This document shows, one piece after another, positions 1 to 54,162 of a DNA stretch of 54,162 nt. The notes beneath the pieces are model-generated. The model saw only the letters and a program-made list of their open reading frames with translations, did not search any database and was not told the DNA's origin. A program made the position numbers and the translations under genes. The first letter of the stretch is position 1; each line of letters starts with the position of its first letter. Source of the stretch: Methanospirillum lacunae. Its GTDB lineage: Archaea > Halobacteriota > Methanomicrobia > Methanomicrobiales > Methanospirillaceae. The stretch is from assembly GCF_003173355.1 (NCBI RefSeq), contig NZ_QGMY01000019.1, forward strand, positions 1 to 54,162, read 5' to 3'.

Positions 1-1851
1 GAGCGTTGCATGAGCCTTCACGAGATCGAGCACCATATCAGGATTTCTCCGGTTCAGTGCCGAAGAAAACCTGATCCTCTTTGCAAATGGAACAACAACC
101 CAGGCAGGTGATATCTGTCTCCATATCTCCTGGCAAACGCGGGCCTCATCCCTGATATCTATCCTCTCCGGCCTGAGTCCTTCAGCCTCAGAAAGAGTTC
201 TCTCAAGAACCGCTGCATCCTGCTCTTCGGAATCATCAATCCAGCAGGTCAGCATCCTGTTCCAGACTTGATCGTCTCCGGTCCCATCAACCTTGGCAAT
301 CCACCAGACACACCTTTCAGGGATAATGCAGGTCTCACCTACCCGGTCCTTGCTCACAGTTCGGTATGTAAAAGGACGACGAAACGAGGTTGTCACACCT
401 TTAAGAATCTCCTGCATCTGGTCAGATAACGCAACATCATCAAGAGCAATCACACTTCCCGGCTGCATGCCTTTGATGTAAAAGAGGGCCTTCTCACTCA
501 TCCGGCCTTCAAGCCTGAACTCCGGGGGTACCTGGTTCATCATCGTCTCAAAGGCATGGGACTTCCCTTTGCCGGATTCACCGGTCACCGAGACATGCAG
601 ACCCCGGGCATTGACAACCTTCCGGGAAGCAAGTGACATCACCAGGCATTCGGCAACCACCGGATCTCCGATATGATCCAGGGCAAAGGTCTCAAGCATG
701 TACGCAAGGGGATCGCCACTTCGAAGGATTGCTGATGCGGTTTTTGAGATCTCATCAGATACTTCGTGGAAATCATCCTGTGGCATAGAACCAGCTGAAG
801 AATCTGACTTATTGTTGTTCTTCTTTTCTCCATTCAGGCAGCGGGATGACGCATGACCTTCAAACATTGACCTAAGTTCAGGCCACCGCTGTGTTCCTCC
901 TTTGCACGACGAATGATGACATCCGGCAAAGATGGCACCGTTTGAGAACTGGATTGCATATGCCCCGTCTGTATGTTCTGATGAGAACGGGCATTGATCA
1001 AAAACAAAGAGCGTTCCTCCGGCGTAGGGCTTCTGGCGGTACCCGAGAGAATACTGGTCAAGCCATGATGCAAGGTCAAGAGGATTTTTTTTACTCCGTG
1101 ACTTGACTGACTGGATGACATCAGCCTCTTTTGGAAACATCCCGGCAAAAGAGGTCAACAATCCAAAAGGCAGGATCTCCTGCTCATCAGGAACAGAGAT
1201 TACCGCTGCTTTCCGGTGTGGCCGTGCAGCAATATTATCCCCTTTCCTGCTTGTTGTTCCATACAGTTTCCAGATCCTGGCAGCGTTGTATACCGAGGTG
1301 TCAACGGTTGAAAATTCATCTGAAAAGAGGATATCCAGAGTCTCAAGGATACCTCTGATCAGATCCCGTGACTGTTCATCGTTTGGAAGATCAACCAGGT
1401 ATAACAGGTGTGCACCATTGCCTGAGTCTGCCATGACCGGCTCAGGCCATCCGAGATCAGTAAGATATGCTGAAATTCGTGCTGCTTTCTCTATCGCTGA
1501 GTCATGCTCTGAATCTGACGAGGATACTCCGGAGGGTCGAACCGGGTCGATATCTATCGGAAGCCATCTCCGGGAGAGAATATCACTGTCTCCTGCAGAC
1601 TTCTCGTCTCTGCCGAGCCGGGTTTCGATCCTGTTGGCCCGGCGTGCCAGGAGGTCAGGGTTCACCGGGTTAAGGGTAACATATGCCCCTGCATACTCAC
1701 CCCGGTTGTCAAACGAGACTGCATCAGCACTGAGCCGGTCAAAGTTGTTGTAATACCCGGATGCTGTTCCCCGCTTTCCAATCAGTCTTACCTCGACTGT
1801 CTGACCGGGCTCAAAGAGAACAGAACAGGCTGAACGTGTCGGGTGATTCAT
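1..1851 (-). CDS. Primase-helicase (AEP primase + Zn module + AAA+ ATPase), partial
   Basis: The reading frame is open from ATG 1851 to the left edge (617 codons, C-terminus missing). I read it by translating the minus strand. The N-terminal part carries the three archaeo-eukaryotic primase signatures: a D-I-D pair (residues 100 and 102), SGNGAH with His148, and Asp184 followed by an Arg-rich strand. A zinc-binding-like cluster follows (Cys287, His293, Cys311, His312, Cys316). A P-loop ATPase comes next, with Walker A GESGKGKS (424-431) and a Walker B ending in Asp471-Asp472. This order is known from replication proteins of archaeal plasmids, viruses and integrated elements, which prime and unwind DNA. 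The start overlaps the stop of the upstream nuclease-like gene by four bases (ATGA), so the two are translationally coupled. The replication role is inferred from motifs. It is probably a mobile-element protein rather than the host PriSL primase. Confidence 0.8.
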   Translation of the reverse strand, partial: MNHPTRSACSVLFEPGQTVEVRLIGKRGTASGYYNNFDRLSADAVSFDNRGEYAGAYVTLNPVNPDLLARRANRIETRLGRDEKSAGDSDILSRRWLPIDIDPVRPSGVSSSDSEHDSAIEKAARISAYLTDLGWPEPVMADSGNGAHLLYLVDLPNDEQSRDLIRGILETLDILFSDEFSTVDTSVYNAARIWKLYGTTSRKGDNIAARPHRKAAVISVPDEQEILPFGLLTSFAGMFPKEADVIQSVKSRSKKNPLDLASWLDQYSLGYRQKPYAGGTLFVFDQCPFSSEHTDGAYAIQFSNGAIFAGCHHSSCKGGTQRWPELRSMFEGHASSRCLNGEKKNNNKSDSSAGSMPQDDFHEVSDEISKTASAILRSGDPLAYMLETFALDHIGDPVVAECLVMSLASRKVVNARGLHVSVTGESGKGKSHAFETMMNQVPPEFRLEGRMSEKALFYIKGMQPGSVIALDDVALSDQMQEILKGVTTSFRRPFTYRTVSKDRVGETCIIPERCVWWIAKVDGTGDDQVWNRMLTCWIDDSEEQDAAVLERTLSEAEGLRPERIDIRDEARVCQEIWRQISPAWVVVPFAKRIRFSSALNRRNPDMVLDLVKAHATL

Positions 1852-2180
1852 AAAAACCCTCCTCTGATAAGCAAGGCTCCACCAGGGAGAATCTGATATC
1901 TCTGCCACTCTTTTGAGGCAAAGACCCAAATCTGCATAGTCCCGGGCAGGGTCCTCTCTTTGACTAGAGATGCAAGCAGGCTGACATCGCGTGCAAACCG
2001 GGATATTCCACCGCTGCGGGTTCTTCTGACTGCAATAAAGAGGGTCTTTTCTTTGTTCCAGGCTACAAGATCAAACAGACGTGATGAGCCTGCAACCCTG
2101 ATAACCACGTAACCATTTTTATCAAGTTCTGCTGCTGCATCAAAGAGAATAGTCCGGGCAGTGAGACTAGTTCCTGCCAT
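1848..2180 (-). CDS. Small nuclease/resolvase-like protein
   Basis: This small protein of about 110 residues sits directly upstream of the primase-helicase and overlaps it by ATGA. The chain has an N-terminal helix, then strands ending in FDLVAWN and TLFIAVRRTRSG, spaced like the (D/E)-x-K core of Holliday-junction-resolvase-type PD-(D/E)XK enzymes. The usual Glu-x-Lys is replaced by Ala-Val-Arg-Arg, so catalysis is doubtful and the family assignment is tentative. I chose ATG 2180 because an AGGGGGTG ribosome site lies about seven bases upstream; GTG 2189 is an alternative. The same frame stays open without a start codon for about 50 further codons upstream. Pairing with a primase suggests a role in replication or recombination of a mobile element. 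It could also be a DNA-binding accessory protein. Confidence 0.6.
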   Translation of the reverse strand: MAGTSLTARTILFDAAAELDKNGYVVIRVAGSSRLFDLVAWNKEKTLFIAVRRTRSGGISRFARDVSLLASLVKERTLPGTMQIWVFASKEWQRYQILPGGALLIRGGFL

Positions 2181-2412
2181 CGTGGCCACCCCCTGATCTG
2201 AATGAGAGATGTATAGAGCCCACTGAAGGAGCGTGGATACCGGACCCGGAGATCCATCTGCCGGGAATGGAACTGCAATCCAGGAGTAAGACCCAGAATG
2301 ACAGAAAGGTACAAAGGCTCTTAAGATTATACAGATAGTTTATCCCCGCCGATCTTCCCGGTCCGCCAAGATAGAGAAGGGTTGTGCGGGGTTCTCTTTT
2401 CATTTGATTCAT
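2167..2412 (-). CDS. Possible small hypothetical protein (81 aa)
   Basis: An 81-codon frame starts at ATG 2412, where it overlaps the end of the preceding small frame by ATGA, and stops inside the start region of the nuclease-like gene. No family is recognised. The N-terminus is basic (MNQMKREPR) and is followed by a hydrophobic stretch. Both other minus-strand frames here also look partly coding, so either this is a real short coupled gene or the area is a frame-shifted relic. The four-base overlap and the operon position are the only positive evidence. Confidence 0.25.
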   Translation of the reverse strand: MNQMKREPRTTLLYLGGPGRSAGINYLYNLKSLCTFLSFWVLLLDCSSIPGRWISGSGIHAPSVGSIHLSFRSGGGHDGRN

Positions 2413-2621
2413 AGTATCACATCAAATCGTTTTGTGCCATTCATCCTCCCCAGCTTGGTGCCTTGTGGCTGGTATTTCCCATCAGAAAACAGGTTTGTCC
2501 ATCCAGATGGTACCGCCTGCTTCAATGCTGAAATTCTATAATGGAATTGGTGATTCGCCAGACCTGTCCAGGTTTTCTGGAGTGGTCAGGATGAATATGC
2601 CACATGGTGATTCAGTACCAT
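2409..2621 (-). pseudogene. Small frame interrupted by one in-frame TGA
   Basis: Reading from ATG 2621 gives 11 codons, a TGA at 2586-2588, then 58 sense codons to a second TGA whose bases overlap the ATG at 2412. The part after the internal stop looks protein-like (for example PSGWTNLFSDGKYQPQGTKL) and uses common codons. No ribosome site precedes ATG 2621, and no start codon with a good site lies after the internal TGA. The simplest reading is a decayed gene or a gene with an unseen start. I do not recognise the protein. Confidence 0.3.
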
Positions 2622-2646
2622 GGTATCTAAAGATTAGGTAAATGGG

Positions 2647-2748
2647 GCGAAAGTGATCAGGGGGATCTGGATTATCTCTGTATCGTGCCCAAATCACGAA
2701 ACAGTGAGTAAATGTGCGAGCATTTACTTTCGCACAATCCCCCTGATC
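2647..2748. repeat. Structured non-coding element with nested inverted repeats
   Basis: A perfect 12-bp inverted repeat (GATCAGGGGGAT at 2655-2666, ATCCCCCTGATC at 2737-2748) encloses two small hairpins: TCGTG/CACGA (2683-2687 with 2695-2699) and AGTAAATG/CATTTACT (2707-2714 with 2721-2728). A second 8-bp pair, GCGAAAGT (2647-2654) and ACTTTCGC (2726-2733), competes with these. T-rich sequence follows at 2754-2769 on the plus strand. It lies between the primase operon and a separate minus-strand gene pair. It could be a replication origin, a small-RNA or terminator structure, or the end of a mobile element. Confidence 0.6.
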
Positions 2749-2767
2749 TCATCATTTTTAGGTTTTT

Positions 2768-3301
2768 TTAGAGTCTGACCAGATCATGGATGGTCATGTT
2801 CCCTGATACAAACCCTTCTGATCCTGTTGTATCATTTCCTTGAATTTCAGATCCGAGGATCATCAGCCCGGTCCCGTTCACCAGGGTCTCGCCAGAGAGC
2901 CCTGACCCTGATACCCTGCTCATGGTATATACTCCATGCTCAAGGATACCGGATGTAAAGAGATCAGCACGACTATCTCCGGTGACTGAATCCCTGGTCA
3001 GAAAGACACAGACCGGTGTAAGAGGAGAAACAGAATTCCCGGTTGTATAATCAGAGAAGAGGGCCTGGCCGGCCCCCGTTACTGAAATCCCGACTCCGGA
3101 TTCTTCTCCGGTTATAATCCGTGAAAGTTCTGAGACCCCGACTGTTATGACCCGGGAGGCAAACGATCCGTTTGCATCTTCACCAGATCCAGAGAGCAGG
3201 ATGGTTCCGTCTGTGCTGATCGTTGTTCCCAGGTACTCTGCTCCGGTGAGAGAGGCCAGGATCACAAAAAGTGATCCAAGAACCAGTGCACAACGCCGCA
3301 T
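2768..3301 (-). CDS. Secreted protein of unknown function
   Basis: The 177-residue protein starts with a clear signal peptide (charged MRRCA, then a hydrophobic core, likely cut near residue 20). The mature part is rich in Gly, Ser, Thr and Val with alternating hydrophobic residues, as in a small beta-structured extracellular protein. No catalytic motif or membrane anchor is visible at the C-terminus. The start is supported by a GGGGGGAA site just upstream. It lies 14 bp after the preceding gene on the same strand, so the two probably share a transcript. No family is recognised. Confidence 0.6.
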   Translation of the reverse strand: MRRCALVLGSLFVILASLTGAEYLGTTISTDGTILLSGSGEDANGSFASRVITVGVSELSRIITGEESGVGISVTGAGQALFSDYTTGNSVSPLTPVCVFLTRDSVTGDSRADLFTSGILEHGVYTMSRVSGSGLSGETLVNGTGLMILGSEIQGNDTTGSEGFVSGNMTIHDLVRL

Positions 3302-3315
3302 GATTCCCCCCGGGT

Positions 3316-3819
3316 TTATGCCAGGAGAGCAACGGTATCTGCCCAGGTTTCTATCCCGGAAACGATGCTGTCTGCTTCGTATCCGGATACCACAACACTG
3401 TCACGTCTGAACGTGACCGTGAAGGTCTCGCCGTTTGTGTTGTGACATTTGAGAGCACAACTGAAGGAGTCTTCAGAGCTGTCATGGGATGGTGTTCCCC
3501 CCATTGCAGTGTTTATTGCCGATGCAGCCACGATGGTGGTTACATTGGTGCTGAAAGCCGCAGAAGTCGGAGCCCTGACCGATATCTGCCCGACAGTCTT
3601 TGCCTCTGCATTCTCATACACGATCTTTCCAGAGTAGTGTTCAGATCCTCTGACAACCCCTGCGACAGTCTCATTGTTTGAGGTGTAGGATGTGCATCCC
3701 CAGGGGTTGTTCTCGATGACATCCTGGACAAGTGCCAGGAAGTTTGCTACGGTGTCGATAGGTGAACTGAGTTTTCGCTCAGCTGACTTGGTGACACTCT
3801 TGGTTGTAAAGTCTGCCAT
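3316..3819 (-). CDS. Hypothetical protein (167 aa)
   Basis: I start this gene at ATG 3819 (MADFTTKS) because AGGG lies about ten bases upstream; the ATG at 3840 is possible. It has no signal peptide. The N-terminal third is a probable helix with mixed charge. The rest is Ser/Thr-rich with short strands and two Cys residues (in CALKCH) that could pair or bind metal. It heads a two-gene unit with the secreted protein downstream. No family is recognised. Its place in an accessory region next to replication genes allows a virion-like or element-encoded role, but nothing in the sequence proves this. Confidence 0.55.
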   Translation of the reverse strand: MADFTTKSVTKSAERKLSSPIDTVANFLALVQDVIENNPWGCTSYTSNNETVAGVVRGSEHYSGKIVYENAEAKTVGQISVRAPTSAAFSTNVTTIVAASAINTAMGGTPSHDSSEDSFSCALKCHNTNGETFTVTFRRDSVVVSGYEADSIVSGIETWADTVALLA

Positions 3820-4162
3820 TGTTCGATTCCCTAGCCGCATTTCACGGCTATGTATAATGTTGACTCGGGTAGAAAAGTAATTTTAAAGGGGGGTGAAACG
3901 ATAGGAGAATTATTGTCGGATAAAGAATTCGGATGAATTGAAGAATTTTTTTTGTGCACCTAATCTCTTATACTGGCAGCCTGGAACCATACCGGAGCCT
4001 GTTGTTCAGGGTTCTTCGCTGGTGATTTCGGTTTTATTGTTGTATTGATAGGGAACAATACTGATATTAAATAATGGGGTAAACATCGAAAGTAACGAAT
4101 AATCCCAAAAAAGTCCAACTATTGAGTCCAGAATCAATAGGATTGTATGTAAGTTCTGATTA
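3820..4162. other. Intergenic region
   Basis: AT-rich DNA upstream of the 3819 gene. The minus strand has TTTAAAATTA near 3880, which could be its TATA box, and a run of eight T at 3949-3956. I see no RNA gene or convincing reading frame. Confidence 0.4.
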
Positions 4163-4510
4163 TCACATATCGATGGAATGTTCATCAGATAGGATATCAA
4201 TAATTACCGATTTTAATGCTGGTATCTCTGATACAACAACATTCCATACAGCTTCCAGATCTACACCCATATATCTATGAATTAATATGTCTCTAAATCC
4301 TGCAATATTGCGCCATGGAATCTCAGGATGCTCTGCCTTTACCTGGTTGGACACTTGTTTAACTGCTTCGCCTATGGTCTCGAAATTTCGTATAACCGCA
4401 TCCTGTATCATTTGAGATGCCATAAATTCATCCCGGCCACCCTGAGTATACGATTCAATTTTTCCGATGAAGTCAAGCATTTGGAGAAGATACACCCTGT
4501 TATCTTTCAC
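4163..4510 (-). CDS. hepT: HepT-like toxin (HEPN RNase) of an MNT-HEPN module
   Basis: The 115-residue all-helical protein has the HEPN ribonuclease motif R-x4-H-x-Y (RDILIHRY, about residues 73-80). In known HepT-MntA systems HepT cuts RNA and is silenced when MntA adds AMP to the Tyr of this motif. All motif residues are present, so the toxin could be active. The start is GTG 4510, which overlaps the mntA stop; GGAGG lies about 11 bases upstream inside mntA. The length is normal for the family (formerly DUF86). Confidence 0.85.
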   Translation of the reverse strand: MKDNRVYLLQMLDFIGKIESYTQGGRDEFMASQMIQDAVIRNFETIGEAVKQVSNQVKAEHPEIPWRNIAGFRDILIHRYMGVDLEAVWNVVVSEIPALKSVIIDILSDEHSIDM

Positions 4511-4797
4511 AAGGGGATAGCCTCCTGAATAATCTGGTCTCTGATATAGGTATTCAGACCATTTTCCGTCACTACATCAACATTACGTTCGAGTAGATCC
4601 TGGAGATCCTGAATGAGGGCAATATGATCAATCAGGCTTCTGCCAGGTTCAAATTCTACAAGAAGATCGAGATCACTTTCAGGTGTATCCTCACCTCTGA
4701 TGACAGATCCAAAAATTCGTATTTTTCGTGCCCCATGTATTGCTGCGACCTTTTGGATTGCTTCCTTTCTCCGGATTACATCATCATACATGCTCAT
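4507..4797 (-). CDS. mntA: MntA-like minimal nucleotidyltransferase antitoxin
   Basis: The 96-residue protein carries the nucleotidyltransferase signature G-S-x10-D-x-D (from GSVIRGED to DLD, about residues 30-45), and a third acidic strand follows (NVDVVTE). In studied pairs this enzyme transfers AMP to the HepT toxin and so acts as a protein-modifying antitoxin. It is the first gene of the pair and overlaps hepT by four bases, as is usual. ATG 4797 is used; ATG 4791 is possible. The pair lies in an accessory region, consistent with a defence or element-maintenance role. Confidence 0.85.
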   Translation of the reverse strand: MSMYDDVIRRKEAIQKVAAIHGARKIRIFGSVIRGEDTPESDLDLLVEFEPGRSLIDHIALIQDLQDLLERNVDVVTENGLNTYIRDQIIQEAIPL

Positions 4798-5012
4798 ATA
4801 AATCTCGTACCTGAAATGTTCTAGTTATTCTCTGGCACTGTTATTTGAAGAGGATATTATGATGATACTTCCCTGTGGAGGGTTCAAACCGGATTAAACG
4901 ATATCACAAGAAGTATCATAAATTGGATCTTCTTACCATTACTTTGAGTGCCCAATATGAGAGTCTTTCCTATGTGAGAAAGATATACTCATGAGTGGGG
5001 AAGAGATCCCAT

Positions 5013-5816
5013 TCACGCCCTCATCCCGGATACGTACCCGAACCGTTTCTGCAGGTTTCTAATCTCACCGGATGCCTCTGTTCTATCCCTCCATGAGTTC
5101 GTTGCAGCGGTCCTATTCCAGGTATCATCTGACAGGTTGGTATCCCGGGCTTCCATGATACTTCTAGCAAACTCGGTTCTGACCGTCCCCTGTGCAGGTA
5201 CATTCTTGTCAGCCGTAACCGCTATCCGGTAGTTCAGGGCTGCCGGGGTGCTGAATCCCCCTGCTGATCTGATCTCTCCCTTGGTAGAGATCTTTGCCTG
5301 GTTGATGTTGATGAGATCACTTTTTGCCTGGACTATATTGCAGAATGCAGGCAGTTGTATCTCGTTCTGATCTGAAAAGACACATCGTATGGATGGCGAC
5401 CCACTGGACCAATTGCCCATATTGTTCATCATCAGGCTCTCTGCTCCGAGGAGGTGGGAACCGTCATGGCTTTTGTAGGTTAGGATCTTCTCGCTGTCAA
5501 TGTTGTATGCCGATCTACCCAGGGAGTTTGAGTCAAACTCGAAGTTTTTCACTTCTATAACATTTCCACCGTTTCCCATGAGTGAGTCGCTGTACCGGAC
5601 AAGTGAGATCAGATCCGAGCTGTTGAGGATGTTGTTCTCGATTGGAGTTCCGCTTGCTACAGTCCAGTCCATCTTCGTTGACTGGTCTGTGATCCCGGTT
5701 GCACTGAGTGTTGTTCCGATAGAGAATATCTGCGATTCAGGCATGCCTGAAGGGAGCCGGTCTGCAGATACTCCTCCGATAAGCAGGAGCACGAGGAAAA
5801 GACAGATCCACTTCAT
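5013..5816 (-). CDS. Secreted protein, third gene of the surface operon
   Basis: The 267-residue protein has an N-terminal signal peptide (MKWICLF, hydrophobic core, cleavage near VSA-D at residue 18). The mature chain is polar, Ser/Asn-rich and mostly strand-like. Its last 60 residues are richer in charge and may be helical. It contains two Cys (CVF and CNI, about residues 145 and 158) that may form a disulfide. The ATG overlaps the stop of the large beta-helix gene by four bases, so the two are translationally coupled and probably act together at the cell surface. No family is recognised. Confidence 0.65.
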   Translation of the reverse strand: MKWICLFLVLLLIGGVSADRLPSGMPESQIFSIGTTLSATGITDQSTKMDWTVASGTPIENNILNSSDLISLVRYSDSLMGNGGNVIEVKNFEFDSNSLGRSAYNIDSEKILTYKSHDGSHLLGAESLMMNNMGNWSSGSPSIRCVFSDQNEIQLPAFCNIVQAKSDLININQAKISTKGEIRSAGGFSTPAALNYRIAVTADKNVPAQGTVRTEFARSIMEARDTNLSDDTWNRTAATNSWRDRTEASGEIRNLQKRFGYVSGMRA

Positions 5817-8800
5817 GGCGATCTCACCGTGACCGTTCCATCAGCTCCGATGGTTACCGTGAACTGCACTGGATCTCCAGCAGGTATGCGGATATCCTGC
5901 CCGGTGGTCGGATCTCTGGTGATCTGCATCGGTTTGAAGATGTAGACGTAGGTTCCGGCCAGTGATGGAACATTGAGAAGATAGGTGAGTTGGTAGGTTC
6001 CGTCCTTGAATACGAGCGGCTGTTCTCCTATCGACTGAGCCAGGGCGTTTGCCGGGACCAGTACGATCCGGGCCTGGGATGAGAGCTGGATCGTTCCTTT
6101 GTTCTCAAGAAGAAGGAACAGGGTTCCTGGGCTCCCTGATGCTGTACTGCCTGAAAATGTTGCTGATGTGATGACAAGGTAGATACCGGGGTGGTCAGGG
6201 GTTGAATCGCTCTGATCCATGAAATATGAGTCTGACTCATCGTTTGTGGTGGTCGGGGTCGCCGTGGGTATTACCGTAGGTGAAAGCGTCGGGGCCGTAG
6301 TCGGTAGTGTCCCGATCAGGGGATTCTCGTCATATACCCCTGATGTCACTTCGTATGGAGTCAGCGAGTACCCGGTCTCGTTCGGGGTTTGCTGGTCTGA
6401 CCAGCCGTCACCGGTTGGGTTGCTCCAGTAGTTACCGGCATGGTATGAGCCGCCGACGATGTTTGATCCAAGCCTAGGTTCGGAGTTGTTCCAGTGGTAC
6501 TGGCCCGCTGAAGAGGCCGTTGCACAGACGTTCAGGTCATTGCCGAAGTAGTTGTTGAAGATGTACCCGTCTCCGCCGTTGTCAGAGATGTTGAGCCCTG
6601 CTTCGGTGTTCTGGTTTATCCGGTTCCCGGTCAGGTTCAGGCCAGTCGCTGAGTTTGAGATCCCGATGCCGTACCTGTTCCCGGAGACACGGTTGCCGGT
6701 GATGGTGGCGTCGTTTCCGGTAGTGTTGATGCCAAACCCGCCGGTGAGTGTCAGGGTTTTTATGGCTAGATTGTAATCTGTTGCGGTTGCAGATCCGGTT
6801 ATCGTATTATTGGAGGCGGTGTTGTTGGAGACAGTATCATAGAGGCCAGATGAGAAGATACCGGTACCACCTGTAGAACTGGACGAGGAGGAGTGGAAGG
6901 CGAAGGAATAGGTGGAGGCGGAGTCAGAATACGAAGATGAAAAAGCACAATTATTGTTATTATGGTTATTCTCAATCGTAACGTTGTTCCCTTGTGAATA
7001 GATGCCATAACCACCAATAGACGTGGACTTTGATGTGATATTACTTGAAACTCCACTGGAATATGAAGATGTACTTACATAATTATTATTTACCTGATTG
7101 CCTGAAATGGTTACATTACTGCCAAGGGAGTAAATTCCATAACCTCCAGACGCCATGGCAGTGGATGTGATATTTTCATAAGATGTGGATCGTAAGGAGG
7201 AGGATGCATACGCTGAGTTATTATTCGCCGTGTTATTCGCGATAAACGAATTTTTTCCAATCGAAAAGAGTCCGTATCCTCCAGTTACATTCACATGGGA
7301 GGCGACAACCGATGAACTGCCGGACGTGCTATTGATCCCGGTCACCGCGTTGAAGCTCGCGTTGTTCCCCTGGATCGTCGAATAATCACCGGTCGAATAG
7401 ATCCCGTATCCACCGGTGACCTCCCCATCCCCGGTGGCATTATTGAAACACGCGATGTTATCACTGATATTCGCGTAACCACCGGACGACCTGATCCCGT
7501 ACACGTTCCTACTTGCGGTGTTCTCGGTGATCGAGGATCTCTGACCGCTTGAGGCGATGCCGCTGTCTGAATTGAACGAAGCGTTGTTACCGGTGATGGT
7601 GGCGTCGTTTCCAGTGGAGTTGATGCCAAAGCCGCCGATGAGGGAGGTAGTGGTGGCATTTTTTATGGCGTTCGCAAATGCACTGGCTGAAACAGTTGCG
7701 GTGTTGGCATTGGCGATGTTGTTCGTGATGGTGGCATCGGTGCCTGTGGCATTTATGCCGTAACCACCGGTGGCAGAGGCAGAATTTGAATTGGTAGAGA
7801 CAGATAAATGGCCAAAGGCAGAGGCATTAAGGATAGCAGTCACATAGTTAGAACTCGCATTGTTGTTCGTCATAGTAACATTGGTCCCCGTCGCTTCTAT
7901 TCCGAAGCCACCTGTCGCAGATGCGGAATTGAGATCAGAATTGCCAATGTAAGAACCAGAGATAGATCCAGAGGAATTGAGAATAGCAGTCGCTGAGTTT
8001 AAATTCGCATTGTTGTTTGTTATGGTCGCATTGCTACCAGTTACTTCTATTCCGTAACCACCTGTCACAGATGCAGAATTGGAATTAGATCTGGTAATGT
8101 CATCGATGATGGTGGTAGAGACAGAGGAATTGAGAATAGCAGTCGCTGAGTTTAAATTCGCATTGTTGTTGGTTATGGTCGCATTACTACTGGTCACTTC
8201 TATTCCGTAACCACCTGTCGCAGTTGCTGAATTGAAATCAGAATAGCCATTAGAACTGTCATGGGTATAGGCATTGAGAGAAGCAGTAGCTGAGTTTAAG
8301 TTCGCATTGTTGTTTGTTATCGTCGCATTGCTACCGGTTACTTCTATTCCGTAGCCACCTGTCGCAGTTGCAGAATTGGAATAAACAGAACTACTGCCAG
8401 AGGCAGAGACATTAAGGATAGCCATTGCCGAATTGTTATATGCAATATTATCCCTGATTATCACATCACTCCCGGTTGAGTAGATCCCGTACCCACCCGT
8501 GGCGTTGACCTTAATATTCACAATATTTGTGGCAGTCACCTCACGTGACGCATTCACCGAGTTGAAACTCGCGTTGTTCCCTGCAATCGTCGCGTAATCG
8601 CCAGATGACCAGATCCCATACCCGCCGGTAACCTCCCCATCCCCGGTTGCATTATTGAAACACGCTATGTTATCGGTGATATTCGCGAAAGCACCCGATG
8701 CCCAGATCCCGTACACATTACTGCTCGCATTATTCCCAAATATCGTCGCAGACGTGTTATTGGAGTAGATCCCGTAATCGTTCCAGTACACTGTGTTGTT

Positions 8801-9859
8801 CTCTATCTCAGCATCCTCTGCATACGCTGAGATCCCGTGCTCAAACCCGGTGATACCGGCAAAGTTCTCAACCGTCGCACCTTTTGCCGTTGAGTCTATC
8901 AGCACACCCGATGTCCCCGTGTTGTCTGTTCCGGTGAACGAGATGGTATGACTGTTCCCGTCCAGGGTGACATCTGATGCCTGGATCTCGATGGCAAAAC
9001 TATTCGTTGTGGATATGTCTTCTTCAAGATAATACTCGGCATTTTCGCCAAATATCGTGTACGAAACATTCCCAGACCCGAAATCATTGTATGAATATCC
9101 GGTTTCAGGCTTCCCTCCCGTCGTGTTGAGCGCAACCCTGACTCCGGAACTGGTGCTCGTCACCGTCACAGTCCCGAGTGTTACAACACCTGAACCTGAA
9201 CCTTCGCTTGCCGGAGAGGTTGAAGATAAACTTCTGCTCATTGAGAAGAGACGTGTAGGAGTGGTAGGGGTATCAGATGAGTCGTCAGAACTCTCAGACA
9301 GGTTGGTGCTGTTTGTCAGCGAAAGACCGTCAGATCCAGAAGAACCTCCGGTGGATTCTGTCGTGTTTGATGCTTCAGAGAGCGAAGCAAAGGCAGCGGT
9401 AAGAGTCGTCTCCTCTTCAGCAGAACCAGCTGAGCCCGAATCCTCTGAACCGGTCGTGTTAGGTGCCGATGTCGTTGCGTTTGATGAAGATGAACCTGAA
9501 GAAGAGGCTGATAGTGTGGAGTTGGGGGCAGAGTCGGATGAAGACGTGTCTGGTGGAGAGGATGTATCTGATGTCTGAGAGCCGGAGGGTGATGATGTGT
9601 TCGTCGTTGACGTTGGATTGGTAGTTATTGTGGTTGAGGGACTGCTCGATGAAGACATATCGGTAGTTGATGAACCGGTAGTAGTTGTGGTTGAGGGATT
9701 GCTCGATGAAGACGTATCGATTGTGGCTCCTGAAGTTGAAGAAATGTCTGTAGATGCTGAACTACCGGAGGTATCAGTTGAATTCTCGTCTGCAAAAATG
9801 ACAGGTGTAGTCACTGCAAGGAGGATGACAAGTATGAGGAATAATCCAAAGACCTTCAT
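5813..9859 (-). CDS. Giant secreted beta-helix (NosD/PbH1-type) surface protein
   Basis: The protein has 1348 residues. A signal peptide (about 1-23) is followed by a Ser/Thr stalk with short repeats up to about residue 205, a strand-rich segment, and from about 270 to 1150 many parallel beta-helix turns (the G-N-x-A/N-I-T-x-N-N pattern, with YGI and GNNASFN). A C-terminal region contains a PT-rich linker (about 1200-1215) and a final beta domain. The pattern resembles NosD/right-handed beta-helix repeats used in carbohydrate-binding or adhesive surface proteins. No C-terminal sorting signal or membrane anchor is seen, so surface attachment is unknown. Base composition is a mosaic: AT-rich blocks near 6900-7300 and 7780-8500 lie inside GC-rich flanks. 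It is coupled by four-base overlaps to the genes on both sides. The adhesin or sheath role is inferred. Confidence 0.85.
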   Translation of the reverse strand: MKVFGLFLILVILLAVTTPVIFADENSTDTSGSSASTDISSTSGATIDTSSSSNPSTTTTTGSSTTDMSSSSSPSTTITTNPTSTTNTSSPSGSQTSDTSSPPDTSSSDSAPNSTLSASSSGSSSSNATTSAPNTTGSEDSGSAGSAEEETTLTAAFASLSEASNTTESTGGSSGSDGLSLTNSTNLSESSDDSSDTPTTPTRLFSMSRSLSSTSPASEGSGSGVVTLGTVTVTSTSSGVRVALNTTGGKPETGYSYNDFGSGNVSYTIFGENAEYYLEEDISTTNSFAIEIQASDVTLDGNSHTISFTGTDNTGTSGVLIDSTAKGATVENFAGITGFEHGISAYAEDAEIENNTVYWNDYGIYSNNTSATIFGNNASSNVYGIWASGAFANITDNIACFNNATGDGEVTGGYGIWSSGDYATIAGNNASFNSVNASREVTATNIVNIKVNATGGYGIYSTGSDVIIRDNIAYNNSAMAILNVSASGSSSVYSNSATATGGYGIEVTGSNATITNNNANLNSATASLNAYTHDSSNGYSDFNSATATGGYGIEVTSSNATITNNNANLNSATAILNSSVSTTIIDDITRSNSNSASVTGGYGIEVTGSNATITNNNANLNSATAILNSSGSISGSYIGNSDLNSASATGGFGIEATGTNVTMTNNNASSNYVTAILNASAFGHLSVSTNSNSASATGGYGINATGTDATITNNIANANTATVSASAFANAIKNATTTSLIGGFGINSTGNDATITGNNASFNSDSGIASSGQRSSITENTASRNVYGIRSSGGYANISDNIACFNNATGDGEVTGGYGIYSTGDYSTIQGNNASFNAVTGINSTSGSSSVVASHVNVTGGYGLFSIGKNSFIANNTANNNSAYASSSLRSTSYENITSTAMASGGYGIYSLGSNVTISGNQVNNNYVSTSSYSSGVSSNITSKSTSIGGYGIYSQGNNVTIENNHNNNNCAFSSSYSDSASTYSFAFHSSSSSSTGGTGIFSSGLYDTVSNNTASNNTITGSATATDYNLAIKTLTLTGGFGINTTGNDATITGNRVSGNRYGIGISNSATGLNLTGNRINQNTEAGLNISDNGGDGYIFNNYFGNDLNVCATASSAGQYHWNNSEPRLGSNIVGGSYHAGNYWSNPTGDGWSDQQTPNETGYSLTPYEVTSGVYDENPLIGTLPTTAPTLSPTVIPTATPTTTNDESDSYFMDQSDSTPDHPGIYLVITSATFSGSTASGSPGTLFLLLENKGTIQLSSQARIVLVPANALAQSIGEQPLVFKDGTYQLTYLLNVPSLAGTYVYIFKPMQITRDPTTGQDIRIPAGDPVQFTVTIGADGTVTVRSP
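7337..7545 (-). repeat. Dispersed internal duplication, copy A
   Basis: About 200 bp inside the beta-helix gene closely resemble copy B at 8560-8770. Both encode the run DNIACFNNATGDGEVTGGYG with similar flanks (NVYGI before it, GNNASFN after it). The copies lie about 1.2 kb apart and bracket the AT-rich tandem repeats, which could let that block recombine out or vary. Confidence 0.75.
7846..8390 (-). repeat. Tandem coding repeats of about 140-160 bp
   Basis: Four successive units begin near 7846, 7984, 8144 and 8284. Each encodes a version of GGYGIEVTGSNATITNNNAN, NLNSATA and a variable Ser-rich insert of different length. Bases are conserved in the core (GCATTGTTGTT, TCTATTCCGTA) and diverge in the inserts. 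Unit spacing stays in multiples of three. This suggests recent amplification under selection to keep the frame. Confidence 0.8.
8560..8770 (-). repeat. Dispersed internal duplication, copy B
   Basis: Partner of copy A (7337-7545). The conserved core is the DNA for DNIACFNNATGDGEVTGGYG, with near-identical bases over about 100 bp and lower similarity outside. Confidence 0.75.
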
Positions 9860-10620
9860 CGCACAACACCCATCCCCTGAAGTTTCTTCAGGTACTGGGC
9901 AGCTTTAGTCTTACCCTGTGGATCGTTGCTTATCGCGGTCTTAAAGGCAGACTTTGCCTCTGCGTACCGGTTCTGTGCAATCCTGATCACCCCGAGATTG
10001 GTATAGGCCATGGCAGCACCGGACGGATCGGCCTCAATCGCATTCAGAAATGCCATCTCTGCCGCTGTAATATCATTCTTCATGAACTTGGCACCCCCAA
10101 TGCCGGTGTACATATCCACAGCAACCTGGCCTTTTGCATCCCCTTCAGCAGCCTCAAATGCGGCAATCGCCTCGTCATATCTGCCGATTCCTGCAAGAAG
10201 CGTCCCTTTCTTGACGTTCGCCTCTGCAGTCAGTTCCTTATTGCCTGAAGCAGACACCCTGCCATAACTCGTCAGTGCTTCCTCCGGCCTGCCAAGTTTC
10301 TCCTGGGAAACCCCGAGGTTGATCCAGCCACGACCATACCCGGGATCGAGATCAACTGCCTTCTGATAACTCCCGGCTGCCAGATCAGGCTTGCCAAGTG
10401 CCATGTAACAGGTACCGATATTATTCAGCACCGGAGCCTGTGCAGGCCCTGTCGTCTCACCGAGTTCTTTCTCAAACGCAGCAAGTGCTCCGGCATAGTC
10501 CCCGGATGAGAACAGATCTGTACCGGCACCTTCTGCACGGGGAATCACAACCAACGCGGTTCCCACAACTACCAACAGGAAGACAAGCCATAGTATCCAG
10601 CGAGACCACCTCCTTTCCAT
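9856..10620 (-). CDS. Membrane-anchored or secreted TPR protein
   Basis: The 254-residue protein begins with a basic patch (MERRWSRW) and one hydrophobic segment (about 9-27), which is a signal anchor or signal peptide. Six to seven tetratricopeptide repeats follow (about 35-250) with the usual W/L-G-Y-A-A-P spacing, for example ALAAFEKEL, NIGTCYMALGKPDLAAGSY, INLGVSQEKLGRPEEAL and TNLGVIRIAQNRYAEA. TPR arrays hold protein partners. Because the stop overlaps the ATG of the giant surface protein, it could be an assembly or secretion helper for that protein (inference). An AAGGAGGTG stretch lies inside codons 2-5 instead of upstream of the start, and a hairpin abuts the start codon. Confidence 0.8.
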   Translation of the reverse strand: MERRWSRWILWLVFLLVVVGTALVVIPRAEGAGTDLFSSGDYAGALAAFEKELGETTGPAQAPVLNNIGTCYMALGKPDLAAGSYQKAVDLDPGYGRGWINLGVSQEKLGRPEEALTSYGRVSASGNKELTAEANVKKGTLLAGIGRYDEAIAAFEAAEGDAKGQVAVDMYTGIGGAKFMKNDITAAEMAFLNAIEADPSGAAMAYTNLGVIRIAQNRYAEAKSAFKTAISNDPQGKTKAAQYLKKLQGMGVVR

Positions 10621-10621
10621 A

Positions 10622-10639
10622 CACCCGGTTCTCCGGGTG
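10622..10639 (-). promoter_or_regulatory. Hairpin directly before the TPR start codon
   Basis: CACCCGG-TTCT-CCGGGTG is a perfect 7-bp stem with a four-base loop, ending one base before the ATG at 10620. In the mRNA it would sit just before the start codon, where a ribosome site normally lies, so it could limit or regulate translation of the operon. Confidence 0.5.
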
Positions 10640-10753
10640 CAAAGGCATAAAGGTTGAGGGAAAAATATCAGAACGCAGATGAAAAATTCTGCATATTTTA
10701 CATATTATTTTTAAATTATAAATTCTTAAAATTGATTAAATAGTGAAATGACT

Positions 10754-11065
10754 ACATTGTGCAGGACATAAAAAAGGATGAGTAATTTAAAGATACATAT
10801 GTAATAAAATATTGTGATACTTGACATCTTTCACAGAATTTCTGAATATCCTGCACAATGTAAAATTCAAAAACTGAGAAAATAAGATTCTTTGAATAAC
10901 CGAAACACAAAATTATTAGATATCATGAGCACAATAGAGGAAACAGAATAAATGTGCAGGACATTACTGTGCACCTGCGCAGACGGTAAAAAATTCTAAC
11001 CAAAACGTGCCGGATTTCAAAACCCGGCTAAAAATGCAGGACCCTGATTTATCACATACCTGCAC
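10754..11065. promoter_or_regulatory. Divergent promoter region with repeated TGTGCAGGACA-type sites
   Basis: The 516-bp AT-rich region between the TPR operon and the HTH-PAS gene holds repeated sites. ACATTGTGCAGGACAT lies at 10754-10769, its inverted form TCCTGCACAATGT at 10849-10861, and AATGTGCAGGACATT at 10951-10965. A spaced inverted pair, TGCAGG at 11035-11040 and CCTGCA at 11059-11064, comes last. The full sites have TGT/ACA half-site symmetry. They look like operators for a dimeric regulator, plausibly the adjacent HTH protein. TATA-like sequences for the minus-strand operon lie near 10700-10740. Confidence 0.55.
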
Positions 11066-11136
11066 CGGCATACAATAGCCTCGTAAATCAGGGGATTTGC
11101 TGATACGCGGCAGAAACTAAATCGGCTGACAAGAGT

Positions 11137-12684
11137 ATGATCATCACACAACAGAACCGGGAGACTGTCCTCCAGACATTTCGTGAGTATCCTGCAGGAC
11201 TCTCCATATCAGACCTCTCACGAAAATGTGGGGTCAATCGCAACAAGTGCTCTCAAATATGCAGCGATTATCACAAAAAGGACATACTCGGGCTGATTCA
11301 GAAGAGTTCATACAAGATATACTTCCTCAAACACCAGTCGGTCCTCAACCAGATCATAGAATCCATACATGGACCGGTACTGGTCGTCAACGAATCGTTT
11401 GCCGTCATTGGAACCAACAAAGAGTATAATACTACATTCAAGACCAACCCTGATGAGATCCTTGGCAGATCAGCAGAAGAGATGCTAAACCCCATCCTCC
11501 CTGATCTCATCCCGCTGATTAAAGAACAGGCACGACCTGGAATGGGCGGGAAAACAGCCACCTTCCCAGACGAGACCGGAGCACCCCGGTGCAGAACCCT
11601 CACCATTGCACTCAACGAAAGCCAGTTCTGTATCATCATCCTGAAGGCAGATACACCCATAGAGAACCAGGTCAATGACCTGACAAGGGCAGCAGAAAAC
11701 AAACTCAAATCAGCGTCCCTGGCACTCATGGCAGAAAAGACCTGGCCTGATGCACTTGGAGAGATCGCAAAAATACTCCACGAAACCATACCTGATACCC
11801 TTATTGTTACCCTGCTCATAGATGAACCGGCCAGTTCATGCACCATCCATACCGTCTCCACTCCTGAAAACACAGAGCAGCAGGAGATCCCTGACAAAAC
11901 CCCCATCCAGCTCAGCGGGATAGAACTTCTCCAGTACAAGACCACTAAACCGGTCACCTACTACACCGGAACCCAGGAATCCCTGCAAAACACCCCTCTC
12001 CCGGAAGCAATCAAGACATTATGCATGGAGAAGGGAATCTCCTCGATATCACTAATCGGAATCAATTCTGACAGTAGCCTGACCAGCGTCCTCGGTATCG
12101 GGACCGGGGATAGCAGTATATCGACAGATTATGTACGGCTCCTCTCTGCAGTATCCGGGTATCTCACCCTGCTCTGCACAGTCTGTGAGACCACTTCAAA
12201 AACACAGAAGATACAGGCAGAGTATCAGAAGCATTATAGCGAGATATATGCCCTGCTCACCGAAAAAAACCAGGAGAATGTTGGTCTCATCACAGAATCA
12301 GAACACCTCAGGGCAATCCTCGGATCTGTCCTTGATCTCATGAAGATCTTTCTCATTGTGGTCACCAGGCAGGGGACCCTCGTAGCAGTAAACAAGACTG
12401 CATGTACAGCATACCAGATACCCCAGCAGAAGCTTACAGACAAGGCACCATTATCAGCAATACTCCCGCCTGATCTCGCAGCATCGCTTATGGCCCTCGT
12501 TCCTGACGAGACCGGGCATTTTCAAAAATCGTCTCATGACCGGTACATAGAAGAGCAGCAGACCGGCCAGATCCACTGGTACCTTTTCTCTTCGCCCAGC
12601 ACACAACAGACAACCTCGTACCTCTTTATCGGCGAGCAGCAACCTGCAAAACTGATAAAATCCCTCAAATCACTGCAGACCTGA
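11137..12684 (+). CDS. HTH-PAS-GAF-PAS sensory regulator
   Basis: The 515-residue soluble protein starts with a winged-helix DNA-binding domain (about 1-65, with LSISDLSRKCGVNRNKCSQ as the helix-turn-helix). A PAS domain (about 70-165), a helical linker, a GAF-like domain (about 185-350), a coiled segment and a second PAS domain (about 385-500) follow. There is no histidine kinase, receiver or other output domain, so the HTH is the likely output: a one-component regulator responding to a small ligand or redox signal. It is divergent from the TPR/beta-helix operon, and the repeated sites between them suggest it may control that operon and itself (inference). It ends 14 bp before the convergent 7TM-PAS gene. 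Confidence 0.75.
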   Translation: MIITQQNRETVLQTFREYPAGLSISDLSRKCGVNRNKCSQICSDYHKKDILGLIQKSSYKIYFLKHQSVLNQIIESIHGPVLVVNESFAVIGTNKEYNTTFKTNPDEILGRSAEEMLNPILPDLIPLIKEQARPGMGGKTATFPDETGAPRCRTLTIALNESQFCIIILKADTPIENQVNDLTRAAENKLKSASLALMAEKTWPDALGEIAKILHETIPDTLIVTLLIDEPASSCTIHTVSTPENTEQQEIPDKTPIQLSGIELLQYKTTKPVTYYTGTQESLQNTPLPEAIKTLCMEKGISSISLIGINSDSSLTSVLGIGTGDSSISTDYVRLLSAVSGYLTLLCTVCETTSKTQKIQAEYQKHYSEIYALLTEKNQENVGLITESEHLRAILGSVLDLMKIFLIVVTRQGTLVAVNKTACTAYQIPQQKLTDKAPLSAILPPDLAASLMALVPDETGHFQKSSHDRYIEEQQTGQIHWYLFSSPSTQQTTSYLFIGEQQPAKLIKSLKSLQT

Positions 12685-12698
12685 ATAACCAGCATTGA

Positions 12699-14354
12699 TC
12701 AGGTCTTGCGTATATTTTCACCAGACCGGGATGGAGCAGTACTCATATTCTGTGTAGCCATCTCAACAATCTCTTCAAGAGTGTGACGATTCTCCTGGCC
12801 CAAACCACCATTCTCACTTCGTGCGATCTGAGAGACCTGGTTCCACAGGTACACATCATTTGCAACAATCCGGTTCAGAACCTCGTTGTCAAGACGCATC
12901 TGCCCCATGGCAGCACTGGTTTTTGAAATGTCCCGGATACACATCTCAACCAGAACCTGATCGTCATACACAAGCCTGCTCAGCCGTACCTCTGTCTCAA
13001 CCGGGACACCATCAGCAATAAAATCCCAGGGAAAGTCAATCAGGGTTCCGGCCGCTGCCTGTGAGATCTGGTATTTGAGTTTATCAGGAACATCAGACTG
13101 ACGACCCTGCACCGGGGCAGACAGCAGGCATGGGTCAAGACCGGTGATCTCAGATCTTTTCTTCCCAAAAAACTCCAGTGCCACCGGATTACAATCACTG
13201 ATGGTCCCGTTTGCAATAATCAGGATCGCATCACGGTGCGAGTTGAAAAACTCCCGGTATAAGAGTTCATGTCGTTTCCGCTCCTTTTCAATCAAAAGTC
13301 TGGAATTTGCTTCTGATACCTGCTTTTCAAGGAGTATATTATGGGTGATATCTGTTATCATGAGCAGGTATACCTCTTCTGCACCGATATTCCCATGATC
13401 ATGCTGGACAGATATCCGGTACCACCGGGTCTCATCATCGGTCGAGACCGATAGGGGAGATGCACTCTGGAGAAGATCCGGGCTCGTGAGCATGCCGGTA
13501 AACCCTTCAGGAAAGGCTGGAATTTCAGAAGGCTCCTTTCCAAAGACCTCAGCCAGACTTGTATGAAGGATCTTCTCTGCTGTCTGGTTCATATCAATAA
13601 TCTGACACCGGTTATTGAGCACGACAAGCCCGGACTCAACAACCCCAAAAAATCGCTCACGAAATACAGGAGAGAATGTGAGCAGATCAAAATAGAGCAT
13701 CCCGAACCCGAATATGAGTCCGCAGATTCCGAAATGTATACCTACCGGATTAAACCAGGGAAACAACCTGCTGTCAAAGAACGTGACAAGCAGAACAACC
13801 AGGCAGGATGTTCCGACAAGGATCAGGATCTGGTACTTGAACTGATCAGAAACATTCCTGTACTTCTGAATCAGAATGGCGATTCCTGCCAGATACAGAA
13901 TGCAGCATTTTACCAGTGCTGACATCCCGAATATCCACAAAAAAGAATCTAGCAAGGGAATACCAGAACTATAGGAGTAATGCCTGATCATCTGGAACAC
14001 GATATTTCCGATGATCGTATATCCAAGAAGGAAAGCAATGATCGGCCTCGTCAGATACTTTGACTTTCCTGCATAAAGCAGACAGAAGAAGAACCAGATG
14101 GTCGTGACAAGGTGACCACAGAAGTTGGTCAGGAGATTTAACACCGGAGATACTGGATATGGTCCGAATTCGGGATAGATCTCTCCTATATTTTCAAGGC
14201 CCAGGAGCAGGCAGATGATTGAGAGCAGAAAGAGGATCATCCAGAAGTAATACTGCCCAAGGATGGTTTTTCTCCGGTATACCTGAAGTGAGAGGTACAA
14301 AAGAATGACACTGCATTCAAGAGTAAATAATACCAGGAATGCAGTGACGGTCAT
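12699..14354 (-). CDS. 7TM-PAS-PAS membrane sensor lacking a kinase domain
   Basis: The 551-residue protein has seven hydrophobic segments in the first 230 residues, arranged like the 7TM sensor module of archaeal histidine kinases. Two PAS domains follow (about 240-345 and 365-480), joined by a short coiled coil (LLEKQVSEANSRLLIEKERKRHE). The tail of about 70 residues has no H-box or ATP-binding motif, so it cannot phosphorylate by itself. It may signal through a partner kinase or another protein. The PAS-PAS part is typical of Methanomicrobiales sensory proteins. It is convergent with the HTH-PAS regulator, and the two could form one sensory unit (inference). Confidence 0.75.
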   Translation of the reverse strand: MTVTAFLVLFTLECSVILLYLSLQVYRRKTILGQYYFWMILFLLSIICLLLGLENIGEIYPEFGPYPVSPVLNLLTNFCGHLVTTIWFFFCLLYAGKSKYLTRPIIAFLLGYTIIGNIVFQMIRHYSYSSGIPLLDSFLWIFGMSALVKCCILYLAGIAILIQKYRNVSDQFKYQILILVGTSCLVVLLVTFFDSRLFPWFNPVGIHFGICGLIFGFGMLYFDLLTFSPVFRERFFGVVESGLVVLNNRCQIIDMNQTAEKILHTSLAEVFGKEPSEIPAFPEGFTGMLTSPDLLQSASPLSVSTDDETRWYRISVQHDHGNIGAEEVYLLMITDITHNILLEKQVSEANSRLLIEKERKRHELLYREFFNSHRDAILIIANGTISDCNPVALEFFGKKRSEITGLDPCLLSAPVQGRQSDVPDKLKYQISQAAAGTLIDFPWDFIADGVPVETEVRLSRLVYDDQVLVEMCIRDISKTSAAMGQMRLDNEVLNRIVANDVYLWNQVSQIARSENGGLGQENRHTLEEIVEMATQNMSTAPSRSGENIRKT

Positions 14355-14598
14355 ATGATATACGGTACCTGGGTATTAGGGTTTGAATGTTACGAAAATA
14401 TGGCGGATATCTCTGGTATGTATCACAGTAACACAAGAAACCGATACAGGGTTTAAAAATGAAAGAAAAGTGAAATACAAGTATGATCCCTGTTGTTCGT
14501 GATCAAAAAATCAAACCCATGATAGTAAGACACCAATGAGGACTGGTTTAGTCTTTATCTCATAAAACCATCAATATGGTGTTTGTTTCATACATTAT

Positions 14599-14618
14599 AA
14601 AAATTAGGGCTAAAAATC
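14599..14618 (-). terminator. T-rich terminator after cheW
   Basis: On the minus strand two T5 runs (GATTTTTAG and AATTTTTAT) follow the cheW stop within 30 bases, which matches oligo-T termination in archaea. Confidence 0.4.
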
Positions 14619-14627
14619 GACTGATGA

Positions 14628-15200
14628 TTAAAGGTTTTGCCTGATATTTTCTACGATCTTCTTGATATTTAACCAAAGAATTAGTTTTTCTTTAGCGTCG
14701 TCTTCAATCTGGTGTTGCCTGATAACCCCGATCATAACATCCCCTATTGTATGATCTGTTGTCTGTTCTCCACGTTCAATTTCGTCACTTCCATAGGTGC
14801 TGACAGAGAAGACATCCTGAACAAGAACACCGATCTTCTTCCCCATAACCATCTGATCCAGAACGATGATTCTTGGGTTCTTTGCAGCTTCTTCGTTTGT
14901 AGTAATGTGAAGGATCTCTTTAAGATCAATGATTGTTGTAATGGCACCCCGAAGATCTATTATCCCCTTAATATATGGTGGAGATTCAGGAATCGGAGTG
15001 ATATCTTCTCCTGCAATCACTTCCCTGATGTCAAAGAGATCAAATGCAAATATCTCCTTGCCTATCTTAAACTCCACGACCTGAACTGAATTGCCTGATT
15101 TTCCACGTGCCAGGATCTTTCTGACAACACTGCCCGTTCCCCGGCGTTTACGCCTGTTTTTACGGCTTTTTTCTGATGCTGTTGTTGCTGTCTCCATCAT
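14628..15200 (-). CDS. cheW: Chemotaxis coupling protein CheW
   Basis: The 190-residue protein has a basic N-terminal extension (about 1-38, KSRKNRRKRRG) before a CheW fold. Recognisable parts are VQVVEFKIGKEIFAFDL, VREV-like IREVIAGEDITPIPESP, YIKGIIDLRGAITTIIDL and the C-terminal strand pattern ending in IGVIRQHQI. CheW links chemoreceptors to the kinase CheA at the inner membrane face. It lies 24 bp after the receptor gene on the same strand, with an AAGGAG site, so receptor and coupler are co-expressed. No cheA, cheY, cheB or cheR is in the window. The basic tail is unusual and may bind lipid head groups or nucleic acid. Confidence 0.9.
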   Translation of the reverse strand: MMETATTASEKSRKNRRKRRGTGSVVRKILARGKSGNSVQVVEFKIGKEIFAFDLFDIREVIAGEDITPIPESPPYIKGIIDLRGAITTIIDLKEILHITTNEEAAKNPRIIVLDQMVMGKKIGVLVQDVFSVSTYGSDEIERGEQTTDHTIGDVMIGVIRQHQIEDDAKEKLILWLNIKKIVENIRQNL

Positions 15201-15224
15201 CTGCTCCTTTTGTCCTGACCCGCA

Positions 15225-17216
15225 TCAGACGATGAACTTGTTCATCTCATTAGAGATTCTCTGAATTGCCAATGCCCCGTCATTAACAACTTTATTAACC
15301 TGACTGACTGCACCTGAAACTTCTTCAGTAGACGCTGCAGATCCTGCTGCTTCATCTGATGTTTTTTCAATCAGAGTTCCCAGTTCATGAACACTCGCCG
15401 TGATCTCCTGGGTAGCAGCTGCCTGCTCTTCTGTCCCTCCGGCAATATCACTCATCTGCTGATTTATATCATCTATCTCAGAGGCGATCTGGTTGAATAG
15501 GACAAGGGTTTCAGAAACTGCCTCATTGCCAGTATATACCTCCTGTGTTGACTTCTTCATCGCTTCAGTAACTTCAGTAATTCTTTTCTGGAGGTTTCCT
15601 ATGATCTCGGCAATATCTTCAGTTGAGTCCTGGGAATCCTGGGCAAGATCCTTTACTTCATCAGCTACGACTGCAAATCCGAGTCCGGCTTCTCCTGCCC
15701 GGGCTGCTTCTATTGCAGCGTTGAGGGCCAGCAGACTTGTCTGATCAGCTATCCGTGAGATAAGGAATACGATCTTTCCGATTTCCTCCATCTGTTCGCT
15801 GATATCGTTGACCATTGCTTCAGTTGTTGATACTGACTTCATGATCTCTGACATATTCTTGTCAGCCTGGTTTGCGAGCGTCTTTCCGCGGGCAGAAAGT
15901 TCAACAGTCTTCATGGCAGTCGTCGATGCCATCTCTGATTTAGAAGCGATGGTAGCAACTATTTTTGATAACTCATCCAGTGCCACCAGACTTTGTTTTA
16001 CTCCATCACGACTCTGGTTTGAGTATGAACTCACATTTACTGCACCATCGGCAACAACACTTACACTGCCTGCAATCTCCTCCATACTTGCGGCAGTCTC
16101 TTCCATCCCTGATGTTAACGCTTCAATTTCAGTTTTAACTCCTCGTATTGCCAGAGAACACTGGATACCAACCTGGTTCATTGCATCTTTAAAGGTCAGA
16201 AATTCTCCTTTGACTTGTATCGAGTCATCGAACCTGGGTGTAAAATTAGATGAGGCATACGAGTCGGCAAGTTTCATGGCTTCGTGCAGGGGCTTTACAA
16301 TTGCATCAATAAGTTCATTGATTCTTGAGATCATCCCAAGGAAATCGCCCCTGTAATCACCGGTATTAATCCGTCTGGAGAGGTTTCCATTCCCTGCTTC
16401 ATCGGCAATATTCTGGATGTCATTACTGACTCCGTTGATGACTACTGTCATATCGTCAAAAGTTTTTGAAACCCGGGCTAATTCATCATCCCCATCCATC
16501 TGTATCCGGTATTCCAGGTTACCCTTCCCGATCTCTCCCATACCCTTGAATAGGAGGGTAAGTTGCTGATTCAGTCTTGAACTGACGAGATAGAAGATCA
16601 GGCAAATCAGGATAACAGTAATCACTAAGATGAGGATAGAAAGATTCCTGATAATTGAGTACAGATCCTGGGATTCTGCATATTCAGCTTTTGCGTCCTT
16701 CTCGTTTATTTCTATGAGGCTGTCAAGGACTGTATTCACTTCATCCATTAACTGCTTCGTTTCAGTATCCAGCAAATTTGTTGCATCTTCATGCTTTCCC
16801 TCCGATGCAAGAGCCATCACCTCTTTTGCAGAAGTTTTATATTCTTTCCAGTTTGAGTCAAATTTGTTTATGATTGACAGATCTTCTGATGACAGGTCCG
16901 TTTTTCTGAACTGGTCAACCTGTTCCATCATCTTCTTTTCATGATCTGTGAGTTTTTCAGATATTACAGCCATCTTTGCCTTATCTGTCTGACACACATA
17001 ATCTACGACAGAATAGGAGTATTCCATGAAAAAAATGTCTGCTTTACTGGTCTGCATGAGTGGTTCAAGTTGGTCTGAAAACATTTTATGAACCATTTCA
17101 TTCATAGCATATGTCCCATAAATGCCAGCACTACCAAGGACGAGTGCAAATAAGATTGTAATAACAATCTGGATCTTAAGTTTGTTCACCAGTGACTGCT
17201 TTTGAAAAGATATCAT
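15225..17216 (-). CDS. Methyl-accepting chemotaxis protein
   Basis: The 663-residue receptor has TM1 at about 13-35, an extracytoplasmic four-helix-bundle sensor (about 36-190), TM2 at about 190-212, a HAMP domain (about 213-265) and a second HAMP-like segment to about 330. A long cytoplasmic signalling coiled coil with the conserved hairpin follows ([20 protein letters not shown]). It senses a ligand outside the cell and controls a CheA kinase. Glu/Gln-rich heptads on both sides of the hairpin are potential methylation sites. It forms a two-gene unit with cheW and has its own TATA box near 17410. The ligand is unknown. Confidence 0.92.
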
Positions 17217-17406
17217 TTTTCCCCCGATTCTCTCTTATGGCACTCTTAACCTAGATCTTCCTGATCTATGATTGCTCAGCATGATGTCGAACTATCAAGA
17301 CTCGATGATGTATTATCAATCGCGTGCAGAATTTGTAAATTTGAATTCTGGCTTCGACATGCATCTTTCCTGAAGATGGCCGTCAAACAACTCCTCCGAC
17401 ATTATC

Positions 17407-17417
17407 CTATATATGTG
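17407..17417 (-). promoter_or_regulatory. TATA box for the MCP-cheW operon
   Basis: CACATATATAG on the minus strand is a good archaeal TATA element. Transcription would begin near 17383 and leave a leader of about 165 bases. Confidence 0.45.
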
Positions 17418-18056
17418 CGCCGATTTGATATTGCCATTAATCTCTCTTAATATCAAAATCAGAGTAAAATGTTGACTTTAAATCTAACCGGTTGAGATAA
17501 TGAACTGGCAGTACAATTTATGAATTTCTATCATGGCTTATTCCGATATCTCCGAGGATATCATGCAACCCCCCAAAAAAATAATTACTTCATCCATTTT
17601 TATATAATCAAAATGTTGCGCGTTTAACCCCCTAAATCTATGCCTATTTCAGATATATTTATTAAATCAGATTGTAATTTTGGATGGATATTGAATTTCT
17701 AAATCTTTTCATTGATAGATGGTGATACGAAGGTGAACTTTTCATATATAATCCTGGGAGATAAGCCCTTTTTGGAATTATAAGTCCCTATCACCTGTGG
17801 TTTCTTTCTGCGGGATTCGGTATATCATGTACTGGCAATCATTCCTATCAAATTCCATGGTACGCTCATGCAGAAATAAGACTCCTGATCTAACTCCAAT
17901 ATGGTTCTGATTCTTGTGGGCCCCTTTGGGAGTAATTCATTTCACCTGCAACTCTCTGGTATTACTGAGTTTCTGAAAAGATCTTTGGCATACTGATAGA
18001 CCTGGGATTCCCGTCATCCTGTTATTGTATCCCCTTGCAACATTCCGTTCTCGGCT
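17418..18056. other. Gene-free region
   Basis: About 640 bp of AT-rich DNA hold no convincing gene on either strand. A TATA-like CATATATAA at 17741-17749 on the plus strand precedes no open frame, so a short non-coding transcript is possible. I see no tRNA, CRISPR or strong inverted repeat. Confidence 0.4.
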
Positions 18057-18091
18057 AAAAAAAAGAATGCGGAGTTTTTTTAATAATCCGC
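18057..18091 (-). terminator. Hairpin plus T8 terminator of the cbi operon
   Basis: On the minus strand GCGGA (complement of 18087-18091) pairs with TCCGC (complement of 18069-18073), and a T8 run follows (18057-18064). It lies about 20 bases after the cbiO stop. Confidence 0.65.
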
Positions 18092-18111
18092 CGGAATATG
18101 TGAACGGTTCC

Positions 18112-19338
18112 TTACATCTTGGAGTTATCTGCCTTGGATACTGCCTGCTCTGAACGTACTGTCTGCGGATCCGGCTCAGAACCCTGTAGTTGAAGAACCT
18201 GTATGGATACACTACTCTCCTGGCAGTAGGAATCTACCCTTTGGCTGACCCGGTCAACCATTCTGGTAGTCGTGAGGATAAGTGAATCCTTGCCTCGTAA
18301 TGCACGTAATATGCATTTATCAATCACTCCATACGTGAATTCCAGTGTCAGGTGTTCTGTTGCAGCACGTTGCTTAGCCCTTGTACCCATCGCACCAATA
18401 GCAATGATCTCCCTGGATTCCAGCCATGTTCTTATGGATACATCATCAGATCTGTCAACATTGCATACCGTTATGGTTCCGAGTTTTTTGCACTGCTGTG
18501 AATCAGTGGCAACTTTCTGGATACTGTGAATGATATCAAGAATGCTTCGTGGTTTTTTGCCTGGTTCAATGAAGCCTCTTCGCTCTAGTTCCTGTGAGAG
18601 TTCAAGAATCATGGGCATTGAGAGATGAGCCTTCCTGACATTTTTCTGATTCCCAAATGCTATCTCTGGCACATCCTCCTGGAGAATCCTTCCATCAAGC
18701 ATAAGAATTGCCCGATCTGCCCAGGGATATGCCAGTTCTACATCATGAGTAGAGATAACAACGGTTTTTCCCTCCTGGTTTAACTCATCCAGAAGTTCCA
18801 TGAGATCCTCAGAGCCTGCAGGATCGAGGTCACTTGTGGGTTCATCAAAGACCAGAACATCTGGGTCCATTGCAAGAATGCCTGCTATGGCTACCCGTTT
18901 CTTCTCACCACCTGACAAATGGTGAGGCGGACGCCGCTCAAACCCCTCAAGTCCTACGTGCTGGAGAGCATGAGTTACTTTCTCCCTAATCTTCTCCTCA
19001 TCATAGCCCAGGTTTGCCGGACCAAAGGCTACATCCTGGTACACAGTCGGGGCAATAATCTGCCGGTCTGAATTCTGAAGCACATACCCGACTTTTTTGC
19101 GTATCATCCGAAGTGATGCAGAATCATACTGTATTGGTTCATTGCCTACCAGCATCACACCGGAAACGGGTCTGACCATTCCGTTGAACATCTGGAGAAG
19201 TGTTGACTTCCCTGCTCCATTCGGACCAACGAGTGCAATCTTCTCACCTTTGCGGACGTGAAAACTGATCCCTTTTATTACTTCAGACCCTCCGGGATAC
19301 CGGTATCTGACATCGCGAGCTTCGAGTATTATATTCAT
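18112..19338 (-). CDS. cbiO: Cobalt ECF transporter ATPase CbiO with C-terminal extension
   Basis: The ABC ATPase domain (about 1-240 of 408) has Walker A GPNGAGKS, the LSGGEKKRVAIAG signature, Walker B VLVFDEP, a D-loop and a switch His (STHDVELA). It powers cobalt uptake with CbiM, CbiN and CbiQ. I use ATG 19338 (MNIILEARDV), which overlaps the cbiQ stop by four bases, instead of the longer frame inside cbiQ. After the ATPase there is an extra region of about 140 residues (about 265-408) with alpha/beta character, including ITVCNVDRSDDVSI, IIAIGAMGTRAKQRAA and SLILTTTRMVDRVSQRVDSY. I do not recognise it; most CbiO proteins end near 280 residues. It may be a regulatory domain. Confidence 0.9.
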   Translation of the reverse strand: MNIILEARDVRYRYPGGSEVIKGISFHVRKGEKIALVGPNGAGKSTLLQMFNGMVRPVSGVMLVGNEPIQYDSASLRMIRKKVGYVLQNSDRQIIAPTVYQDVAFGPANLGYDEEKIREKVTHALQHVGLEGFERRPPHHLSGGEKKRVAIAGILAMDPDVLVFDEPTSDLDPAGSEDLMELLDELNQEGKTVVISTHDVELAYPWADRAILMLDGRILQEDVPEIAFGNQKNVRKAHLSMPMILELSQELERRGFIEPGKKPRSILDIIHSIQKVATDSQQCKKLGTITVCNVDRSDDVSIRTWLESREIIAIGAMGTRAKQRAATEHLTLEFTYGVIDKCILRALRGKDSLILTTTRMVDRVSQRVDSYCQESSVSIQVLQLQGSEPDPQTVRSEQAVSKADNSKM

Positions 19339-20123
19339 GGAAACACCGTTGTGGTCAGGGTCAATGCAAGTATCCCGCAAAGGCCTGAAAGGTACACCAC
19401 TACCAGAAGAAATGATGGAATTTTTACCGGTTCAGTCTGATCAAGAGAAGGAAAGACCCCGGAATAACACCGGCAGTCCATTGCATGAATGAGGTCTTCT
19501 CCTGCAGTCCAGCTTGATATAAACAGCATTCCACTGAGCATGGCAAATGAATGAATTGCCTCTTTTGGCCTGCTGTACCCAAGCCGCATCACCTGTGCCT
19601 GCCAGATCTCTACAGCCTGATCATAGATGATGAAGATAAACCGGTACATGATCATCATCATATCCACGAGTTCAATTGGTATCCTGGCTTTTTTCATTCC
19701 GTTAAAGAGGTCAGTCATCGGTGTTGTGAGTGTGATAAAAAAGAGTGATATTGAACATCCAAATACCCGGCAGAGAATTATGATACTCTCTCTGATAGCA
19801 CCGGTTGTGATTGAGAGGTTCAGCCACCATACCTGTGTCTGCCATACGGCTGTGCCACCTCCGAGCATAAACAGGAGAACTACTATGCTCATTCCCACAA
19901 AAGCAGCCGGGCCAAGCAGCAGTTTACCATAAAAGAGCGGAGATAACTTCCCGGGACCGAGAAGCAGGAGACTGAGGGCAACTCCTGAGAACAGAGGAAC
20001 AACCGGAGAAGGCGATATGAGACAGAGGATAAGTGATCCGAGTGCTAAAAGAAGTTTTGTACCTGGATTGATATGCCTGAACGCACTTTTCTGGGCTATA
20101 GAATCCAGGTTTGCTTCTATCAT
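19335..20123 (-). CDS. cbiQ: Cobalt ECF transporter membrane subunit CbiQ
   Basis: The 262-residue integral membrane protein is the T-component that couples ATP hydrolysis to the CbiMN core. Visible features are a hydrophobic N-terminal half with several membrane segments, the cytoplasmic coupling helix region (VMRLGYSRPKEAI) and the downstream hydrophobic SFAMLSGMLFISSW segment, as expected for the family. I start at ATG 20123 (MIEANLDSIAQ), five bases after the cbiN stop; the longer frame upstream overlaps cbiN. The stop overlaps the cbiO start by four bases. Gene order cbiM-N-Q-O is standard. Confidence 0.9.
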   Translation of the reverse strand: MIEANLDSIAQKSAFRHINPGTKLLLALGSLILCLISPSPVVPLFSGVALSLLLLGPGKLSPLFYGKLLLGPAAFVGMSIVVLLFMLGGGTAVWQTQVWWLNLSITTGAIRESIIILCRVFGCSISLFFITLTTPMTDLFNGMKKARIPIELVDMMMIMYRFIFIIYDQAVEIWQAQVMRLGYSRPKEAIHSFAMLSGMLFISSWTAGEDLIHAMDCRCYSGVFPSLDQTEPVKIPSFLLVVVYLSGLCGILALTLTTTVFP

Positions 20124-20128
20124 TACAA

Positions 20129-20443
20129 TCAGTTGAGTGGGGATTTTTTTCTCTGACCAAGCCAGTATCCAAAGATAATTCCCAGAATTAATGCTCCAAA
20201 GGCACACTGAAGTGCGAAGAGGGTTGCCTCAATCTCTCCTGATGGTGGCTCATACTGGGGGATCAATGGTTTAAATGATTCAACTGATTGACCGGTGAGT
20301 TCTGAGATCTTCTCTGATCCAACATCATCTGACCCGCTGAACTCATGATCCCCCCCGGAACTTACTGAAACGAATATTGCAATAAATCCAAGGATGGCTA
20401 GGACAGTAATTATCTCCAGTTTATAATTAGATATCATGGTCAT
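20129..20443 (-). CDS. cbiN: Cobalt transport protein CbiN
   Basis: The 104-residue protein has two membrane helices (about 8-27 and 72-95) flanking an extracytoplasmic loop. The family signature is clear: SGSDDVGSEKI, then PSGEIEATLFALQCAFGA. CbiN is the small accessory subunit needed for cobalt loading by CbiM and separates cobalt systems from Nik systems that use NikN or NikL. Its ATG overlaps the cbiM stop by four bases. Confidence 0.92.
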   Translation of the reverse strand: MTMISNYKLEIITVLAILGFIAIFVSVSSGGDHEFSGSDDVGSEKISELTGQSVESFKPLIPQYEPPSGEIEATLFALQCAFGALILGIIFGYWLGQRKKSPLN

Positions 20444-21156
20444 GCCTCTGTTTTTGAGGTTGAATATTCCTGTGCCCCTGCACGTGAAATTTGCTCTTCT
20501 GAGAACACATTCAGCTTGAGAAGGATCTCAGGTTTTAGTGCTACAATGTATTTGAATACAAGTGCCAGGACACATCCTTCAACGATTGAAAGTGGGATCT
20601 GGGTAACTGCAAAGATACTAAAGAATGCTCCAAATGAAGCTGCAACTCCGCCGACTGCGGCAGGATATGCAAGTGCAAGTTCTAGTGAAGTAATAATATA
20701 CGTCACCATATCAGCAACAGCAGAGACGAGAAAGACCGTGACATAGATGTTGACCGACGTGTCTTTGAGGATTTTGTAGAGGGCATATCCGACAACCGGG
20801 CCACCGATAGCCATTGAGACCATGTTGGCACCCATTGTTGAGAGCCCTCCATGTGCAAGGAAAAGTGCCTGGAACAGGAGAACAATTGCACCGATGACTG
20901 AAGTGATAAAGACACCAAAGCACATGGTAGAAAGTCCGGTTCCGGTCGGATGTGAACAACTTCCTGTTACTGAAGGAAGTTTCAGGGCAGATAATATGAA
21001 AATAAATGCCCCGCAGACACCGAGAAGAGGCAGATTATCCCGGTCTTTTTTGATCATTGAACGCAGCTGAATTACTCCCAGTACAAGGAATGGAATGGCA
21101 ATAATCCACCATACCAGACACCATTGCCAGGGTAGGAAACCTTCCATAATATGCAT
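20440..21156 (-). CDS. cbiM: Cobalt ECF transporter substrate-binding subunit CbiM
   Basis: The 238-residue membrane protein begins MHIMEGFLP. The N-terminal Met-His is known to bind the metal ion in CbiM/NikM, which fixes the start at 21156; a GGAG site lies about ten bases upstream. The second hallmark, GSCSHPTGTGLS, appears near residue 67, with about six membrane helices overall. It captures Co(II) (Ni is possible in NikM relatives) for delivery through CbiQ and CbiO. The presence of CbiN makes cobalt the more likely ion. Cobalt is needed for the corrinoid of methyltransferase Mtr. It is the first gene of the operon. Confidence 0.93.
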   Translation of the reverse strand: MHIMEGFLPWQWCLVWWIIAIPFLVLGVIQLRSMIKKDRDNLPLLGVCGAFIFILSALKLPSVTGSCSHPTGTGLSTMCFGVFITSVIGAIVLLFQALFLAHGGLSTMGANMVSMAIGGPVVGYALYKILKDTSVNIYVTVFLVSAVADMVTYIITSLELALAYPAAVGGVAASFGAFFSIFAVTQIPLSIVEGCVLALVFKYIVALKPEILLKLNVFSEEQISRAGAQEYSTSKTEA

Positions 21157-21210
21157 GATACAAACTCCAGATAAAATTTTCAGAACTTTACATCAAATTA
21201 TTTGTCTCAA

Positions 21211-21222
21211 TACTATTTATTT
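21211..21222 (-). promoter_or_regulatory. Likely TATA box of the cbi operon
   Basis: AAATAAATAGTA on the minus strand lies about 55-66 bases before the cbiM start, within AT-rich DNA. I see no B12-type leader. Only position and composition support this. Confidence 0.3.
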
Positions 21223-21860
21223 TGATCAAAAACAATTTTTGCGTTATAGATATTTTTTAATCACAAATGGATTAGGTTATTCTTTAAATTTGATTATATG
21301 GGAAAATGTATGGTTGGTTGAAACCGGTTTATGAGTAGTGTAAGGATGTGACTGCTCCAGACATCGCTGGATTTTTCATGCCAGATCTGTGGGCAGCTCC
21401 GCTCCGTATTCTTATAGCCAACATCCGGACATTCTGTTAGAACTGGATTTTGAGCGTTATATTGGATTCTTTTTCTAAGAATTACGTCTCTATAGATCTT
21501 ATGGAGCGCTATTGATACTGGCAATGCCCGGCGTGTACCTGTAAGCATCATCACGAGTATGCCTCACAATTGTGCGTTCAATATTCTCGTCTGATTGATC
21601 CTGATAATTCAATTCTTCATAATACGAAATAAAAAATAGTTATTACTTATTTCTATCATCTACATCCTATTCATCAATCCATTTAAAATTGGGCTTTGAG
21701 TTTCTGCTGTACTTCTTACATCTAAATCTTTATACAATTCTCTAATATTATTAATTCTTGAATTCTTTGAAGAAAAAGATGAGAGCAGTACGAAAAACAA
21801 AATAGCAAGAATTAAAAATTCGTATGAAATAATGTAATATTGCTGGTTGGTATACTAAGT
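21223..21860. other. Intergenic region between divergent metal-transport operons
   Basis: About 640 bp separate cbiM from the methyltransferase/Opp operon. The middle (about 21330-21560) is richer in GC than its AT-rich flanks and looks like decayed coding DNA on the minus strand: one 86-codon frame exists, and a second frame is broken by several stops. I cannot name a source gene. The 21780-21860 part should hold the promoter of the downstream operon. Confidence 0.35.
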
Positions 21861-22616
21861 ATGGATAATGAAGAAATCAAGGCAGCTATCACTGAAAGTT
21901 GGGATAGCACCTCTGGAATGTATGATTCATGTCCTGGGCACCAAATCGGAACCAAATCCGAAGAAGAAGCCTGGATGAATGAGTTACGACATGAAATCCC
22001 AAAGCCCCCATTAAAAGTACTTGATGTTGGTTGTGGAACCGGGGCGATGGGTCTTTTGTATGCCAGGATGGGATATGACGTCAGTGGAGTTGATTTGTCA
22101 GAAGCAATGATGAACCAGGCCCGTATGAAGGCCATAAGAGACAATCTTGCAATTGATCTGAAAAAGGGAGATGCAGAGAATCTTCCGTATCCTGATGAAT
22201 CGTTTGATCTGATCGTTAATCGTCATCTGCTCTGGACACTTCCCCATCCCGAAGTGGCATTGTACGAATGGAGCAGGGTTTTAAAGAAAGGTGGCACTCT
22301 GCTCATCATCGATGGTGTGTGGGATGACAAACGGTTTTCCACTCAATGTAAACGCTGTTTGAGTGAGTTTTTGACATCCATTTTTGAAAATAGTGATTCA
22401 CATCGTCGAACGTATAACAAAAACCTGAGGAAGGCTCTCCCTCATAATGGGGGCGTATCACAGGATACAATGCGAAGATACCTGGAAAATACTGGTTTTT
22501 CTGAAGTAACATTCCGGGATCTGATGTACATTCGCGATCTTCAGCGGGAACGAATGCCCTGGTATCGCAAAATTACGGCTGGTAAAAGTTACTACATCCT
22601 TCAGACTAAAAAATGA
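21861..22616 (+). CDS. Class I SAM-dependent methyltransferase, first gene of the Opp/Nik-type operon
   Basis: The 251-residue protein is a methyltransferase-11-like enzyme. Motif I VLDVGCGTGAMGL (about residue 53), the acidic post-I strand (VSGVDLSEAMM), motif II with ENLPYPDESFDLIV and motif III LKKGGTLLIID are all present. I start at ATG 21861 (MDNEEIKAA); an earlier in-frame ATG at 21840 gives seven more residues. It lies 16 bp upstream of a lipoprotein binding-protein gene and leads that operon. Methyltransferases next to nickel/peptide ABC transporters suggest a role in making, modifying or releasing a metal chelate, but the substrate is unknown. Confidence 0.8.
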   Translation: MDNEEIKAAITESWDSTSGMYDSCPGHQIGTKSEEEAWMNELRHEIPKPPLKVLDVGCGTGAMGLLYARMGYDVSGVDLSEAMMNQARMKAIRDNLAIDLKKGDAENLPYPDESFDLIVNRHLLWTLPHPEVALYEWSRVLKKGGTLLIIDGVWDDKRFSTQCKRCLSEFLTSIFENSDSHRRTYNKNLRKALPHNGGVSQDTMRRYLENTGFSEVTFRDLMYIRDLQRERMPWYRKITAGKSYYILQTKK

Positions 22617-22632
22617 AAATTTGGTAAAACAC

Positions 22633-24225
22633 ATGAATTTTAAGAGTATTTTCTCAGGTTTTTTACTTATCCTGTTAATTGTTGGCGTTTTAATGAGTGG
22701 ATGCACAAGCACTGATAAAAACAGTTCAAGCAATGTCTCTGTTCAGAATACCTCAAGTTCCAGTACCGACAGGTTGCTGAAATTTGGAGAACTCTGGCTC
22801 ATCACAGGATATGATCCGGCAAATAACGGAGTATTCATCACTGAAAAGGCAATTGTAACCGAAAGCCTGGTAGGTGCCACTCAGGACTTCCAGTTGGTTC
22901 CCTTGCTTGCGACATCATGGAACCAGACTTCACCGACAACCTGGCGGTTTACAATCAGAGATGGAGTCAAATTCCATAATGGAAAACCGATGACGGCTCA
23001 TGAGGTTAAGTTCTCGCTCGACCGGGCTGCAAACATCAGTGCACAGAACAGGCAGTTTATGGATTTCAAGTCCTGCAAGGTGATAGATGATCATACCGTT
23101 GAGATAGAGACCAATAAGCCAAATCCGATCCTGCCACATGCCCTGCATTATCCTAATATGGCAATCATCCATCCTGACTCCTTGAATGCACAGGGTAATT
23201 TTATTAAGCCTATTGGAACCGGCCCCATGGTCTTTGACTCGTTTGATCAACAGACACGGACCTTTACTGTCAAAAAGAATCCAGACTACTGGAAAGGGCC
23301 TGTAAACTTATCTGGCATGGTTATTACCGGAATTCCAGATTCAAATGCCCGTGCACTCTCTATTGAAAAGGGTGAGGTTGATTTCACGGTTGATGTTCCG
23401 ATGAATGAAGTCAAACGGCTTGATGAACTCCCGGGAATCAATGTAAAGACCTACCTGACACCGAGAGTATATCGGATGGCTATAAACTTTAACAGGACTC
23501 CTTTCCAGGATAAACGTGTCCGTCAGGCAATCTCACTTGCAATTAACAGAACAGATATCGTCAACAATGTGCTCTATGGAGTAGGAGCTCCTGCAAAAGG
23601 AATCTTTATCCCACAGATGGAATGGTCAAACAAGAACCTTGATGTGCTTCCCTATGATCCGGAAAAAGCAAAATCTCTCCTCAAAGAGGCTGGATATGAG
23701 GATATCAACGGGGATGGTATTGTAGAAAAGGATGGAAAACCGTTCACCATTGATATTGTATCAGCACAGGAACGCCCGGGTCTTCCACCAATGGCTGAAA
23801 CAATCGGGGCATCACTGAGAAAGATCGGAATTGATACTAAAGTCGAGGTTATGGCAAGTGCAGCATCAACTGATCGCCAGAATGCGATGAACTTTGATCT
23901 TATCATGGTTCCTGCAAATATCGCGATGATCCCTGATCCATCCTATGTCATTGAGACCTGGTACCGTTCAGATGGGTATTCGAACAGCGGAAAATATTCG
24001 AATTCAACCCTGGATGCCCTCATCGATGATGCCAAGCAGACCATTGACAAAAAAGAGCGGTATGCTAAGTTCAATGCACTTGAAGCGATGGTATATGACG
24101 AGATGATTTGCATTCCGATTGCAGATTACGGTGTCACAATTGCTCAAAAGGACTCAGTAAAAGGATATGTGTTTGATCCTACTGCTCACGACCTCAGAAT
24201 GGATGCGAACATGACTGTCGGGTAA
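22633..24225 (+). CDS. ABC substrate-binding lipoprotein, family 5 (NikA/DppA/CntA type)
   Basis: The 530-residue protein has a signal peptide with lipobox LMSGC (Cys24), a Ser/Asn linker and a family-5 solute-binding domain. Signatures include WRFTIRDGVKFHNGKPMTAHEVKFSL, FDPEKA-like YDPEKAKSLLKEAGY and the closing FNALEAMVYDE. Members bind peptides, nickel or metal complexes of small organic ligands outside the membrane. The start is ATG 22633; a TTG at 22621 adds four residues. The downstream genes are two permeases and two ATPases. A metal ligand is inferred from the surrounding transporters and not from a binding-site motif. Confidence 0.9.
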   Translation: MNFKSIFSGFLLILLIVGVLMSGCTSTDKNSSSNVSVQNTSSSSTDRLLKFGELWLITGYDPANNGVFITEKAIVTESLVGATQDFQLVPLLATSWNQTSPTTWRFTIRDGVKFHNGKPMTAHEVKFSLDRAANISAQNRQFMDFKSCKVIDDHTVEIETNKPNPILPHALHYPNMAIIHPDSLNAQGNFIKPIGTGPMVFDSFDQQTRTFTVKKNPDYWKGPVNLSGMVITGIPDSNARALSIEKGEVDFTVDVPMNEVKRLDELPGINVKTYLTPRVYRMAINFNRTPFQDKRVRQAISLAINRTDIVNNVLYGVGAPAKGIFIPQMEWSNKNLDVLPYDPEKAKSLLKEAGYEDINGDGIVEKDGKPFTIDIVSAQERPGLPPMAETIGASLRKIGIDTKVEVMASAASTDRQNAMNFDLIMVPANIAMIPDPSYVIETWYRSDGYSNSGKYSNSTLDALIDDAKQTIDKKERYAKFNALEAMVYDEMICIPIADYGVTIAQKDSVKGYVFDPTAHDLRMDANMTVG

Positions 24226-24280
24226 GGGAGCAGGAATTGAGATTTAATACTATTTCTCTTCCTTTTTTCCGGTGATTCTT

Positions 24281-25228
24281 ATGCATCATTATATCGCAAA
24301 AAGGCTGTTTTTTCTGGTGCTGACTATTTTTGCAGCATCGATTCTTGCATTTCTCCTCCTTCATGCTGTTCCGGGTGGATCTGCTGAGACAATTGCAAAG
24401 CATACCCTGGTAGGCCTTGAAGATGACGTATCAGAGCAGATGATAAAGGACGTTTCTGCAAAGTATAACCTATTTGACCCTCTTTGGAAACAGTATGGAG
24501 ACTGGCTGGGTGGAGTTGTACTAAAAGGAGATTTTGGAACATCGTTTGTCTATTTTGACACACCAGTTGCAAGCCTGTTATCACTTGCAATAGTACCGAC
24601 CATGATCCTGGCGGGAACCAGCATGGCTCTGGTTATCTGTCTTGGAATTCCCCTAGGGATTTATTCTGCAATCCATGAGGGGAAAATAAGTGATATCATC
24701 ATACGGGTCGCAACTGTTTTAAGTATCTCATTTCCGTCATTCTGGGTTGCACTTATTCTGATTCTTATCTTTTCCCTGACACTCGGCTGGTTCCCGGTGA
24801 CCGGGTATGGGACTATTCAAAATCTCATTCTCCCTGCAGTGGCTCTCGCACTTCATCCTACTGCTGTGATCATCAGGATTGTCAGAACAAGTATGCTTGA
24901 GACATTGGGACAGGAGTATATCACGTATACTATTGCCAAAGGTCTCTCATTCAGGCAGATCATCTGGAATCATGCAGTAAAAAACGCACTCATCCCGGTT
25001 ATTACCCTGCTGGGTCTGTACTTTGGTCATCTCCTTGCAGGGACAGTGATTATTGAGAATATTTTTGCATGGCCTGGTATTGGCAAATTACTTGTAGATG
25101 CCGTATTTTCTCATGATATTCCGGTTGTTACATCCTGTATCGTTGTCATTGTGACCATTTTTCTTTCTGTAAATCTGGGAGTTGATCTCCTATACCATGT
25201 AGTAGATCCGAGGATTCGTTATGAGTGA
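24281..25228 (+). CDS. Opp/Nik-type ABC permease 1 (NikB/DppB-like)
   Basis: The 315-residue permease has six membrane helices and a large first outer loop (about 32-100). The EAA coupling motif appears as EYITYTIAKGLSFRQIIWNHAVKNALIPV, split over about residues 210-240. ATG 24281 is preferred because GGTGAT lies five bases upstream; GTG 24272 would add three residues. It forms the channel together with the next permease, which it overlaps by eight bases. Substrate specificity cannot be read from the permease. Confidence 0.9.
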   Translation: MHHYIAKRLFFLVLTIFAASILAFLLLHAVPGGSAETIAKHTLVGLEDDVSEQMIKDVSAKYNLFDPLWKQYGDWLGGVVLKGDFGTSFVYFDTPVASLLSLAIVPTMILAGTSMALVICLGIPLGIYSAIHEGKISDIIIRVATVLSISFPSFWVALILILIFSLTLGWFPVTGYGTIQNLILPAVALALHPTAVIIRIVRTSMLETLGQEYITYTIAKGLSFRQIIWNHAVKNALIPVITLLGLYFGHLLAGTVIIENIFAWPGIGKLLVDAVFSHDIPVVTSCIVVIVTIFLSVNLGVDLLYHVVDPRIRYE

Positions 25229-26132
25229 ACAAGCCGTTGTAGTGCCAAAGGTGAAAAAATGTCCGTCTGTGCATAAAGGAATTGATACACATCAGCGACT
25301 AGTTCGGAAAATTTTCAAACGGCCTGCATTTTTAATTTCACTTGGATGTATTCTCATTCTAGTTGCCATCGCTATATGTGCATCGTTTATCGCCCCATAT
25401 GATCCAAATGAAACTGATCTTCCAAATAAAAATCTGGGAATTTCTTCAACTCATGTATGGGGAACAGATTACCTGGGCAGGGATCTCTTTAGCAGAACTA
25501 TCTGGGGAACCCGGACATCCCTGATTATTGCATTTACAACCGTAGGATGTGCGTTTGTTGCCGGTGTTGTAATCGGATGTATGGCGGCATTCTATGGTGG
25601 AATTGTAGATGAGACTCTTTCTCGCTGTATTGACTTATTCCTTGCTTTTCCCGGCATTATTTTCTCACTTGCCCTGTTAGGTCTTATTGGTCCGGGAATT
25701 CCGAACATAGTGCTCGCACTTACGCTCTCTCAATGGGCAGTATTTGCCAGACTTATGAGGGGCGATGTCCTCTCGATTACAAACCTCGAATATATCCAGA
25801 GTGCCAAAACCGGCGGTTTATCTAACAGTCGTATTATTCTTCGTCATCTGATTCCAAATGCAATTATGCCGGTTCTGATTCTTGCGACTCTTGAGGTTGG
25901 TTCAGTAATATTATCAACAGCAGGTCTCAGTTTCCTGGGTCTTGGCATTCCTCCGGAGATTCCTGAATGGGGATCGATGATCGGAGCAGGGAAAGAGTTT
26001 CTCCGAACTGCCCCGCTGAATGTTATTGTTCCTGGACTTGCAATCACCGCAGTTGTTATGGTGTTCAATGTCTTTGGTGAGGGACTGAGGGACATTCTTG
26101 ATGTTCATGAAGAGCAGGTACTCCCCTCATGA
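25221..26132 (+). CDS. Opp/Nik-type ABC permease 2 (NikC/DppC-like)
   Basis: The 303-residue permease has an N-terminal cytoplasmic tail of about 40 residues, a first helix, the family segment WGTDYLGRDLFSRTIWGTRTS, and further helices. The EAA motif reads EYIQSAKTGGLSNSRIILRH and then LIPNAIMP. The start overlaps the previous permease by eight bases and the stop overlaps the ATPase gene by four (ATGA), so all three are tightly coupled. It pairs with the upstream permease to form the membrane channel. Confidence 0.9.
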   Translation: MSEQAVVVPKVKKCPSVHKGIDTHQRLVRKIFKRPAFLISLGCILILVAIAICASFIAPYDPNETDLPNKNLGISSTHVWGTDYLGRDLFSRTIWGTRTSLIIAFTTVGCAFVAGVVIGCMAAFYGGIVDETLSRCIDLFLAFPGIIFSLALLGLIGPGIPNIVLALTLSQWAVFARLMRGDVLSITNLEYIQSAKTGGLSNSRIILRHLIPNAIMPVLILATLEVGSVILSTAGLSFLGLGIPPEIPEWGSMIGAGKEFLRTAPLNVIVPGLAITAVVMVFNVFGEGLRDILDVHEEQVLPS

Positions 26133-27073
26133 CCCTGCTTGACGTTCAGGACCTCAATGTCAGGTTTTCAACTGGAGAAGGAATTATTCATGCTTCACGG
26201 GATGTATCATTTTCACTTGATACCGGTGAAGTGCTCGGCCTGGTCGGCGAAACCGGTTCAGGTAAATCAATAATTGGTCAGGCAGTTATTCGCCTTCTTC
26301 CGTCCACTGCAGAGATTACCGGGGATATATCATTTGATGGAAAAAACCTCAATACGTTATCAGAGGCTGCGATGCATTCCCTGCGTGGGAGTTCGATATC
26401 GCTTATTCCACAAAATCCTTCAGGGGCTCTCGATCCGGTAGCACGAAATGGCGACCAGATATCAGAAATTGTAACTGGTAGATTCAAAAAAAGATCTGAT
26501 ATTGTAAACCGGGTTCATGTCCTCTTATCATCAGTGGGTCTTGTTCCTTCAGTCAGAATAGCAGATGAATTTCCTCATCAGCTTTCCGGAGGCATGAGGC
26601 AGCGATTGACAACAAGCATTGCAATTACAGAGAATCCCCGGCTTATCATAGCAGATGAACCTACAAAAGGACTCGATTTTCGAGCTCGGGAGATGACTGC
26701 CACTGTTCTCGCTGACATTCAGAAGCAGAATCAGTCTTCACTACTCCTGATAACTCATGATCTTGATCTGGCAGAGCAGTTATGTGCACGAATAGCCGTT
26801 GTGTATGCAGGGGAAATTGTTGAGATTAGTCCGGTATCGCGGATTTTTGCAGAACCAAGGCATCCGTATACCAGAGCTCTTATTCAGGCTATTCCAAAAA
26901 ATGGACTCATCCCAATTCCAGGTCAGAGTCCAAGCTTGTTAGATCTTCCGGAAGGGTGCTCGTTTGCGGATAGATGTGAGTATTGTGCTGACATATGCAG
27001 GTTAACGCACCCTGAATTTGTATATGGAACAATGAATGGAGGTGTGCGATGTCACCACCCGTTCTCGAGTTAA
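26129..27073 (+). CDS. Opp/Nik-type ABC ATPase 1 (NikD/OppD-like)
   Basis: The 314-residue ATPase has Walker A GETGSGKS, signature LSGGMRQRLTTSIAI, Walker B LIIADEP and switch LLITHDLDLAEQ. The C-terminal oligopeptide/nickel extension carries the cysteine cluster CSFADRCEYCADIC (about residues 275-290), which in this family can hold an iron-sulfur cluster. It energises the two permeases together with the next ATPase. The start overlaps the permease gene by four bases, and the end overlaps the second ATPase gene by 25 bases. Confidence 0.9.
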   Translation: MTLLDVQDLNVRFSTGEGIIHASRDVSFSLDTGEVLGLVGETGSGKSIIGQAVIRLLPSTAEITGDISFDGKNLNTLSEAAMHSLRGSSISLIPQNPSGALDPVARNGDQISEIVTGRFKKRSDIVNRVHVLLSSVGLVPSVRIADEFPHQLSGGMRQRLTTSIAITENPRLIIADEPTKGLDFRAREMTATVLADIQKQNQSSLLLITHDLDLAEQLCARIAVVYAGEIVEISPVSRIFAEPRHPYTRALIQAIPKNGLIPIPGQSPSLLDLPEGCSFADRCEYCADICRLTHPEFVYGTMNGGVRCHHPFSS

Positions 27074-27786
27074 AGAACATTGCAAAATCGTATGGTCATG
27101 GGGATGTTTTTGCTGACATCTCATTTTCCGTTTCAGAAGCAGAATCAATAGGTCTTTTTGGTGAGAGTGGCTGCGGAAAGACGACCCTTGGTAGATGTAT
27201 CATGCAGCTTGAGAGACAGAGTGCCGGGACAATTCTTCTTGATTCGTTGGATCCTACCCGTTTGTCATCAAGAAAACGGAGAGAATCAAGGCAGTCATAC
27301 CAGATGATCTTTCAGCATCCAGAAGTCTCACTCAATCCTAAAATGACTCTGGCACAAAGCGTTACAGAACTTCTGATGGTCCATAAAAAAATCTGTTTTG
27401 ATGAAGCGATGGATACCATACAGCCACTCATTAACCGGGTAGGACTTCGCAATGAACATCTGGCCCGGTATCCCCATCAGCTTTCAGGAGGTGAAGTTCA
27501 ACGAGCAGTTCTTGCCCGGATTTTCTCTCTCCAACCTAAATTAATAATTGCTGATGAACCGACCTCGATGCTTGATGTCTCGGTTCAGGCTCAGGTTTTA
27601 CGCCTCATGAAAGAACTTCAAAATGAGACCGGAGTTGCGTATGTTTTCATTTCTCATGATCCTGACGTTATCTCTGCAATGTGTGATCGGATATTCTGGC
27701 TTTCAAAAAGGACCTGGAGATTATACGATAAATCAACGTTTATTTCTCAGGTAAAGGAGGATTATACGTCGTCAAAAAATGTATAG
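27049..27786 (+). CDS. Opp/Nik-type ABC ATPase 2 (NikE/OppF-like)
   Basis: The 245-residue ATPase has Walker A GESGCGKT, signature LSGGEVQRAVLARI, Walker B LIIADEP, D-loop SMLD and switch FISHDPDV. It lacks the long C-terminal extension of OppF, which matches the shorter NikE form. It is the last gene of the operon, starts within the previous ATPase gene, and is followed by a strong hairpin terminator. The short form weakly favours metal over peptide transport (inference). Confidence 0.9.
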   Translation: MSPPVLELKNIAKSYGHGDVFADISFSVSEAESIGLFGESGCGKTTLGRCIMQLERQSAGTILLDSLDPTRLSSRKRRESRQSYQMIFQHPEVSLNPKMTLAQSVTELLMVHKKICFDEAMDTIQPLINRVGLRNEHLARYPHQLSGGEVQRAVLARIFSLQPKLIIADEPTSMLDVSVQAQVLRLMKELQNETGVAYVFISHDPDVISAMCDRIFWLSKRTWRLYDKSTFISQVKEDYTSSKNV

Positions 27787-27805
27787 CAGGAGATTTCTGC
27801 AACTG

Positions 27806-27832
27806 AGAATCAGGCATTGATAACCTGATTCT
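27806..27832 (+). terminator. Hairpin terminator of the methyltransferase-Opp operon
   Basis: AGAATCAGG (27806-27814) and CCTGATTCT (27824-27832) form a perfect 9-bp stem with a nine-base loop, followed by a pyrimidine-rich tract and TTATTTTT. Confidence 0.7.
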
Positions 27833-27866
27833 TCTCCTCTTAAGTTATTTTTCATGTGATGGAATA

Positions 27867-29051
27867 TCACACTGAAATCGGTTTTTCTTCCGGGTATTTG
27901 ATAAATACTGCGAGTATCGGACATAGTATCGTTGGAATAATTAGCAAAAACATTGCATGTGGTAGAGATCCCATAAGGTCAGCAGCCCATCCGATGATAG
28001 CGGCACCAATACCGCCCATACCCATACATAATCCTAATGTCAGACCTGATGCAAATCCCACACTTCCGGGCAGTAACTCCTGAACCATAGTTACTGAAGT
28101 AACATAACAGAAACTGGCAAAGAATGCATACATGAATATTCCGACATACATGGCCCATCCCTGAGTGAGAAATATCATTCCGAAGAATGGGATTGCACAA
28201 ACAAACCCAAGTATCAGCATTCTCTTTCGTCCGAAGCGATCTGAAAGCATACCGCCTGCGACCTGTCCTCCAACCCCTGTGAGAAGCATAATGGTAACAA
28301 TCAGCGATGTTGTGACCGTGTCCATTCCATAATGGCCCAGAATCAGGAGTGTTGGAAGATAGGTGATAATCCCGATGTATGCCCATGCCCGGAGAGAGCA
28401 GAGAACGACTACAAGACCTGCTGAAGCCCACCAGAATTGTTTTCGCTCTACTATTGGTTTAGATTCAGATTTACTGCTTATACTTTCAGTTATTGCCGGA
28501 GATCTTTTTTCAATACCATAAATCCACGCGGCTCCAATAATTCCGGGAATTGCAAACCAGGTAATGCTGGAAAGCCCGAAATATGTGATAAGAATTCCGG
28601 CAATAAAGGGGGATATCGAATAACTTAGGCTCCCACTCGTAGTAAAAATTGAATTATAGAATCCGCGTTTATGCGGCGGACTAAGCCGATACACACTGTC
28701 CATTGCAGCAGGATGGAATAATGCAGTGCCAATGGCTGCTCCTGACACCAGTGCAAGCATGATGTAATAATTGCTGGTAAGTACAGCCAGTGAGATGCCA
28801 AGGCACGAGAATAGGACACAAACCGGGATACTCACACTGCGTTTTGTTCTGTCACTATACAGGCCTGATACCGGTTGAATTATCGAGGATGTTACATTAA
28901 AAACCGTGACGATGATCCCTGCCATAAGATATGAAAGGTTTAAATTTGTGATAAGAGCCGGGAGAATGATGGGGAGTATGGGAGAATACAGGTCAACGAG
29001 AAAGTGACCCCCAATGGCTGCACGCAATCTTGTATTTGTCGTAGTATCCAT
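27867..29051 (-). CDS. MFS transporter, fosmidomycin-resistance/CynX-like type
   Basis: The 394-residue protein has twelve predicted membrane helices in two halves. The MFS loop motif appears as GLYSDRTKRS after helix 2 and GMLSDRFGRKRM after helix 8. It starts MDTTTNTRLRAAIGGHFLVDLYSPILPIIL, split over residues 1-30; this His-Asp-rich first helix is typical of FSR-like exporters. The substrate is unknown. It converges with the methyltransferase-Opp operon and is divergent from the FmdE/Znu-type operon. In bacterial staphylopine systems an MFS exporter works with an Opp importer. A similar pairing is possible here, but export of a drug or metabolite is equally allowed. Confidence 0.8.
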   Translation of the reverse strand: MDTTTNTRLRAAIGGHFLVDLYSPILPIILPALITNLNLSYLMAGIIVTVFNVTSSIIQPVSGLYSDRTKRSVSIPVCVLFSCLGISLAVLTSNYYIMLALVSGAAIGTALFHPAAMDSVYRLSPPHKRGFYNSIFTTSGSLSYSISPFIAGILITYFGLSSITWFAIPGIIGAAWIYGIEKRSPAITESISSKSESKPIVERKQFWWASAGLVVVLCSLRAWAYIGIITYLPTLLILGHYGMDTVTTSLIVTIMLLTGVGGQVAGGMLSDRFGRKRMLILGFVCAIPFFGMIFLTQGWAMYVGIFMYAFFASFCYVTSVTMVQELLPGSVGFASGLTLGLCMGMGGIGAAIIGWAADLMGSLPHAMFLLIIPTILCPILAVFIKYPEEKPISV

Positions 29052-29402
29052 GTAAATGCTCGTGACGTTTGATAACAGGATGAATCAGGAGTTGATGACT
29101 GGTGTTGTGTCTTATTATTGAAATGGGTATTGTATATCCACTCGTGAATGTCGTCAGATGCTGGAAACCAGGGAGATACTGACACGTTAGTTTTGAGTTA
29201 ATGCAGAATAACTTTTTTAGATGTTCAACTTTTTGCAATTTGAATCGCTATGTATCATATGCCAATGTCCAAGATATTGCCCCTCGTCTTATGTTCACTA
29301 TCCAAATTATTCAATTTCATATAGAAAATTACAATTTTGATAATCGTATTCTAAATTGCATATGAATATTATTTTTGTATTATTAGAAAGATATTGATTA
29401 CT
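29052..29402. promoter_or_regulatory. Divergent promoter region of the MFS and FmdE/ABC operons
   Basis: The 350-bp AT-rich region has two similar sites near the FmdE side: CAATTTCATATAGAA (29312-29326) and AAATTGCATATGAAT (29353-29367). The second is a near-palindrome, ATT-N-CATATG-N-AT. They are 41 bp apart (about four helical turns) and may bind a metal-responsive regulator. Several TATA-like stretches are present, for example near 29364-29372. Confidence 0.35.
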
Positions 29403-29843
29403 ATGAAGTGGCATGACCATTGTCAATATATGGAAATTCCCCGCGATTATTCAATACATGATCTGGCCCGGTTTCACGGACATCTTGGGCCCTTTATTGT
29501 GTTAGGATACCGGATGGGAAGATATGCCCTGAATGCATTAAATGCAGACCCATTTGAGCTCAAGGCACAAGTCTTCTGTAATGGAATTACTCCCCAGTCC
29601 TGTATGGCAGATGGAATTCAACTCGGAAGTGGTTGTACACTTGGGAAAGGAAATATCGAGATAATCAAGTCCGAAAGTTTGTTTGGTACGTTTTGTAAAG
29701 ATGAGAAGAAGATAAAAATCACGCCGCATCCTTTGAAAACCTTGGATCAGAATGATCCTGACTATGAACTGGCCATTGAACGATATGCCCAATCCCTCTA
29801 TGACCTGAAGGATGAGGAATTATTCAAGGTTGATGGCCTGTGA
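29403..29843 (+). CDS. Short FmdE-family protein linked to a metal ABC transporter
   Basis: The 146-residue protein has the FmdE N-domain core: FHGHLGPFIVLGYRMG (His25, His27), the Cys59-N-G-I strand, and CMADGIQLGSGCTLGKGN with Cys67 and Cys78. FmdE proteins bind metal, often zinc, and the name comes from association with formylmethanofuran dehydrogenase. The C-terminal zinc-ribbon of longer members is missing. I start at ATG 29403; TTG 29394 adds three residues. It overlaps the downstream ABC ATPase gene by four bases (GTGA) and heads a four-gene unit, so it may sense, store or hand over the transported metal. It is unlikely to be a catalytic Fmd subunit. Confidence 0.8.
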   Translation: MKWHDHCQYMEIPRDYSIHDLARFHGHLGPFIVLGYRMGRYALNALNADPFELKAQVFCNGITPQSCMADGIQLGSGCTLGKGNIEIIKSESLFGTFCKDEKKIKITPHPLKTLDQNDPDYELAIERYAQSLYDLKDEELFKVDGL

Positions 29844-30586
29844 GTTGTGGCAAACCTGACTGCCTTATTCACCTGGAAAACGTCTGGACAACCTATGAAG
29901 GAGCAGAATGCCCGGTCATCAGGGATATCTCATTTGATATCAGGGCCGGGGAATTCGTGGTAATCGGAGGTCCAAACGGGGCAGGCAAGACAACTCTTCT
30001 TGAAGCTATCACCGGGCTTCTCCCTATTGTCCGGGGATCTGTTACTGTCTGCGGAATGGGAGTTTTAAACGAAGCAACCAGGGCTCGATGCAGTATCGGG
30101 TATGTTATTCAGAACTTTGATTTTCATCCGTTTACTCCGTATACTGTGGAGGAAGTTGTCAGAATGGGAAGGTATGGGAAAATCGGATGGTTCAGGAGAG
30201 AGACTGAAGAAGATGTTGAGGCAGCCAGGGATGCAATGCGAACCCTGCGAATTGACCACTTGAAAGATGAACTCATCGGAAAACTTTCTGGAGGTCAACA
30301 ACAGAAAGTCCTCATCGCCCACAATCTGGCAAAAAAGCCATCTGTGCTTCTCCTCGATGAACCATACAGTAACCTGGATATCAGGACCCGGGATGAGGTT
30401 TCAGACATTCTCTGCCGGATCTGCGATTCTGGTGTACCGGTCATGATGGTCTCTCATGCATTTGACAGCCTTCCTGATCGTGACATCAGGGTGATTGTTA
30501 TGCAGACCGGAAGATTAGTTCTGAATACTGTTTCAAAACCGGATAACGTGGCCAACCTGATTCGTTCGGTTCCGGTGGCCGGGTGA
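29840..30586 (+). CDS. ZnuC-type metal ABC ATPase
   Basis: The 248-residue ATPase has Walker A GGPNGAGKT, signature LSGGQQQKVLIAHNL, Walker B VLLLDEP, D-loop SNLD and switch MMVSHAFDS. The architecture matches the manganese/zinc/iron ABC family. The N-terminus has an extra CGKPDC pair (residues 3-8) before the first strand that could bind metal. The start is GTG 29840, overlapping the FmdE-like gene. It is followed directly by the permease gene. The metal is unknown. Confidence 0.85.
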   Translation: MSCGKPDCLIHLENVWTTYEGAECPVIRDISFDIRAGEFVVIGGPNGAGKTTLLEAITGLLPIVRGSVTVCGMGVLNEATRARCSIGYVIQNFDFHPFTPYTVEEVVRMGRYGKIGWFRRETEEDVEAARDAMRTLRIDHLKDELIGKLSGGQQQKVLIAHNLAKKPSVLLLDEPYSNLDIRTRDEVSDILCRICDSGVPVMMVSHAFDSLPDRDIRVIVMQTGRLVLNTVSKPDNVANLIRSVPVAG

Positions 30587-31416
30587 TGCTTGAGTTTCTA
30601 TTCCCGAATAATGTGCTCTGTCATGCAATTGAGGCGATGTTCTTTGCCTCAGTCGGCTGTGCTATCCTGAGCGTTCTGATAACCCAGATGAACATCTCCT
30701 CGATTGGGTTTACAATGTCTCATGCTGCATTTGCCGGAGGAGCAGCAGGAGTTTTCTTTGGGCTTCCCATGATGCTTTCGGCCATTGTGATGAGTATTCT
30801 AACAGCAACAGTCATGGGACCTCTCAGTTACCGGACCCGAATGCATACTGACACTACCCTTGGTGTTCTGTTTGGGACAATGATGGCCCTTGCTATATTC
30901 TTTATCTCGATGATGCAATCATCCGGGCGGGGATTTGATGCCAGTGCCCTGCTGTACGGCAACGTTATCTCCCTGTATAGAGAGGAGATTTACGGGCTGT
31001 GCGTTATCACACTGGGAATCGTTCTAATAATTTCTATCTTCAACAAAGAGATTGCTGCTATTACATTTCACCGGAAGATGGCTGAAATCAGCGGGATACA
31101 TGTGCAACCAGTGTATTATCTCTGTCTATTTCTGATTGCCATCATGGTTGCACTCTGTCTTCCCATCGTTGGTGGTCTGCTTCTTTATGTCTGGCTTGTG
31201 ACTCCTGCAGCGATTGCATACCAGTATTGTGGAACAATAAGGCAGATGTTTCTGGCAGCTCCCATTGTTGCTGCCATCATCAGTGTTATTGGTGCATACA
31301 CCGGGGTTATGTACTCACTCCCGGTTGGACCGCTGACTGCTGTATTTTTTTCAATCATCTTTGTGGCTGCAGTGGCACTTTCACCAAAAAGAAAAGTAAA
31401 TAGTCAAACATATTAA
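30586..31416 (+). CDS. ZnuB-type metal ABC permease
   Basis: The 276-residue protein has eight to nine membrane helices with the ABC-3 family pattern. It reads IGFTMSHAAFAGGAAGVFFG near residue 45, TDTTLGVLFG, and LCLPIVGGLLLYVWLVTPAA near residue 185. It forms the channel for the ATPase encoded upstream. I start at ATG 30586, whose first base overlaps the previous stop (TGATG); the GTG three bases earlier is possible. The binding-protein gene follows after 24 bp. No specificity residue can be read with confidence. Confidence 0.85.
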   Translation: MLEFLFPNNVLCHAIEAMFFASVGCAILSVLITQMNISSIGFTMSHAAFAGGAAGVFFGLPMMLSAIVMSILTATVMGPLSYRTRMHTDTTLGVLFGTMMALAIFFISMMQSSGRGFDASALLYGNVISLYREEIYGLCVITLGIVLIISIFNKEIAAITFHRKMAEISGIHVQPVYYLCLFLIAIMVALCLPIVGGLLLYVWLVTPAAIAYQYCGTIRQMFLAAPIVAAIISVIGAYTGVMYSLPVGPLTAVFFSIIFVAAVALSPKRKVNSQTY

Positions 31417-31440
31417 CACACAATACAAAACAGTAATACT

Positions 31441-32322
31441 ATGAAGCAGTTCATTTTAGTATGTACTGTTCTTGCACTTCTTTTTGGAGTGCCGGCAGTG
31501 TCTGCTCTTGATGTGGTGGCAACGACAAGTGTTCTCTGGGATCCAGTCAGTCAAATAGGAGGTAATGATGTACATGTCGTGTACATCGCAGATCCTACTG
31601 TATGCCCTCACCTGCAGGGAGATATTTTACCAAATTTGATCCAGAAACATGCAGATGATCTCAAATCACCAGATCTTTTCCTTGCACATAACAGTTCGAT
31701 GGACACGGCAACCATGGCAGCTATTGAAAAGTTCAGGGATTCGAACGGGTATGGAAAGACGAAGTGGACTCTTCTCAAACCTGATACCGAGTGGAATACC
31801 CCTGAATCGGCAGATGCTCTTGCCGACACCGTACTTGGCTGGCTCAAGGAAGCAGATCCAAAAAATGTAACGACCTATTCAGAAAACGCAGTTAAGTATA
31901 AGGAATCCATTTCAGCAGCAGGAAATCTGACTCCGGAAGAGAAGGATGTTCTTTCAAAGAAGAATGCCATTGTGATGGCATGGCAGAAGACTCCGGTGGA
32001 AAAGTGGCTCGGAGTAAAGGTCTATGATATCTTTGCACCCGAGTTTGCATATGGTGGAAACAAGACTCCGGCAAAAGTAGTTGATTCAATCCAGAAAAAC
32101 AAGGACAAAATCTACGCCCTCGATCTCGTCTCCGGTGGCGGAAAGATGTATGTTATTGAGAACATGCAGTCTGGAGAGATGGCAAAAGGGATTGAAGAAG
32201 CACTTACAGATATCGCAGTAAATGCTGATCGGGTTACTTTCACTAACTTCCCCAAGTCAGTTGACGGGGTAAATTCCATTCCTGATGTTCTTACGTATAA
32301 CAAGAACCTCCTCCTGGCGTAA
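31441..32322 (+). CDS. ZnuA-like (cluster 9) binding protein with altered metal site
   Basis: The 293-residue secreted protein has a signal peptide (cleaved near VSA-L, about residue 22) and a cluster A-I fold: VVATTSVLWDPVSQIGG at the start, and a long backbone helix after residue 150. In zinc/manganese members the first ligand sits in a D-P-H motif. Here the matching segment is ADPTVCPHLQGD, so Cys55 and His57 replace the usual His position. A later His-rich loop is absent. The site suggests a different ion or complex. There is no lipobox, so it is either free or held by its partner permease. It is the last gene of the FmdE-ABC unit. Confidence 0.8.
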   Translation: MKQFILVCTVLALLFGVPAVSALDVVATTSVLWDPVSQIGGNDVHVVYIADPTVCPHLQGDILPNLIQKHADDLKSPDLFLAHNSSMDTATMAAIEKFRDSNGYGKTKWTLLKPDTEWNTPESADALADTVLGWLKEADPKNVTTYSENAVKYKESISAAGNLTPEEKDVLSKKNAIVMAWQKTPVEKWLGVKVYDIFAPEFAYGGNKTPAKVVDSIQKNKDKIYALDLVSGGGKMYVIENMQSGEMAKGIEEALTDIAVNADRVTFTNFPKSVDGVNSIPDVLTYNKNLLLA

Positions 32323-32338
32323 TTAAAAAAGGGATATT

Positions 32339-32356
32339 CTTCTTTTTTGTTTTTTC
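32339..32356 (+). terminator. T-rich terminator after the ABC operon
   Basis: CTTCTTTTTTGTTTTTT (17 bases ending at 32356) follows the binding-protein stop within 35 bases; archaeal transcription commonly ends at such runs. Confidence 0.5.
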
Positions 32357-32502
32357 AGTTCCAACCCAATTGGCATACACGGCTCATGAGAGAGATCTGA
32401 TCACTGGTGAAATCCGGGTTATCGAATCCGGATCTAATACTGCCTTCTATATATATCATATTGGAGATGGTTTCATCTCCCTTGCAGGTAAAAAAGGTAT
32501 AC

Positions 32503-33048
32503 TTATTTTGTCGTTCGATCCCGGTTACGAAGTTCCTTTGGCGTGCAGTTCCATTCTGCAATATCATCCATATGCTTGGAATCGACCCATCCTGATTTCA
32601 CCTCTTCCCGGTAATCAAACTGCTTGACATAAGGTTTGATATCAATGACCGGAGTCCCATCCAGAACATCAACCCCACCCACTTTGAGTATATTTCCATC
32701 AACCCCAAGCAGCTCCATGATTGAAAGGCCTATAGGATTAGGTCGATTAAAATGCCGGATTGCAAAGATTCCCCGTTCTTTCTCTCCGTCAAGGAATGGT
32801 TTTTGTATGAGGTTTTTGGCGGTTGCCCTGTCAAAATAATATAGCACGTAGATATGAGAGAATGATTCAATGTCTTTCAGACCATCGGCATTTTCTTCAA
32901 ACACCTCAACATAACCGACAGACGGATTAAAAATTCCCTGAATCGGGGTATTATCATGTTCAGTGTGTTCAGAATGGATAACTCCGATTGGATGAAAGGT
33001 GATATCTGCATTTCTCCATTTGTTTGCGTGTTCTCGTGATAAATTCAT
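32503..33048 (-). CDS. TrmO/TsaA-family SAM-binding methyltransferase
   Basis: The 181-residue beta-barrel protein shows the family pattern: PIGVIHSEHTE near the N-terminus, GVDVLDGTPVIDIKPYV near residue 125, and FAIRHFNRPNPIGLS (about residues 94-108), which binds S-adenosylmethionine. E. coli TrmO N6-methylates t6A37 in tRNA; archaeal members vary and are often shorter. A strong AAGGAG site precedes the ATG. The gene lies 63 bp after modC on the same strand, so it may be the last gene of the molybdate/tungstate operon. A link to the metal is unproven. Confidence 0.8.
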   Translation of the reverse strand: MNLSREHANKWRNADITFHPIGVIHSEHTEHDNTPIQGIFNPSVGYVEVFEENADGLKDIESFSHIYVLYYFDRATAKNLIQKPFLDGEKERGIFAIRHFNRPNPIGLSIMELLGVDGNILKVGGVDVLDGTPVIDIKPYVKQFDYREEVKSGWVDSKHMDDIAEWNCTPKELRNRDRTTK

Positions 33049-33111
33049 AATTTTGTCTCCTTATTGTGTCTGGAAAAAGATTCTAAATAGTTTGTGTGAT
33101 TTTTGTATCCA

Positions 33112-34200
33112 TCAGATCATTCCTGTCATTATCTCTTCGCTGGTTTGTTCCCCGGTTGGAATGACATGAAGTGCTGACTCTTTAAAGGTAACAAATACCT
33201 CATCTCCGGGCATAAGTGAGAGTTCCTCAGAACTTGTCCTGGTTACTATGGCGATCATCCGAATCCCGGTATCGAGTACAACCCGGATAAACGGACCGGA
33301 AGGAATCAGTTCAGTTACGGTTGCCTGAAGGGTATGCCTGGCACTGGACTTGAAAGGTTGAATTGAGATGATAATATCTTCAGACCTGAGGACAGCAACT
33401 ACCGGACCTCTGTGCTGCGCTGAAATTCTGATCTGAAGATCACCAAGGTTCAGGATTGAACCTGTCCCGTCCGGTATTGCTTCACCCCGGAAAATATTCT
33501 CGGTTCCACAGATCTGGGCAACATACGGAGTGCAGGGATGAGCAAAGACATCCTCCGGTTTTCCTGTCTGCACGATTGTACCATCCTGCATGATGGCTAC
33601 CTTTTCAGCGAGAGCATACACATCCTCGAAATGGTGTGTGATGTGGATGATTGGGATTTTCAGGTGCTCATGTATCTTTCTGATCTCCTGCCTTAACCGT
33701 TCCCGTGTCATGGAGTCAAGAGCTGAAAGGGGTTCATCAAGGAGAAGCAGTCGGGGTTTTTGGATAAGGGCACGGGCAAGGGCTATTCGCTGAGCCTCTC
33801 CTCCTGAAAGGGTATCTGGGTTTCGATCCATAAGATGACCGATACCAAGGATACTTATCAGATCTGAAATTTTCGCCTCAGTGTCTACATTATACGCCCT
33901 TCGAATCTTTACGCTGAAAAGAATGTTCTCTTTTACAGTCAGATGGGGAAAGAGCATCAGATCCTGGTACATCATGGCAATGTTCCGATCTTTGGGTTGA
34001 TCGTGTGTGATGTCATTTCCCTCAAAGAGTATTCTTCCACTGGCAGGTTTGTGAATTCCTGCAATCATCTCAAGAAGGATTGTTTTACCTGCTCCTGACG
34101 GGCCGATTATCACCCAATATTCCGGATTCTCAATATGCAGAAAGAGAGATTTGAGCTGGAAATCCCCGAGGGTAAGTGATACATTTTCAATGCGGAGCAT
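33112..34200 (-). CDS. modC: Molybdate/tungstate ABC ATPase (ModC/WtpC-like)
   Basis: The 362-residue protein has an ATPase domain (about 1-235) with Walker A GPSGAGKT, signature LSGGEAQRIALARAL, Walker B LLLLDEP and switch HITHHFEDV. A C-terminal regulatory TOBE-like region follows (about 280-350) and contains LQATVTELIPSGPFIRVVLD. Oxyanion importers of this type may be shut down when the anion binds the C-terminal domain. Its ATG overlaps the modB stop by one base (TAATG). Molybdenum and tungsten serve formylmethanofuran and formate dehydrogenases. Sequence alone does not separate the two metals. Confidence 0.88.
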   Translation of the reverse strand: MLRIENVSLTLGDFQLKSLFLHIENPEYWVIIGPSGAGKTILLEMIAGIHKPASGRILFEGNDITHDQPKDRNIAMMYQDLMLFPHLTVKENILFSVKIRRAYNVDTEAKISDLISILGIGHLMDRNPDTLSGGEAQRIALARALIQKPRLLLLDEPLSALDSMTRERLRQEIRKIHEHLKIPIIHITHHFEDVYALAEKVAIMQDGTIVQTGKPEDVFAHPCTPYVAQICGTENIFRGEAIPDGTGSILNLGDLQIRISAQHRGPVVAVLRSEDIIISIQPFKSSARHTLQATVTELIPSGPFIRVVLDTGIRMIAIVTRTSSEELSLMPGDEVFVTFKESALHVIPTGEQTSEEIMTGMI

Positions 34201-34985
34201 TATATCCGGTCACTCCCTTCTGATAATCGTTCAAAGAAGAACATTGTTACTGCAGCTATTCCAAGGAGAATGCATGCCGTGGTGATGGCGATATCCAGAT
34301 CTCCGGTAGCCATATTCAGGTACAGGGCAATTGGAAGTGTTTCAGAGTGCATCCGTGTTGCACCGGCAAGCATTAGAACAGCACCAAATTCTCCCATCGC
34401 TTTTGACCAGGTTATTACAAGTCCTGAAATCAGACCTGCCCGGGCCAATGGAAGAGTTACATGCCAGAAGGCCTGAAAATCAGAACATCCGAGCGTTCTT
34501 GCAATATGCTCATACCTGGGTGATATCATGGCAAATGACGATCTCATGACCCGAATCAGGTACGGGAGATTGACAAACCATTGTGCCACGATGATACCGA
34601 GCTGGGTATACACAACTGTAATCCCGAGGTCTTCAAGCCCTGTACCTATTGGAGTTCTGGCAAAAAAGAGAAGAAGTGCAACTCCGGCAACCAGTGGAGG
34701 GAGGGAGAGAGGAAGCATGAGTAGCATTATGAGGGGACGCTGACCGGAAAATCCTCCTCTGCTTAAGACATATCCGGATGGAATTGCAACAAGTGCACAC
34801 AGTACAGTAGATACGACCGAAGTAATGAGAGAGAGCTGAATTGCATATCTGATCTCGGGTGATGTGAATGTCTGAATGATGCTATCCGCATTGATGAAAG
34901 TGAAGAGCCCACCAAGTACAAGAAGAGTAACTCCCCCTGAAAAAAAGGCGAGAATTGTTGTGACTGGGTAAAATATTTTATTCAT
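34200..34985 (-). CDS. modB: Molybdate/tungstate ABC permease (ModB/WtpB-like)
   Basis: The 261-residue permease has six membrane helices and the coupling motif HIARTLGCSDFQAFWHVTLPLA, split over about residues 160-182. The segment SKAMGEFGAVLMLAG after it is a hallmark of ModB/WtpB. I use ATG 34985 with AGGA about nine bases upstream; a GTG at 35021 would add 12 charged residues. It sits between modA and modC on one strand, and 118 bp separate it from modA. Confidence 0.88.
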   Translation of the reverse strand: MNKIFYPVTTILAFFSGGVTLLVLGGLFTFINADSIIQTFTSPEIRYAIQLSLITSVVSTVLCALVAIPSGYVLSRGGFSGQRPLIMLLMLPLSLPPLVAGVALLLFFARTPIGTGLEDLGITVVYTQLGIIVAQWFVNLPYLIRVMRSSFAMISPRYEHIARTLGCSDFQAFWHVTLPLARAGLISGLVITWSKAMGEFGAVLMLAGATRMHSETLPIALYLNMATGDLDIAITTACILLGIAAVTMFFFERLSEGSDRI

Positions 34986-35103
34986 CCGGATTTCCTGTCG
35001 TTCCTGGTGCCTATTTCTCACTTATTCAATCCAGGGATGATAAAAGAGAAGTGAAAAAGGAATTTGTATCATCAATCCGAAAAATTGGTTATCCCTTTCG
35101 ATC

Positions 35104-35964
35104 TCAGGGCTGAACGTCTTTATATTGCTCGTCTCCGTATGCCGGGAATTTATACTTCTTGAAAGAATCTTTCCCTGCGTCTGATGCTACATAATCTACA
35201 AATTTCTGAGCTTTTTCAGGCTGTTTGGAGAATGTTGTGGCCCCTTCTGCTACAACGAGGACATAATCATTGACATTTTCAACTGGAATAGTGTCCATAG
35301 TCTTGTCGCTTATCTGATCCAGTGTAAGAAGTGATACATCAATAGATCCTGCATTCATAGCAGAGACGAGTTCGTTGATGGTTGAGGTTCTCACGACAAC
35401 ATTCTTTTCCACAGCGTCAGCAATTCCAAGGTCCTTGAAAAGTTTATCTCCAGTAGTTCCGATCGCTGTTGCTTTTATATCTCCAAGCCCAATCTTGAGA
35501 CCTGGCTTTGCAAAGTCTTCAACTGAGGTGATGTTCTTAGGATTTCCTTTCTGCACTGCGACGATTGGCACATGGTATGCAATATACTGTGGTTCGCCTA
35601 CGAGTCCTTTATCTTCTGCTGTTTTATACGCATCAGATCCACCTGCAATTAAAACATCTCCTTTATGGGTGATATCCATCTGACTCAAAAGAGCTCCTGA
35701 TCCCTGGAAATTGTATACTACCGTGATTCCGGTCTCATTAGTAAATGTTGATCCGATCTCCTGAACCGGTTTTTTGAGACCTGCTCCCGCATAGATGAGA
35801 AGTGCTTCAGGATTCTTTGCCATCAGGTCATCAATTGAAACATTTCCACTCTGATTTGCTGATGAAGTTGCATTATCTGCTGCTAATGTCCCCGGTATGA
35901 GCAATCCTGTGATAAGGAGGCTCATACATAATAGTAAAATTGATCTCATTACCTTATCTCTCAT
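35104..35964 (-). CDS. modA: Molybdate/tungstate-binding protein (ModA-like)
   Basis: The 286-residue secreted protein has a signal peptide and a Ser/Asn-rich spacer. The oxyanion-binding fold begins ALLIYAGAGLKKPVQEIG, then FQGSGALLSQM and GDVLIAGGSDAYKTA, as in archaeal ModA proteins. The Ser/Thr residues after AGAGL and FQGSG are typical anion contacts. ATG 35949 (MRSILLL) is an alternative start five codons later; both have a GGTAAT before them. It is the first gene of the mod operon. A TATA-like CATATATTG lies near 36079-36087 on the same strand. Confidence 0.88.
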   Translation of the reverse strand: MRDKVMRSILLLCMSLLITGLLIPGTLAADNATSSANQSGNVSIDDLMAKNPEALLIYAGAGLKKPVQEIGSTFTNETGITVVYNFQGSGALLSQMDITHKGDVLIAGGSDAYKTAEDKGLVGEPQYIAYHVPIVAVQKGNPKNITSVEDFAKPGLKIGLGDIKATAIGTTGDKLFKDLGIADAVEKNVVVRTSTINELVSAMNAGSIDVSLLTLDQISDKTMDTIPVENVNDYVLVVAEGATTFSKQPEKAQKFVDYVASDAGKDSFKKYKFPAYGDEQYKDVQP

Positions 35965-36773
35965 TATTACCGTATCATAGTTACAACTTCAACATTAAAA
36001 AAGGGTGTGATTCACAGTGAGATTTCCCCAAAATTTTTTCTATGGTCTTTATGTCACGATCTTTTATCTGATATTTGTCAATATATGAACAAAAATAATT
36101 AATTTATATTTTAAATGAAACCTTAAGATTGAAGGGCAAGTGTATGTATCTTCATCTTCTTCTGAAATGAGAGTGTACGGCTCTGATATCTCGTCCGAAA
36201 TAATTCAGACATAAGGGAGAAATTGTAGGATTATTAATGAGTGAACGGGTAATTCCGGTATCGGGTGATTTCAGTGAATTACCCTTTTGGAGAGATTTTT
36301 GATTTTGATTGTAAGCAGAGGTTCCTGGTTCTTTTGGAAGGATCTGCTTTTTTGATTCAAAGAAGTATACCCGGTATTATGGCCGGAAGGTATTACATTG
36401 TGGGGGATTTTAAAATTCTATCTCGAAAAGCAGATTATTGAATGTGTTAAAAAAAGAAGATGATTTAGAATCTGGAATGAGAGCCATTCCTGTTTCCATG
36501 TCGACTGAAAGAGTCTCATCTGCATTCCCTTCTATTGGGATCGCAAAGTATTGCATCATCAATGATGTGACAGGTTTCCGGATAGATCAGAAAAATTCGA
36601 AAAACTTATGCTGACTCGTGATTATGATACTCTTATAAGCATGGGTTTAGTTTGCCAGATGATTCTATCTAATGTGAGACCCGATCTCTGCAAAATTTTC
36701 ATGTTATGATAATTATTCTGGTGTAATGTAATCTCTAACATACATGTAGGTCAGGTAATCTGATGGAGTTATC
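35965..36773. other. Gene-free region between modA and the PKD gene
   Basis: About 810 bp contain the modA promoter side (TATA-like GTTCATATATTG on the minus strand, 36079-36090) and the PKD gene promoter side, with a GGAG site before ATG 36774. No reading frame with coding character or RNA gene was found. Short TA-rich stretches near 36100-36115 may be promoter elements. Confidence 0.4.
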
Positions 36774-38153
36774 ATGAGTAGAATATCTGTAATTTTTATT
36801 CTGGCACTTGCTTTGGCAATATCTGCAATGAGCGTATATGGTGATGAACCAGGATTTACCTCACATCAACAATTCGTGACCCAAAATGTAGGTTCTAACC
36901 CTGTTGATTTTTCGGGTGCTCCTACGTCCGGAAGAGCGCCGCTCATGGTCATGTTCTCAGATCTTTCAAAAGGAAATCCATCGGGATGGGTGTGGGATTT
37001 TGGTGACGGTTATTCATCTGGTGGTGAAGACCCGGTTCATACCTATGCAAATGGTGGGGTATACACAGTACGGTTAACTGTACAATATCCTGATGGGAGT
37101 AGTAAGACCCAGGTGAAAGAGAAATATATTCAGGTTAATCCGCTCCCACTTGAAGCAAACTTCAGTGCAGCTCCGCAATCAGGTAAGGCTCCCCTTACCG
37201 TGCAGTTCTCGGATCTCTCAACCGGGGGAATGGTCTGGTTCTGGGACTTTGGAGATGGTTCACCAGCAAGTTCGATTCCCGATCCTTCGCATACTTTCAC
37301 CGGACCAGGCTCCTACTCTGTCACGCTCAAAATAAGTAATGAACAGGGAGAGAGTAAAAGTCACAAAATGGATATTCAGGTTTTATTATCAGAACCGCTA
37401 TCTGCAGAATTTGTTGGAACACCGAGATCAGGTGCAGCTCCCCTCAGTGTTCAGTTTTCAGATAAGTCCAGTGGCGAGATCAGTTCCTGGATATGGGATT
37501 TCGGTGACGGTACCAGAGATTCTATTGAAAGCCCCACTCATACATACATCCACGAAGGCACATATCCTGTAACATTGACAATACGAGACAATCATGGGAA
37601 CACGGATACTGAAGAGAAATTGCAATATGTATCTGTTCGTAATGAATCTCCCCTAATCGATTCAATCCCAATATCGGCAGGCTGGAATTTTGTTTCAGTT
37701 CCTAAAAATCTTGCACCTGGTAAGGATACTGCCCAGATATTTGAGCATATTGATGTTGCCGGGCATAGTGCATTGCAGTATGAACCATCCCAAGGGTGGG
37801 TTCCTCTTCTTCGGACAACTCAAATCAAACCGTTTATGGCATTCTGGATATATTCGGCAAAAACTGATTCGGTTCCACTCTCCTATGATTCAACCTCACA
37901 AAAGATACAGCCCCGGATGCTCTCGCAGGGATGGAATGCAGTTGGATTTTCTGAAATCAGTTCAGTTGAAGCACGAAAGGCACTCTCATCCATACGTGAT
38001 GAATGGCAGGACTGTCTCGGGTTCAATGCTACACTGCAGCGGTATGATGGCATGATTGTAAAAGGGGTTAATGATGAAACAGCTGTACATCCATTTGAGG
38101 GATACTGGGTATATATGTCAAAACCCGGGACCATTTCAGAAATTAAAACCTAA
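36774..38153 (+). CDS. Secreted protein with three PKD domains and a duplicated GWN module
   Basis: The 459-residue protein has a signal peptide (about 1-23) and three PKD domains of about 85 residues each (near 43-123, 126-205 and 210-292). Each carries GxAPLxVxFSD, W-x-W/F-DFGDG and HTY/HTF. The C-terminal 165 residues form a module repeated twice: ISAGWNFVSVPK, ending in FMAFWIYSAKTDSVPL, and LSQGWNAVGFSE, ending in FEGYWVYMSKPGTI. PKD domains mediate protein or sugar contacts at archaeal surfaces. No membrane anchor or sorting signal is seen. It is a single gene, convergent with mcrA; the only clear regulatory signal is GGAG before the start. Confidence 0.88.
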   Translation: MSRISVIFILALALAISAMSVYGDEPGFTSHQQFVTQNVGSNPVDFSGAPTSGRAPLMVMFSDLSKGNPSGWVWDFGDGYSSGGEDPVHTYANGGVYTVRLTVQYPDGSSKTQVKEKYIQVNPLPLEANFSAAPQSGKAPLTVQFSDLSTGGMVWFWDFGDGSPASSIPDPSHTFTGPGSYSVTLKISNEQGESKSHKMDIQVLLSEPLSAEFVGTPRSGAAPLSVQFSDKSSGEISSWIWDFGDGTRDSIESPTHTYIHEGTYPVTLTIRDNHGNTDTEEKLQYVSVRNESPLIDSIPISAGWNFVSVPKNLAPGKDTAQIFEHIDVAGHSALQYEPSQGWVPLLRTTQIKPFMAFWIYSAKTDSVPLSYDSTSQKIQPRMLSQGWNAVGFSEISSVEARKALSSIRDEWQDCLGFNATLQRYDGMIVKGVNDETAVHPFEGYWVYMSKPGTISEIKT

Positions 38154-38365
38154 TCCCACCTTTTATTGATAAGAGATTAGTTCCCGAATTACAGAAAAAC
38201 GAACCCTCATTTTTAGGTTGAACTCGATGCGATTAATTCTCGTCATCAGGTCTCAGCTCATATACTCAAATCTGAACGAATAGTCCACAGAGAAAACAGA
38301 TCACCAGATCTCCGTGATTCTTCTTCAACGTAATTATCAGAATTATTCAATGCTGGTGAATCAGG

Positions 38366-38382
38366 CAAAAAAGAAAAGAAAG
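38366..38382 (-). terminator. T-rich terminator of the mcr operon
   Basis: On the minus strand CTTTCTTTTCTTTTTTG begins 13 bases after the mcrA stop; oligo-T runs end archaeal transcripts. Confidence 0.6.
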
Positions 38383-38394
38383 ATTGTTCCCGGT

Positions 38395-40098
38395 TTAACG
38401 GGCTGGCATAAGGAGAGATCTCTCTCCGGCCGGAACGAACTCGCGGATTGCACCCTTTGCAAACTCCTTGCGTGGCTCGCTGAAGTCGAAGACCAGGGAT
38501 GGGTCTGCGAAGGTGATCTTGATCAGTGGGGAGAGACAGAATCCGTCGCCACGTCCGTAGTGTGAGGAAGCGACGATTGCTGCGTATTCTCCCTGGTGAC
38601 CCACGTTCATTGCGTAGTTCGGGTAGTTTGGTCCACGGAATTCGCCGATACAGCCTTCGTCTGGCCGGACGGAGAGTGAGTTGGTGGAACCGCACTGGTC
38701 CTGAAGGTCGTATCCGAAGAAGCCGAGACGTGACCAGCCTTCCTTGTGCAGGAGCATGGACAGGTACCAGCCGTTCAGACCAGCGTTGGAGTTTGCAGTT
38801 GCGATAGAGGTAGAGATACCTGATGCTGCTGCAAGCACTGCTGCACGCTGTGAACCACCGAAGTGGTCTTCCATTGCGGTTGGGAACTGTTCGTACTGTT
38901 CCATACCGTTGAGGGTAACCTCGGTTGCAATGTCGTTGACGATCTCCTGGGTTGGCTTGACCTTGTTGTCTGTGCTTGGGGTCTTGTAGTCAACCTTGTA
39001 CTTGTCCTTGATGTAGTCCATACCGTAGTAGCAGTACTCATCGAGGATGTTGTCGGTGTATGCTGCGGTTGCATACTGGGTGAATCCGACACCACCGGAC
39101 ATGTACGATCCGAGCCAGATCTGATCAAAGAGCATTGCTCCTGCACCGACGACCTCAAGGGTTGATTTGCAGGGGTCGTTTGGATACTTCCGGTTTGCCT
39201 GGATCATATCACCGAAGTGACCGAAGAGGATACCACCGGGCTCGTTTGGACCACGTGCACGACGTGCTGGCAGGTGGCTACCCATCTGGATAACACCGGC
39301 GTGCTTTGCGGCGTAGGAGAGGTCAGCGACTGCTGCTTCACCGGCGCACATGCGGTATGCAGTGATGAAGGACATACCGATCTGCATTGCAGACCAGCGG
39401 CTGGTGGTTCCACCATCACAAGTACGGGAGACGATGGTTGGGATGTGGATTGCCTGCCAGAGTGACTTGCCGACTGCTGCCTTGAGTTCCTCTGCCTGCT
39501 TTGCCGGGAAGAGTTTGTCGACATCAAGGACGAACTGCTTCTCGAGCTGGTCTGCAAGTTCGGAGTCTCCGGTGAAGACCTTACAGTAACAGTCGTCTAC
39601 GACTGATGGGTGGGTCTCGACCATGTGTTCCTGAACCACTGCTGCGCCTGGCATTGCGTGGTTGAGGATGTGGAGGTACTCATTGATGGTTTCAGGGGTG
39701 ATTTCCTTGCCGAGACGCTTCTGCAGGGTGTTGTGGGCGAGGTCCATTGAGACGATGATAGTCCGGCGGATATCATCCCACATCTGCTGCATTGCTGGGT
39801 TGTTGACGAAGTGCAGGTCGTCACCCTCTACGAAGGTTCCGGTTCCGGAGACTTCGTAGGTCATGAGCTGACGCTGACCCATTGGCAGACCACCGAGGTG
39901 GCAGCGGTTGGGGTCGTACATGGAGATACCACGGCGGAGTTCAACCTTCTTTGAGGCTGCCATGAACTCGCGTTTTCTCGGGGACTGGTTTACACCGTCA
40001 AAGTTGTAGAAGCTGGTCTTGGTGTCCTGGACATCTCCCTCAAATTTCTCTTTCAGAGCCTTGAGGAAAAGTTTCTGTGCTCTCTCAATTTTTGCCAT
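38395..40098 (-). CDS. mcrA: Methyl-coenzyme M reductase subunit alpha
   Basis: The 567-residue McrA subunit of the (alpha-beta-gamma)2 enzyme catalyses methyl-CoM + CoB to methane + heterodisulfide using nickel F430. Gln156 (GAAVVQEHM) matches the F430 axial ligand Gln147 of Methanothermobacter. Sites that are modified in known MCRs are present: His266 (AAKHAG), Arg280 (LPARRARG), Gln417, Gly462 (thioglycine) and Cys469 in [11 protein letters not shown]. Phe461 takes the place of Tyr444, as I recall for other methanogens. Tyr342 in [10 protein letters not shown] matches Tyr333. I start at ATG 40098 (MAKIERAQ), 13 bases after the mcrG stop with AAGGAGG upstream; the longer frame runs into mcrG. 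It is the last gene of the operon. Confidence 0.98.
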
Positions 40099-40111
40099 GT
40101 ATGATGCCTCC

Positions 40112-40870
40112 TTACTCAACCGGCATGAAGCCGTATTTGGTCCTCAGGGAGTGAATGCGCTGAACGTATTCGACGTATTCTGGGTCGTCACGGAATGCGG
40201 TACCGACGAGTGAGTGGAACATGGTCGTGTTTGCCTTGAGCCATGCTTCGTCCATTGGCTTGCCGACTGGGACTTTCTTGTCGAGTGGAACACCAATCTG
40301 GTCCTTGACGTACTTGACAACTCCTCCATCGAGCACACACCGCTGCAGCATATCGAACATCATACCATCTTCTGCAAGACGGAGTGAGTGACCGTGCACA
40401 GTTGCTCCACGAATACCGACACGTGCCGGGTCGAAGAGGTTGGTGTTGATCAGGTCGGATGCGATCTTTTCGAGGTCACGCTCACGTGATTCGACGATCT
40501 GACGGCCAGACAGGGTTCCTGGGTCGATACCACGGTAGCGGTACATCTCGACGTAGGTTCTCTGGTATGGCTGGGATGGTGCATTGAACATAGAGTCAGC
40601 GAACTGGATGTACCGAACACGGTCTCCAGCCTTTGCTCCCTCGGTTGGGCTGACAATCTTACGGATTGGACAGTCTGGCTCTCCCTGCTCTGCAAGTGGT
40701 GGGTGAGCGGTTGGGTATGCCTGACCGGGTGCACGGTGTCCCATGATCAGGACAATCTCCTCATCCGTGACGTCACGGATCTTCTCAAGCTTTACGCCGG
40801 GGTTCATCTGCTTGCGCCGGTTTTCGGCGACAATAGAATTACCTGGACCATACTGTGGTGTATATGCCAT
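40112..40870 (-). CDS. mcrG: Methyl-coenzyme M reductase subunit gamma
   Basis: The 252-residue McrG contributes to the F430 pocket and binds coenzyme M and the cofactor tail from outside alpha/beta. Characteristic segments are [20 protein letters not shown] at the start, [19 protein letters not shown], and the C-terminal [15 protein letters not shown]. Its length is normal. A GGAGAG site at the end of mcrC lies upstream of the ATG. It lies between mcrC and mcrA in the conserved BDCGA order. Confidence 0.97.
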
Positions 40871-40874
40871 TGTT

Positions 40875-41510
40875 TTATCTCTCCAAATCAGATGATTTCA
40901 TCAATCTCATAACTGCATGAATGACGTCTGCAATCTTCTCGCGTGACGGGGTCTGTCCTCTTGTAATACCACTTACGATCTCCATAACCGTTCCTTTCGT
41001 CTGGATATGGTGTTCTGGTGGCATCACGTACGCCGTTTTAATTCCTTCACGTGCGAAGTCCTCATAATCGATGGGAGCCTGACAGACCACTACGGCCGGA
41101 ATGTCGCAATCTCTCAGAATAGATCTTACTTTTGCGACCACGTGTGATCTGACGTTTCCATGGTGCAGGACCGCTACTTTATGGCGGTTAATCTGGGAAA
41201 CCTCCTTCTCGTTCAGACCAAAATATGCACCGAGTACATGACCGGCACTCTTCGGAGCATCAGGGGGAATGCCGCTTCCGGCATTGAGGATCATCGTACT
41301 GATGCTGTATTCAACCCCCTGTGCCCGGAGAGCTGATGTTATATCACATACTGGTTTGGTGACGTGTCTTCTGCCGGGAGACATCCCGACGATGATCACA
41401 TCGGGATACCGACACTCTGATATTGTTCCCCTCTGGGCAAGAGCTCCTCCTTTGCCCATGCCGGCGCTCTCCCGGCAGTCTACTATCTGAGTGACACGTC
41501 CTATCGGCAT
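40875..41510 (-). CDS. mcrC: MCR operon protein C (activation factor)
   Basis: The 211-residue McrC is not part of the purified reductase. Studies link it to the ATP-dependent complex that reduces inactive Ni(II)-F430 to the active Ni(I) state. Typical segments are the start MPIGRVTQIVDCRESAGMGK, then YPDVIIVGMSPGRRHVTKPV and AVLHHGNVRSHV. Cys in DCRES, PVCD and RDCD are candidates for metal or redox contacts. The ATG overlaps the mcrD stop by one base (TAATG). Confidence 0.95.
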   Translation of the reverse strand: MPIGRVTQIVDCRESAGMGKGGALAQRGTISECRYPDVIIVGMSPGRRHVTKPVCDITSALRAQGVEYSISTMILNAGSGIPPDAPKSAGHVLGAYFGLNEKEVSQINRHKVAVLHHGNVRSHVVAKVRSILRDCDIPAVVVCQAPIDYEDFAREGIKTAYVMPPEHHIQTKGTVMEIVSGITRGQTPSREKIADVIHAVMRLMKSSDLER

Positions 41511-41980
41511 TATTTGGTTCCTTGAATAAGGGTGGGTCCGGTCTTATTCTTCGGGTCAACGATCCCGATCATCATTTCATCTGCCCCGGGACCGTATTTT
41601 GCATAATCGGTCTGAGTCGGCGTGGATCTCATGAACTTTCCTTCCTTAAGTCCGTAGGTAAAGTTCACAAAGACCTCCCTGCACGCCTCGTCGATCCGGG
41701 GGACGATATCCCGGGTCTCAAGTTCAAGAAGGATGGTTCCGACCTGCACCCGCAGGTCGACATCGGTTCCTCCCACAACGATTCGGACACGACCGGAATG
41801 GGGGTTTGGAAGACCCCTTGCGGGGCCATAGGGGACGAGCTGAGGAATACTGGGTCCGTTTATTACAATCCGGCGGATACCCTCTATTGCCACCAGCTTG
41901 TTGAGGATCTTCTCAACCGTTTCAGGTTTTAAAAGGCGTTCGGTGACAATCCGACACTGCGGGAATTCTGCCTCGCTCAT
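41510..41980 (-). CDS. mcrD: MCR operon protein D (assembly factor)
   Basis: The 156-residue McrD is a conserved operon protein that is not needed for the purified enzyme. It is reported to bind apo- or immature MCR and may assist F430 insertion. Recognisable parts are LLKPETVEKILNKL, GRVRIVVGGTDVDLRVQVG and TPTQTDYAKYGPGADEM. It has no membrane segment or nucleotide motif. It starts 20 bp after the mcrB stop with AGGA upstream. Confidence 0.95.
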   Translation of the reverse strand: MSEAEFPQCRIVTERLLKPETVEKILNKLVAIEGIRRIVINGPSIPQLVPYGPARGLPNPHSGRVRIVVGGTDVDLRVQVGTILLELETRDIVPRIDEACREVFVNFTYGLKEGKFMRSTPTQTDYAKYGPGADEMMIGIVDPKNKTGPTLIQGTK

Positions 41981-42000
41981 TATGCAATCCTGTATGTGAA

Positions 42001-43311
42001 TTACACTCCGTTAGCTACGTGCTGGATTGGGGTGTTGAACTCTGGAATCTTACCGAAGGTCTCTCCGTAGATCTTGGAGGTTGCCTCTGGTGAGAACATC
42101 TGGGTTCCTGCATCAAGTGCACAGGCTGCCACGATACATGGCATACCTACACCGGCTGCGTGCCTGGTAACGACGTGGTTTCCGTTGAAGGTTCCCGGGC
42201 CACCGCCACCATAGATTGAGTGGCTGAAGAACGAGAATCCTACTGCTACTCCCATTGTACGGCCGTAGTCACAGCCTGGCAGACCAGTCTCGTGCTCGAG
42301 AAGGTCGTTGAAGTACAGGAGGGTGGAAGATACTGCCTGTGCGAACCGGCCTGCACCACAGTTTACCATGGTTGCAGCGAGGGTTCCTGCTGCGGTGTAT
42401 GCATTCCAGAGTCTTGGATCCTTGGTCTCGTAGAATGTGTATCCAGAGGGTCCCTTCTTTCCTGCGGTGATAACCTTGTCTTCGAGTGCCTTCTCAACGA
42501 GGGACTGAACGACGGTTCCGACGGTACCGGTTGCGCCGTTCTTCTTGACGAGGTCATATACCAGGTTGTTTGCATTCAATCCCTGGTATGCCAGGAGGAG
42601 AAGTTGTGCACGCTCGAATGGGCCGATTGCGGCTCCCATCTCGAACTCTCCAGCGTGCTCAAACACTGCTGAGAGTGCTGCACCCTGCATTGCGTTCTTG
42701 CTGGTCATCATCACGGCGTGGTTTGCCGGGATGTTACGGAGTGCGTATCCGAGACCTTCGTTGTTCTGGGGAATGGAAAGGATAGATGCACAGTTGCTGC
42801 CGACCATGTCCATGGTCTGTGGGTAGGTACCCCAGAAGGCTGCCTTGACCATGGAACCGTCGAACATGTTTACATTAAACTGGTCGATGGTTGCGTAGGT
42901 TGCTGCTGCTGCGACTGAAGTGATTGCTGCATCGTAGGTTGCTGCGGCCTGGATACGAGCACTTGGGACAGTGACGAGCAGGAGTTTGCCGCCATTGAAC
43001 TCACGGATCTCGGTATCGTCGCCTTCTTCAACCTGGATCATCTTGAAGATTTTCTCCTTGATTGCACCGGCGTTTCCGGAGATATCAAGGTTCATCTCAC
43101 GACCCTTAATGAAGTTACCCTTACCAATTGCTCCGGTCTTCAGTGCTGCCTCTGCTCCTGCGAGGTTGACTGCGACTGTCCGCTTGGTCAGGTCAATCAT
43201 CTTTTTCATGCCAGGGTTCACGAGCGGGCTGATCTTTTCAAGAGCTACACCGCTTTTCAGCAGTTTACCCTGATCATCATAGAGATCAATAGTGTCGGAA
43301 AATTTTGCCAT
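42001..43311 (-). CDS. mcrB: Methyl-coenzyme M reductase subunit beta
   Basis: The 436-residue McrB subunit lines the active-site channel with alpha and gamma and contributes to coenzyme B binding. Conserved segments are GVALEKISPLVNPGMKKMID near the start, and SIYGGGGPGTFNGNHVVTRHA with the following MPCIVAACALDAGTQMFSPE near residues 370-410. As first gene of the operon it is preceded by a leader of about 100 bases with its own TATA/BRE promoter. The mcrBDCGA order is that of type I MCR. No second MCR copy is in the window. Confidence 0.97.
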   Translation of the reverse strand: MAKFSDTIDLYDDQGKLLKSGVALEKISPLVNPGMKKMIDLTKRTVAVNLAGAEAALKTGAIGKGNFIKGREMNLDISGNAGAIKEKIFKMIQVEEGDDTEIREFNGGKLLLVTVPSARIQAAATYDAAITSVAAAATYATIDQFNVNMFDGSMVKAAFWGTYPQTMDMVGSNCASILSIPQNNEGLGYALRNIPANHAVMMTSKNAMQGAALSAVFEHAGEFEMGAAIGPFERAQLLLLAYQGLNANNLVYDLVKKNGATGTVGTVVQSLVEKALEDKVITAGKKGPSGYTFYETKDPRLWNAYTAAGTLAATMVNCGAGRFAQAVSSTLLYFNDLLEHETGLPGCDYGRTMGVAVGFSFFSHSIYGGGGPGTFNGNHVVTRHAAGVGMPCIVAACALDAGTQMFSPEATSKIYGETFGKIPEFNTPIQHVANGV

Positions 43312-43404
43312 ATGGTTCCTCCGATGTTCCTTTCAAACCTGTACGATTCGTTCACTGAATACTGCGTAAGGCGAATCACTGTGTGGCTGAAATCACTCGT
43401 ACAT

Positions 43405-43418
43405 GTCCCCAAAGGGAC
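43405..43418 (-). promoter_or_regulatory. Hairpin in the mcr leader
   Basis: GTCCC-CAAA-GGGAC (43405-43418) forms a 5-bp stem with a four-base loop close to the predicted 5 prime end of the mcr mRNA. It may stabilise the abundant transcript. Confidence 0.45.
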
Positions 43419-43437
43419 TGAAGATAAGTGGGAATCT

Positions 43438-43456
43438 GTTAATATAACTGTTTCGG
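43438..43456 (-). promoter_or_regulatory. BRE/TATA promoter of the mcr operon
   Basis: On the minus strand CCGAAAC (BRE-like) is followed directly by AGTTATATTAAC (TATA). Transcription is expected near 43415, about 105 bases before the mcrB start. A strong element fits the high expression of MCR. Confidence 0.6.
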
Positions 43457-43809
43457 TTTGATTTTAGAATAAACTTTTTATGCAAATGCCCATTTTTGCG
43501 GTTTATTTGAGATATTAATAAATATAAATTTGGGGTTTATGGTGATCATTGTTATGTAAAAAATGATTAAGGAAATTTTGTATTACGTTTCATTCAATAC
43601 GTCCGATCTCATTTGGCGCCCTGATGATTTGAAAATTATGGTCTGATATTACTTGGATATATCATCATGATGTTTATAATGGTATCTTGCGGATAAATTA
43701 GGTGCCATGGTCTTAACGTTTTGAATGATAATAATGAGAAAGAAGTAGGGATGTCCCGAATTTGTCATAAAAAGGACGATTGGGAATTATTCATTAGGGA
43801 GGGAGGCGA
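43457..43809 (+). promoter_or_regulatory. Upstream region of the epimerase gene
   Basis: TTTATAAT at 43673-43680 is a TATA candidate about 130 bases before the start, and GGGAGGGAGG lies just before ATG 43810 as a strong ribosome site. The rest is AT-rich DNA shared with the mcr promoter side. I see no other gene. Confidence 0.4.
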
Positions 43810-44742
43810 ATGAAAAGGTATCTGGTAACTGGTGGAGCTGGTTTTATCGGCTCTCATCTCTCTCGTGCTTTGCTGGCTCGAGGTGACAGTGTTGTAATCT
43901 TCGATTCATTGGATTCTGGAAATCTGGCGAATATTACAGACTTACAAAAAAATCCACATCTTGAGTTTATTGAAGATACTATTCTGAATAAAACCCGGTT
44001 GTTATCAATATGTTCTCATATTGATGGGATTTTTCATTTAGCTGCTCTGGTTTCTGTTCAGAGGTCAATTGATGATCCAGAATTAAACCATTCTATTAAT
44101 GTGGATGGGATGTTTAATGTTCTCGAATCTGCCAGAAAGGAAAAGGTTCCAAAAATTGTATTTGCTTCATCCGCTGCACTTTATGGAAATGCCTATGTTC
44201 CACCACATAAGGAATCATTTCCTCCTATCCCCCTTTCACCGTATGCAGTGGGGAAAAATCTATCCGAAATGTATTCATCCGTATATTCATCCCTGTATGG
44301 TATAGGATGTGTGTGTCTTCGCTTTTTTAATGTATATGGCCCTTACCAGGATCCGTCATCCCCGTATTCTGGGGTCATCTCCAAGTTTCTTGAGGCTGTC
44401 ACTCAAGAAAAAAATATTATTATCTTTGGAGATGGGGAACAAACCCGGGATTTTGTTTATGTTATCGATGTTGTTCAGGCTCTTCTTCTTTCAATGGATA
44501 AAGATGTAAATGGTGTATTTAATGTGGGAACAGGTTTTACATCCTCCATTAATCAGTTAGCCTGTAATATAATTCAACTGAGCAACCGGAAAGTGGAGGT
44601 TATTCATATGGAAGCCAGAGGAGGAGAGGTTCGTCATTCGTGCGCAGATATAACTCAGGCACAGGAAAAATTAGGATATTATCCGGGATATTCACTTGAA
44701 CGTGGTCTATTTGAGACGTATCAATGGTGGAAAGGGACTTAA
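43810..44742 (+). CDS. NAD-dependent sugar-nucleotide epimerase/dehydratase (GalE-like)
   Basis: The 310-residue extended short-chain dehydrogenase starts with the NAD-binding [10 protein letters not shown]. It has the catalytic Y-x3-K as YAVGK (about residue 150), preceded by a Ser-rich strand (FASSAALYG), and the sugar-binding [12 protein letters not shown]. It probably interconverts UDP-hexoses (UDP-glucose/galactose or the N-acetyl or uronic forms). The specificity is not visible. It begins the surface-glycan locus on the plus strand. Its stop codon shares two bases with the gmd stop codon, which is read from the other strand. Confidence 0.88.
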
Positions 44743-45788
44743 TCCCTCATCCACCATCGGCTCGGGAATTGCTTACTGAGTATTTCATATCCTTCGCCAA
44801 TTGGTTGAACTCCAGCCGCTTTAAGATCTGCATCAACCATAATTTTTACGAGTTCTGAGAACTTGATCTTGGCTTTCCACCCAAGTTTCTTCTCAGCCCG
44901 TGATGGATCAGCAAGTAATGCTTCAACTTCAGTTGGTCTGAAATATTTTTTGTCTATTTTTACGTGTTTCTCGACATCAAGTCCAGCATATGAGAATGCT
45001 GCATTTACAAATTCCTGAACGGTATGTGTCTCGCCGGTTCCGATTACGTAATCATCAGGCTTATCCTGTTGAAGAATACGCCACATACACTCGACGTATT
45101 CAGGAGTAAATCCCCAGTCTCTTTTTGCTTCAAGGTTACCTAGGTAGAGATATTTCTCTTTTCCTGCAAGAATTGCAGCAATACCCCTTGTAATCTTCCT
45201 GGTTACAAATATCTCTCCGCGACGGGGTGATTCATGATTAAATAGAATCCCATTGCAGGCGAACATGTTGTACCCGTCACGATAGTTCCTTGTCATCCAG
45301 TAGGCATAGAGTTTTGCACAGGCGTATGGGCTGCGTGGCCAAAAGCAGGAATCCTCATTTTGCGGGGGATCTGTATGGCCAAACATCTCACTTGATGATG
45401 CCTGATAAAATTTCACATCAGGGTTACTTCTTCTGATAGCTTCGAGTATACGGGTCGTTCCAAGTGCAGTAACATTTCCGGTATATTCAGGGGTATCAAA
45501 ACTTACGCGGACGTGACTCTGGGCACCGAGGTGGTATATCTCATCTGGCTTTATATTATAGAGTACATGGGATATCATTTCAGAATCTGAAAGATCTCCG
45601 TAATGAAAGAAGATCCGTGCATCCGGCTCGTGGGCATCAACATAGATATGGTCTATTCGCTGTGTGTTGAAAGTTGATGCACGGCGAACCAGTCCATGGA
45701 CCTCATATCCTTTTGAAAGCAGTAATTCTGCAAGATATGAGCCGTCCTGACCGGTGATCCCGGTGATGAAGGCGGTTTTATGAGACAT
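44739..45788 (-). CDS. gmd: GDP-mannose 4,6-dehydratase
   Basis: The 349-residue enzyme makes GDP-4-keto-6-deoxymannose from GDP-mannose. Family features are [15 protein letters not shown] (NADP loop), SSSEMFG with the Ser/Thr-Asp/Glu catalytic pair, YACAKLYA with the Tyr and Lys, and [14 protein letters not shown] followed by VTRKI. Length and motifs are complete. It follows the truncated fucose-synthase gene by 42 bp on the same strand, so it was probably once part of a GDP-fucose pair. The product may now go to GDP-rhamnose, perosamine or another sugar made elsewhere. Confidence 0.94.
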
Positions 45789-45830
45789 TGTTCCTATCTA
45801 GTTGGGGTTGCAACAAAAAAAGGAATGTGA

Positions 45831-46082
<252 letters not shown>

Positions 46083-46119
46083 CTAAAACCAGTAGAATAG
46101 TTACCTTTATTATTTGTAT

Positions 46120-47217
46120 TTATAGTATTGCGTTATATGCATCTTTAGTTGCATTTGCACATCGCTCCCAAGTGAACTCCTTTGAGCGGGTAAGATTATA
46201 CATAATATGCTCATCCTGAATTGATTCATCTGTAAAAATGGTTTGAATTTTTACCGCAAGGTCTTCAAAATTATCAGGTTCAACCATAATTCCTTCAGAT
46301 CCCACAATTTCTGGAAGCGATGATTTGTTTGATACAATTACTGGCGTTCCACATTTCATTGCTTCAAGAGGGGGAAGACCAAAGCCTTCATAATTTGAGG
46401 GAAAAACAAACACACTAGCTGCGCTATAGAGGATGGGGAGGTCTTCATAGGGTACAAATTGAAGGTAATGGACATTTTCATTCAATTTCAAGGAATCTAC
46501 TAAGGAAAAAACTTCCTGATATTTCCAAGATTTTTTTCCGGCGATGACCAGATCTATATCAGAATTCTTTTGTCTAATTTTGTGATAAGCCTTAATTATT
46601 GTAGAAATATTTTTTTTGGGTTCGATTGCCCCGACAAAAAGAATAAAGGGATTAATTAAGTTGTATTTTTTACGTAGAGATCGAATCTCTGATTGGGTTG
46701 AGGGATGGAAATGGTCTGATACTCCAAGATGGGTAACATGAATTTTATCAGGATCAACATGGTATTTTCCGACAATATCTTTTTTTGTGTACTCCGATAT
46801 TGAGAGTATTAGAGATGCTTTCCGCAGGATATTAGGTAGATAAATTCTTGATTGCATAGCGTAAAAAGGTGTAACGTATGAAGGATATAGTATGGGAATC
46901 AAGTCATATATCGTTATTGCGTACTTTTTAGATATTGAAGGCGAAATGGGGTATTGTCCAATATTATGAAGGATATCGACCTTTTTCAAGGATCGTTTTG
47001 CTAATGTTAGACTTTTGCTCCAAGAATAATACCAATATGGTCCAGGTATTATATTATGATCCACAATTCGACATCCATCGATTGGATCACCATCAGGGTG
47101 TTTTATAATTTCAATATCAAAGTCTGGTTTAAGTCTTTCAATAATCTGGAATGAGTAAGTACCCATACCCGTAGAATTTTTTTTTAGGTTACCTGTGGTA
47201 ATACCAATGGTGTTCAT
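46120..47217 (-). CDS. GT4-family glycosyltransferase, copy 1
   Basis: The 365-residue GT-B enzyme has the start GITTGNLKKNSTGMGTYSFQ, the middle hinge FVGAIEPKKNISTIIKAYH, and the C-terminal E-x7-E motif EGFGLPPLE in SNYEGFGLPPLEAMKCGTPV, which binds the sugar nucleotide. Such enzymes retain anomeric configuration and often transfer mannose. The enzyme has no membrane segment, so it works on a carrier lipid or glycan at the cytoplasmic side. It is closely related to the next gene, and both are in one minus-strand unit. Sugar and acceptor are unknown. Confidence 0.87.
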   Translation of the reverse strand: MNTIGITTGNLKKNSTGMGTYSFQIIERLKPDFDIEIIKHPDGDPIDGCRIVDHNIIPGPYWYYSWSKSLTLAKRSLKKVDILHNIGQYPISPSISKKYAITIYDLIPILYPSYVTPFYAMQSRIYLPNILRKASLILSISEYTKKDIVGKYHVDPDKIHVTHLGVSDHFHPSTQSEIRSLRKKYNLINPFILFVGAIEPKKNISTIIKAYHKIRQKNSDIDLVIAGKKSWKYQEVFSLVDSLKLNENVHYLQFVPYEDLPILYSAASVFVFPSNYEGFGLPPLEAMKCGTPVIVSNKSSLPEIVGSEGIMVEPDNFEDLAVKIQTIFTDESIQDEHIMYNLTRSKEFTWERCANATKDAYNAIL

Positions 47218-47223
47218 AAAATT

Positions 47224-48333
47224 TTATTTCCCATACTCAATAACTGAGTTATACACTTCCAGGGTTTTGGAAGCAGTTTTTTTCCAAGAGAATTTTTTTG
47301 CTCGATCTAAACTATATAACGAATATTGATGATGGAATTCTGGATCTGATAAAAGTTTCAATATTAACTCTGAAAGTTGTTCATAATCATTTGGATTAAT
47401 CATAAGGCCTTCCTTTCCCATGATTTCAGGGAGGGAGGAGACATTTGATGTAATAACAGGTGTACCGCATTTCATTGCCTCTAACGGGGGCAAACCAAAA
47501 CCTTCATAACGTGAGGGAAAAACAAAAACCTCAGCGGATGAATATAGAGCTGGGAGATCTTCATACGGAACAAAATTCAGGATATGTATCTTTTTTGATA
47601 AATTAAGGGATTCGATTAGTTTAAATACAGTTTCGAATTTCCATGCTTTCTTTCCTGCAATAACCAAATCAAAATAGGGGTTAGATTTTTGGCATATATA
47701 ATATGCTTTGATAAGTAATTCGATATTTTTTTTGGGTTCAATTGCTCCAACAAAGAGAATAAATGGATGGTTTAAGTTATATTTTTGTTTTATCCTTTTC
47801 TTCTCCTCTGGAGATGATGGATTGAAATGATTCGATACTCCAGAATAGATGACTTCAATTTTTTGGTCTGGTATTTTATAGATTTTAAGAATATCATCTT
47901 TTGTATGATTTGAAACAGTTATGATTTTCGAGGCTCTTTTAAGCATATATGGATAATATAATTTTGCTTGAATTGAAAAAATTGACCCCACATATTGAGG
48001 ATAAAGTATTGGAATTAAATCGTGAATTGTTACAATATAATTATGTCCTATGTTGGGTGACACAGGATATTGGGCAGGATTATGAATAATATCTAATTTT
48101 TTTAAGCTTTGCTTTTTTAATGAAAGTGCCTGACTCCATAATATGTGGGAAAAAGACCGGCGGGGTATGGAAGATAAAATTGAAGAACATCCTAATACAT
48201 CATCACCAAATGGATGTTTGATAAGAGTAAGATCGGTATTTTTTTTAAGGTCTTCTATTAACTGGAATACGTAAGTTCCGATTCCAGATTTATTTTGTTT
48301 TAGATCTCCAGTTATTAAGCCTATTTTAATCAT
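47224..48333 (-). CDS. GT4-family glycosyltransferase, copy 2
   Basis: The 369-residue enzyme resembles copy 1 along its whole length: LITGDLKQNKSGIGTYVFQL at the start, FVGAIEPKKNIELLIKAYY in the middle, and the E-x7-E motif EGFGLPPLE in SRYEGFGLPPLEAMKCGTPV. The tandem arrangement, six bases apart, points to gene duplication followed by divergence, probably giving two steps of one sugar chain. Its AT content is high and codon use differs from the mcr region. Exact linkage is unknown. Confidence 0.87.
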   Translation of the reverse strand: MIKIGLITGDLKQNKSGIGTYVFQLIEDLKKNTDLTLIKHPFGDDVLGCSSILSSIPRRSFSHILWSQALSLKKQSLKKLDIIHNPAQYPVSPNIGHNYIVTIHDLIPILYPQYVGSIFSIQAKLYYPYMLKRASKIITVSNHTKDDILKIYKIPDQKIEVIYSGVSNHFNPSSPEEKKRIKQKYNLNHPFILFVGAIEPKKNIELLIKAYYICQKSNPYFDLVIAGKKAWKFETVFKLIESLNLSKKIHILNFVPYEDLPALYSSAEVFVFPSRYEGFGLPPLEAMKCGTPVITSNVSSLPEIMGKEGLMINPNDYEQLSELILKLLSDPEFHHQYSLYSLDRAKKFSWKKTASKTLEVYNSVIEYGK

Positions 48334-48514
48334 AATAAAAATAAAAGGAAAATTCTCATAGTTTTCAAAAAGACATTTAGTTTGTAAATATTATAGAAGG
48401 TTAAATCAATGATTCATAGTTATTAGTATCCCTCATAATATCAAACCGATCTGCAATTTGTTATTCCTAATTATATTATTTATTAATTGATTTCATATAT
48501 TAGGATTCAGATTT

Positions 48515-49855
48515 TTATAATAAATAATCATTTAATCCTTCCTGGTAAAACTCTAAATAATTTTTCACCATTACATCAATACTATAGTTGAGTAATACAC
48601 GCTCTCTAGCACAGTGTCCCATTTTGGCTAGTAATTCTTTTTCAACCAGAACATTTTGAATCGAATTAGCCATATGTAAGGGATCATTGTTTTGAATAAG
48701 TATCCCTGTGATCCGATCTTCAATTAACTCAGGAATAGCTCCATTTCCCGTAGTAATTACGGGTAACCCACATGACATAGCTTCAAGTATGCTCATCCCA
48801 AAGGTCTCATCCTTTGAAGTGTGTATGTATAGATCTGCTGCTTGGTAATACTTGTTTACCATTATTTCTTCTTTTTGATAAGGGACTTCTTGAATAACAA
48901 TAGAATTAACTACTTCAGTTCGATTCATACCACCAAGGATTAAAAAAATTATTTGGCCTTGAATTTGATCTCGTGAGAGATACTTTAAAGACTGTCTTAA
49001 AAAGTCCCAATTAAACTTTTTATTATCAAAACCTCCCTTAGATGTCATTATCAGTATTTTAGCAGAAAGTGGGAGTCCTAATTTTTCTCGAATTTTTTCT
49101 TTGTTACCTGGGGAGAAAACCGTTGTGTTGATTCCATGAGGGATGACACGTGATTTGATAATTGCTGGGCTGAGTATTGAATTATTAATATTGTCTAATA
49201 CCCATTTACTTGGAGTAATAAGATAAATGCGGGATTTTTTAAAAATATCTTTCTTTTTTTCCCAGTTACTATGAAAAGAATTTGGAAAAAGCGTTTTGAT
49301 TTTTGATCGGATAGGGCAATCATCACACCCATGTTGCCATTTCATACAAGAAAAAAAACTAGCACAATATCCAGTAATTAACCAATAATCATGGATCGTT
49401 AAAAAAATTGGAAGTTTGCTAGATAATTGAGGAATCGCTTTGATATCAAAATAATCCTCATGAAGATTGTGAAGATGAAGGATTTGTGTATCTTTTTTAA
49501 AATCATCAATTATGGTATATGATGATGGGTAGGGAATATTTTCATATCCAGCTAATGTTTTGAAAAAATAGGGGGTTTGAGTAATAAAACATTGAAATAA
49601 TGATAAATGCCTTGGATTATACAAAATAGGATATTGACTTTTTAAAAGAAAGTCTTCGATAGTGAGCCATACCTTCTCTCTGACAGACCCCTGTTTTGGA
49701 GAAGGTATTTGAAAAACGAGTTCATTTTCGGTTTTTTTTCGCCCTACCAACAGAGATACGTCGTTTCCTCTTTTATTTAATTCATCAAGTAATGTTACTA
49801 CTATTTTTTCCGCTCCACCACCTAAATCAGAATTATTTATAAGCAATATTTTCAT
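48515..49855 (-). CDS. GT4-family glycosyltransferase with cysteine-rich insert
   Basis: The 446-residue enzyme has the GT-B start ILLINNSDLGGGAEKIVVTL and the E-x7-E motif ETFGMSILE (in KDETFGMSILEAMSCGLPV). A family insert with four close Cys, CASFFSCMKWQHGCDDCPIR (about residues 185-204), is seen in several capsule glycosyltransferases and could bind a metal. The segment LHNLHEDYFDIKAI and the following HDYWLITGYC are also typical. It leads the minus-strand glycosyltransferase unit and is divergent from the next glycosyltransferase gene over a short gap of about 90 bp. Confidence 0.85.
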   Translation of the reverse strand: MKILLINNSDLGGGAEKIVVTLLDELNKRGNDVSLLVGRKKTENELVFQIPSPKQGSVREKVWLTIEDFLLKSQYPILYNPRHLSLFQCFITQTPYFFKTLAGYENIPYPSSYTIIDDFKKDTQILHLHNLHEDYFDIKAIPQLSSKLPIFLTIHDYWLITGYCASFFSCMKWQHGCDDCPIRSKIKTLFPNSFHSNWEKKKDIFKKSRIYLITPSKWVLDNINNSILSPAIIKSRVIPHGINTTVFSPGNKEKIREKLGLPLSAKILIMTSKGGFDNKKFNWDFLRQSLKYLSRDQIQGQIIFLILGGMNRTEVVNSIVIQEVPYQKEEIMVNKYYQAADLYIHTSKDETFGMSILEAMSCGLPVITTGNGAIPELIEDRITGILIQNNDPLHMANSIQNVLVEKELLAKMGHCARERVLLNYSIDVMVKNYLEFYQEGLNDYLL

Positions 49856-49947
49856 TATTTACCGTTTCCTTATCTTTCCTAAATTAAATAAAAATATATA
49901 TGTGGTGTTACATATGTTTATTTTGTTGAATATACTATCAATTGGGG

Positions 49948-51171
49948 ATGTATTCACAAAATTTTAAGACGTATTTACTTTCGACAGAAAACCCAAATAT
50001 CGGGATTGGAGGTAAAAATACACATCTCCTTTTGTTAGAACGTGGATTTCAACATATAGGACTTCAATATTTAACTATATATCCATCTGAAGTTTTGTTC
50101 TCTAATGATTCACCGATAAAGCAATTTAAACGCATGATTAAATATAAAGATAGGGCCGCCCTATTATCACCAATATTTAGACATATTTATGCTTTGTATG
50201 ATTCAATAACTCCGGAAATACAAAAGATATCTACCCCTCCAACGGTTATCTTTCATTGTCATGATGTGTTAACACTTTCTATGGTTAACCGATATTTTCC
50301 AATGCAGCAGTGTGTAAAAATCTTAACTGTTCATGGATATTATACTCAAGAGATAATTGATGACTCTTTATTAGAAAAATCAATTGCTATAAAAAAATAT
50401 TATAATTCTTGCATGAACATTGAAAAAGATGCAGTATATGCATCAGATCATATTATTGCAGTTGATTCAAGGATTAAAGATTATTTAATAAACAAATTCT
50501 CGTATAAACCCTCCAACATCTCAATATTTCAAAATGCCACAGATACTGATACTTTTTGTCCTGTGACATATGATCTAAAAAAGAAACTACGTTACAAATA
50601 TGCGCACAAAAATGATGATATTATAATATTTGTTCCACGTCGTTTGGTTCCCAAAAATGGCGTTGAATACGCAATAAAAGCTATTCAGATGATAAAACAA
50701 CCATATGTAAAATTGGTTATTGCTGGAGATGGGTTATTAAGGAAAGAATTGGAAGGCATCTCTAATGGCGATGATCGTATAATATTCCTTGGAGAAGTGC
50801 CTCACAACCAAATTGTAGACTATTATCAATTATCAGATATTATCCTTGTTCCTTCCATCACTTCAAATGATATTCAGGAAGCGACTTCTCTTTCTATGCT
50901 TGAAGGAATGGCATGTGGAAAGACCGTAATCTGCTCTGATATTGGAGGGATGCAGGAAGTATTAAAGAATAGTAAGGCGGGATTCTTAGTTCCAGAAAAA
51001 AATCCAGAAAGTATCGCAAATATCATCCAAGATATCATATTAAATCCAGAATTAGAAAAGTATGGAAAAATTGCACGATCCTATGTAATGGAACACCATT
51101 CCTATATTTCATATGCAAAACGTCTAGAAGACTTGTATCATTCCACTATGAAAACGAAGGGATTATTATGA
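49948..51171 (+). CDS. GT4-family glycosyltransferase
   Basis: The 407-residue GT-B enzyme has the hinge region IFVPRRLVPKNGVEYAIKAI, then KLVIAGDGLLRKELEG. The E-x7-E motif is EATSLSMLE in QEATSLSMLEGMACGKTV. The N-terminal domain is AT-rich and less conserved; it begins GGKNTHLLLLERGF. I start at ATG 49948; an earlier TTG (49942) would add two residues. Its stop overlaps the following GT2 gene by four bases, so the two are translationally coupled. Confidence 0.83.
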   Translation: MYSQNFKTYLLSTENPNIGIGGKNTHLLLLERGFQHIGLQYLTIYPSEVLFSNDSPIKQFKRMIKYKDRAALLSPIFRHIYALYDSITPEIQKISTPPTVIFHCHDVLTLSMVNRYFPMQQCVKILTVHGYYTQEIIDDSLLEKSIAIKKYYNSCMNIEKDAVYASDHIIAVDSRIKDYLINKFSYKPSNISIFQNATDTDTFCPVTYDLKKKLRYKYAHKNDDIIIFVPRRLVPKNGVEYAIKAIQMIKQPYVKLVIAGDGLLRKELEGISNGDDRIIFLGEVPHNQIVDYYQLSDIILVPSITSNDIQEATSLSMLEGMACGKTVICSDIGGMQEVLKNSKAGFLVPEKNPESIANIIQDIILNPELEKYGKIARSYVMEHHSYISYAKRLEDLYHSTMKTKGLL

Positions 51172-52388
51172 AAAATCCGCGAGTTTCAATTTTGATGCCA
51201 ACACATAACGATGAAGAAACAATTGTAGAATCCATAAATTCAGTAATATATCAAGATTATCAAAATTGGGAACTAATTATAATTAATGATCATTCTGAAG
51301 AAACTGATGCTATCATTTCACAGTTCAAAGATAACCGAATAAAATATCTACATAATTCGGGTGATATTGGGCAGTTAAATGCAATAAATTATGGAGTACC
51401 CTATATATCTGGCGAATTGGTTACATTTCTACATTCAGATGATCGTTTTAATTCATCCTCCTCTCTGATAGAATGTGTACAGCATTTTCAAGATATTACT
51501 CTTGATGGGATTTATTCAAACCTTCGTATAATAAATGAAGAAGGATATTTTACTGGTTTCCTAAGGACAGTACCAAGTGTGAGTAAAAATTTATTAAATG
51601 GTATCTTTTTATTACGTGGATCCAATATTGTATCTGATGTTTTTTTTGTAACAAAAGATGTATTTTTGAGTGTTGTATTAAATAATTATTTATTTTGGAA
51701 TATGCCATACTGGTTTTATGAAAAAACAGATGACAAAAAAAAGATAGGTGTTAACACAGAAAAAATTGTAGATAAATCTACGAATAGTCTTAAGGTTCTA
51801 AATTTAAAAAAAGTAAAACCTTGGTATGATTATAGAGTTTATAAGAATAATTATATCAAATCTGAAGTAGGAAAGTTTGAAACATTTAATGGGATGCTGA
51901 GAACAACATTAGTCTTAAGCTGCTTTATTGATGAATTTCCTTTTTCGAGGCTTCCCCGAATTACAGAATATTTAATAAAAAAATATGGCTTTTCTATTTC
52001 ACGAAAACGTAAGTATTCGGGTTCATATTTTGATTTAGTATGCTCAGTATATCGTGGAATATATGGAGAGGGATGCGTTAGTATGAATACATATTTAAAA
52101 GCAATTTTAGATTATTATCAAAATTATCCATCATCTAACGAAATAAAAATTCCAACTGAATTGATTAGGAATTGTAATAATTGGTATAAAGGGTGTGATG
52201 CAAGAAAGTTTTATCTTGATGTTATCAGTGAAGGAAAATTGGATCCCTTATATATATATATTTTTAAACATGCAAATGAGGGGTTTAATATAATAAATAT
52301 TAACAGAAAGGAGGATCAGTCTAGAATGATTGATCTGTTGAAATTTTTAAATATTATGGCACGTGTTGAAGTAATAGATTTTCAATAA
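51168..52388 (+). CDS. GT2-family glycosyltransferase
   Basis: The 406-residue protein begins with an inverting GT-A domain: SILMPTHNDEETIVESINSV, then DYQNWELIIINDHS, and SGELVTFLHSDDRF, whose DD takes the place of the metal-binding DxD (about residue 92). The second half (about 220-406) is an extension of unknown role rich in Tyr, Lys and Asn, including LKAILDYYQNYPSSNEIKI. There is no membrane segment. Position and overlap with the GT4 gene point to the same glycan pathway. The product could be a chain-elongating transferase. Confidence 0.8.
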   Translation: MKNPRVSILMPTHNDEETIVESINSVIYQDYQNWELIIINDHSEETDAIISQFKDNRIKYLHNSGDIGQLNAINYGVPYISGELVTFLHSDDRFNSSSSLIECVQHFQDITLDGIYSNLRIINEEGYFTGFLRTVPSVSKNLLNGIFLLRGSNIVSDVFFVTKDVFLSVVLNNYLFWNMPYWFYEKTDDKKKIGVNTEKIVDKSTNSLKVLNLKKVKPWYDYRVYKNNYIKSEVGKFETFNGMLRTTLVLSCFIDEFPFSRLPRITEYLIKKYGFSISRKRKYSGSYFDLVCSVYRGIYGEGCVSMNTYLKAILDYYQNYPSSNEIKIPTELIRNCNNWYKGCDARKFYLDVISEGKLDPLYIYIFKHANEGFNIININRKEDQSRMIDLLKFLNIMARVEVIDFQ

Positions 52389-52430
52389 CTGGTTTACCTC
52401 CCCCCAAAAAAAACATGGAATGATTAGAAT

Positions 52431-53510
52431 ATGAAGATTGGTATTATCCTTGGAACAAGACCCGAAATAATAAAAATGTCTCCAATAATTCGTTATTGTG
52501 AGAAATTGTCTATTCCATTTTTTATTCTGCATACTGGGCAGCATTACAGTTATGAAATGGACTCTCTTTTCTTCAAACAATTAATGCTCCCAAATCCCAC
52601 ATTTAATCTTAATATTGGTTCGGGATCTCATGCTGTGCAGACTGCCAAAATTCTAATTGGTGTTGAAGAAATCATTTCCCGTGAACATCCGAGCATAGTT
52701 TTGGTTCAAGGTGACACAAACACTGTTCTGGGAGGTGCCCTAGCAGCAGTGAAACTACACATCCCCATTGGACATATTGAAGCTGGTCTGAGAAGTAACG
52801 ATAGAACGATGCCAGAAGAAATAAATCGAATTGTTACAGATCATTTGTCTAATTATCTGTTTACTCCAACGATTTGTGCACAGAACAACCTCATTAGCGA
52901 GGGTATCCAAAAGGATAAAATTTTTTCCGTGGGGAATACGATAGTAGATTCCGTTAATTATAATCTATCGATTGCTAACTCACAATATTCTCAAATGAAT
53001 ATTTATTCATTAAGTCCGAAGCAGTACGTTCTTGTTACCCTCCATCGAGCAGAAAATGTTGATTCAGTTAGCCGATTAAAAAAGATTTTCCAAGGATTGA
53101 CTTCAATAATTAACGATTATAATTACCCTGTGATATTGCCTGTTCACCCACGTACCAAAAGAATGATTGAGCAAGAAAAAATTTCTTTTGGTAATATTCT
53201 CCTTATTAATCCTGTGGGCTACCTAGAGTTCCTCAACCTTGAATTTAATGCAAAAATTATACTTACCGATTCAGGAGGGGTTCAAGAAGAGGCCTGTATT
53301 CTAGGAGTTCCTTGTGTAACAATACGTGAAAACACGGAGCGTCCAGAGACTATTGAGGTTGGATCTAATATTCTGGCAGGAACAGAACCAGATTCAATAA
53401 TTAGATGCTTTTGTGCGATGCTCGAAAAAAAATATGAATGGTCTAATCCATATGGAGATGGGAAAGCTGGTGAAAGAATTGTTGAATGCTTAAAAACTAA
53501 ATTGTTGTGA
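52431..53510 (+). CDS. wecB: Non-hydrolysing UDP-N-acetylglucosamine 2-epimerase
   Basis: The 359-residue enzyme converts UDP-GlcNAc to UDP-ManNAc. Signatures are GTRPEIIKMSPII, HTGQHYSYEMDSLFF, VQGDTNTVLGGALAA, HIEAGLRSNDRTMPEEINR, VTLHRAENVD and LTDSGGVQEEACILGVP, giving the normal length and the catalytic Asp, Glu and His residues. UDP-ManNAc is a precursor of ManNAc or ManNAcA in archaeal N-glycans. A WecC dehydrogenase gene is not in the window. It lies 42 bp after the GT2 gene in the same direction, with a weak GGAATGAT site. Confidence 0.93.
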   Translation: MKIGIILGTRPEIIKMSPIIRYCEKLSIPFFILHTGQHYSYEMDSLFFKQLMLPNPTFNLNIGSGSHAVQTAKILIGVEEIISREHPSIVLVQGDTNTVLGGALAAVKLHIPIGHIEAGLRSNDRTMPEEINRIVTDHLSNYLFTPTICAQNNLISEGIQKDKIFSVGNTIVDSVNYNLSIANSQYSQMNIYSLSPKQYVLVTLHRAENVDSVSRLKKIFQGLTSIINDYNYPVILPVHPRTKRMIEQEKISFGNILLINPVGYLEFLNLEFNAKIILTDSGGVQEEACILGVPCVTIRENTERPETIEVGSNILAGTEPDSIIRCFCAMLEKKYEWSNPYGDGKAGERIVECLKTKLL

Positions 53511-53994
53511 TTTTGATCTCAATACAAAACGACATAATTAATTTTCATAATGATCTTTATTAGTCATAAGGTATACTCCATTTTCAAATGCCCCAGTGAT
53601 GGAGTCGAATAAGGAGAAATGATTACTTATTTTCCCCCATATCTTGACCGTGAGTATTTTTATTTCCCACATGGATAGAATATGTCAAAGAATTCCAGAT
53701 GTTCAAGTGAAATTAACCTACTTTCCTACCTGCCGCCCGAAATTCGGGTTGTAAGGTGTTTGAGCCATATGACCCAACTTTGCCACTAATCAAAATAAAT
53801 GTGTTATTAGTGATGTTTGAATCCTCCAAAATATGAAGCATATCTCAACGAAATTCATCAAAAATAGCGCTATCGAATTTGACAGTTACGATTTATTCGT
53901 GGATGAGGAATACAAAAAAAGTTCATTTACTCCAATTTTGATGCCATCATCACGGTAATTTTGGATCATAAGTAGGTGGTTACATTAAGTTTTG
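53511..53994. other. Gene-free AT-rich region with palindromes
   Basis: No convincing gene. A palindrome CCCGAAATTCGGG lies at 53736-53748, and an inverted repeat CACTAAT (53784-53790) with ATTAGTG (53806-53812) lies 35 bp further on. A 41-codon frame at 53834-53959 lacks a good ribosome site. The palindromes could be terminators or a mobile-element end. Confidence 0.35.
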
Positions 53995-54162
53995 ATGGAA
54001 AAATCTTCAACTGTCAAATACAGTTTCCTGATGAAATTCAGGGAAAATTTGATGGTAATAGTGGATGAGCTCATTGAGTCTCAAAGTCAAAGTGGCAATG
54101 TTAGGAGTGTGACAAGAGGTTGGTATTCAGATTGCGTAATGCTATTCTATCCGTTCGGAATA
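53995..54162 (+). CDS. Open frame running off the right edge, partial
   Basis: Fifty-six codons from ATG 53995 (MEKSSTVKYSFLMKFRENLM) are open to the window end. The protein is not recognised. No clear ribosome site precedes the ATG, so the real start may be upstream or the frame may be spurious. Confidence 0.3.
   Translation, partial: MEKSSTVKYSFLMKFRENLMVIVDELIESQSQSGNVRSVTRGWYSDCVMLFYPFGI

Follow-up and report, generated by a model that had tools for sequence, protein, structure and literature searches.

An ABC transporter of methanogenic archaea with an altered binding-protein site and a linked FmdE gene: a probable transition-metal importer

Introduction

What does an FmdE-like protein do at the head of an operon for a ZnuABC-like ABC transporter, and what might such a transporter carry? 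The question is raised by a locus of Methanospirillum lacunae, located on a stretch of 54,162 nucleotides (contig NZ_QGMY01000019.1, positions 1 to 54,162; hereafter the window). FmdE proteins are common in methanogens and crystal structures have been available since 2006–2008, but the family has no established function. Most PF02663 genes adjoin genes for metal-ion transporters, and a role in metal transport has been suggested (Axelrod et al. 2010, PMC2954224). Nickel, cobalt, iron, zinc, molybdenum and tungsten are required for methanogenesis and are scarce in sulfide-rich settings; import and hand-over of metals in methanogens therefore bear on methane output. We propose, with a probability of about 60%, that the four genes of the locus form an operon for a transition-metal ABC importer with a rewired binding site and with FmdE as its metal-handling partner.

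Results and Discussion

Organization of the operon

All four genes lie on the forward strand. The first (29403..29843; start codon ATG 29403, with an in-frame TTG also at 29394) encodes an FmdE-like protein of 146 aa that consists of the core domain only (PF02663, 78.2 bits against a cut-off of 22.9). It is followed by the genes for a ZnuC-type ABC ATPase (29840..30586; 248 aa; PF00005) with the Walker A motif GPNGAGKTT and the signature LSGGQ, for a metal permease of the ABC-3 family (30586..31416, starting at ATG 30586 or at GTG 30583; PF00950, 159.4 bits against 20.1) and for a secreted binding protein of the TroA/ZnuA fold (31441..32322; 293 aa; PF01297, 55.6 bits against 29). The fmdE and ATPase genes overlap by 4 bases, and those for the ATPase and the permease by 1 base. 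The presumed operon promoter is an AT-rich stretch upstream of fmdE (29220..29402, forward strand). Genes for MFS and ABC transporters flank the four-gene set in the window, and no fmd/fwd catalytic genes were found beside fmdE there. Known transporters of cluster A-I are encoded in the order binding protein–ATPase–permease, whereas here the order is FmdE–ATPase–permease–binding protein, FmdE being a constant neighbour.

The surroundings of the operon vary. In the window, ModA-ModB-WtpC-like genes followed by TrmO (UPF0066) converge on it from the minus strand (32503-35964), occupying the place that in other Methanospirillum (L038, L039, L041, L042) is taken by a canonical ZnuABC operon with a DtxR-like regulator, likewise convergent on the FmdE operon. 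In many Methanomicrobiales a gene for a class I SAM methyltransferase lies upstream, divergent from fmdE (a cluster in 22 loci; L043-L093). One Methanotrichaceae locus (L080:245-8211) is an array running in one direction through TrmO, NikB, NikC, a Nik ATPase, a Cys-type FmdE, an HGHLG FmdE, the ATPase, the permease and the binding protein. Comparison of the regions upstream of fmdE did not reveal a shared operator; a palindrome is present in one subgroup only, being GAAATAA-N6-TTATTTC in the spacer upstream of fmdE in the Methanoculleus and Methanolinea types, with compensating changes in L059 (GAATTAA/TTAATTC).

The binding protein and its altered site

Within the order, the binding protein was found in 49 of the 150 genomes searched (leaving out one weak match, which is a canonical ZnuA), and genes for the ATPase and permease always adjoin it in the loci examined from this search. 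A scan of 85,000 named genomes yielded 61 loci, belonging to Methanomicrobiales, Methanotrichaceae and one Methanocella. The AlphaFold2 model of the window protein (pLDDT 92) had YfeA, PsaA and MntC as its best structural matches, with Z about 20 (YfeA, 20.4 over 243 residues at 3.1 Å; PsaA, 20.1–20.2). In the fold of its binding protein, permease family, ATPase type and first histidine, the system resembles ZnuABC, MntABC and PsaABC of cluster A-I.

The ligand set is different. The classical site is made of His, His, His/Glu and Asp/Glu. In an alignment with canonical archaeal ZnuA, only the first of these is kept, as His57, and it is preceded by Cys55 and a proline. An earlier note on this DNA, made from the sequence alone, had described a replacement of the usual D-P-H motif by ADPTVCPH; the motif is indeed present at residues 50-57 (31588..31611), but the change was understated, since His2, His3 and Asp4 are gone as well. 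The canonical second His (DPHxW), third His (HPAFGY) and acidic ligand correspond to positions in PDTEWNTP, WQKTP and TNFP, respectively, and both sequence alignment and fold match would place W118/N119, W181/Q182, E240 and N269 in the site. With three of the four classical ligands missing, what is carried may be something other than a bare cation, or even no metal.

Relatives with CPH at this position, which the earlier note had proposed to look for, proved to be numerous. Cys55 is invariant in all 56 aligned orthologues (Methanomicrobiales, Methanotrichaceae and Methanocella) and His57 nearly so, one locus (L070) reading CPN; CPH is therefore a feature of the family. Asp51, Pro52, Gln59, Trp118, Trp181, Gln182, Glu240-Gly245, Arg264 and Phe267-Pro271 are also invariant in this alignment. 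Among bacterial plasmid relatives of the CPDH-type binding protein, only ordinary zinc/manganese-type proteins, about 23% identical, were found.

The architecture of the binding protein differs between lineages. In Methanofollis-type genomes (L026:1498-3138, L063, L028, L029) two CPH copies are fused in tandem in one frame. Most Methanomicrobiales proteins (L044-L096) carry a C-terminal linker rich in Ser, Thr and Pro and a membrane anchor, both absent from those of Methanospirillum and Methanotrichaceae. In Methanotrichaceae a DUF169 gene (PF02596, COG2043) lies between those for the permease and the binding protein (L072, L073, L074, L061, L077, L079, L089).

Permease and ATPase

The triad Asp47-His51-Asp94 is essential in Bacillus MntC (PMC8487065). 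Two of these three residues are kept in the window permease, which has Phe43, His47 and Asp90 at the equivalent positions (numbering from GTG 30583), the first lying in the motif GFTMSH. Alignment revealed that the first Asp of the triad is also absent from several canonical archaeal ZnuB proteins. NCBIfam models for named zinc and manganese systems (ZnuB, AztABC, MntC-type) gave best matches far under their curated cut-offs.

Retention of the cation-binding His and Asp bears on one candidate cargo, molybdate or tungstate, suggested by the fmd name and by the neighbouring ModA, ModB, WtpC and TrmO genes directly downstream on the other strand; elsewhere in the genome FmdE adjoins formate dehydrogenase-like genes. 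A separate Mod/Wtp transporter is already present, however, and this neighbour is not among the gene families common to orthologous loci, so that, together with the permease residues, an oxyanion cargo appears very improbable.

The earlier note also pointed to an extra CGKPDC in the ATPase. The motif is there, at residues 3-8, but the N-terminus of the protein is variable and even CGK recurs in just one close relative; we therefore regard CGKPDC as a local oddity and reject it as a component of the system.

The FmdE-like protein

The model of the FmdE-like protein (pLDDT 83) matched the fold of solved members of PF02663 (2gvi, Z 12.3; 2glz, Z 11.9), with which, as with 3d00, it shares the FHGH motif and the motif containing Asp70 and Gln73. 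His25, His27, Cys59, Cys67 and Cys78 were all found as the earlier note had listed them, and the overlap of this gene with that of a ZnuC-type ATPase was confirmed. Cys7, which the note had not mentioned, is invariant in the subfamily, as is Cys78 among other residues. The protein has neither a zinc finger nor a signal peptide and should therefore be cytosolic.

In FmdE crystals the metal is held by a His-His-Cys-Cys site, and the solved proteins bind Zn/Ni, 2glz containing a mixture of the two (PMC2954224). Compared with the site of 2glz and 2gvi, three of the four ligands are kept in the window protein, namely His25, His27 and Cys67, the last being equivalent to Cys55 of 2glz. The remaining Cys19 is replaced by Gly29: the solved proteins have HGHxC where the window protein has HGHLG, and one known metal ligand is therefore lost. 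Other differences from the solved proteins are the invariant extra cysteines Cys7, Cys59 and Cys78 and the missing zinc finger. A possible substitute for the missing second cysteine is Cys59, located where the neighbouring strand ends. The His-His-Cys-Cys site does not define the family, since 3d00, also a member of PF02663, is without two of these ligands.

Linkage of FmdE to the transporter

Profiles built from the orthologues were used to scan 62 loci whose upstream sequence extended for 3.2 kb or more. Genes for the ATPase and permease were present in 59 of them, and in each of these 59 an FmdE gene was found within 4.5 kb (57 distinct contigs, two pairs of loci sharing a contig); it is of the HGHLG type and on the same strand in 54. 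The three remaining loci hold orphan binding proteins with none of the three partners nearby. No FmdE gene was found near canonical ZnuA in 19 loci of the same phylum (roughly 5 kb on each side). Fisher's test on 59/59 versus 0/19 gave 1e-15, a value that assumes more independence than these related genomes have. The recurrent fmdE linkage for which the earlier note had suggested a search is thus borne out against ordinary ZnuA loci, as is its broader claim that the four genes encode a transport system whose site is non-canonical, FmdE being a recurrent and specific partner.

Two variants strengthen the case for linkage. The binding protein of genus g24 shows 35% identity, is without Cys and has YDNP in place of WNTP, yet the genes still stand in the order binding protein–FmdE–ATPase–permease. 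In genus g64 a binding protein with CPDH and WNTP is encoded alone, the FmdE–ATPase–permease operon lying elsewhere in the same genomes; in total, five genomes hold these three genes together with a CPDH-type binding protein at another place. Cysteines of the two proteins were not found to co-vary: FmdE of g24 keeps Cys7 and Cys59 while its binding protein has lost Cys, and some Methanotrichaceae show the reverse.

The linkage could in principle be neutral, an unrelated fmdE gene having hitch-hiked along. FmdE paralogues are numerous (seven matches in the genome of the window, with several transporter partners), and a few strong HGHLG-type FmdE genes are found without the transporter (G006, G015). 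Against this stand the 59/59 versus 0/19 distribution and the survival of the linkage when the binding protein diverges or relocates; hitch-hiking is strongly disfavoured and we give it hardly any weight.

FmdE genes near metal transporters and FmdE–TrmO fusions (PMC2954224; PMC11237513) were already known. The strict one-to-one operon, the loss of classical ligands across the family and the coexistence with canonical ZnuA appear to be new; a literature search, whose scope was outside subscription journals, found no description of the transporter subtype or its site. Strict pairing with one importer with a rewired site, in several methanogen families, makes FmdE function testable with two purifiable proteins.

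Possible cargo

Canonical ZnuA was counted by hand in the 150 genomes of the order. It is present in 39 of the 49 host genomes, the other 10 having only the FmdE-linked type; zinc is thus usually served otherwise and the system is not simply the zinc importer of its hosts. ZnuA is also present in 68 of the 101 genomes without the system, so that there is no anti-correlation, and substitution of one for the other was rejected. As to substitution for CbiM-type Ni/Co importers, the distribution of these is uninformative, since they are nearly universal (143 of 150 genomes). Together, the altered ligands and the coexistence with ZnuA would point to a metal other than zinc or manganese, as the earlier note had supposed, but the genome of the window has no second ZnuA.

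Zinc nevertheless deserves attention. A zinc (or manganese/iron) importer might have had its site rewired to thiolate and His in order to win zinc in sulfidic methanogen habitats, where free zinc is the scarcest ion (PMC3087415), with FmdE as zinc chaperone. Its fold and permease family are those of zinc importers, Zn was present in FmdE crystals (PMC2954224), the genome of the window contains no other PF01297 protein, and the 10 hosts mentioned above have this type alone. Yet His2, His3 and Asp4 are gone from the binding protein, most hosts have canonical ZnuA, and a canonical zinc-type operon adjoins the M. stamsii locus. On balance, we find zinc unlikely.

Nickel or cobalt, or a complex of either, which FmdE would deliver to the nickel or cobalt enzymes of methanogenesis, would be a special case of the transition-metal importer proposed here. 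Several Methanotrichaceae loci have Nik/Opp-type ABC genes next to the operon, continuous with it in L080; the window has an Opp/Nik-type system farther upstream, and the metal in 2glz was a Zn/Ni mixture. The Nik neighbourhood is, however, mainly confined to Methanotrichaceae, Opp/Nik permeases can carry peptides as well, and CbiM-type importers are already present in nearly all genomes of the order, so that the assignment can only be tentative. We would rank nickel/cobalt or a complex first among candidate cargoes, followed by zinc, then iron or another metal, and finally molybdate or tungstate.

Proposed mechanism

We infer an ABC importer built on the cluster A-I plan and carrying a transition metal, either free or complexed. 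The secreted binding protein would capture the cargo outside the cell through Cys55/His57 and the conserved WNTP, WQ, ENMQSG and TNFP segments, which would replace the classical set His-His-His/Glu-Asp. The permease, with the His and one Asp of its intramembrane site kept, would pass the cargo inward upon ATP hydrolysis. At the inner face the metal would be received by cytosolic FmdE, for which we expect a dimeric form and a His-His-Cys site; alternatively, FmdE may gate the pump according to its own metal load. A role of FmdE as sensor, store or chaperone, as put forward in the earlier note, is plausible.

A precedent for control of an importer by such a protein may be seen in Helicobacter pylori, where the cytosolic metallochaperone SlyD activates a metal ABC transporter, NiuBDE, by contact with NiuD (PMC7840056). 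The likeness is one of function only, in that an ABC importer for metal is served by a metal-binding protein in the cytosol: the proteins are unrelated, and contact between FmdE and the transporter is putative.

A stronger version of our proposal would make these transporters a distinct archaeal class for a complexed or soft metal, with a site lined by Cys, His, Trp and Asn. FmdE would then be an obligate subunit in the cytosol, and import would proceed only if it accepted the metal or docked on the transporter. We hold this to be rather improbable; if true, it would give the FmdE family its first defined job.

Other FmdE genes

FmdE is also paired with transporters of other classes, FecBCD-like and ABC-2, and may therefore have a more general role. 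In the genome of the window (contig C9, L099:6772-7863) FecB-, FecCD- and FecE-like genes and a further FmdE gene follow the gene for a secreted protein that contains two FmdE-like stretches. At a further locus (L100) TrmO adjoins FmdE, and on contig C8 (L101:3486-7601) an FmdE gene whose product has FHTYPAPG and no HGH motif is convergent on formate dehydrogenase A/B-like genes. Of the two strong HGHLG-type FmdE genes without the transporter (L196 in G015 and L195 in G006), one lies downstream of FecBCD-type genes and one alone; L195 also has a TrmO-like gene between ModA- and ModB-like genes.
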